From contig JAIBBR010000044.1 in NCBI GenBank assembly GCA_019694575.1, positions 1-36,203 on the forward strand: a stretch of DNA of 36,203 nucleotides, read 5' to 3'. Under the pieces are notes generated by a model, which had not been told where the DNA came from, searched no databases, and was given only the letters and a program-made list of their open reading frames with translations. Below are positions 1 to 36,203 of the stretch, in pieces. Source of the stretch: Myxococcaceae bacterium (GTDB lineage Bacteria; Myxococcota; Myxococcia; Myxococcales; Myxococcaceae). Every line of letters starts with the position of its first letter. Positions within the stretch are counted from its first letter, which is position 1. The position numbers were made by a program, and so were the translations under genes.

Positions 1-57
<57 letters not shown>

Positions 58-80
58 TTAAACGCCTCAAAAGCCGCGTG

Positions 81-109
81 CTTTTCCCAGCTCGACCTCG
101 GGCTGTCAA
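81..109 (-). promoter_or_regulatory. Putative promoter of tRNA-Val
   Basis: On the minus strand a perfect TTGACA -35 box lies at 109-104. At 17 nt spacing follows GAAAAG (86-81) as a poor -10 candidate. This would start transcription about 15-20 nt before the tRNA 5' end. The -35 is convincing, the -10 is not. Confidence 0.35.
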
Positions 110-160
110 GGAGCTTGCGTCAGCCCTGCACAATAAGGTTTACCGCGCCGCCGCCTCTTT

Positions 161-805
161 ATGAGCTATCTGCCCGACAACGCCAGCCTCGAAGAGCAAG
201 TGCAAGACTGTTTTCTCGCTTACCGCGGCCGGGGGCTCTCGCTCTCAGCGCTCGATGAAGAACTGCTCGCCCGCTGGGCCCAGGCGCAGGTGCCCTTCGA
301 AGTCATCGCCCGCGGCATTCGCAAAGCAGCAGAAGCCGCCCTGTGGGACCGCGCCGTCGACGACGAACGCATTCGCTCGCTGGCGGCATGCAAGAAGCTG
401 GTCGAAGCCGAAATGCATAAATTTCTGCGTCAATCGGTGGGGCGACCCGCTCCCAAAAAAGCTGAGCCATCAACTGAGCCGTTGCACCTTACCCGCCATA
501 AAAAGCTCAAAACAGCGGTACGCAAATTTGCCCGCGAGCTGGGGGTAAGCGGCGAGCGATTGACGGCGTGGGTGAAGCAGCTCTCGACCCCAGACGACTT
601 AGACCGCGCCCAACGTCAAGAAGAGCTCGCCGTCGCACACGCGATTCGGTTGCTCCCCCATTTTGATCGCCTGACGTTGCTCAAAGAGGCCGCCCGGCTA
701 ATGCCACATGCCAAAAGCATGTCGCCCAAAGCGCGCCTTGAGTCGCGCCGGTTTCACCGCGCCGCGCTGCTGCGGCGACAGTGCAACTTTCCCTCCTTCT
801 GGTAA
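161..805 (+). CDS. Unrecognised helical protein upstream of a DnaC-like ATPase
   Basis: A 214-residue soluble protein that I do not recognise. It is rich in Ala, Arg, Glu and Leu and looks almost entirely alpha-helical. The N-terminal half (about residues 1-95) carries a conserved-looking block with ALDEELLARW and ARGIRKAAEAAL. The central part is basic with KKxK patches, and the C-terminal third is again helical. There is no signal peptide or membrane segment. It lies 30 nt upstream of a DnaC/IstB-type ATPase on the same strand, so the two are probably cotranscribed. Helicase-loader ATPases often work with a DNA-binding adaptor, and this protein could fill that role, but that is inferred from position only. 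The ATG at 161 has no clear ribosome binding site. Confidence 0.75.
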   Translation: MSYLPDNASLEEQVQDCFLAYRGRGLSLSALDEELLARWAQAQVPFEVIARGIRKAAEAALWDRAVDDERIRSLAACKKLVEAEMHKFLRQSVGRPAPKKAEPSTEPLHLTRHKKLKTAVRKFARELGVSGERLTAWVKQLSTPDDLDRAQRQEELAVAHAIRLLPHFDRLTLLKEAARLMPHAKSMSPKARLESRRFHRAALLRRQCNFPSFW

Positions 806-835
806 AGGCTTCGCGAAACCGATTTGGGAGCTCTC

Positions 836-1702
836 ATGGCCGACGTCTCTACGTGTAATAGCGGCGCTGTCGCCATCGAACGCAACGGAGACTGCGCGTT
901 CGCCAAGTTGGCTGAACCCGTTGAAGCGTGCCGTACCTGCGGAGGCACCGGCCTGTTGCCCACCACGGTTGAAGAACAGGGCCGCCAATATTCGGTCGTC
1001 GCTCCATGCGCACGGGCCAAAGCCAACTCGCGGCTGGCGCTGTTCAACGCCGCGTCGATACCTGGGGTGCTCGCCAACGCCACGTTCGAGACCTATCGCC
1101 CCGCGCACCCCGAGCAAGATCGCGCCAAGTCGCTCGCCAAAGATTTCGCCTTTCGCTGGCCCAACGCCCGCGGTTTCTTGCTCAGCGGGCCTGTCGGCAC
1201 CGGTAAAACACACCTGCTCTGCGCCGCCCTGCGCCACGCCACCCTCGAAATGGGCGCTCAAGCGGCGTACGTCGAGATGTCGCTGCTCTTCAGCACCATT
1301 CGCAAAGGCTTCGCTGAAGGCAAGAGCGGAGCGGAAATCGTGGGCCCGTTGAGCCGCGTGCCCCTGCTGGCGATCGACGAGTTGGGCAAAGGCCGCGGCA
1401 GCCCCTTCGAGATGGAAACGCTCGATGAGCTGATCGCCCGCCGCTACAACGCCGGTCGGGTAACGCTGTTTGCCACCAACTATTCAATCAAAGCACCCGA
1501 AGAAAAATCACGTGCTCCCCAAGGGCGGCATTGGGCCACGGGTGATTTGGTAGAAGCCGGCAAGGAGTCGCGCCTGCTCAGCGAGCGCGTCGGCGACCGC
1601 ATTTACAGCCGCCTCTTCGAGATGTGTGAGTTTTTAGAATTTCCCACCGGCACGCCCGACGCCCGGCGCGCCCGCTTAGAACTGAGCCGCCCCAAGCGTT
1701 GA
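836..1702 (+). CDS. DnaC/IstB-type AAA+ ATPase (putative helicase loader)
   Basis: A 288-residue ATPase. The N-terminal part has a partial zinc-ribbon motif (CRTCGGTG, then a single Cys about 20 residues later). The AAA+ core follows, with Walker A GPVGTGKTHL around residue 120, Walker B LLAIDELGKG around 180, and a sensor-like ATNYS segment around 220. This order is typical of DnaC/DnaI helicase loaders, which place replicative helicase on DNA, and of IstB transposition helpers. No transposase is adjacent, so helicase loading or another DNA-remodelling role is more likely than IS function. GGGAG five nt before the ATG at 836 supports this start over a TTG four codons upstream. The usual fourth zinc ligand seems to be missing, as the second pair has one Cys. 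The upstream gene is probably its partner. Confidence 0.85.
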   Translation: MADVSTCNSGAVAIERNGDCAFAKLAEPVEACRTCGGTGLLPTTVEEQGRQYSVVAPCARAKANSRLALFNAASIPGVLANATFETYRPAHPEQDRAKSLAKDFAFRWPNARGFLLSGPVGTGKTHLLCAALRHATLEMGAQAAYVEMSLLFSTIRKGFAEGKSGAEIVGPLSRVPLLAIDELGKGRGSPFEMETLDELIARRYNAGRVTLFATNYSIKAPEEKSRAPQGRHWATGDLVEAGKESRLLSERVGDRIYSRLFEMCEFLEFPTGTPDARRARLELSRPKR

Positions 1703-1725
1703 GGGCGGCCCCACGAAACGGCGAA

Positions 1726-2169
1726 CTACTTCGCGCCGCTGCAGATCCAGTCTTTGACCAGCTTCAACTGGGTGGCGTTGAGCATGCCGCCTTCGGGCAT
1801 GCGCGGCCCCGTCTTCTTGCCGCCGGCCCCAGTGGTGTTGTCGCCGAGCAACTTCAACCACACGGTGCTGTTGTCGAGCTTCTTGTCGGTGTCGACCATT
1901 TTCAAGGGCGCATAGCCGGGCGAAGCAGCGCCGACCACGGAGCTCGTGAAAACTTGCAGGCTTTGGTAGTCGCCCGCTTTGCGTGCGTCGGCCGTACCGG
2001 GAAGCCCGTGGCACGACAGGCACTGCAATTTGATCACGTCGTTGTAAACCTTCTCGGTGGTGACCGCGGTAGGTGAAGCATCACAAACCAAATCGGCGTT
2101 CGGCCCGCAGCCGAACAAGCCCCCCGCTACGATCAAGCCCAACGTCAGTTTCGAAATTGACATCGTCAT
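1726..2169 (-). CDS. Cytochrome c-like lipoprotein
   Basis: A 147-residue exported protein. The N-terminus is a lipoprotein signal peptide with a lipobox ending GGLFGC near residue 22, so the mature protein should be lipid-anchored in the envelope. A single heme c-binding motif CLSCH lies near residue 50, followed by GLPGTADARK. A likely distal methionine is in the GPRMPEGG segment near residue 123. These are features of a small mono-heme cytochrome c of the kind common in myxobacterial lipoproteins. Electron transfer is the family role, and the partner is unknown. AGGAG a few nt upstream supports the ATG at 2169; a second ATG two codons in is also possible. The gene is convergent with the ATPase and divergent from the histidine kinase. 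Confidence 0.8.
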   Translation of the reverse strand: MTMSISKLTLGLIVAGGLFGCGPNADLVCDASPTAVTTEKVYNDVIKLQCLSCHGLPGTADARKAGDYQSLQVFTSSVVGAASPGYAPLKMVDTDKKLDNSTVWLKLLGDNTTGAGGKKTGPRMPEGGMLNATQLKLVKDWICSGAK

Positions 2170-2305
2170 TGCTCTCCTGGTGTGAACGGCCTTGGCACTG
2201 CCTTTTAGTGAACGCGGCGCGACCTATATCGAGATTCACAAGATTCGCCAGTTTGAGAAAGGTTTGCCTTTTGTCGAGTGCAACCCGATGCTCCAAGGCC
2301 TCGCC

Positions 2306-3724
2306 ATGGCGGTGACCTCGAAGGAACAGCTGGCCGCTGAAGTCCTCCACGAGGTTCGGCAACCCTTGTTGGGGCTCAAAGGGTATTTGCAGCTTCTGCG
2401 CGATGACCCCGCGCGCGCGCTGCCATTGACCACCATGCTCTCGCTCGTCGAGCGCATGGAGCACATTCTCGGCGATTACCAACGCTTGACGCAGCAGCGC
2501 CCAACCGAGCGCAAGCCGGTGACGCTGTCGCAGGTGGTTGAAGCCGCGGTGGCCGCGTTCACCCATACCGACAAGAGCGGCGGTTACGCGCCGGCGATCG
2601 AGGTCGCCCATGAAGGTGAAGTGATGGGCAGCGGCCGTTTGCTCGAACAACTGGTGCTCAACTTGCTCAACAACGCGCGCGATGCCGCGGGGTCTCAACG
2701 GGCCCGCACCCGGGTGGTGGTGACGCGCGACGAAGGGTACCCGTGCCTCTTGGTCGCTGACTGGGGGCCGGGTATTCCCCTTGAGCTGCGCCAAAAGATT
2801 TTCGAGCCCTATGTGTCGAGCAAAGTCGCCAACGGCGGCAGCGGCCTCGGCCTGGCGGTTTGTCGCCGAATCGCAGCGGAGCACGACGCCGAGATCGACT
2901 TGGCCGAACCCTCTGCGGTGTCGGGAGCCACCCCACCCTCAACCGTATTTCGACTGCGTTTTTCACAAGGTGCGGCCAAAGGCCTCACCCGGCCCAAAGT
3001 GTTGGTGGTCGACGACGAACCGGTCATTCGTACCTTCTTAGAAGAGTTTCTTTCGCGCGATGTCGACGTGGTCGCCGTGGCCGCAGCCGAGACCGCCTTG
3101 TCATGGCTAAAGAGTGGGCGGTTCGACGTGTTGTTGCTCGACAAGAACCTGCCCGACATGTCGGGGTTGGAAATCGCCCGCCTGGCCAAAGCGACCAACC
3201 CGCTTCAAAAAGTCATTCTGATGACCGGCTACCCTTCGCTGATTACCGCGCAAGAAAGTTTGGAGCTGGGCTTGGTCGACTACCTGTTGAAGCCGTTCGA
3301 CGACATTCGTGAAGTGCGCACCAAAGTACTCGCCGCGGTGGCGACCGTTGAAAAGCCAAAACCCGTACAGCCCGAAAACCGGGTCGACATTTATGAAGAC
3401 AACCCGCACGTCGCACGGCGTATCGGCGACGCGTTAGAAGAGCTGCAGGTGCCGTACAAAGTGATGAGCGAAGCGGTGGCGGGTGGCGATGCTCCCCCTC
3501 GCGCGGTGGTGTTGAGTTGGGACTTCACGCCCCGTTCAGGCAGCGCGGCGATGGCGATGGCGCGCAAGTTTGCTCCCAACGCACCTTTGCTCGTGCTCAC
3601 GGAGCAACTCTCGCTCGAAACGATGATTGAAGCGTTGCGCGCAGGCGCGGTGGCTTGCCGTACCAAGCAAATTCCCGATACGCGGGCTTTTGCGCAAGAG
3701 CTGAAGTCGCTGCTGAAACTCTAA
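2306..3724 (+). CDS. Hybrid histidine kinase with C-terminal receiver domains
   Basis: A cytoplasmic sensor kinase of about 472 residues. The HisKA dimerisation domain opens the protein, with the phosphorylated His in LHEVRQPL (residue 15). The HATPase_c domain shows the N box (LNLLNNARDA), G1 (DWGPGIP), F box and G2 (GGSGLGLAV). A receiver domain follows (VLVVDDEP, phospho-acceptor in LLLDKNLPD, MTGY, LLKPFD). The last ~115 residues look like a second receiver that has lost its acceptor: LSWDFTP replaces the DxxxP strand, while a YED acidic pair and a late Lys remain. There is no input domain or membrane segment. The open frame extends upstream to a TTG at 2192, only 22 nt from the divergent gene. 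AAGG before the ATG at 2306 makes the shorter form more likely. The signal is unknown. Confidence 0.85.
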   Translation: MAVTSKEQLAAEVLHEVRQPLLGLKGYLQLLRDDPARALPLTTMLSLVERMEHILGDYQRLTQQRPTERKPVTLSQVVEAAVAAFTHTDKSGGYAPAIEVAHEGEVMGSGRLLEQLVLNLLNNARDAAGSQRARTRVVVTRDEGYPCLLVADWGPGIPLELRQKIFEPYVSSKVANGGSGLGLAVCRRIAAEHDAEIDLAEPSAVSGATPPSTVFRLRFSQGAAKGLTRPKVLVVDDEPVIRTFLEEFLSRDVDVVAVAAAETALSWLKSGRFDVLLLDKNLPDMSGLEIARLAKATNPLQKVILMTGYPSLITAQESLELGLVDYLLKPFDDIREVRTKVLAAVATVEKPKPVQPENRVDIYEDNPHVARRIGDALEELQVPYKVMSEAVAGGDAPPRAVVLSWDFTPRSGSAAMAMARKFAPNAPLLVLTEQLSLETMIEALRAGAVACRTKQIPDTRAFAQELKSLLKL

Positions 3725-3737
3725 AGTGCAAAGGCTC

Positions 3738-3834
3738 AAGGGGCTGAAGTGTGCGCCAAGCGTGCAAAACTTTTCGCCGTTTGGCACACACCTCATTTTA
3801 GGTTTCAACCGAACGAAAGCCTCTCAAGCCCCTT
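3738..3834. terminator. Nested inverted repeats between convergent genes, likely bidirectional terminator
   Basis: Between the convergent kinase and groEL genes an outer 8-bp inverted repeat AAGGGGCT (3738-3745)/AGCCCCTT (3827-3834) encloses an inner stem. In the inner stem, 3749-3759 pairs with 3781-3791 at 10 of 11 positions. A short T run follows the inner stem on the plus strand (CATTTTAG). Position and structure suit termination from both sides, although no long U-tract is present. Confidence 0.5.
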
Positions 3835-3847
3835 TCGACAATGAGAG

Positions 3848-5560
<1,713 letters not shown>

Positions 5561-5923
5561 TCAATGCGTCGCGAAACCGACCAAGGCCTGCAATTTGTCG
5601 AGGTCGACGGGCTTGGTCAGCGTCAGCGAAACACCCTTGCGCATGCCTTTGTCGACGATTTCGTCGGTGGCGTACGCCGTCACCAGAATGATCGGCACAC
5701 TCTTGTAACGCGGGTCGGCTCGCAGCTGCTCTACGAAGGTAATGCCATCGACATACGGCATCATCAGGTCGGTGATGATTAAGTCGAAGGTCTTGCCTTC
5801 TAAAATGTGCATGGCCTCTGGCGGGCCCGAGGCAGTCTCAACCAAATAGCCACGCCGTTTCAAAAACGTGTGGAGCAGCATGCGCTGCGCAGGGTCGTCA
5901 TCGACGATGAGAATCTGGGCCAC
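5561..5923 (-). CDS. Single-domain response regulator
   Basis: A receiver-only protein of about 120 residues. It has the acidic pair in LIVDDDP, the phospho-acceptor Asp in IITDLMMP, the conserved Thr in LVTAY and the Lys in LTKPVD. It has no output domain, so it must act through protein contacts, as CheY-like proteins do. It starts at a GTG (5923, or a second GTG at 5932); the much longer open frame upstream is only the antisense of the neighbouring TPR gene. It lies just upstream of groEL on the same strand, but the groEL promoter-like sequence between them suggests separate control. A partner kinase cannot be assigned from position, although the hybrid kinase lies about 2 kb away. Confidence 0.88.
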   Translation of the reverse strand: MAQILIVDDDPAQRMLLHTFLKRRGYLVETASGPPEAMHILEGKTFDLIITDLMMPYVDGITFVEQLRADPRYKSVPIILVTAYATDEIVDKGMRKGVSLTLTKPVDLDKLQALVGFATH

Positions 5924-5992
5924 GGGGCCCACTGTGTAGCACGGAAGTGCAGCGTTGCACTCGGAATGGTTTAAGGCTTGTGTGCCCTTTCG

Positions 5993-6856
5993 ATGATCGC
6001 TAATCAACTGTGGGAAGAGGCCGAAGCCGCCCTCGTGGCGGGCGACCGGGGCCGCGCGCTCGATACTGTCGACGAGGCGCTTCACCAACCCCTCGACGAA
6101 GAAGGGCTGCACGCCGCGCTCGACTGGCTCGAGACCATTGCCCATGGGGCCTCGCAAACAGAAAAGGCTGACGCCTTGACGCTGCAGGCAGTGGCCTTCA
6201 ACCAGTTGGGAGCGTTCGCCGACGCGTTGACTGCAGCTGACCGGGCGTTGGCGCTGGTGCCCGCGGCTGTTCCCGCACGCATCGAGCAGGCGATGGCGCT
6301 TTTCGAATTGGCGCGCTTTCCCGCTGCCGCCCAAGTGCTTGAACAGCTCGAGCGCGACGCTCCACAAGAAGCGTGGGTGCATTTTGCGTTGGGGCTGCTG
6401 GCCGAACGGCGTGGTGATGAGCCAGCTGCGCAGCGTTGCTTTGCCCGCGCAGCGACTTTGGCCCCCGCCGACTTTCCGCTCGCGGTGCGAATTGACGAGC
6501 AAGAGTTCGACGCGGTGATCAACGACGCGATCGCCGACTTGCCAGAAATGGCCTCCCAGCACTTGGACAAAGTGGTGATCTGCGCCGAGCCCTTTCCCTC
6601 TGACGATGACTTACAAGACGGCGACCTCAGCCCCACGGTGCTCGGCTTTTTTCGCGGTGTGCCCGTGGGCGCGCGCAGCATCAGCTCGAGCAGTGATCAC
6701 GCTCCGGCGTCAATCGTGCTTTTCCAACGCAATTTAGAGCGGGCGGCCAAGACCCGCGCTGAATTGATTGAGCAAATCGCCATTACCGTGGCCCATGAAG
6801 TCGGCCACTTGCTCGGGCTCGACGAAGACGACCTTGAAGAGCGTGGGCTGGGTTAA
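5993..6856 (+). CDS. TPR protein fused to a minimal zincin metallopeptidase domain
   Basis: A 287-residue protein with two parts. Residues 1 to about 165 are alanine-rich helical repeats of TPR type (for example QAVAFNQLGAFADALTAADR). The C-terminal ~125 residues match the small zincin family (PF06262-like). They contain the zinc site HEVGHLLGLDEDDLEERG at the extreme end, preceded by the GFFRGVP and ASIVLFQRNLER strands. HEVGH is the HExxH motif, and a downstream acidic residue would complete the site. There is no signal peptide, so the protein is predicted to be cytoplasmic. Substrate and physiological role are unknown for this family. The ATG at 5993 is the first ATG in frame. The TPR part probably selects a protein partner. 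Confidence 0.8.
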   Translation: MIANQLWEEAEAALVAGDRGRALDTVDEALHQPLDEEGLHAALDWLETIAHGASQTEKADALTLQAVAFNQLGAFADALTAADRALALVPAAVPARIEQAMALFELARFPAAAQVLEQLERDAPQEAWVHFALGLLAERRGDEPAAQRCFARAATLAPADFPLAVRIDEQEFDAVINDAIADLPEMASQHLDKVVICAEPFPSDDDLQDGDLSPTVLGFFRGVPVGARSISSSSDHAPASIVLFQRNLERAAKTRAELIEQIAITVAHEVGHLLGLDEDDLEERGLG

Positions 6857-6943
6857 ACAGGCTCAATTTTTCTCAGACATTACGGCCATTTAAGGCATTC
6901 GTGGTAGCGCTGATCACTGGAAATCTTATAGAGTCACCGGCCC

Positions 6944-7783
6944 GTGAAGGAACGCTACCAAGAGATCGAAGAGAAGAACGCCAAGCTCAAAGAGACATTG
7001 AGCACCAAAAAGCCCGAGGTGTTGGACTTCTTGGAGCGTTTCGAGATGTCTTGGGTGTACCACGACAACGCGCTCGAAGGCGTGGTCTATACACCGCAAG
7101 AGCTCATGGCGGCGCTTCGCCCTGGTGCGGTCGCGGCCGAAGCGTCGTTGATGCCAATCGTTCTCGAGATTCGCAACCACAAAGCGTGCGTCGAGTTCAT
7201 TCGCGAAGAGGCGAAGTTACACGGCAAAAAGCACCTCACGTTGAACATGGCTTTGGTGCGGCGCATTCACGACTTGCTCTCGGGCAACACGGCCGAAGCA
7301 CAAGCGGCCCGCGCGGCGGTTGAGCGTCGCGAGCGCACCGAAAAAGAGTTGGCGAAAGAGAAAGAGCGCGCGGGTTTTCGCAAAGACATGCCTTTGCACC
7401 GTACGTATTTTCACGAGATCGCGCAGCCCAAAGACATCGCCGCCAAGCTCGAGAAGCTGCTCGATGGCACCACCCTGGCCGACTTTCGCGAGATGCACCC
7501 TATCGATCAGGCGGCCCGCATGCAGTACGGCATCATCAAGGTGTTTCCCTTCACCGACCACTCGGGGAAAGTCGGCCGCATGATCTCGAACATGATCTTG
7601 CTGCGACACAACTTGCTCCCCGTCATCGTGCACTCGGTAGAGCGCCAGAAATACTACGAGTCGTTTCGCGGCTCAGAGTCGTCGTTCCGCAACTTGTTCA
7701 TGGACGCGATGGAAAACAGCCTCGACAACGGCCTCAAACACTTTGCTGAGCTGGCACGCCGAGCGCGGGCCGCGGCGGGTTAA
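6944..7783 (+). CDS. Fic-fold protein with degenerate catalytic motif
   Basis: A 279-residue protein aligned with Fic/DOC proteins by the helical core ending in a Fic-like segment (MQYGIIKV, the motif, then MISNMILLRHNLLPVIV). Canonical Fic enzymes use HPFxDGNGRxxR to transfer AMP or other phosphate groups to proteins. Here the equivalent residues 201-212 read FPFTDHSGKVGR. The catalytic His is Phe, the Gly-Asn pair is His-Ser and the first Arg is Lys. The N-terminal segment DNALEG resembles the inhibitory helix motif but lacks its Ser/Thr. A charged coiled-coil insert (about residues 120-145) precedes the core. The start is a GTG at 6944. It probably forms an operon with the DHH phosphoesterase 25 nt downstream. 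Canonical AMP transfer is unlikely. Confidence 0.78.
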   Translation: MKERYQEIEEKNAKLKETLSTKKPEVLDFLERFEMSWVYHDNALEGVVYTPQELMAALRPGAVAAEASLMPIVLEIRNHKACVEFIREEAKLHGKKHLTLNMALVRRIHDLLSGNTAEAQAARAAVERRERTEKELAKEKERAGFRKDMPLHRTYFHEIAQPKDIAAKLEKLLDGTTLADFREMHPIDQAARMQYGIIKVFPFTDHSGKVGRMISNMILLRHNLLPVIVHSVERQKYYESFRGSESSFRNLFMDAMENSLDNGLKHFAELARRARAAAG

Positions 7784-7808
7784 CCGTTCACCGTCAAAGA
7801 GCGACATT

Positions 7809-8882
7809 GTGAGTGACGAAAACAACCAGCCGCCTTCGGTGGCGCACCTATCGCCCAAAGCGAAGGTCGAACGGCTGATCAAAATGGTGCGTGGGCGCAA
7901 GCGCGCGCTCATTCTCACCCACGACAACCCAGACCCCGACTCGTTGGCGTCGGCCGTCGCCCTAGCGTGGATTCTCGAGCGCCGCGCCCGGTTGCAGTGC
8001 CACATCGGCTACGGCGGTATCATCGGCCGCGCTGAAAACCTGGCCTTCGTGCGGGTGCTGAAGCTGCCGGTTTTTCCCATCGCTGATGTGCAGTTCGACG
8101 ATTACGACGTCTTCGCCCTGGTCGACACGCAAGAAACGGTCGGTAATCACGCCCTGCCTGACTACCTGAAGGCCGATATCGTGATTGATCACCACCCTCC
8201 GCGCGAAGGCGCCCCGCCCGTGGCCTTTCTCGACGTCGGCGGCCACTACGGTGCGACCTCAACCCTGCTGACCGAATATCTGCGCGCGGCCCGGGTAGAA
8301 CCAAGCCCCGAGCTCGCCACCGCGCTTTATTACGGCATCAAGGCTGACACGCGCGACTTGGAGCGTGAAACACGCGAGCCCGACGTACGCTGTTACACCT
8401 GGCTTTTTCCACGCATTGATCGCGCGCAACTGGCGCAAATTGAGCACCCTGAACTGCCGGTGCGCTATTTTCAGCTCTACCACGCGGCGATTGAGCGGGC
8501 GAAGGTGTACTCCACGGCAGTGATGACTGACTTGGGCCAGGTATACACGCCCGACATGGTGGCAGAAGTCGCCGAGCGCATGAGCTTCATCGACGTCGTG
8601 AAATGGTCACTGGCGTATGGGGGCTACAAAAACCAGCTCTACTTGTCGCTCAGGGTGAGCGACCGGCGCATGAACGCGGGCCGGCTGGTGCGTGACGTGT
8701 GCGAAGGCTTGGGAGGTTCAGCGGGCGGTCACGGCAGCATGGCCGGGGCGCGGTTGCCCTACCCTGGCGCGGGCCCGGCACGCGCGGCGCTCAAACGTGA
8801 AGTCGTCAAACGCTTCAAGCAGGCGTTCGGGGTTGAAGGCGAGCGAGGCACGGCATTGCTCAACCTCAGCGACATGTCGTGA
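7809..8882 (+). CDS. DHH-family phosphoesterase (NrnA/RecJ-like)
   Basis: A 357-residue DHH superfamily protein. Motif I is THDNPDPDSLAS (residues 38-49), motif II is LVDTQ (Asp near 106) and motif III is DHH (127-129); together these bind two Mn ions. The C-terminal DHHA1-like part contains GGSAGGHGSMAGARLP near residue 310, the substrate-binding loop. Such proteins hydrolyse short RNA oligonucleotides, pAp or cyclic dinucleotide products; which one applies cannot be told here. The GTG at 7809 was chosen because the frame further upstream overlaps the Fic gene. Its TGA overlaps the GTG of the cysteine desulfurase gene (GTGA), so the two are translationally coupled. Confidence 0.88.
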   Translation: MSDENNQPPSVAHLSPKAKVERLIKMVRGRKRALILTHDNPDPDSLASAVALAWILERRARLQCHIGYGGIIGRAENLAFVRVLKLPVFPIADVQFDDYDVFALVDTQETVGNHALPDYLKADIVIDHHPPREGAPPVAFLDVGGHYGATSTLLTEYLRAARVEPSPELATALYYGIKADTRDLERETREPDVRCYTWLFPRIDRAQLAQIEHPELPVRYFQLYHAAIERAKVYSTAVMTDLGQVYTPDMVAEVAERMSFIDVVKWSLAYGGYKNQLYLSLRVSDRRMNAGRLVRDVCEGLGGSAGGHGSMAGARLPYPGAGPARAALKREVVKRFKQAFGVEGERGTALLNLSDMS

Positions 8883-10048
8883 TCTACTTAGATCACAACG
8901 CGGGCACTCCGCTGTGGCCTGAAGTTGCGGGCTTTCTTTCACAAGCGTGGTCGACCGAGCCAGGCAACCCTTCGAGCGTGCACAAGGCCGGGCGCGCGTG
9001 GCGGGCGCGGCTCACCCAAGCGCGCGAAACCATAGCCCGGCTGATCGGCTGCGAGCCGCGTGAAGTGATTTTTACCGCGTCTGGTTCTGAATCGGCGGCA
9101 CTGGCGCTCAGCGGGGCCTGGCGCGCACGGGCCGAGGTGACGAAGAAGCGCATCGTTTCGACCACCCTCGAGCACCCCTCTGTGCTGGGAGCTCTTGCCC
9201 TGCTCGAAAACCAAGGCGCCGAGGTGATTCGTGTCGCCCCCGGCGGCGACGGGCGCGTACCGCTCGAAAGAGTGCTCACGCAGCTCACACCGAACACAGC
9301 GCTTTGCTCGGTGATGTGGGCCAACAACGAGACTGGGGTGCTGCAACCCGTCGCTGAGCTGGCCCGGGCGTGTCAGCAGCGCGGCATCGTCTTTCACACC
9401 GACGCAGTGCAGGCCTACGGCAAGGTGACGGAAACACTGCGCGACGTACCGGCTGACTTGATCTCGATCGCCGGCCACAAGCTGGGGGCCCCTGCCGGCA
9501 CGGGTTTGTTGATCGCCCGCCCGAATGTCGATTTGGCGGCGCTGATTCCCGGGCACCAAGAGAAAGGCCGTCGCGGCGGCACGCCCAACGTGGTGCTGCT
9601 CGAAGCGTTGGCGCTGGCGCTCGACTTGAGCCTGCAGCGGCGTGAACGTGAAAGTGCTCGGCTGCAGGGCCTGCGCGATCAATTCGAAGTGTCGTTGCGC
9701 CGAGAATTGCCGAGCGTGATTATTCACGGCCACGGCGTGCCGCGGTTACCTAACACCAGCAACTTTCGCGTGCCGAACACTGACGGAGAAGCACTGCTGA
9801 TCGCGCTCGACCTCGACGGCATTTGTGCCTCCTCGGGCGCGGCGTGCGCGTCGGGCTCGCTCACCCCTTCACATGTGCTCACGGCAATGGGGCTCTCGTC
9901 GGCCGAGGCGCAATCGACGCTGCGGTTTTCATTCGGCCACAGCACCACCCAGGCAGAAATCGACACCGCGGTCGCGGCGATTGTGAAGCACGTGGCGGCT
10001 TTGCCTCCTGCCGTCGAAAACCCGGGCACCACGCGCCTGCGGGGTTAA
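8879..10048 (+). CDS. Cysteine desulfurase (NifS/IscS-like)
   Basis: A 389-residue class V aminotransferase-fold enzyme that uses PLP to remove sulfur from L-cysteine as a protein persulfide, feeding Fe-S cluster or thio-nucleoside assembly. It has the N-terminal YLDHNAGTP, the ASGSESAAL cofactor loop, HTDAVQA (Asp for the PLP nitrogen) and the Schiff-base lysine in SIAGHKLGAP (residue 201). The active-site Cys lies in SSGAACASG near residue 323, in a loop of NifS/IscS group I type. No iscU, iscR or tRNA thiolase gene is adjacent; its partner is instead the DHH phosphoesterase, coupled by a 4-nt overlap. It may therefore serve housekeeping sulfur transfer or a specialised acceptor. Confidence 0.92.
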   Translation: MIYLDHNAGTPLWPEVAGFLSQAWSTEPGNPSSVHKAGRAWRARLTQARETIARLIGCEPREVIFTASGSESAALALSGAWRARAEVTKKRIVSTTLEHPSVLGALALLENQGAEVIRVAPGGDGRVPLERVLTQLTPNTALCSVMWANNETGVLQPVAELARACQQRGIVFHTDAVQAYGKVTETLRDVPADLISIAGHKLGAPAGTGLLIARPNVDLAALIPGHQEKGRRGGTPNVVLLEALALALDLSLQRRERESARLQGLRDQFEVSLRRELPSVIIHGHGVPRLPNTSNFRVPNTDGEALLIALDLDGICASSGAACASGSLTPSHVLTAMGLSSAEAQSTLRFSFGHSTTQAEIDTAVAAIVKHVAALPPAVENPGTTRLRG

Positions 10049-10053
10049 TTAAC

Positions 10054-10075
10054 GCTCAAGCAGCACCGCTTGGGC
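10054..10075. terminator. Stem-loop after cysteine desulfurase
   Basis: GCTCAAGC (10054-10061) pairs with GCTTGGGC (10068-10075), giving an 8-bp stem with one G-U pair and a 6-nt loop. It lies between the desulfurase stop and the GGAGG of the next gene. No T-run follows on the plus strand, so it could be a weak terminator, an RNA-processing structure, or chance. Confidence 0.35.
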
Positions 10076-10088
10076 CCCGGAGGCACCC

Positions 10089-10949
10089 ATGACTCGACAA
10101 AACAGAGCGATTGCAGGCACCGTGTCATGGGTAGACCTGTCGACGCCGAATCTCGAAGAAGCAAAGAAATTCTACAGCGGCCTTTTCGGGTGGACCTACG
10201 CCAGAGGCGACGCCGAGCTTTCTGACTACACCACCGCGCAGCTCGATGGCCGGCGGGTGGCGGGCATGGCTTCGCCCATGCCGAACTCGCCCATGCCCCT
10301 CAACTGGACCCTGTACTTCGCGACCGATGACGCCGACGTCACCGCCCAGAAAGTGCTCGAATACCAAGGCACTTCGGCGATGCCTTTGATGGACATTCGA
10401 GAGCAAGGCCGCATGGGCTATTTTCAAGACCCCACGGGTGCGTTCTTCGGTATCTGGCAGGGCAAGCAGCACCAAGGTGCTGAAACGATTGAAGAGCCCG
10501 GCAGCATGGTTTGGCATGAGGTGTACACCCGCGACGTGCAGCGAGCGCGTGACTTCTACGCGCGCGTCTTCGGGCTTGAAACGAAGAAGCTCGATGACTC
10601 GAGCCTTGAGTACTGGACACTGCACAAGGGCCCGAAGACGGTATGCGGGGTGATGGAAATGACATCGTCTGTTCCCCCAGGTGAGCCGCCCCGGTGGAAC
10701 ACATATTTTGAAGTGGGCGACGCCGATGCCGCGGGCCAAAAAGTCACCTCGCTCGGAGGAAAGGTGATTAGCCCCCCCTTCGATACTCCGTGGGGCCGCA
10801 TGCTTACCGTTGCCGACCCGCACGGCGCGACGTTTTGCCTGGTGAAGTCAGCGCCACCCGTACCTACAAGCACCCGTCAGGTGGGCTCGGCGAACAGCCC
10901 GCGCACCACGGACGAAATCGCCAGTGGCGTACCTACGCGTTCATCGTAG
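10089..10949 (+). CDS. Two-domain VOC (glyoxalase/bleomycin resistance-fold) protein
   Basis: A 286-residue protein with two vicinal-oxygen-chelate domains. The first (about residues 1-125) opens WVDLSTPNLEEAKKFYSGLF. The second (about 135-255) opens WHEVYTRDVQRARDFYARVF and closes on PHGATFCLV. Paired VOC domains form a full metal site in one chain, and members act as glyoxalases, dioxygenases or hydroxylase-like enzymes; the substrate is not evident. GGAGG before the ATG at 10089 supports the start. The last ~25 residues lie beyond the VOC fold and overlap, tail to tail, the 3' end of the convergent kinase gene by 73 bp, so this extension is probably unstructured. Confidence 0.87.
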   Translation: MTRQNRAIAGTVSWVDLSTPNLEEAKKFYSGLFGWTYARGDAELSDYTTAQLDGRRVAGMASPMPNSPMPLNWTLYFATDDADVTAQKVLEYQGTSAMPLMDIREQGRMGYFQDPTGAFFGIWQGKQHQGAETIEEPGSMVWHEVYTRDVQRARDFYARVFGLETKKLDDSSLEYWTLHKGPKTVCGVMEMTSSVPPGEPPRWNTYFEVGDADAAGQKVTSLGGKVISPPFDTPWGRMLTVADPHGATFCLVKSAPPVPTSTRQVGSANSPRTTDEIASGVPTRSS

Positions 10950-11785
10950 AGCCCGGTGAGCGCGTCGGCGTACTCCCGCGCACTGGCGAAACGTTCTTCA
11001 GGCGTGGGAGCGAACGCGCGCTCCAGCACCAACTCGAGCTCAGGCGAAATGTCGGGCCGTACTTCACGCACCGGCGTGTACTGCTGCCGGCGAATCTTCT
11101 CGAAGACGTCGTCGGGAAAATTGCCGGTGAACGGCCGCTGCAAAGTGAGCAACTCGTAGAACATCACCGTCGCCGCCCACAGATCGACCGCGGGTGAAAT
11201 GTGCCCCTCCAATGCTTCAGGCGACAGGTAATAAGGTTTGCCCATCAGCTCTTTTGCGCCACCGTCCATCAACAGGCGGGCCACGCCGAAATCGCCGAGC
11301 TTCAGCTCGCCAGTACGCGAGACAAAAAAGTTCGAAGGGCCAATGTCGCAATGCACGATACCGAGCGGCTTGCCAGTGGGCCCACGAAGCGAGTGCGCGT
11401 AAGACAGCGCTTCGAGCAACGTCTGGGTCAGATACACCGCGAAATCGATTGGCCACGGCACGTTTTTCTTACGACAGCGGCGAATCACCTGCCCCACGTC
11501 GCGGCCTTCGACGAGCTCCATCACCATGTAATAGGCGTCGCCATCTAAGCCCACTTCATGCACCCGTACGATGTTGGGGTGCTCCAAAAAGCGGCTCAAG
11601 TCAGCCTCGCTGCCGAACCGCGTCAGCGCTTCAGGGTCTTTCTCGAGCTCGGGCAATAGCCGCTTCAACGCAAATTCTTGCCCGGCGTGCACACCTTTTC
11701 TCGCACGGCCCCGATAGACTTCGGCCATGCCGCCTTTGCCCAACAAGCCGATCAGCTCGTAGTTGCCGAGCCGGGCGGGCATCAT
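10877..11785 (-). CDS. Ser/Thr protein kinase (HCD variant)
   Basis: A 302-residue soluble bacterial eukaryote-like kinase, almost only the catalytic domain. It has the Gly loop LLGKGGMAEVY, the ATP lysine in FALKRL, a helix-C Glu region and the catalytic loop VHCDIGPSNFF. Metal-binding LGDFG and the SPEAL end of the activation segment follow. In the catalytic loop the usual HRD is HCD and the Lys two residues after Asp is Gly (CDIGPSN instead of RDLKPEN). It is therefore a non-RD kinase with an altered phosphate-binding residue, and activity may be low or independent of activation-loop phosphorylation. There is no membrane segment. Its ATG overlaps the stop of the upstream TPR gene (ATGA), so the two are translationally coupled. 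Confidence 0.9.
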   Translation of the reverse strand: MMPARLGNYELIGLLGKGGMAEVYRGRARKGVHAGQEFALKRLLPELEKDPEALTRFGSEADLSRFLEHPNIVRVHEVGLDGDAYYMVMELVEGRDVGQVIRRCRKKNVPWPIDFAVYLTQTLLEALSYAHSLRGPTGKPLGIVHCDIGPSNFFVSRTGELKLGDFGVARLLMDGGAKELMGKPYYLSPEALEGHISPAVDLWAATVMFYELLTLQRPFTGNFPDDVFEKIRRQQYTPVREVRPDISPELELVLERAFAPTPEERFASAREYADALTGLYDERVGTPLAISSVVRGLFAEPT

Positions 11786-12750
11786 TTGGTTTTACGGCTT
11801 TTGTCGGGGCGGTTTGACGCTTCGGCAAGCAACTTTTTGAACTCGGGGTCTTCGCGCAGCTCGTTGACGTCAGGGTCTTGCCGGGCGCGATCAGCCAGCG
11901 TGGTGGCGCCGGGGTAACTGAAGGCCACTTTCAATGCTTCAATCGCCTCGCGCTTTTGCTGCAGCTTCGTTCGCGCACACGCCAGGTTGTAATAAATGTC
12001 TTGCAGCTCGAGATCATTGGCCTTGCTGGCACGCGCCGCCTTGAGCGCTTCTTCGAAGTCAGCCGCCGCCGCGCTCGGGTTTTTCAAGTTGATGTGCAAC
12101 ACACCCAACATCGACCACACTTTATGCACGCTGCTGTCTCGCGCCAGGCTCGCTTGCGCCAGCGTCGCCGCTTTCGCCAAATTGCCTTCTTGCATCGTGC
12201 GATAGGCATCGGCGAACAATCGCTTCGCTTCGTCTTGCAGCTTCTGTTTGTTGGCGCTGTTTTTTTGCACCAGTTGCGCCGCGCTCAAGCCGACTTCGCG
12301 TTCTAAATGCTGCAGATCATCGCGTGACGCCGAAACACCCTTGAGCCGTTTGCCGTCTAACCCGGGCGAACGACAACCGGTGTCGAGCTTCACTTCGCCG
12401 TTGAGCGCGTCTTGCGTCACCAGGGCTAAAAAGGGGTACGTCTTTTCTTTCTCGCAGCCGGGGCCTTCTTGGCAAACCAACAGCGAGCCGACGAAGACAT
12501 TGCCTTCCATCGCGCCAGTCAGAACTTGGAGCTCAGACGCGAAGTTGCAAGCCCCACCCCCACGCACTTTGCCGGCGACGCGCCCGTCACTGGTTGACAG
12601 CTCGACGATACCGAGCTCTCCCAGCTTATAGGGCCCCGACATCGCAGGTTCTGCCGCCCGCGCGCTTGCCGCCAACAGCACACATAAACCCGCTGTTTTG
12701 ATATGCGATTTACCAACCAAGAGATTACCGAACTTAGCGAAAGTGCCCAT
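11782..12750 (-). CDS. Exported TPR-repeat protein coupled to the kinase
   Basis: A protein of about 322 residues with an N-terminal signal peptide: a hydrophobic stretch TAGLCVLLAASARA ends in AAEPAM, a likely signal peptidase I site near residue 35. The mature N-terminal part (about 40-150) contains several cysteines (GGGACNF, LLVCQEGPGC, TGCRSPG) that could form disulfides in the periplasm. The C-terminal half (about 190-300) is TPR-like (YRTMQEGNLAKAATLAQASL, then VWSMLGVLHINLKNPSAAAA). It overlaps the kinase start by four nt. The two products would be on opposite sides of the membrane, so how they cooperate is unclear. The start is uncertain: the frame is open to 12792 and a shorter TTG start is also possible. 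Confidence 0.78.
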   Translation of the reverse strand: MGTFAKFGNLLVGKSHIKTAGLCVLLAASARAAEPAMSGPYKLGELGIVELSTSDGRVAGKVRGGGACNFASELQVLTGAMEGNVFVGSLLVCQEGPGCEKEKTYPFLALVTQDALNGEVKLDTGCRSPGLDGKRLKGVSASRDDLQHLEREVGLSAAQLVQKNSANKQKLQDEAKRLFADAYRTMQEGNLAKAATLAQASLARDSSVHKVWSMLGVLHINLKNPSAAAADFEEALKAARASKANDLELQDIYYNLACARTKLQQKREAIEALKVAFSYPGATTLADRARQDPDVNELREDPEFKKLLAEASNRPDKSRKTK

Positions 12751-12767
12751 GAAGTGCAGTTCACATA

Positions 12768-12796
12768 TTGCGCAATCGCATGCGGTGTTCATATTC
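12768..12796 (+). promoter_or_regulatory. Putative promoter of 6S RNA
   Basis: TTGCGC (12768-12773), 17 nt, then ATATTC (12791-12796; CATATT one base earlier also fits). This lies about 30 nt before the closing stem of the 6S RNA and within the 5' region of the divergent TPR gene. Both boxes match the consensus only in part. Confidence 0.3.
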
Positions 12797-12827
12797 TTGC
12801 GGGAGAGGAAAGGAGCTTTTTGAAGGG

Positions 12828-13013
12828 CTGTCCCCTGCGGGGTGCGTGATGGGCAGCGAAAATTCGAACCGATACGTTCATTAAGGGAGTCTTACGGCGG
12901 TCAGGGTGCAAGCCCTCCTTCGAGAGGGAAGCCGAAAGGTCGCCATTTAGAGTCCCACCTGAATCACACAGGGTTCAATGGACGTTGACCACACGGCCCA
13001 TGGCGGGGGACTT
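12828..13013 (+). ncRNA. ssrS: 6S RNA
   Basis: A 6S-type RNA that would bind the sigma-70 RNA polymerase holoenzyme by mimicking an open promoter. A 9-bp closing stem is formed by 12830-12838 and 13003-13011, with a second ATGGGC/GCCCAT stem just inside. The 3' half keeps the Proteobacterial order: GCAAGC, a CCCTC/GAGGG hairpin, GAAGCCGAAA, CCCACCTGAATC and GGGTTCAATGG. The E. coli RNA has GCATGC, CTCGG/CCGAG, GAAGCCTTAAAA, CATTCACCTTGAA and GGGTTCAAGGG in the same order. It lies directly before 5-formyltetrahydrofolate cyclo-ligase, the classic ssrS-ygfA arrangement. The exact ends are estimated from the closing stem; T5 follows the 3' side. Confidence 0.87.
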
Positions 13014-13584
13014 TTTGTTTCGGACCAAAGCTGAGGCTCGGCGAATGCTTGAGGCACGGCGTCGGGCTTTGAGTTCCGAAGAAGTCGTGGCGAAGGGACG
13101 GGAGGCTCAAAAGCGCCTCCTGTCCCTTTCGTTTTTTCAAACGGCCCAGGTGGTTGGTTTATATGCGGCGCAGGCCTTCGAGGTGCCTACGTCGGCCCTG
13201 GCGGCGGCCATTCGGCAACGGGGAGGTACAGTATGTTACCCGCGCGTGGTACCTGCTCTTCGCCCACTCACCTTTCACGCGGTTTCGAGCGAAGAGGCAC
13301 TGCTGGCAGCCGTTTACGGTATTCGTGAGCCCGCACCGAGCGCACCTGAAACACCGCTACAGGCCATTGACGTGTTGGTGGTGCCGGGAGTGGGTTTTAC
13401 CCGCGATGGCCAACGGTTAGGGCGCGGAGGAGGCCACTACGATGGCACCTTGGCCGACCCGCGTTTTCGGGGCCTCAGCGTAGGGCTGGCATTTGCCGAC
13501 TGCGTGATCGATAAGCTCCCCACAGAGGGTCACGATCGCAACGTGAATTGGGTCGTCTCAGACATCGAGGCCGTGAGCACGTGA
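13000..13584 (+). CDS. 5-formyltetrahydrofolate cyclo-ligase
   Basis: About 194 residues, the normal length. The enzyme converts 5-formyl-THF to 5,10-methenyl-THF with ATP, clearing an inhibitory folate. Visible motifs are the N-terminal KAEARRMLEARRRALSSEE, VCYPRVVP near the middle, VLVVPGVGFTRDGQRLGRGGG (phosphate/ATP loop, about residues 125-145) and HYDGTLAD. The start is ambiguous. The ATG at 13000 has no ribosome site and sits inside the 3' closing stem of the 6S RNA. A TTG at 13015 follows GGGGGA by four nt and gives a typical short N-terminus; a TTG at 12985 is also open. The stop overlaps the GTG of the hydrolase gene. Confidence 0.9.
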   Translation: MAGDFLFRTKAEARRMLEARRRALSSEEVVAKGREAQKRLLSLSFFQTAQVVGLYAAQAFEVPTSALAAAIRQRGGTVCYPRVVPALRPLTFHAVSSEEALLAAVYGIREPAPSAPETPLQAIDVLVVPGVGFTRDGQRLGRGGGHYDGTLADPRFRGLSVGLAFADCVIDKLPTEGHDRNVNWVVSDIEAVST

Positions 13585-15320
13585 ACGAGCAACCGCAAGC
13601 ATTTTACTTTGGCAAGCCGCCGCTGGCGGGTTGGTTGCACACACCCCAAGCCCCGCACCGTTCGGCCGCGATCGTTCTGTGCCCTTCTTTTGGGTACGAG
13701 GAACTGTGCACCCACCGGCACTTACGCAGCCTGGCGTCGATGTTGGCCGCGCTCGGTTTTTGGGTGTTGCGCTTCGACTATTTGGGCACCGGCGATTCAG
13801 CGCCAACAGATCTCGCGTCAGAGCAAGTCAGCGGCTGGCTGGCCAGTGTCAACGCCGCGGTGACTTGGGTGCGCGAACAGCTGCATGTCGACGAGATCGC
13901 CCTGGCGGGCTTTCGCTTCGGAGGCACCTTGGCCGCGGCGACCGCTGCGCACCGCAATGACATTGCCGCGGTGGCGATGTTGGGTGCCTTCGCCAACGGC
14001 CGCGGTTTTCTGCGTGAATTGAAAGCGCTCTCTCAACTGGGAGCCAATGCCACGCCCGCGCGCTCGCGGTCGGGCGCGATGGCGCTCGAGGCCGCCGGTT
14101 TTTCACTGTCGACCCCCACTCATGACGCGATCAGCGAAGTCGACTTGAACCTGTTGCGGGCCGCGCCCGCTCCCAAGGTGCTGTTGATGCAACGCGACGA
14201 CGTGCCCACCGATTTGCGCTTGGGCCAAAAGCTCAACCAGCTTGGCGCCGAGGTCACTTCGCAACCATTCAAGGGCTACGCCGACTTGGTGCGCGACACG
14301 CACTTCGCCAAAGAACCGACCGAAACTTTTCAGCGAATTGGCGAATGGCTCAATGGGGCGATACCTCGAAAGAACAGCCCCCCAGCGGCCCTGCCTGCGT
14401 TGAATAGCCGGTTGAAGCCAGAACGCCTGGGGTGGACAGAAGAATTCGTCAGCATCGGCGACAAGAAGCTGTTCGGCATTGTTTCGGCTCCCGCCAATTC
14501 AACAGGCGGCGACGGGGCGGTGATTTTTCTCAACACTGGCGCCAACCACCACATCGGCAACCACGGGCTGTCGGTCTCGTTGGCTCGCACGCTGGCGCGC
14601 GACGGGTTGACGTGTTTGCGCTTCGACGTTTCGGGCACGGGTGACAGCCCGGCGCGACCCGAGCAAGACACGCCAGGGCTTTATTCGAAAGATGCGTGCC
14701 ACGAGGTGCGCCAGGCGATCGACGCCTTGGTTGAACGCGGCAAGACGCGCTTCATGCTCGTCGGGTTGTGCTCGGGCGCGTACCTTGCCTTTCACAGCGC
14801 CCTGCTCGACTCGCGGGTGGCCGGGTTGGCGTTGATCAACGCGCAGCGCTTCACCTGGAGCGAAGGCGACTCGTTGGAAATCGCCACCCGTCAGGCGTTC
14901 AAGTCGAGCCGGTTTTACTGGCAAGCGCTGCGCGACGCGTCAACGTGGCGCCGTTTGGCGTCGGGTGAGATCAACGCCCGCGGCATCGCCGGTACGATTC
15001 TCGAACGTACCGCGGCCAAGGTGAAGCGGCGCGGCCGTGAAGCCCTGGCCGATGTGCTCGGCCCCGCGTGGGAAAAAAACGAAGTGGCGCGCGGCTTCTT
15101 GTCACTGTGCGATCGCGGCACACAGACCCTGCTGGTCTATAGCGACTCTGACGGGGGGCTCGACGAGCTCGAGAAGCACTTGGGCCCAGGAGCAGCGCGG
15201 CTGCGCGGCCGGCGCCAATTGCATATGAGCATTCTTGACGGTGCAGATCACACACTCAGCGCCGCGGTTGATCGCCAGCAGGTCGAAGAGCTGCTGCGCG
15301 AACACGCCCAGCGCATGTAG
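13581..15320 (+). CDS. Tandem alpha/beta-hydrolase without nucleophilic serines
   Basis: A 579-residue protein made of two alpha/beta-hydrolase domains. Domain 1 (about 1-260) has IVLCPSFGYEE as the oxyanion strand, RFDYLGTGDS, and an elbow GFRFGG where Ser is replaced by Arg. Domain 2 (about 285-579) repeats the pattern with IFLNTGANHH, RFDVSGTGDS and an elbow GLCSGA with Cys in place of Ser; its histidine region may be DGADHTLS near the C-terminus. Domain 1 resembles the exosortase-associated hydrolase families, whose elbow is also GxRxG. Domain 2 resembles hydrolases with GLCSGA found near polysaccharide or non-ribosomal clusters. GTG at 13581 overlaps the folate enzyme's stop, so the two are translationally coupled. 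The substrate is unknown. Confidence 0.82.
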   Translation: MNEQPQAFYFGKPPLAGWLHTPQAPHRSAAIVLCPSFGYEELCTHRHLRSLASMLAALGFWVLRFDYLGTGDSAPTDLASEQVSGWLASVNAAVTWVREQLHVDEIALAGFRFGGTLAAATAAHRNDIAAVAMLGAFANGRGFLRELKALSQLGANATPARSRSGAMALEAAGFSLSTPTHDAISEVDLNLLRAAPAPKVLLMQRDDVPTDLRLGQKLNQLGAEVTSQPFKGYADLVRDTHFAKEPTETFQRIGEWLNGAIPRKNSPPAALPALNSRLKPERLGWTEEFVSIGDKKLFGIVSAPANSTGGDGAVIFLNTGANHHIGNHGLSVSLARTLARDGLTCLRFDVSGTGDSPARPEQDTPGLYSKDACHEVRQAIDALVERGKTRFMLVGLCSGAYLAFHSALLDSRVAGLALINAQRFTWSEGDSLEIATRQAFKSSRFYWQALRDASTWRRLASGEINARGIAGTILERTAAKVKRRGREALADVLGPAWEKNEVARGFLSLCDRGTQTLLVYSDSDGGLDELEKHLGPGAARLRGRRQLHMSILDGADHTLSAAVDRQQVEELLREHAQRM

Positions 15321-15323
15321 ACG

Positions 15324-16433
15324 TCACAGCGGCCTCACCTTGGGCCGCAATTCCAGTGTCGCATCTGCATCGGCCGCGACGGTTTCGCAGGTAACGCCAG
15401 TGAGAACCACCAGACCGGGCCGCTCCACGCGCCACTCTTTGGTGAGCTGCCCGTTCACACGCAAGTCGAAATCGGAACTCGCGGTTACGAAGTCTGGAGC
15501 AATCAACCTGCAAGGGCCGTATGACTTGAGCAGTGTGCCCAACCGTGCAGAGAGCTGAGTCATGTTGGCGAGGTTTGGCACCGATTCGTAGCGCGCCTGA
15601 CAACCTGAGGTCACCGCCAAGCAGGTGCGCGGCAGGCCTCCTGCGCCGGCCATGGCATTGAGCATGTCAACGCCGTCACCACCGAGGAAATCTGGCCCCA
15701 GCCCCACCACCAAAACATCTGCGCCGCTGGCAGCTCTCAAGTCGGTAATCGCCGTCAGAGTCGTCGAAGCGTCGAGGCAACCCGTGACACAAAAGGCACC
15801 ACCGCATGACGCCAACGTGCAACGGCAGAGAGCCGGGGTGTCACAACTGACGGGGTTTTGCGCATTGCAATTCGGTAGGCCGTCGGTCACCAACACCACC
15901 AACGCGGCGCGATCGCTGCTCGCCGCGACACGGCCGTGCTGACGCAGCCCATCGAGTGCTGACGAGGTCGGCGTACCTCCTTGCGGCACGAGCGCCCTCA
16001 CCGCCAACGCCGCGGCCGACGCCGAGGCTGCGAGTGCCGCTTCATCATCAATCTCGGTCGATGCATGAATCAGATCACCCGCGGCGCCCGCTTCACAGAC
16101 ACCTCCCCGCGAGGGGAACACCGTCACCGCGTGCCGTGCCTCGCCACCATAGGCCTTCATCAACCCCTCGAAGATCTCATTGAACGCTGCTTTTCGCGTG
16201 AGACATGCCGGCGGGCACATCGTTTCGGCGCCACAGCCTACGGGGCACCGAGGGTCACTGACGTCGATTGGCAGAAGCATCGACCACGAATTGTCGATCA
16301 GCCAGTGCACCTGTGGCGGCTTCGCGCGCTCCACGGTGATCTGGGCGGTGCCTACTTCGACTTCGCGCGGCGCAATGAAACAGCCCAGCACGAAGAACGA
16401 GCAAAACCAAAGGGCGCGCATAAAGGCCTTCAT
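15324..16433 (-). CDS. VWA-domain lipoprotein
   Basis: A 369-residue predicted lipoprotein. The signal peptide has a lipobox ending FVLGC near residue 18. A von Willebrand A domain fills most of the rest, with the metal site split as usual: DNSWS (DxSxS) near residue 47, a Thr in GGTPTSSAL near 155 and TDGLPNC near 185. Many cysteines (CPVGCG, CPPACL, CRCTLASCGG) suggest disulfides outside the cytoplasm. VWA domains bind protein ligands through a divalent metal. The ATG at 16433 overlaps the stop of the anti-sigma-like gene (ATGA), putting it last in the operon. It is convergent with the hydrolase, with three bases between stops. Confidence 0.87.
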   Translation of the reverse strand: MKAFMRALWFCSFFVLGCFIAPREVEVGTAQITVERAKPPQVHWLIDNSWSMLLPIDVSDPRCPVGCGAETMCPPACLTRKAAFNEIFEGLMKAYGGEARHAVTVFPSRGGVCEAGAAGDLIHASTEIDDEAALAASASAAALAVRALVPQGGTPTSSALDGLRQHGRVAASSDRAALVVLVTDGLPNCNAQNPVSCDTPALCRCTLASCGGAFCVTGCLDASTTLTAITDLRAASGADVLVVGLGPDFLGGDGVDMLNAMAGAGGLPRTCLAVTSGCQARYESVPNLANMTQLSARLGTLLKSYGPCRLIAPDFVTASSDFDLRVNGQLTKEWRVERPGLVVLTGVTCETVAADADATLELRPKVRPL

Positions 16434-17371
16434 TGTCGGGGCCCCGCCCACGTTTCGAGCCGCGTGCGCAACTCAACCACTTCGCGCGCCGACGGCTCGT
16501 CGCTCCATTTTGCAAGGTAGCGTTGGGTTTCTTGCAGCGCCTCAGTCAACCGGCCCGAGCTGGTGAGCTCGACTGCAATGCCGACGTGGGCTTCGGGCGC
16601 CAAAACCCCGTCGGGGAAGCGACGCAAATATTCACGCCATTGGGCGATCGCCGCATCGCTTGACTGACCACGGCTGCGCAGCGCCAACTCGAAGAGCGCA
16701 TTTTGCGCGGCCAAGTCAGAGCCAGCTGCTACCTCGGCCAAACAGCGCGCGGCCTCTTCAACATTGGTCTGCTGGCACCGTTCATCCTGCACTTCGGGCA
16801 TTTGTTTCAACCCACCCGGAATGAGCTCGCTGCCTCCCCCCGAGAATGCGGTGGCGGTGGCGGTCAACTGCTCGCCTTTCGACACCAGCCGTTCGGTTTC
16901 ACCCCGCCGTGCCACCACATAGCCTTCGTCGACGCTCAACACCGTGCGCTCAGGGGTGACGAAAGCGAGAAAACGGGCGGCTTTCCACGCTACGGTCATG
17001 TGCGGAGTCAACAGCTGCGTCAGCGTGTCGACAGGCTGGCCTTCGAGCTTGCCCTGGTGCAACACAATGCGATCACCTTGGCGCTCAGCCTTGAACGGGG
17101 CGCCTTTCACCGCCGCCACCGCGGGCCCGAGCGCGCGCGATTGCCACCCCCACCACCCCACCGAGGCGACAACCACCGTGCACGCGGCCACTGCGGCCCA
17201 TTTCATGCCCGTGGCGAACAACACTGTTTCACGTTGGGCCCGGTTTTCGAGCGCGCGCCATTTCGCCTCGGTCGGTAAATACCCGCTACCGTTACTGTCG
17301 AGCGCTTCACGCAGCAGCGCGCGCTCTGCCTCGGCGTTTTCGTCATCGACGATGCGTTTGGGTTCACTCAT
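16430..17371 (-). CDS. FecR/anti-sigma-like membrane protein with TPR-like C-terminus
   Basis: A 313-residue single-pass membrane protein. Residues 1 to about 50 are cytoplasmic and acidic, followed by a transmembrane helix (WAAVAACTVVVASVGWWGW, about 57-76). Then comes a periplasmic beta-rich FecR-like region (TLTQLLTPHMTVAWKAARFLAFV ... VDEGYVVARRGE). The C-terminal ~90 residues are TPR-like helices (WREYLRRFPDGVLAPEAHVGIA). It lies directly after the ECF sigma gene with a 4-nt ATGA overlap, the usual place of an anti-sigma factor, so it probably holds or tunes that sigma factor. No zinc-type HxxxCxxC motif is present in the cytoplasmic part. The start at 17371 is fixed by the overlap. Confidence 0.82.
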   Translation of the reverse strand: MSEPKRIVDDENAEAERALLREALDSNGSGYLPTEAKWRALENRAQRETVLFATGMKWAAVAACTVVVASVGWWGWQSRALGPAVAAVKGAPFKAERQGDRIVLHQGKLEGQPVDTLTQLLTPHMTVAWKAARFLAFVTPERTVLSVDEGYVVARRGETERLVSKGEQLTATATAFSGGGSELIPGGLKQMPEVQDERCQQTNVEEAARCLAEVAAGSDLAAQNALFELALRSRGQSSDAAIAQWREYLRRFPDGVLAPEAHVGIAVELTSSGRLTEALQETQRYLAKWSDEPSAREVVELRTRLETWAGPRQ

Positions 17372-17916
17372 GCCTCTTCCCCTTTGTGCTGCGCTTCGAA
17401 GGTGCCACTCGGCTGGCGTGCCAACGCTCTCGCGAAATCTTTGCGTGCATGAAACAGCCGGGTCCACACCGTGTTCAACGGGCAACCCAACAGCGCGGCG
17501 ATTTCTGGCCCGGAAAAACCTTCAAGCTCGAAGAGTACGAAGACGTCTCGCTTTGGCGCGCGCATCGTGGCCAGAGCGGCGTTCACCTGAAAAGAGGCTT
17601 GCTGCTGCTCAAGTCGCCGTTGCGGCCCTGACTCCTCTCTCAGCTCGGCGGTGTTTTCCAAGCTGACGAACGTCTTGAGCCGGTGCCACCGCCGCCGCGT
17701 GGCCGCCACTTTGACAGCAATTCCGTACAGCCAGGCGCGCTGATTTTCGATCTTTGCGATTTCATCTGCCCGGCGCATCACCACCAAGAAGACGTCGTGC
17801 ACAGCGTCGTCAACGTCAGCGCGAGGCACCCCCAAACGCACCAGAGCGCCCGCCAATGCTGCGGCGTGCTCGAAGTACAAGCGCTTGCTCAATGTTTCAG
17901 GCGGCTTGAGCCCCAT
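17368..17916 (-). CDS. ECF-type RNA polymerase sigma factor
   Basis: A 182-residue sigma-70 family factor of the extracytoplasmic function class. Region 2 (about 15-85) has the core-binding and -10 reading segment DVDDAVHDVFLVVMRR and RAWLYGIAVKVAATRRR. Region 4 (about 110-165) has PKRDVFVLFELEGFSGPEIAALLGCPLNTVWTRLFHAR, a helix-turn-helix that reads the -35. Regions 1 and 3 are absent, as in the class. It is translationally coupled to a FecR/anti-sigma-like gene and a VWA lipoprotein gene, which suggests response to an envelope signal. The gene upstream is an outer-membrane-like protein 32 nt away, so it may be read from the upstream operon as well as from its own promoter, which I could not identify. 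Confidence 0.92.
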   Translation of the reverse strand: MGLKPPETLSKRLYFEHAAALAGALVRLGVPRADVDDAVHDVFLVVMRRADEIAKIENQRAWLYGIAVKVAATRRRWHRLKTFVSLENTAELREESGPQRRLEQQQASFQVNAALATMRAPKRDVFVLFELEGFSGPEIAALLGCPLNTVWTRLFHARKDFARALARQPSGTFEAQHKGEEA

Positions 17917-17948
17917 GCGCGGGTAGTGACCTCACTGCGGTAAACCTT

Positions 17949-19007
17949 TTAAAAAAACGCACGTTGTACCCCGACCGACAACGAGCCTGCGAGCCACGAC
18001 ACCGGCACGGCACCGGCGCCGAGAACGATCCAGCGCTCCTCCCAAGGTTGCGCGGTAACCCCCAACTCGACGGTGAGCGACCAAGCGCCGGTCAACGGCA
18101 CACGAGCGCCGAGCAACAGCCCCGCGAGTGGAGCGAACACCACCCGCGGGTTGGGTTCATCAAACCCGCTGGGCACGAGCGCAGTGAAGCGGCCGCCGGC
18201 GAGCAACGCCCATTCCCACTGAGCAATGCTGAAAAAGTCTTGGGTAAAACGAAAGCCGACCACCGCGTCGCCGCCCCACCAGCCGATGTGGCCACCCGCC
18301 AGTGCCGCGGTGACCGGCGTACGCACCGTGGCCGCAACGCGCACCCCCCAACCCTCGTCGGTGCCCACGTCGGCCGCGAGGCCCGCTTGAGCGCCGAAGC
18401 CCGACGTCCAGTGAGCTCCCAGCGTCGCGCGCAGGGCCCATTGGCCGCTTTTCGGCGCGGGTGTGACGGGTGTTTCATTTTTCACCACCCCAATGGAGGG
18501 CGCCACTTCGGCCGGTGACGAGAGATCGACCGCCTCAATTTCTTCTTCGCCGCTGGCCGGCCCCGGCGTTTCTTCTGGCTTGGGCACGCTGCGCTTCACG
18601 CGTTGCCTCGCCGGCGGCTTGGGTAAAGTCGCCGTCGCCGCAGGCGATTCTGCCTTCAGCGGCGCCTGTGCAGTGCTGCTCACCCACGACGACACCAACA
18701 ATGCCACCGTCTGCGCGACATCGGGGCAAGCCGCGCCGACCGTCGTGAGCTTGCGGCGGCCGATCAGCTGACCGTCACGGGTGAGCTCGACATTCAGCAC
18801 CTCTGCTTCGAAGCGCGTCACCACGAGCCCCCAGCGGCCCTTGGGTGCCATTGCCATGCGCGCCTGTAACCGCTCGCCCAGTTGGGTGGCGGTCGGGCAC
18901 GCAGCTTCAGGGCTGACCTTGATGTTCCATTCTTGTGCATTCGCGCCGCAACTCACCACGGCAAGCAGCCCCCTCAGCACCCACTGAAGATTCGAGGTGA
19001 CGCTCAC
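17949..19007 (-). CDS. Exported outer-membrane-like protein with Pro/Ala linker
   Basis: A 352-residue exported protein of unrecognised family. It has an N-terminal signal peptide (LLAVVSCGANAQ, cleavage near residue 25). A globular part (about 30-115) has two cysteines (AACPTATQL and GAACPDVAQ), followed by a low-complexity Ala/Pro/Glu linker (about 115-195). The C-terminal ~155 residues have alternating hydrophobic strands rich in Gly, Trp and Phe and end in Phe (VGVQRAFF), as outer-membrane beta-barrels do. Such proteins are common in myxobacterial envelope operons. The start is a GTG with AAGGAG upstream. It lies 18 nt after the AgmX-like lipoprotein gene and 32 nt before the sigma gene. 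Confidence 0.75.
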   Translation of the reverse strand: MSVTSNLQWVLRGLLAVVSCGANAQEWNIKVSPEAACPTATQLGERLQARMAMAPKGRWGLVVTRFEAEVLNVELTRDGQLIGRRKLTTVGAACPDVAQTVALLVSSWVSSTAQAPLKAESPAATATLPKPPARQRVKRSVPKPEETPGPASGEEEIEAVDLSSPAEVAPSIGVVKNETPVTPAPKSGQWALRATLGAHWTSGFGAQAGLAADVGTDEGWGVRVAATVRTPVTAALAGGHIGWWGGDAVVGFRFTQDFFSIAQWEWALLAGGRFTALVPSGFDEPNPRVVFAPLAGLLLGARVPLTGAWSLTVELGVTAQPWEERWIVLGAGAVPVSWLAGSLSVGVQRAFF

Positions 19008-19025
19008 CCGGCCCGACGCTCCTTG

Positions 19026-20027
19026 CTATTGCGCCGCGCGATCGGCGAATACCCAGGAGTAAACCGCGCTACCACCCCCGGGGGGAAATCGCGCCGCTCT
19101 CACCTGCTGAAATAAGCATTGGTCCAACAAGTAGTCGGCGGCGTTGCGGGGCTGATTGCTCACATTGGCCACCACCGCGACCGAGCTGAGCTGACCTTCT
19201 TGATCAATATTCAAACGCATGCTGCGGCCGCCGGCCAAACCCGCCCGCCGCGTCAACGCCGTTTCCCAACACAGGCCAATGCCGCCCATGCGTGCCGAAA
19301 GGGCATCTTTCACCACTTGGGGGTCAACCACGCCCGTCACCGCGGCGCCGCGGCCGAAGTACCCATCGACATCTCCCGCTGGCTCTGGTGCGCCCTCGCG
19401 AGAAGTGAAGTCGAAACGAAAAGCCCGGGTGTTGGGCCACGCCGTAGAGCCAAGCACTGCCTCGACGCAGCGTTCGGTATCGGTGGCCGCGTTGAACTCC
19501 CCGCCGTCAGCAAGCACGCTGATTTTCAACACCGGCACATGCACCACGTCGAAGAGCGCGCCTTTGCGCAGGCCCATGCCACGCTTCAAGCACGCGCTCA
19601 CCAAAGGCGCGGGGTCCAACAGGCCGCGCGAGTCATCGAAACGGCCAGGGCTGAGCAACCGCACGTACGCCAGCACCGCCCAACCTGACGGAGCCAGTGC
19701 CGGAGGCCGCAGCTCCATGGGGCTCGCTGCTTGTCCCGAGGCGGGATGCGCCGCAAGCAGCTCTCGCACGCAACGACCGGTGGAGTTGCTCGCGCCATTT
19801 TGGACCTCGAACATCCATTCACTGCCCATGCGGGTGAAAACCAAACGCGCGGCCGCTCCTGCGTCTGCAGGCCAACACACCTCGACGACTTTCTCGAGCG
19901 GCACCCGCGGCGCTTCGGTCGCCACGCTGCGAAACTTCGCGCCACCTTGGCCCGCGCGCTCGTGCGCGCACGCCGCCACCCAAGGCAAGAACGACCACAG
20001 CGCCCAACGAGCAACGCGTGAAGTCAC
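19026..20027 (-). CDS. Lipoprotein with AgmX/PglI-like C-terminal domain
   Basis: A 333-residue predicted lipoprotein with a lipobox ending WVAAC near residue 20. The middle is unrecognised. The C-terminal ~100 residues resemble the AgmX/PglI C-terminal domain found repeatedly in myxobacterial motility and TonB-like proteins. It has a helix with a single Cys (GIGLCWETALTRR), a strand MRLNIDQEGQLSSVAVVAN, then a Cys-containing helix and CLFQQVRAARFPP. The paired cysteines of this domain are thought to form a disulfide. The GTG at 20027 has AGAGAGG eight nt upstream, overlapping the E2 stop region, which argues for cotranscription with the pyruvate dehydrogenase genes. Confidence 0.78.
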   Translation of the reverse strand: MTSRVARWALWSFLPWVAACAHERAGQGGAKFRSVATEAPRVPLEKVVEVCWPADAGAAARLVFTRMGSEWMFEVQNGASNSTGRCVRELLAAHPASGQAASPMELRPPALAPSGWAVLAYVRLLSPGRFDDSRGLLDPAPLVSACLKRGMGLRKGALFDVVHVPVLKISVLADGGEFNAATDTERCVEAVLGSTAWPNTRAFRFDFTSREGAPEPAGDVDGYFGRGAAVTGVVDPQVVKDALSARMGGIGLCWETALTRRAGLAGGRSMRLNIDQEGQLSSVAVVANVSNQPRNAADYLLDQCLFQQVRAARFPPGGGSAVYSWVFADRAAQ

Positions 20028-20038
20028 GGCCAGCCTCT

Positions 20039-21355
20039 CTAGAAAATGAGGCGCAACGGCACCTCGAGCATGTCTTTGAGCACCTTCAAATATTGCGCAC
20101 CCACCGCGCCGTCGATCACCCGGTGATCACCCGACAGCGTCACGGTCATCATCTGCCGCACCACCACTTGGCCATCACGTACTACCGGGGTCGGAGTGAC
20201 GACGCCTACCGCCAGAATCGCCGACTGCGGCGGGTTGATGATCGCGATGAACGAGTCGATACCGAACATGCCCAAGTTAGAGACGGTGATCGAACCACCC
20301 GTGTACTCATCAGGCTTGAGCGCTTTCTTCTTCGCCCGCTCGGCCATGTCGCGCACTTCAGCAGAGATCTCGCTGACGCCTTTGCGGTCGGCATCGCGCA
20401 CCACCGGCGTAATCAGCCCGTCTTCAATCGCCACCGCCACGCCCACGTCGACGGTGTTGAGCTGCAAGAGCTTGTCGCCGTCCCACACTTGGTTGATGCG
20501 CGGAAAACGCCGCACCGCCGCGGCCGTGGCCTTCACCACGATGTCGTTCACCGAAACTTTGAGGCCCATGTTCTTGGCCTGTTCACGAAGCTTGAGCGCC
20601 TCGTCCATCTCGATGTTGATGTTCAAATAGAAGTGCGGAACACCCGGCTTCACCTCAGTCAGTCGCTGCGCAATGACTTTGCGCATTTGGGTCAGCGGCA
20701 ACGATTGAGGAGGTGCGCCGGCGCTCGCGTAAACAGGTGCGGTCACTCGCGCCGAGGGAGGCGTTTCGGCAGCAGCGGTTTGTGGCGGTTGCGCCATCGC
20801 CTCTTCAACATCGCGCTTCACGATACGACCTTGCGGTCCGCTCCCGGTAATGCGCTTCAAGTCCACTCCGGCGTCTGACGCCATGCGCTTGGCAAGCGGA
20901 GAAGCGCGTAACCGCACGCCCGTCGCAGACGCTTCACCCGGCGCCTTCAACACCGGAGCAGCAGGCGGCTGGGGTTTCGCGGGAGCAGGCGGAGGCGGCG
21001 GCGGCGGCGCTGCTTTCGCTGGCAGGGGCGCCACGGGCTTGGGCGCCGGGGGCTGGGCAGGCGCGGGTTCAGCAGGGGGCGTGGCGGCCTTGATCTGCGC
21101 TTCGTCGATCTGCTCACCGGGCGCTCCGATGAAGGCAATGGGGCCGCCGACGGGAGCGAGCTCGCCCTCTTTCACCAAAATTTTCACCAACACGCCGTCT
21201 TCGTACGCCTCGATCTCGAGATTCGACTTGTCAGTCTCGCACTCGGCGATCGCCGTGCCCGAGCTGATTTTGTCGCCTTCTTTTTTCAACCAGCGGGTGA
21301 TCTTGCCCTCCTTCATGGTGGGCGAGAGCGCTGGTAAAGGCACCGCGGTGGCCAT
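20039..21355 (-). CDS. Dihydrolipoamide acetyltransferase, E2 of pyruvate dehydrogenase complex
   Basis: A 438-residue E2 subunit that carries acetyl groups from E1 to CoA. One lipoyl domain (about 1-80) has the lipoylated Lys in ETDKSNLEIE near residue 43. An Ala/Pro-rich flexible linker (about 90-145) follows, then the peripheral subunit-binding domain (RASPLAKRMASDAGVDL, SGPQGRIVKRDV). The catalytic domain (about 210-438) ends in the active-site DHRVIDGAVG motif. It lies ten nt after the E1 beta gene. The E3 dihydrolipoamide dehydrogenase is not in the window. A 2-oxo acid other than pyruvate cannot be excluded from the E2 alone, but the E1 pair fits pyruvate. Confidence 0.94.
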   Translation of the reverse strand: MATAVPLPALSPTMKEGKITRWLKKEGDKISSGTAIAECETDKSNLEIEAYEDGVLVKILVKEGELAPVGGPIAFIGAPGEQIDEAQIKAATPPAEPAPAQPPAPKPVAPLPAKAAPPPPPPPAPAKPQPPAAPVLKAPGEASATGVRLRASPLAKRMASDAGVDLKRITGSGPQGRIVKRDVEEAMAQPPQTAAAETPPSARVTAPVYASAGAPPQSLPLTQMRKVIAQRLTEVKPGVPHFYLNINIEMDEALKLREQAKNMGLKVSVNDIVVKATAAAVRRFPRINQVWDGDKLLQLNTVDVGVAVAIEDGLITPVVRDADRKGVSEISAEVRDMAERAKKKALKPDEYTGGSITVSNLGMFGIDSFIAIINPPQSAILAVGVVTPTPVVRDGQVVVRQMMTVTLSGDHRVIDGAVGAQYLKVLKDMLEVPLRLIF

Positions 21356-21365
21356 GAAGGTCTCC

Positions 21366-22346
21366 TTACCGGTACAGCACTTGGTTGACGGCGGCGATAA
21401 TGCGCTCGACGCTCGGTTGGGTCGCGGCTTCTAAATTCGCGGCATAGCTCATGTTGATGTCGAGACCGGTCACCCGTTGCACTGGCGCATCTAAATCGTC
21501 GAATGCCTCGCGCTGAATCAAGTCTGTCAACGTAGCGCCCACGCTGGCGAGCGGCCACCCTTCTTCGACAATCACCACCCGGTTCGTCTTACGCACCGAG
21601 GTCAAAATCGCTTCTTCATCGAGCGGGCGCAGTGTGCGCAAGTCGAGCACTTCGGCCGAAATGCCCTGATCAGCCAACTTCTGCGCAGCTTCATTGACGT
21701 ACCAAAGCAGCATGCGCGACCAGGTGATGATCGTCACCTGGTCGCCCGGCCGCTTGATGTCGGCCTTGCCAATGGGCACCAGGTGCTCGCCGTCGGGCAC
21801 GTCACCTTTCACGCCATAAAGCAGCTCGCCTTCAATGAAGACGATCGGGTTGTCATCGCGAATTGCCGACTTGAGCAAACCCTTGGCGTCAGCTGGCGTG
21901 GCGGGCGCCACTACTTTCAAACCCGGGCAGTGCACATAGTGCGCTTCTAACGCCTGGGAGTGCTGCGACGAGAGGCGGCCACCGGCCCCTCCGGGACCGC
22001 GAAACACTATCGGGCAACGCAATTGCCCCCCCGACATGTGACGCAGCTTGGCAGCGTTGTTGACGATCTGGTCCATCGCGAGAATCGCGAAGTTCCAGGT
22101 CATCATTTCAATGACCGGGCGCAAGCCGACCATCGCCGCACCCACGCCCAAACCGGCGAAACCGAGCTCAGAAATCGGCGCGTCGACCACGCGCGCGCTG
22201 CCGAACTTATCGAGCAAGCCTTGCGACACTTTGTAAGCCCCGTTGTAACGAGCGACTTCTTCGCCCATCAGAAACACGTTGGCGTCACGGCTCATCTCTT
22301 CGTTGAGCGCTTGATTCAATGCATCGCGGTACGAAAGCTCGCTCAT
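21366..22346 (-). CDS. pdhB: Pyruvate dehydrogenase E1 component, beta subunit
   Basis: A 326-residue transketolase-fold subunit, the normal length for heterotetrameric E1 beta. Motifs are YRDALNQALNEEM at the start, FLMGEEVARYNGAY (the Glu that activates thiamine diphosphate) and DAPISELGFAGLGVGAAMVGLRPVIE. Next come MSGGQLRCPIVFRGPGG and a C-terminal transketolase domain with DLRTLRPLDEEAI. With E1 alpha it decarboxylates pyruvate and transfers the acetyl unit to the lipoyl domain of E2. Its ATG overlaps the E1 alpha stop by four nt, so the two subunits are translationally coupled. Confidence 0.95.
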   Translation of the reverse strand: MSELSYRDALNQALNEEMSRDANVFLMGEEVARYNGAYKVSQGLLDKFGSARVVDAPISELGFAGLGVGAAMVGLRPVIEMMTWNFAILAMDQIVNNAAKLRHMSGGQLRCPIVFRGPGGAGGRLSSQHSQALEAHYVHCPGLKVVAPATPADAKGLLKSAIRDDNPIVFIEGELLYGVKGDVPDGEHLVPIGKADIKRPGDQVTIITWSRMLLWYVNEAAQKLADQGISAEVLDLRTLRPLDEEAILTSVRKTNRVVIVEEGWPLASVGATLTDLIQREAFDDLDAPVQRVTGLDINMSYAANLEAATQPSVERIIAAVNQVLYR

Positions 22347-23452
22347 CGCTTGGCTCCTTCTTTCACCACGCTCAAGTGACCCGCCTTAGGCTCCAGCTCC
22401 CACGAGACTTTCAATTGATCACCAGAAGGGTAGCTGGGCCACTCGACCTTCACGCCACGCACCCGTTCACGCGGGCGTTGGTCAGCTTCGCCCGGAGCAA
22501 CCCAGGTGTCGTGCTGCAGTTCTTCGAGCCCCGGTTCGAAAGAAGCCTCGGCGAATGCCACCGCCTCTTCACATTCTTTCTTCACTTCGGCATCGATGGC
22601 ATCGAGCTTGGCGTCGTCGGCGATCTTGCGCAGTACGATTTCGTCGCGCAGCTTGGGAATGGGGTCGCTCTTGCGCTCTTCTTCTACTTCTTCTTTGGAG
22701 CGGTAGGTGGCGGCGTCAGACATCGAGTGCCCACGGAAACGGTAGGTGTGGGCCTCGATCAACACCGGGCCTCTGCCTTTACGACAGTCGATGGCACACT
22801 CTTTCACCAACTCGAAGACCTTGAGCACGTCCATACCGTCGACGCTCTCTCCGCGCATGTTGTAGCCGATGGCGCGCTTGGCAATTTCGGGCTCGGCAGA
22901 CACGCGGCGAATGTCAGTGCCCATGCCGTAGCGGTTGTTCTCGCAAACGTAAATCACCGGCAACTTCCACTTCGCCGCCATGTTGAGTGTTTCGTGAAAC
23001 GCGCCCTGGTTCGCCGCCGCGTCTCCGAAGAAACACACCGTGACGCGATCTTCGTTTCGGTAGCGAGAGGCGAAAGCCATGCCAGCCGCGAGGGGTATTT
23101 GCCCGCCGACAATGCCGTAGCCGCCATAAAAATGGTGCTCGATGTCGAACAGGTGCATCGAGCCGCCCTTGCCCTTGCTGTAGCCGGTGGCCTTGCCGAA
23201 CAGCTCGGCCATCAGCATGCCGGGGTCGGCGCCGCGCGCGAGCGGGTGCGCGTGATCACGGTAACCGGTGAGCATGTAATCGTCGGGGCGCAATGCCTCG
23301 TGGGTACCGACCGCCACCGCTTCTTGGCCAATGTACAGGTGGCAGAAGCCCTGAATTTTTTTGAGGCCGTACGCCTGACCGGCGCGCTCCTCGAATTTAC
23401 GGAGCAGCACCATCTTTCGGTACATGCGGAGCAATAGTTCTGGGCTGTGCAA
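22343..23452 (-). CDS. pdhA: Pyruvate dehydrogenase E1 component, alpha subunit
   Basis: About 369 residues, the normal length of E1 alpha. It has the thiamine diphosphate and Mg motif GDAAANQGAFHE with CENN downstream, the phosphorylation-loop-like region YRFRGHSMSDAATYRSKEE, and GQEAVAVGTHEAL near the N-terminus. The start was placed at a TTG (23452), nine nt after AGGAG. It gives the usual N-terminus before LLLRMYRKMVLLRKFEER. A longer form from a TTG at 23515 is open but lacks support and would overlap the toxin remnant on the other strand. This gene heads the minus-strand run that continues into envelope and sigma-factor genes. Confidence 0.94.
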   Translation of the reverse strand: MHSPELLLRMYRKMVLLRKFEERAGQAYGLKKIQGFCHLYIGQEAVAVGTHEALRPDDYMLTGYRDHAHPLARGADPGMLMAELFGKATGYSKGKGGSMHLFDIEHHFYGGYGIVGGQIPLAAGMAFASRYRNEDRVTVCFFGDAAANQGAFHETLNMAAKWKLPVIYVCENNRYGMGTDIRRVSAEPEIAKRAIGYNMRGESVDGMDVLKVFELVKECAIDCRKGRGPVLIEAHTYRFRGHSMSDAATYRSKEEVEEERKSDPIPKLRDEIVLRKIADDAKLDAIDAEVKKECEEAVAFAEASFEPGLEELQHDTWVAPGEADQRPRERVRGVKVEWPSYPSGDQLKVSWELEPKAGHLSVVKEGAKR

Positions 23453-23491
23453 GACGAATGACTCCTGTTGGAAAAGCCGCTTGGGTCTTAG

Positions 23492-23760
23492 CGGATCAGA
23501 AGCTGCAGCGCACAACTTTCGCTCGATGGCCGGCTACGAGAGACAGGCCGTTGGGTCGTCGAAAGCCTCGAAGAAACACATGGCATTCAGCTGTCATCGA
23601 CGATGTTGATCGAGAGCACACGTCACGCCATCGATCTCACTTTTTCACGCGAGATCCTTACGATCGGCTCATCTCGGGCCACGCCTTGGCCTGCGGCGCC
23701 ACACTTTTGACGGCTGACGCGACGCTCTTGCGCCACGTTTCATGTGCCCGCTGGGGTTGA
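23492..23760 (+). pseudogene. Remnant of a VapC-type PIN-domain toxin gene, truncated and frameshifted
   Basis: Two plus-strand frames each carry half of a PIN-domain C-terminus. The first, from 23492, reads QLSLDGRL then RWVVESLEETHGIQLSS and STRHAIDL. The second, from about 23640, reads RDPYDRLISGHALACGATLL and TADATLL, stopping at 23760. This order is that of VapC-like toxins in which a xLSL segment and W-xx-ES helix precede HRDPxDRLI and GATLLTAD. The frames meet in a run of five T at 23641-23645, and one more T would join them. The N-terminal part with the first catalytic Asp is absent, because a stop precedes the first frame and the E1 alpha gene occupies the space. No antitoxin gene is seen. 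Confidence 0.7.
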
Positions 23761-23770
23761 CGAGCGCTCT

Positions 23771-24514
23771 TTACGTCATCGCAAAGTGCGGAATGGTCAC
23801 GATGCGCGGCTCGAGCTCCAACGTACGGCCAGAATGATCAGTGTTCAAATGAATGATCGCCGCGCCGGGAAAACGGCGTGCGTAATCATTGGCGTGCCGA
23901 GGCTCGTTGTCGAAGGCGGCGATCACCGTGCCCATCGTCTCGAGCTGCTGGTGCGCGGCACGCTTGTACACATCGTCGTCTTCTTGGAGCGAGGGCTTCA
24001 TCAACAGTGTCACCGTGCCCCCCGGCACCGGCATGCCACACTTCTTGAAGCATGCCACCGTGCCGGCGCGCATCGCTTCGTGGCGGCCCGTCACGTAAAC
24101 CACCTGCGCTCCGGTCGCCACGCACGCGTGTAAAAACGCCGCGGCGCCGGTCATCTCGGTGTCTTCGATGCAGTACTCGCTGGTGAAAAACCGCTCGGCC
24201 CAGAACGCCTTCGCTTCTTTATAGAGCCGCTCGGCGTCGACCTCGGGCAAACCCGCGGCCATCATCGCGCCCTTCAGATCCCACCCGCTCTTCCAGTGAT
24301 CTACGTGCGAGGCGACCAGCGGAGCCAGGTTTTTGAAGCGGCCGTACTCGCTCAAAATGCGCACTTGCCGAGCGCGGTTGTCAAACACGGTAGAATCGAG
24401 ATCGAACGCCAGCACGCTTTTCGCACCCATGGCCTTGGCGCGTGCCAGCACGGCGGTGAGCGAATGGGCCCAGTCAGCTTTGATGCGCTGGGTGAAGTCA
24501 GAAAAGTCAGTCAT
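23771..24514 (-). CDS. HAD-superfamily phosphatase
   Basis: A 247-residue haloacid dehalogenase fold protein. Motif I is AFDLDSTVFDN (nucleophile and acid/base Asp near residues 37-39). A helical cap of about 80 residues follows, then motif II VYVTGR near 141, motif III Lys in LLMKPS near 170, and motif IV AAFDNEPRH near 200. DxDST and FDN are typical of phosphohydrolases that act on small molecules or nucleotides; the substrate is unknown. There is no signal peptide, which separates it from the secreted acid phosphatase branch. The ATG at 24514 has no clear ribosome site. The gene ends ten nt from the toxin remnant on the other strand. Confidence 0.85.
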   Translation of the reverse strand: MTDFSDFTQRIKADWAHSLTAVLARAKAMGAKSVLAFDLDSTVFDNRARQVRILSEYGRFKNLAPLVASHVDHWKSGWDLKGAMMAAGLPEVDAERLYKEAKAFWAERFFTSEYCIEDTEMTGAAAFLHACVATGAQVVYVTGRHEAMRAGTVACFKKCGMPVPGGTVTLLMKPSLQEDDDVYKRAAHQQLETMGTVIAAFDNEPRHANDYARRFPGAAIIHLNTDHSGRTLELEPRIVTIPHFAMT

Positions 24515-24575
24515 CGAAGAGGCGGGCTGTAACAGAGCCGAGGCCAGACTTCACCTGTGATTGAAAGTGTGCAGT

Positions 24576-25247
24576 CTACTGGCGCCCTGCACCGGCGATC
24601 TTTTGAATGTCTGCGACCTCAAGCACCTGCTTCGGCGCCCCGTCACTCACACAGTGAATCATCGCATTGGCGACTTCATGCAGCGTCATCGCCGAACCGG
24701 GGAACAGCTGCTTCCATAGCGGCCACGGCCAAAGAAGCGCCTTGATCGCCGTCTTCACGTGTTTCTGCCCAGCCACAGGCTTCATCAGCGCGGGGCGAAA
24801 ATTGAAGACAGCTTTGAACGGCAGCTTCATTAACGCGTTCTCGGTCTTGCCCTTCACCCGCGCCCACATCACCTTGCCTTGCTCAGAGCTGTCGGTTGAG
24901 CGCCCCGAGACATGCACCAGCACCATGCCTGGGTTGAGCCGCGCCAGCACCCTGGCGAAGCCCAGCGGCGTGTCGTAGGTGATTTTCGTGTAGTCAACTT
25001 CGCTCAGCCCAACCGAGCTGATGCCGGCGCAATAAAAACAGGCGTCGTAACCAGCCAGTTGTGAATCGAAAGCGTCGAGCTTCATGAAGTCGGGTACCAA
25101 CAACTCGGTCAACTTCGGGTGTTGATGACCTGCGCTCTTGCGGCTTACCGACAGCACCGCTTCGACCCGTGGGTCATTCAAGCAGTGCAGCAGCACGCCT
25201 TCACCGACCATGCCCGTCGTACCCGTGATGACAATCTTCAGCGCCAT
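24576..25247 (-). CDS. Atypical short-chain dehydrogenase/epimerase-like protein
   Basis: A 223-residue Rossmann-fold protein. The nucleotide-binding motif is ITGTTGMVGEG at residues 7-17, and SVSRKSAG follows the second strand. An atypical-SDR pattern comes next with CAGISSVG and VHVSGRSTD. The classical YxxxK active site is not evident; KGKTENAL in the position of the catalytic helix keeps a Lys but has no Tyr. This places it with NmrA-like or atypical epimerase-like proteins, which may sense NAD(P) rather than catalyse. Substrate and pathway are unknown. It lies 61 nt upstream of the HAD gene in the same direction and may be cotranscribed. Confidence 0.82.
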   Translation of the reverse strand: MALKIVITGTTGMVGEGVLLHCLNDPRVEAVLSVSRKSAGHQHPKLTELLVPDFMKLDAFDSQLAGYDACFYCAGISSVGLSEVDYTKITYDTPLGFARVLARLNPGMVLVHVSGRSTDSSEQGKVMWARVKGKTENALMKLPFKAVFNFRPALMKPVAGQKHVKTAIKALLWPWPLWKQLFPGSAMTLHEVANAMIHCVSDGAPKQVLEVADIQKIAGAGRQ

Positions 25248-25278
25248 GGGCGCGTCATACAGCGTTTGAGCGCACAGT

Positions 25279-26883
25279 TCACGCCACCGGGCGCATCGAC
25301 GGAGACGGCCGCGGGTCGGGCATCACTTCAGGGTCGAACCGCATCATTCGCTTGATGCCGTTGCGGTCCAACACCAGGCGCACCAACTGCAACGTAATGC
25401 GCTTGTGCTCGCCGTCATCGACCGCGAAACGAAACACGATGTCGACCTGGTAACTCTTGGTGCCCTTCACCTTTTCGACCGTGAAGTCTTCCATGTCGAC
25501 GTACTCGAGCGCGTATTCGGGGTCGTCCATGTCGCGCAGTAACCGATCGACATTCAAACGAATGATGTCGGTCACGCCGCTGACAATGCCACCGCCCATG
25601 TTGGGCAACATGTCTGAATCGAGCACAATCTTCTTCTGGTACCGAATGACCGACTCGGCCAGCTCGCCCTGAGAAACCGTCACAAAGTCATCGGTGCGCC
25701 GCAACCGTGAAATTTCATCAGGCACGCGGTTGTTCGCCACGTAGTCGACCTTCTCTTTGCAAATGCCGACGCGGTCATCAGTCACCGGGTCAGAGATCTT
25801 GGTCGACCGATCGTAAAGATGCCTCGACGCGTACGAAGAGAATATGCGGCGCGCACCCTCTTTGATGCGGTCTTTCATCATGTAGCCGACGACCAAGATC
25901 AAAAAGAAGTTGAGCGAAGCTTGCGGCACTTTCGCCTGCGCGAAAAAAGCCACCGCGGTCGCGAAGGCCATGGCCACGCCAGCGGCGATCGCGAACAGCA
26001 TCTCTTCCCAGTTGCGGCGGCCCGACTGGCGGCGCACTCCTAAAAAGAGAATATTCATGCAGAACTTCTTCAGAAAGCCAATGCGGTGCGTGTATTCCTC
26101 GTTGTCGCCGGTAGGCGAAATGACCGAGCGCAGCTTGTTGTCTTTGCGGTACTGCTCGTCGGCGATCACCACGTTCATCAGCTCTTTGCGCAGCGAAATG
26201 TAAATGCCGGTGCGGGGCATTTGGTCCATCTCGACCACCGTCTTGCGAAAGAACTGCTCGACCGTGAGGCTCAAATATTCATCGACCAACCGGCAAGAAG
26301 CCCGCGTGCGTTCTTGCAATGGGTATTTCTGCCCCAGCGCAGTGGTGACGGCGCGAAAGCGGCGTAAAATTTCTTGCACCGCCCGGGTAGAATTTCGCGC
26401 CAGGTGCTCGAGCTGTTGCAAATTGTGGGGGGCCACCGCACGGCCGTCGTCGGTCGCCGCGCCTCGTGCCAGCTGCGCGCAACGATCGTGCATGCCGCGC
26501 GAGAACCGGCGCAACGCACCACGCACCACGCACGAGAGCATTTTCGCGTCGTACACCACTTCTGACTCAGGGCCGAGCAACCCCAGCTGCAGCCGCTCTT
26601 CGAGTTGCACCAGGGGCGAGTGTGTACCCGCGAGAATGTCGTCGAACGACAACACCGGCGTTTTCAAGCGCACATAGTTGTGCAGGTCGGCATAAAAGCT
26701 CTCGCGCGGCCAGGTGTGGTTGTCGATGTTCAAGTTCGCCGGCAGAAACAACCACGCATCGACGTAATACTCACTCGACGGGTCTGTGCCTGACGGTTGG
26801 TACTCGAGCTTCAGCTCGAACTGTTTTCGATCGTGAATGTCGAGCCGGTTCTCGAGAAGCGGCTGCGGTTGAATGACGCGCAC
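25279..26883 (-). CDS. Large unrecognised membrane protein
   Basis: A 534-residue protein of no family that I recognise. Residues 1 to about 275 are soluble and mixed helical and strand, with LEYQPSG, VDAWLFLPANLNI and many Arg/Glu pairs. Two close hydrophobic helices follow (LFAIAAGVAMAFATAVAFFA and LNFFLILVVGYMMK, about 285-340) with a short loop. The rest (about 345-534) is soluble again, with TDDRVGICKEKV and YVDMEDFTVEKVKGTKSYQV. Both large domains should face the same side, probably the cytoplasm. The start is a GTG at 26883. It diverges from the MFS transporter gene. No catalytic motif is evident, and a scaffold or sensor role is only a guess. Confidence 0.75.
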   Translation of the reverse strand: MRVIQPQPLLENRLDIHDRKQFELKLEYQPSGTDPSSEYYVDAWLFLPANLNIDNHTWPRESFYADLHNYVRLKTPVLSFDDILAGTHSPLVQLEERLQLGLLGPESEVVYDAKMLSCVVRGALRRFSRGMHDRCAQLARGAATDDGRAVAPHNLQQLEHLARNSTRAVQEILRRFRAVTTALGQKYPLQERTRASCRLVDEYLSLTVEQFFRKTVVEMDQMPRTGIYISLRKELMNVVIADEQYRKDNKLRSVISPTGDNEEYTHRIGFLKKFCMNILFLGVRRQSGRRNWEEMLFAIAAGVAMAFATAVAFFAQAKVPQASLNFFLILVVGYMMKDRIKEGARRIFSSYASRHLYDRSTKISDPVTDDRVGICKEKVDYVANNRVPDEISRLRRTDDFVTVSQGELAESVIRYQKKIVLDSDMLPNMGGGIVSGVTDIIRLNVDRLLRDMDDPEYALEYVDMEDFTVEKVKGTKSYQVDIVFRFAVDDGEHKRITLQLVRLVLDRNGIKRMMRFDPEVMPDPRPSPSMRPVA

Positions 26884-26986
26884 GGACCATTCAATTTAGC
26901 CACAAGCCACCCACTTCGCATCTTTACCCACTTGCTGATTGAGCAGGCTTGGCGGGGCGAAACCGTTGGGGTAGGCGTGGGCCACT

Positions 26987-28405
26987 TTGAGCCAATTTCT
27001 CCCGATTCTCGTGTTGTTAGCGGCCATTGGCGTGGTGCTGTGGCGCCTGCCCCAGGTCGATGTGGGGCATTCTGCGGCGTACAAGCGCCGCCGGTTCTTG
27101 AACTGGTTCCCGTTGGGCATGACGTACGCCCTGCTCTACTTCGGTCGTTACAACCTGTCAGCGAACGCTTCAGCGCTCGACAAGCTGGGGCTGCTCACCA
27201 AAGAAGAGTACGGCAACATCGACGGTTGGGGCTCGATTCTGTACGGCGTGGCGTTCTTATTCAACGGCCCGCTTACTGACATTTTGGGCGGCCGCTTCAC
27301 GATTCTGCTCTCGGCCGGCGGCTCGGCTTTGATGAACGTGTTGATGGGGGTGGTACTGGCCCAGGCGCAGGCAGGAACGCTGACCCACGAGCAAGTGGTG
27401 CAGTACTTCACGGTGCTTTTCTGCGCAAACATGTACTTTCAAAGCTTCGGCGCGGTGTCGATCGTCAAGGTCAACGCGCCCTGGTTTCATGTACGAGAGC
27501 GCGGCGTGCTGGGCGGGGTGTTCGGCATTTTGATTTCGCTCGGCCTCTACTTCGCGTACGACTTGAGCCGGCTGGTTTTCAAAGAATCAGGGCCGAGCTG
27601 GGCCTTCTATGTGCCGGCGCTGGTGCTCGCGAACTTCTTCGTCATCGACTTCTTCTTGGTGCGCGACAGCCCAAACAAAGCGGGCTTCAAAGACTTCGAC
27701 ACCGGCGATGCGTCGAGTGGTACCGAAGCCATGCCGCTCATAAACGTGGTGGTGCGCATGATGAGCCAGAAGGTGATCTGGGTGATCGTCGCGATCGAAT
27801 TCTGCAGCGGTTTTCTGCGCAACGCGGTGATGAAGTGGTACCTGATTTACGCCGACAAAATCGGCATCAAGGCGACCCCGGGCCAAGACATTGCCTTTGG
27901 CGACCCCGCGTGGATCTCAGCCAACTGGGGCGTGATTCTGGCTGTGGCCGGCATTACCGGAGGCGTGTTTGCCGGCTTCATTTCTGATCACGTCTTTCAC
28001 TCGCGGCGCGGCCCCGTCGCGACAGTGCTCTACGCGGGCATGCTGCTGGGAGCCGTGGGCGCGTACCTGGGCCTGGGCACCGCACTCACCGGCTGGTCTG
28101 TCGTGTTCATGTCGCTCTGCGTGATTGGAGTGCACGGCATGCTTTCGGGCACCGCTTCGGCCGACTTCGGAGGCAAGCGCGCCGCGGGAACTGCGACGGG
28201 CATCATCGACGGCTTCGTGTACCTCGGCACCGGGGCCCAAGCGTTTCTTTACGCGCGCATTTTACCGAAAGACGCGCTCGCAAAAGACCCCGCCAACTGG
28301 TCGGTATGGCCACTGGCCATGCTGCCAGTGGTGGTGCTTGGGTTGCTACTCGCGCTGAATGTGTGGAACGCGCGGCCTCAAAGCAAGGCCGCGGCTGCGC
28401 ATTGA
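26987..28405 (+). CDS. MFS transporter, organophosphate:phosphate antiporter (GlpT/UhpT) type
   Basis: A 472-residue inner-membrane protein with about 12-13 hydrophobic helices. An extra N-terminal helix (FLPILVLLAAIGVVLWRL) precedes the core. The core opens NWFPLGMTYALLYFGRYNLS, whose Arg-Tyr-Asn pattern is the signature of the organophosphate antiporter branch (GlpT, UhpT, PgtP). WGSILYGVAFLFNGPLTDILGGR follows as the MFS loop 2-3 motif. The central loop (DFDTGDASSGTEAMP) divides the two bundles, and the second half carries FISDHVFHSRRGP. Members exchange glycerol-3-phosphate or sugar phosphates for phosphate; the substrate cannot be read here. The start is a TTG at 26987. Confidence 0.88.
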   Translation: MSQFLPILVLLAAIGVVLWRLPQVDVGHSAAYKRRRFLNWFPLGMTYALLYFGRYNLSANASALDKLGLLTKEEYGNIDGWGSILYGVAFLFNGPLTDILGGRFTILLSAGGSALMNVLMGVVLAQAQAGTLTHEQVVQYFTVLFCANMYFQSFGAVSIVKVNAPWFHVRERGVLGGVFGILISLGLYFAYDLSRLVFKESGPSWAFYVPALVLANFFVIDFFLVRDSPNKAGFKDFDTGDASSGTEAMPLINVVVRMMSQKVIWVIVAIEFCSGFLRNAVMKWYLIYADKIGIKATPGQDIAFGDPAWISANWGVILAVAGITGGVFAGFISDHVFHSRRGPVATVLYAGMLLGAVGAYLGLGTALTGWSVVFMSLCVIGVHGMLSGTASADFGGKRAAGTATGIIDGFVYLGTGAQAFLYARILPKDALAKDPANWSVWPLAMLPVVVLGLLLALNVWNARPQSKAAAAH

Positions 28406-28411
28406 GGCTGT

Positions 28412-28421
28412 GACAATTGTC
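28412..28421. promoter_or_regulatory. Palindrome GACAATTGTC before the peroxidase gene
   Basis: A perfect 10-bp palindrome in the 58-bp gap between the MFS and glutathione peroxidase genes, about 40 nt before the peroxidase ATG. Its position would suit an operator. It is short enough to be chance, and no -10/-35 pair was found nearby. Confidence 0.25.
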
Positions 28422-28463
28422 TAAGGCAAGCTTTCGCCCCGGGCGTTAAAAGGACACATCACC

Positions 28464-29021
28464 ATGAGAGTTTTGATGATGACCGCGCTCAGTTCGCTCT
28501 TTTCGTTTGGCTGTGCCACCGGGGGCCGCAACCCTCCTTCGACTGCCGCCACTCTGTACGAATTTCAGGTGAATTCGCTCGGAGGCGAAGCAGTGCCGCT
28601 CTCGAAATACCAAGGCCAAGTGGCGCTGGTGGTGAATACCGCTTCAAAATGCGGGAAAACGCCGCAATACGAAGGGCTGCAGGCGCTCTACGACGAAAAG
28701 AAAGACCAAGGCTTCGTCGTGCTGGGTTTTCCCTCCAATGATTTCTTCGGGCAAGAGCCCGGCACCGCGCAAGAGATTCGCTCCTTCTGCACGGCGAAAT
28801 ACCGCATCACTTTTCCCCTCTTCGAAAAAATGCACGTCAGAGGCTCAGAGCAGTCTGAGCTCTATTCATTTCTAAGCCGCGGCATCGGCGTACCCACCTG
28901 GAACTTTCACAAGTACCTGGTGGGCAAAGACGGCAAGGTGATTCGCGCTTTTAGCCCCGGCACGCAACCTGATGATCGCGAGTTGGTAGCGGCGATCGAC
29001 GCGGCACTGCAAAAGCCTTAG
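28464..29021 (+). CDS. Glutathione peroxidase-family lipoprotein
   Basis: A 185-residue thioredoxin-fold peroxidase with an N-terminal lipoprotein signal (lipobox ending SFGC near residue 17). Most bacterial homologues are cytoplasmic, so this one is probably envelope-anchored. The peroxidatic residue is Cys in NTASKCGKTPQ near residue 58, not selenocysteine. The Gln of GFPSNDFFGQEPG and the Trp-Asn of WNFHKYLV complete the catalytic tetrad. The family reduces peroxides, often with thioredoxin rather than glutathione. AAGGA upstream supports the ATG at 28464. Its stop overlaps the stop of the convergent sigma-factor gene by four bases. Confidence 0.92.
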   Translation: MRVLMMTALSSLFSFGCATGGRNPPSTAATLYEFQVNSLGGEAVPLSKYQGQVALVVNTASKCGKTPQYEGLQALYDEKKDQGFVVLGFPSNDFFGQEPGTAQEIRSFCTAKYRITFPLFEKMHVRGSEQSELYSFLSRGIGVPTWNFHKYLVGKDGKVIRAFSPGTQPDDRELVAAIDAALQKP

Positions 29022-29902
29022 GCTTTGCGCAAAATACGAGAGAGCGACACATCGAGATCGCTCTGCATCGCGTTCATCAAACTCGAGAACTCGCTCTCGC
29101 TGACCTTGAGCCGCTCGGCCAGCAACTTGCGGGTCTTCTTGAGCAAGTCTTCACGGCAGCCAGTGAGCCATCTCCAAATGGTGGTGCGGTGCGTCTGGTA
29201 AATGCGCCCAATTTCTTCGGCGCTCATGCCGTCGAGGTACTGCAGGCGCAGCAGGTTCTGATCGCGCTGCGAAAGCGACGCCATCGCCTCTTGAAAGGCA
29301 GCCTTGAATTCAGGTGCGTACTGGTTTTTCAAGTACACCACGTCGGCGTCTTCATTGACCGCCGGCGTGTCGATCATCGCTTCGTCGGGCGTGGCGACTT
29401 CAAGCTTACGAGCCCGGGCGAAGTCTTGCGTCACGCGCAACGCGGCCGCGCGCATCCAATGGAGCAACGCCCCCCGCCCCGAATAAGTAGAGATCGCCGC
29501 AGGTGCTTCAGGCTGGCGCAAAAAGAGCTTCAAGCGCAGCGCCTGCATGACATCGTCTTGCGTCATGCCGGGGGGCAAGTTGCCCTTCAACACCGCGGGC
29601 ACTTGCGGCAACACGTCGCGCTCCAACGCCTGCATCGCCACCGGGTCGCCCAGCGAGCAAGAAAAAGCGATGTACAAATCTGCGGCATGCAAACCGCTCA
29701 ACACGCTGTCTTTATTGAGCCTTCCCGCCAGGTGCTCAACAAACAGGGCGTCGTCGACGTCAAGCAAAGGCCAGCTCTGGCGGGCGCTGCCGATCAATTG
29801 CGTCAACGACGCGTCAAGCTCGGGCCCTTGGGGAAAACGGTCGTTGAGCCCCAGCGGCAATGCCCGCCCGAAGGCTTCGGTGAGGAGCGTCTGTTGCGTC
29901 AC
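29018..29902 (-). CDS. Sigma-70-like transcription factor of myxobacterial type
   Basis: About 294 residues. The C-terminal half shows sigma region 2-like sequence (ALLHWMRAAALRVTQDFARAR). Region 4 follows with LSQRDQNLLRLQYLDGMSAEEIGRIYQTHRTTIWRWL, a helix-turn-helix. The N-terminal ~120 residues (DDALFVEHLAGRLN ... GLHAADLYIAFSCSLGD) are an extra domain found with this kind of sigma factor. This fits the myxobacterial sigma family that TIGRFAM calls Sig-70_gmx1, as far as memory allows. The GTG at 29902 was taken because the frame upstream is antisense to the divergent kinase gene. The two genes are about 80 bp apart and probably share regulation. Confidence 0.85.
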   Translation of the reverse strand: MTQQTLLTEAFGRALPLGLNDRFPQGPELDASLTQLIGSARQSWPLLDVDDALFVEHLAGRLNKDSVLSGLHAADLYIAFSCSLGDPVAMQALERDVLPQVPAVLKGNLPPGMTQDDVMQALRLKLFLRQPEAPAAISTYSGRGALLHWMRAAALRVTQDFARARKLEVATPDEAMIDTPAVNEDADVVYLKNQYAPEFKAAFQEAMASLSQRDQNLLRLQYLDGMSAEEIGRIYQTHRTTIWRWLTGCREDLLKKTRKLLAERLKVSESEFSSLMNAMQSDLDVSLSRILRKA

Positions 29903-29982
29903 GTCGAAAAACCTTCTTATCCCACCCGGTGGAAAGCAACCAACGATCATCTTCGGTCGTTGCGATACATTTTGCGCCCTTC

Positions 29983-32838
29983 GTGAGCTGCCTCGACGAC
30001 AACCAGATTTCTGCCTTCGTAGGAGGCAGCCTCTCGAGCGATGCCGCGGCGTCGGTGGCTGCGCATTTAGAGACGTGCGCGGCCTGCCGGCAACTGGTGG
30101 CCGCGTTGATGCGCAGTGAGCGCCCCGACGTGACGCCTTCGCAAGCAGCGCACACCGCGCCCACGACGAACGGCCCCGCGCCATCAATTGGCAACCGCTT
30201 GGGCCGCTATGTGGTGCTCGAAACCTTGGGTTCAGGCGGCATGGGCGTGGTGTACGCGGCGTATGACCCCCTGCTCGAGCGCAAGGTGGCGGTGAAGGTG
30301 GTACGGGCCCGCGGCTCAAAAGTGGCGATGCAAGAGGTGACTGCCCGGCTTTTGCGCGAAGGCAAAATCATCGCCCGGCTCTCGCACCCCAACATCGTCA
30401 CGGTGTTCGATATGAGCGCCACTGACGATCAAGTGTTCATCGCCATGGAGCTCGTCGCCGGCGGCTCGCTCAAGCGCTGGCTCAAGGCGCAACCTCGCTC
30501 GTGGCGTGACATTCTCGACGTCTTTCTCGCCGCTGCCGAAGGCTTGGCCGCCGCGCACCGCGAAGGTCTGGTGCACCGCGATCTCAAGCCTGAAAACATT
30601 TTGCTCGGCAATGACGGCCGCGCGCGGGTGACCGACTTCGGGCTCGCCGGGTCGACCGAATCGCCCCTGCCTTTGCTGTCGACGGTGCCTTTTCTCGAGA
30701 GTCCCGGCGACGGGCGGCTGACGCGCGACGGCGCCCTGGTCGGAACACCCGCCTACATGGCGCCCGAGCAATTCGCCGGCACGGGAGCCGATGCGCTGTC
30801 TGACCAATTCAGCTTCTGTGTCTCGCTGTGGGAAGCGCTCTTTGGCACGCGCCCATTCATCACCACTGCGCAGTCAGCGAATTGGAAATGGGTGAACCCA
30901 CCCAGCACCGCCGTCGTGCCCGCGTGGGTCGAGCGCGTGTTGCGCCAAGGCTTGAGCATTGACCCAGCCGCGCGGTTTGCCGACATGTCTGCGTTGGTGA
31001 AGGCGCTCAGTACCGACCCTGATCGTCTGCGCAAACAGCGCATCGCCTTCGCATCGGGCGCGGTGGTGCTCGCCGGGTTGCTCGCCGGAGCCCTTTTTTG
31101 GGGCAGCACACGCAGCAATCGCTTGTGCACGGGAGCTCCAGCGCTGGTGGAAGCGGTGTGGAACCCGCAGGTAGCGGCGAGCTTGTCGAGCGCCTTCGCG
31201 AAGAGCGGTTTGCCACACGCCGAAGCGAACTGGGCGTTGGCGCAACGTGGGCTCGACGAATACATGCATGACTGGGCGCAGATGCACACCGAGGCGTGCA
31301 GCGCTACGCGGGTGCGCGGAGAACAATCTGACCAGATTCTCGGCCTACGCATGGGCTGCCTCGAGCGGCGCCGCCGCGAAGTGCGCGCCTTGCTCGAGGT
31401 TTTCAAGACCGCTGACGCCGAGGTGGCGTCGAAAGCGCCGTCGGCCGTCGACGCCATTGTTCCAATTGGGGTCTGCGCCGACAATGAAGCATTGGTGGCG
31501 CAGCGCCCCATGCCTGAAACGCCCGAATTGCAAACCAAAGTCGCGGTGGTCTCAGCCAAGCTCGAAGCAGCGAAAGCGCAGCTCGACACGGGCCGCTACC
31601 AAGACGCGCTAAGACAAGCGACCGAAGCAGTAACCGCCTCGAAAGCGCTGGCATACCCGCCAATGTACGCCGAAGCGCTGCTGCTCTTGGGCCGTTTGCA
31701 GGAGCACACCGGTGAGCTCAACGCGGCAGAACAGACATTGCTCGAAGCCATTTCAGCGGCTGAAGCGGGTCGCCACGACGCGGTGACCGCCGAAGCGGCG
31801 ACGCATTTGATGCTGGTGTTGGGCGCCCGGCAGACGCGTTACGGAGAAGCGCACGCCTGGGGCAAGCTCGCTTCGGGAGCGATTTCGCGGCTCGGCAACA
31901 GCCCGACTGTGCTGGCCCGGCTCTTTCAGGCCGAAGGGTTGATCGCGTACGCAGAAGGCAAGCTTGATCAGGCGATCGATTTTCACCAACGCGCGGTGGC
32001 GTTGCTCGAAAAACACGAGCCCAACAGCCTTACCTTGGCCGAGGCGCTCAACAGCTTGGGAGCGGCTTACCGGGGCGGGCGAGATTCTATACGGGCCTTG
32101 GAGGCCTACCAGCGTGCCCTGGTGATTTTCTCGAAGCGTGCCGGCGAAGGCAGTGACTTGACGGCGTCGGCGCAGAACGGTTTAGCAAACGCCTACATGC
32201 TCGAAGGGCGCTTCGACGACGCGCTGGTGCTCTACAAAATGGCGGTGGCGACGTTCGAAAAAGTGCTCGGGCCGGGGCACCCCCGCACGGTAACCACGAT
32301 CAACAACATCGGCGTCGCCTTGGCCGAGCAACGCAAGCTCGACGAAGCGCTTGAATATTTCGAGCGCGTGTTGGCGACGAGAGAGGGCCAGTCGAAGACG
32401 TCAGACAAGACCGCCGACGCGCACGCCAACGTCGGCATGTTGCTGCTCGAGCTTGGGCGTGACCATGAGGCCGAGCGTCAATTCGATGCAGCGCAAGCGA
32501 TTTTGCAGGGCCAACCGCTCGACAGCTTCAGCCGTGCTGAACCGTTGTTGGGCATGGCGAAGCTAAAGCTGAAGCGCAAGCAAGCTCAGCAGGCGATCGT
32601 TTTGCTCGAATCGGTGCTTGCTTTATGTGGCGACAAGCAGGGGTTTCGCTTCGACAACACCCGGGCACGCGCGTCATTTTTGCTGGGCTGGGCGCTATGG
32701 GAAGGGCCCCAAAAAAAGGCTGAGGGGCGCGCACTGGCGATCAAAGCCCGCGATGCCTTCGAAAGCTTCGGGCGAAAGCGATTTCATCGAGATTTGGAAG
32801 AGGTCGAACAGTGGCTTGTGGCGCACCCCGCTCTATGA
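29983..32838 (+). CDS. zf-HC2/Ser-Thr kinase/TPR multidomain protein
   Basis: About 951 residues. Residues 1-45 form a zinc-binding zf-HC2-like domain (HLETCAACRQL), the kind used by anti-sigma factors. The kinase domain (about 72-335) has GSGGMGVVY, VAVKVV, the canonical HRDLKPENILL, TDFGLAG and GTPAYMAPEQF, so it should be active. A membrane helix follows (IAFASGAVVLAGLLAGALFWG, about 352-372). The rest, probably periplasmic, has a Cys-containing segment and at least eight TPR-like repeats (about 520-940), such as EALNSLGAAYRGGRDSIRAL. This domain order is common in myxobacterial kinases. GTG at 29983 matches the usual (V/M)xCLDDN start; a GTG at 29929 would add 18 residues. It diverges from a sigma-factor gene. 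Confidence 0.9.
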   Translation: MSCLDDNQISAFVGGSLSSDAAASVAAHLETCAACRQLVAALMRSERPDVTPSQAAHTAPTTNGPAPSIGNRLGRYVVLETLGSGGMGVVYAAYDPLLERKVAVKVVRARGSKVAMQEVTARLLREGKIIARLSHPNIVTVFDMSATDDQVFIAMELVAGGSLKRWLKAQPRSWRDILDVFLAAAEGLAAAHREGLVHRDLKPENILLGNDGRARVTDFGLAGSTESPLPLLSTVPFLESPGDGRLTRDGALVGTPAYMAPEQFAGTGADALSDQFSFCVSLWEALFGTRPFITTAQSANWKWVNPPSTAVVPAWVERVLRQGLSIDPAARFADMSALVKALSTDPDRLRKQRIAFASGAVVLAGLLAGALFWGSTRSNRLCTGAPALVEAVWNPQVAASLSSAFAKSGLPHAEANWALAQRGLDEYMHDWAQMHTEACSATRVRGEQSDQILGLRMGCLERRRREVRALLEVFKTADAEVASKAPSAVDAIVPIGVCADNEALVAQRPMPETPELQTKVAVVSAKLEAAKAQLDTGRYQDALRQATEAVTASKALAYPPMYAEALLLLGRLQEHTGELNAAEQTLLEAISAAEAGRHDAVTAEAATHLMLVLGARQTRYGEAHAWGKLASGAISRLGNSPTVLARLFQAEGLIAYAEGKLDQAIDFHQRAVALLEKHEPNSLTLAEALNSLGAAYRGGRDSIRALEAYQRALVIFSKRAGEGSDLTASAQNGLANAYMLEGRFDDALVLYKMAVATFEKVLGPGHPRTVTTINNIGVALAEQRKLDEALEYFERVLATREGQSKTSDKTADAHANVGMLLLELGRDHEAERQFDAAQAILQGQPLDSFSRAEPLLGMAKLKLKRKQAQQAIVLLESVLALCGDKQGFRFDNTRARASFLLGWALWEGPQKKAEGRALAIKARDAFESFGRKRFHRDLEEVEQWLVAHPAL

Positions 32839-32851
32839 CAAACGCCCAGCC

Positions 32852-34042
32852 ATGCGTTCTTTCGTTGCCGTTGCCCTGACACTTGCTTCGTTGGCCGTCA
32901 CCGGGTGTGGCCCTCGTGGCCCGGTGTTGCCGTTGGGCGTGGTGTGCGCGCACAGCGTGAATGCTGGCTCCAGCCTGGCCTCGTTGCGCAGTGCCCTTGC
33001 AACAGCGGCCGCGGACAGCTGCGTGATCGCCGCGGCGGGTACGTACGACGGCGAAGTGACCGTGCCGGCGAGTGTGAAGCTGGTGGCTGAAGTGGGCGAC
33101 CTGGTTGAAATCAAGGGTAGCGCGTCGGCTCCCGCGGCGGTGACGCTGGGTAGCGGAGCGACTTTGGCAAACATTCAGGTGGCTTCACTCTCGCGCATCG
33201 GAGTGCTGCTCGAGGGGCGCGGCACGTTTTTGGTGAGCGTGGTGGTGACGGGCGCTCCGGGCGCCGGCGTCGTCGACTGGTGCGAAGAGGACTGCCGCGT
33301 TGAAGAATCGATGACGACGTTGATCAATGTCGAGCTGAGCGGCAACGGCGTGGGTTTGATCGCTCACACCACGCAGGTGAATATCGACGGCGGTAAAATT
33401 ATCGACAGCAAGAGCATGTCGTTGGCGTCGGGCTACGGCGTGGTAGCGAGCCATGGAGCGGTGTTGAAGATGAACGGCACGCTCGTCGAAGGCAATGAAG
33501 AGCTCGGCGTGCTGGTTGATGGTGCGCTGGGTACCGACGCGACGTTGAGCAACGTGACGGTGCGCGGGAACAAGGGCCGCGGCATTTGGGCGCAAGGGTT
33601 GCTGGGCACGATGGCTTCGCCGAAGTTGAAGCTCAGCGCTTGTACGATTGAGAGCAACCGGTTGGTGGGTTTGGGCGCACGCAGTTCGCGCGGTATTTCG
33701 GTGCAAGGCGGCACAGTCTCGAAGACGGTGATCGCGAAAGCCGCGAGCAGCGTGCCCGGAGTGCTGGTTGATGTCGGCGACGGTATTGGTCTGTTTGAAG
33801 CGTCGGGTGACGTGAAGGTCGACGCGGTGACGTTCGACAGCAACGAGCGCAGCCAGGCGTTGATCGACAGCGGTTCGACTGGCTTGGCGTTCACAATGCC
33901 GACGTTGAAGCAGCAGAACGGTCAGTTGGGCCTGGTGGTGCAGCGCACGATGGACACCGTCGTGGCGCCGATGATTTTCACCCCCATGCCGGGGCAGGAG
34001 TTGTCGGTGAGCTCGCCTACGCTCGGTTTGCCGACGCGGTAG
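32852..34042 (+). CDS. Beta-helix lipoprotein
   Basis: A 396-residue predicted lipoprotein with a lipobox ending LAVTGC near residue 19. The mature protein looks like a right-handed parallel beta-helix: repeated short strands separated by turns with Asn and Gly, such as LINVELSGNGVGLI, TLSNVTVRGNKGRGIW and KLSACTIESNRLVGLG. Similar repeats occur in pectate-lyase-like and NosD-like proteins. A carbohydrate or surface-binding function is possible, but no catalytic residues were identified. The ATG at 32852 was chosen because of the signal peptide; the frame is open further upstream inside the kinase gene. It follows the kinase stop by 13 nt and is probably cotranscribed. Confidence 0.85.
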   Translation: MRSFVAVALTLASLAVTGCGPRGPVLPLGVVCAHSVNAGSSLASLRSALATAAADSCVIAAAGTYDGEVTVPASVKLVAEVGDLVEIKGSASAPAAVTLGSGATLANIQVASLSRIGVLLEGRGTFLVSVVVTGAPGAGVVDWCEEDCRVEESMTTLINVELSGNGVGLIAHTTQVNIDGGKIIDSKSMSLASGYGVVASHGAVLKMNGTLVEGNEELGVLVDGALGTDATLSNVTVRGNKGRGIWAQGLLGTMASPKLKLSACTIESNRLVGLGARSSRGISVQGGTVSKTVIAKAASSVPGVLVDVGDGIGLFEASGDVKVDAVTFDSNERSQALIDSGSTGLAFTMPTLKQQNGQLGLVVQRTMDTVVAPMIFTPMPGQELSVSSPTLGLPTR

Positions 34043-34052
34043 TCTACGACGC

Positions 34053-34073
34053 CAGAAGCTTCAGTGGCTTCTG
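34053..34073. terminator. Stem-loop after beta-helix lipoprotein gene
   Basis: A perfect 7-bp inverted repeat CAGAAGC (34053-34059)/GCTTCTG (34067-34073) with a 7-nt loop, ten nt after the stop codon and before tRNA-Gly. No T-run follows, so it is only a fair terminator candidate. Confidence 0.4.
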
Positions 34074-34135
34074 CTGAATTGAGCGAGAGGTCCTTGCTTT
34101 CATTGGGAGATCGCGGCATGAAGCCACGCGCAGTC

Positions 34136-34208
34136 GCGGTGGTAGCTCAGCTGGTAGAGCATAAGCTTCCCAAGCTTAGGGTCGAGGGTTCGAATCCCTT
34201 CCGCCGCT
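34136..34208 (+). tRNA. tRNA-Gly (anticodon CCC)
   Basis: A complete 73-nt cloverleaf. The acceptor GCGGTGG (34136-34142) pairs with CCGCCGC (34201-34207), with one G-U pair. The D-arm is GCTC/GAGC, the anticodon stem TAAGC/GCTTA encloses TTCCCAA, and the T-arm is GAGGG-TTCGAAT-CCCTT. The anticodon CCC reads GGG. The discriminator is T at 34208 and CCA is not encoded. It marks the border between conserved genes and the accessory stretch to the right. Confidence 0.96.
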
Positions 34209-34232
34209 TTGAAGAGACGCTTCGTTTCGGTT

Positions 34233-34277
34233 GGAGCCGAGACGAGGTTCTCGCCACCTCCCCAGCCTCTCGGCTCC
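34233..34277. terminator. Long inverted repeat downstream of tRNA-Gly
   Basis: A perfect 10-bp inverted repeat GGAGCCGAGA (34233-34242)/TCTCGGCTCC (34268-34277) with a 25-nt loop starts 25 nt after the tRNA. It may terminate or process the tRNA transcript, but no U-tract follows. Apart from this repeat nothing else was seen between 34209 and 34404. Confidence 0.4.
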
Positions 34278-34404
34278 TAAATACTCGCAAAGAAGGTTAC
34301 CAACAGAGTCCCCTGACGACGACCACCACGACGGTGTGTTTTGACTCATCATCACTGTCACGAAACTGGATCAGGCCCAAAGTACACGTTCTATCCTTCT
34401 GACG

Positions 34405-35220
34405 GTGGCTAAGTTGAAGCGACTCACTCGAAGCCCAGGCAGCAAGAAACATTTGGGGAAGTCACGCGATCCAGGCATGGACGCCTTCCTGCGGTACGTT
34501 GAGTTGCGTAGCGAAGACGTATCGGACTTCACCAAGTATCCCTTCTCGCTTGCGCCCATTCGGCAGCTCGAGCAACTCTTCTTCCACCCCAAGGTCACGT
34601 TCTTCGTCGGGGAAAATGGCAGCGGCAAATCCACGTTGATTGAAGCGATCGCCGTGGCGGCAGGCTTCAATGCCGAGGGCGGGAGTCGAAATTTTAATTT
34701 CGCCACGCGCCGCTCAGAGTCGGAGCTGCACAAGTACGTACGTCTTGTTCGAGGGACTCGGCGGCCGAAGACGGGCTACTTCCTTCGGGCCGAGAGCTTT
34801 TTCAACGTGGCCACCGAGATCGAGAATCTCGACTCAGAGGCTGCCTTCGGCCCGCCTGTTATCGACAGCTATGGGGGGCGATCGCTGCATGAGAAATCGC
34901 ACGGCGAGTCCTTCATCGCGCTCGTGACTGAGCGATTTGGCTCGAGCGGCCTGTACATTCTCGATGAGCCTGAAGCAGCCCTCTCCCCGCAACGCCAGCT
35001 GGCTTTGCTCAAATTGATCCACGAGCGAGTCAGCGAGAAGTGCCAGTTCGTCATCGCGACCCACTCACCACTCATCCTCGCTTACCCCGATGCCGGCATT
35101 TATCACCTGTCCGAGACTGGCCTCGAGGCCGTGAAGTACGAGGAGACAGAGCACTACGCGCTGACGCGAGACTTCCTGGAACATCGACAGCGCTACTTGA
35201 GACGCCTTTTCGAAGAGTGA
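34405..35220 (+). CDS. Stand-alone SMC/ABC-type AAA ATPase
   Basis: A 271-residue ATPase of the predicted-ATPase group (COG3910-like). The Walker A is FVGENGSGKSTL near residue 70. An ABC-like signature SHGES near 165 is followed by Walker B YILDEPEAALSP near 188, and the switch His is in ATHSP near 220. The coiled-coil arms of SMC proteins are missing, and no nuclease domain is fused. Related ATPases occur alone or in defence and mobile islands, where their partners are often nucleases. The start is a GTG at 34405. Base and codon use differ by eye from the genes to the left (more GAG for Glu, fewer TTG), in keeping with acquired DNA. It is convergent with the small gene that follows. Confidence 0.85.
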   Translation: MAKLKRLTRSPGSKKHLGKSRDPGMDAFLRYVELRSEDVSDFTKYPFSLAPIRQLEQLFFHPKVTFFVGENGSGKSTLIEAIAVAAGFNAEGGSRNFNFATRRSESELHKYVRLVRGTRRPKTGYFLRAESFFNVATEIENLDSEAAFGPPVIDSYGGRSLHEKSHGESFIALVTERFGSSGLYILDEPEAALSPQRQLALLKLIHERVSEKCQFVIATHSPLILAYPDAGIYHLSETGLEAVKYEETEHYALTRDFLEHRQRYLRRLFEE

Positions 35221-35236
35221 CCGTTCACCACCGCGC

Positions 35237-35476
35237 CTACCGAAAGCCAGGCGGCTTCAGTTCTGGATATTTCGCAAACACCGGATTGAGCACATCTTCC
35301 AGTAGCACCATGAGCGCTCTCGATACTGCGTCCCGGTACGCGAGGAATACTGGATCAGCCTCGGTTTGCTTCGCCTCGAACACTCCCTTGTTCAAGGCGT
35401 CGAGGCTGATAAGCGCCGCTTCAACCATCTTCTTGGCCCCGTCGATGGATATGTCCATTCTCGATTCAAGGGTCAT
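35237..35476 (-). CDS. Small protein coupled to Rhs gene, candidate immunity protein
   Basis: A 79-residue acidic-to-neutral helical protein of no recognised family. It starts MTLESRMDISIDGAKK, and its helical middle contains DAVSRALMVLLEDVLNPVF. There is no signal peptide. Its ATG shares a base with the TGA of the Rhs gene (TGATG), and GGGAG six nt upstream lies inside the Rhs coding end, so translation is coupled. The frame extends 17 codons further up, but that part overlaps the Rhs tail. The place directly after an Rhs C-terminus is where immunity genes sit in polymorphic toxin systems. The assignment is by position only. It ends 16 nt from the convergent ATPase gene. Confidence 0.62.
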   Translation of the reverse strand: MTLESRMDISIDGAKKMVEAALISLDALNKGVFEAKQTEADPVFLAYRDAVSRALMVLLEDVLNPVFAKYPELKPPGFR

Positions 35477-36203
35477 CACCCACTCCCGGGCGGGCAGCCA
35501 CGTGCCACTTTGTATGCGTTGACGCAATTTGTGAACGGGATTCCCTGATCACACCTATCACCTCCGAGTTTGTCTTGGCAGAGCTCACGCGCTATTGCCC
35601 CGACCCCTTTGCAACGAATTCTCTCAGCTTCGCGGTTCTTTTCTCCGCCGCACGCTTCGGGATCATTTGGGTGATTTTCGATGCAGCACGAATACGTGTC
35701 CGTGCAACCCCGACCATTTGGGTCGGTGTTTTTGATCGGGTTGTTGAACACGTAGCTGTACGCGGGTGGCGCTCCCATGCCCGCTTTAGCGAACGGCATC
35801 CACTCGGGCTGCTGGAGCGCGTCTCCGTACTTGCGTGGGTGCGCGTTCATCAACTGGTCGCTGAGGTCACGCTGAGCAGCGACGGCAGGACGCCGAACGT
35901 CAGAATACATCGGCTCCGGCTGCAGGTACCTACCGGTGAGGGGCTCGTAATAGCGATTCCAGTTTTCGAATAAGTCACTCTCGACGTCATGGTACTGGCC
36001 GGGGAAACGCAGATTCGTAAAAAACGGATTCGCAACTCCCGACTGGTAGCGCCGGTACTCAAAAGACTCGGCCACTAGGCCTGATCCGATCTCGTAGACA
36101 CGGTTGATGTCGACGCCGATGGCGGCGGACGTGTTGTAGCCGTTGATGATGCGCGTGGGTAGTGGTCGCCCCGCCGAAGCGAGCGCAGCGAGCGAAGGCG
36201 GCC
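35476..36203 (-). CDS. Rhs-repeat protein, C-terminal part (5' end outside window)
   Basis: About 242 codons, open to the window edge on the minus strand. The hallmark of the Rhs/YD-repeat core end is clear: FPGQYHDVESDLFENWNRYY, then PLTGRYLQPEPM and a closing YSYVFNNPIKNTDPNGRG. In Rhs toxins the variable C-terminal tail follows DPxG. Here it is about 75 residues with nine cysteines (YSCCIENHP, CGGEKN, RCKGVG, LCQDK, RCDQG, NCVN, RGCPPGSG). I do not recognise it as a known toxin fold. The stop overlaps the start of the small gene downstream. The absence of a start codon, trafficking domains or VgrG partners reflects the window boundary. Confidence 0.88.
   Translation of the reverse strand, partial: PPSLAALASAGRPLPTRIINGYNTSAAIGVDINRVYEIGSGLVAESFEYRRYQSGVANPFFTNLRFPGQYHDVESDLFENWNRYYEPLTGRYLQPEPMYSDVRRPAVAAQRDLSDQLMNAHPRKYGDALQQPEWMPFAKAGMGAPPAYSYVFNNPIKNTDPNGRGCTDTYSCCIENHPNDPEACGGEKNREAERIRCKGVGAIARELCQDKLGGDRCDQGIPFTNCVNAYKVARGCPPGSG
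36176..36197. repeat. Mirror repeat in Rhs coding sequence
   Basis: GAAGCGAGCG (36176-36185) is followed by CA and then its mirror image GCGAGCGAAG (36188-36197). It is flanked by CCGCC and GGCGG, which are inverted relative to each other. It is purine-rich and lies within the open Rhs frame, so it may simply be a repeat-rich coding segment. Confidence 0.5.

Follow-up and report, generated by a model that had tools for sequence, protein, structure and literature searches.

A phylum-wide family of class II Fic proteins without the catalytic histidine in Myxococcota

The window analyzed here is a stretch of 36,203 nucleotides of Myxococcaceae DNA. Judged from comparative sequence analysis, the product of its gene at 6944-7783 is a class II (FICD-type) Fic protein in its Myxococcota form, without the catalytic histidine, and may well act mainly by binding a ligand or partner. 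Fic proteins are usually patchy in distribution, mobile and defined by the catalytic histidine. The bacteria of the phylum Myxococcota live in soil and water.

Results

An intact Fic-fold gene

The features discussed below are the following.

6944-7783, plus strand: Fic-fold gene without the catalytic His (GTG start, 279 amino acids; Pfam match and FICD-matching AF2 model)
7058-7084, plus strand, codons 39-47: N-terminal inhibitory-helix motif YHDNALEGV (FICD counterpart YHTVAIEGN)
7376-7429, plus strand, codons 145-162: flap FRKDMPLHRTYFHEIAQP, the top-conserved 18-residue window
7544-7579, plus strand, codons 201-212: altered Fic loop FPFTDHSGKVGR (canonical HPFxDGNGRxxR)
7643-7657, plus strand, codons 234-238: RQKYY, with Arg234 and Tyr237 invariant, common to FICD-type Fics
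7809-8882, plus strand: DHH/DHHA1 phosphoesterase gene (NrnA-like, distant match), likely on the same transcript as the Fic gene
8879-10048, plus strand: NifS/IscS-type cysteine desulfurase gene, the next gene in the same direction

The open reading frame at 6944-7783 is intact, with an in-frame stop four codons before the GTG start. It matches Pfam Fic/DOC (PF02661) at E 1.4e-10 (42.3 bits against a curated cut-off of 24), as do 36 of 36 family members, and this match together with the Fic fold places the family in Fic/DOC. No NCBIfam model names the protein. The nearest solved structures found by phmmer were Bacteroides BT_2513 (3cuc, E 7e-13) and then human FICD (E about 1e-9). The orthologues have open frames that start at the same position as the window gene. 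A sequencing error or pseudogene at this site is ruled out by these intact orthologues and by the close-pair dN/dS values given below.

Structure prediction, proposed as a check in a preliminary description of this DNA, recovered the FICD fold. The AF2 models of the window protein and of L046 (pLDDT 77 and 83, respectively) both match FICD with Z 26.6-26.7 over 235-241 residues, inhibitory helix included; for the window model against FICD 4u0u, Z is 26.6 over 235 residues. The input alignment was thin (nine sequences), and the flap has pLDDT below 50 in both models and forms no hairpin.

The window genome carries one copy of this family in addition to several canonical Fic genes. On one contig (G000:C152; L003, L009 and L010), three Pfam-Fic matches fall in separate short reading frames, seemingly canonical fic genes that are broken or duplicated.

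The altered loop is a conserved motif of its own

Where the motif HPFx[D/E]GNGRxxR is expected, and where the FICD loop reads HPFIDGNGRTSR, residues 201-212 of the window protein read FPFTDHSGKVGR. We read the motifs directly in 87 distinct sequences, rather than in all of the roughly 176 genomes, and took the sequences below 85% identity as 62 representatives. Residue 201 is Phe in 82 and Tyr in 5 of the distinct sequences, and His in none. The catalytic His of the AMPylating motif HxFx[D/E]GN[G/K]RxxR is therefore replaced by Phe or Tyr in 87/87, and its Asn by Ser in 56/62 representatives. Pro202, Gly208 and Arg212 are invariant among the representatives; Ser207 is found in 56/62, Lys or Arg209 in 54/62, and Asp or Glu205 in 53/62.

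The orthologue alignment thus gives the altered loop a family motif, [FY]P[FY]x[DE]xSG[KR]xxR. The preliminary description had reported an intact and apparently maintained gene with the catalytic His replaced by Phe, and all of this holds: the frame is open here and in the orthologues, and the motif is conserved across them with no decay. Two contrary outcomes were also looked for. None of the orthologues read has HPFxxGNGR, and the residues at the site are not randomly spread.

In 14/62 representatives the metal-ligand position (D/E205), the phosphate-Arg position (K/R209) or both have been lost, with the flap, the inhibitory acid and Arg212 retained (L096, one of the 14, has two flap substitutions). 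This argues against a conserved Mg-dependent phosphotransfer. From the loop sequences we strongly infer that His-dependent AMPylation has been lost in the family.

The inhibitory helix is kept and the flap is fixed

The inhibitory-helix motif had been described as degenerate; we find it largely kept, with the gatekeeper acid (Glu45) and the invariant Gly46 in place. Residue 45 is acidic in 62/62 representatives (Glu in 51, Asp in 11) and His40 is invariant as well. Compared with canonical helices, Ser/Thr is changed to Asp/Glu at position -4 and the final Asn is lost, so that HDNALEG departs from the class II pattern [S/T]xxxE[G/N] at its first position. The two marks of class II, the helix gatekeeper Glu and the last Arg of the loop, are represented by Glu/Asp45 and Arg212 in 62/62, and the helix aligns with that of FICD. 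Residues were matched to FICD by sequence alignment and by FICD numbering, including the Glu234-Arg374 pairing.

The flap of Fic proteins is normally variable. Here, the flap (145-162, core RKDMPLHRTYFHEIAQP) ranks first in conservation among 182 windows of 18 residues. Arg146, Tyr155 and His157 are invariant in the 62 representatives, Pro150 and His152 are each present in 61/62, and Arg153 in 57/62. A comparison with seven canonical class II Fics shows Pro150, His152, Arg153, Tyr155, Phe201, Ser207, His230 and Gln235 to be specific to the family, whereas Arg146, His157, Arg212, Arg234 and Tyr237 are largely shared (a His157 equivalent occurs in six of the seven).

Near-universal distribution and mainly vertical descent

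Orthologues were found in 59/60 relatives. Across Myxococcota, 178/195 genomes had a match at E 1e-3, or about 176 after re-examination, when G117 and G175 proved to hold other Fic proteins only and were left out of the family count. The gene is kept in genomes of 1.3-2.7 Mb, including the 1.3 Mb genome G172. G117 (99% complete) has neither the family nor the DHH gene, and G013 has no Fic-like gene and a partial DHH match at a contig edge; these absences reflect either loss of the locus or assembly gaps.

Phylogenetic analysis placed the family in one clade (support 99/100, stem 1.24) beside an outgroup of FICD-type Fics, in a midpoint-rooted tree in which some outgroup rows are long-branched. 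The tree broadly tracks taxonomic families, as vertical descent predicts. Most simply, the His was lost once, before Myxococcota diversified, and inheritance has been mainly vertical since. Close pairs have dN/dS mostly of 0.06-0.14 (0.21 in one of ten pairs), which indicates purifying selection. We set aside the overall median of 0.61 because synonymous sites saturate at such distances in GC-rich genomes.

A scan of a genome collection with a single query sequence returned nine loci, all titled myxobacterial or deltaproteobacterial. A phage or plasmid origin was considered and rejected: no relative of the His-less Fic was found among viral contigs, and plasmid matches were distant Fics only, of about 25% identity or less, the six that were read all having HPF loops.

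Neighboring genes

The preliminary description placed the gene in an operon with a DHH phosphoesterase and a cysteine desulfurase. The same-strand neighbors are confirmed; from the sequence, the likely start of the DHH gene is GTG 7809, 26 bp past the Fic stop. The arrangement does not stand as a general clue to function. Fic-DHH linkage was seen at 26 of the 50 loci with enough downstream sequence, in most families of one order, and was absent at every locus inspected outside that order. In three reduced genomes (G020, G033 and G158) the Fic gene is retained and there is no DHH match. The Fic gene is thus generally independent of these partners, and we did not adopt a function exerted through them. 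Clustering of neighbors outside the order revealed no common partner of note, and several clusters were antisense reading frames.

Other neighbors were also recorded. Beyond the desulfurase, window positions 10877-13584 carry a Ser/Thr kinase gene on the opposite strand and a gene for a 5-formyl-THF cyclo-ligase; in several of the order's families, both remain close to the Fic-like gene (L043, L056, L069, L073, L076). In the reduced-genome Myxococcaceae G020 and G033 (L052, L053), the Fic-like gene directly precedes the opposite-strand protein-kinase gene, the intervening DHH and NifS genes being missing. Upstream (3848-6856) lie genes for GroEL, a response regulator and a TPR plus Zincin_1 protein, in an order matched in one relative (L045, L077); in the other long loci, no TPR-zincin gene was seen close to the Fic-like gene. 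Further upstream (161-1702) there is a match to an IstB-like ATP-binding protein (ORF 824-1702; IS21 or another AAA+ type ATPase). L052 and L053 likewise have a homologue of it upstream of their Fic-like gene.

Discussion

Near-universal single copies, an aromatic residue in place of His and strict preservation of another part of the site suggest that the His-less Fic probably has a core role distinct from ordinary AMP transfer. We propose that an ancestral class II Fic lost its catalytic His, in the simplest case a single time and before Myxococcota diversified. The resulting protein would lack AMPylation of the known kind. Loop, inhibitory helix and flap would instead enclose a pocket for one conserved ligand or partner, which could be a nucleotide or some other phosphate compound, or else a stretch of protein that the flap grips. 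The protein may then work as a sensor or adaptor, mainly through binding rather than AMP transfer.

Some observations weigh against this binding role. A re-tooled enzyme would equally be expected to have many invariant polar residues near its pocket, several of those seen here (His40, Arg146, His157, Arg234 and Tyr237) are common to active FICD-type Fics, and the flap is modelled with low confidence. A re-tooled enzyme, in which His152, Arg153, Tyr155 or His157 of the flap, or the helix acid, catalyzes another reaction in place of the loop His, is a less likely but serious second reading. The flap is the top-conserved window and holds new, near-invariant polar residues that canonical class II Fics lack, and the drift at the Mg-ligand position would fit a metal-free reaction, for which AvrB, with glycosyl transfer that needs no divalent cation, offers a precedent (PMC10866546). 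However, the window model matches AvrB weakly, with Z of about 10 compared with 26.6 for FICD, and His157, which is also present in 6/7 canonical comparators, need not be new. A bolder version seems possible but rather unlikely: throughout the phylum, catalysis by this Fic enzyme would have shifted from the loop His to the flap and helix acid, and its product would be a so far undescribed modification on a core target in Myxococcota.

The acid at 45 and Arg212, both in 62/62, would also suit a deAMPylase-like hydrolase in which the helix acid positions water, as Glu234 of FICD aligns the catalytic water, and some other group takes over from His363, for which the role of general acid has been proposed (PMC8373988). 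FICD deAMPylation also requires His363 and a divalent cation (PMC8373988), whereas in this family the His363 equivalent is replaced throughout, D/E205 is kept in 53/62 and so lost in several members, and position 45 changes from Glu to Asp in 11/62. We regard hydrolysis of this kind as improbable. Fic genes are often toxins and the motif is altered, as might be expected of a toxin-antitoxin element or a decaying remnant. However, a FicTA system, a toxin with its cognate antitoxin, would be patchy and mobile, and the family is near-universal, single-copy, mainly vertical in the phylum and kept in 1.3-2.7 Mb genomes, with low close-pair dN/dS, no viral-contig match and only distant Fics on plasmids. 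This explanation is already largely refuted, and we consider it very unlikely.

Comparison with known systems

The protein resembles FICD/HYPE (4u0u, 7b7z) and BT_2513 (3cuc) in its whole fold, the acid-bearing inhibitory helix, the Pro, Gly and Arg of the loop, and the RxxYY helix. It differs from FICD/HYPE in having no catalytic His and no TPR domain, in the loop changes of Asn to Ser and Gly to a variable residue, and in a remodelled flap (P-L-H-R-T-Y).

Loss of the Fic His is already known from Doc clade D2 and AvrB. Doc clade D2, like the window family, is a natural clade in which the catalytic His is replaced throughout, by Gln in its case (45 sequences, motif QxFx[DE][GV]NKR; Khater and Mohanty 2015, PMC4454073). 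That clade is Doc-type, whereas the window family is class II Fic with Phe or Tyr, phylum-wide and single-copy. AvrB, a rhamnosyltransferase of the Fido superfamily that depends on UDP/dTDP-rhamnose, performs glycosyl transfer on a Fic fold without a Fic motif (PMC10866546) and so sets a precedent for other chemistry, but it is a plant-pathogen effector with an inserted domain. Deviant Fic motifs also occur in Campylobacter fetus Fic2 (PMC5651007) and Bartonella BepC (PMC8401265), both of which, unlike the window family, retain the catalytic His. Fic2 is functional and acts as a toxin that Fic1 neutralises; no enzymatic activity has been detected for BepC, which works by binding GEF-H1 (PMC8401265).

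In the open literature we found no description of a class II Fic that has Phe or Tyr, a fixed flap and a single copy per genome throughout a phylum, and nothing on a His-less family among reports of Fic in Myxococcota; the form is apparently undescribed there. With the His apparently lost before diversification, the inhibitory helix kept and the flap fixed, the family is a natural test of the Fic fold beyond its standard chemistry. Its function can be tested directly in the genetically tractable Myxococcus xanthus.
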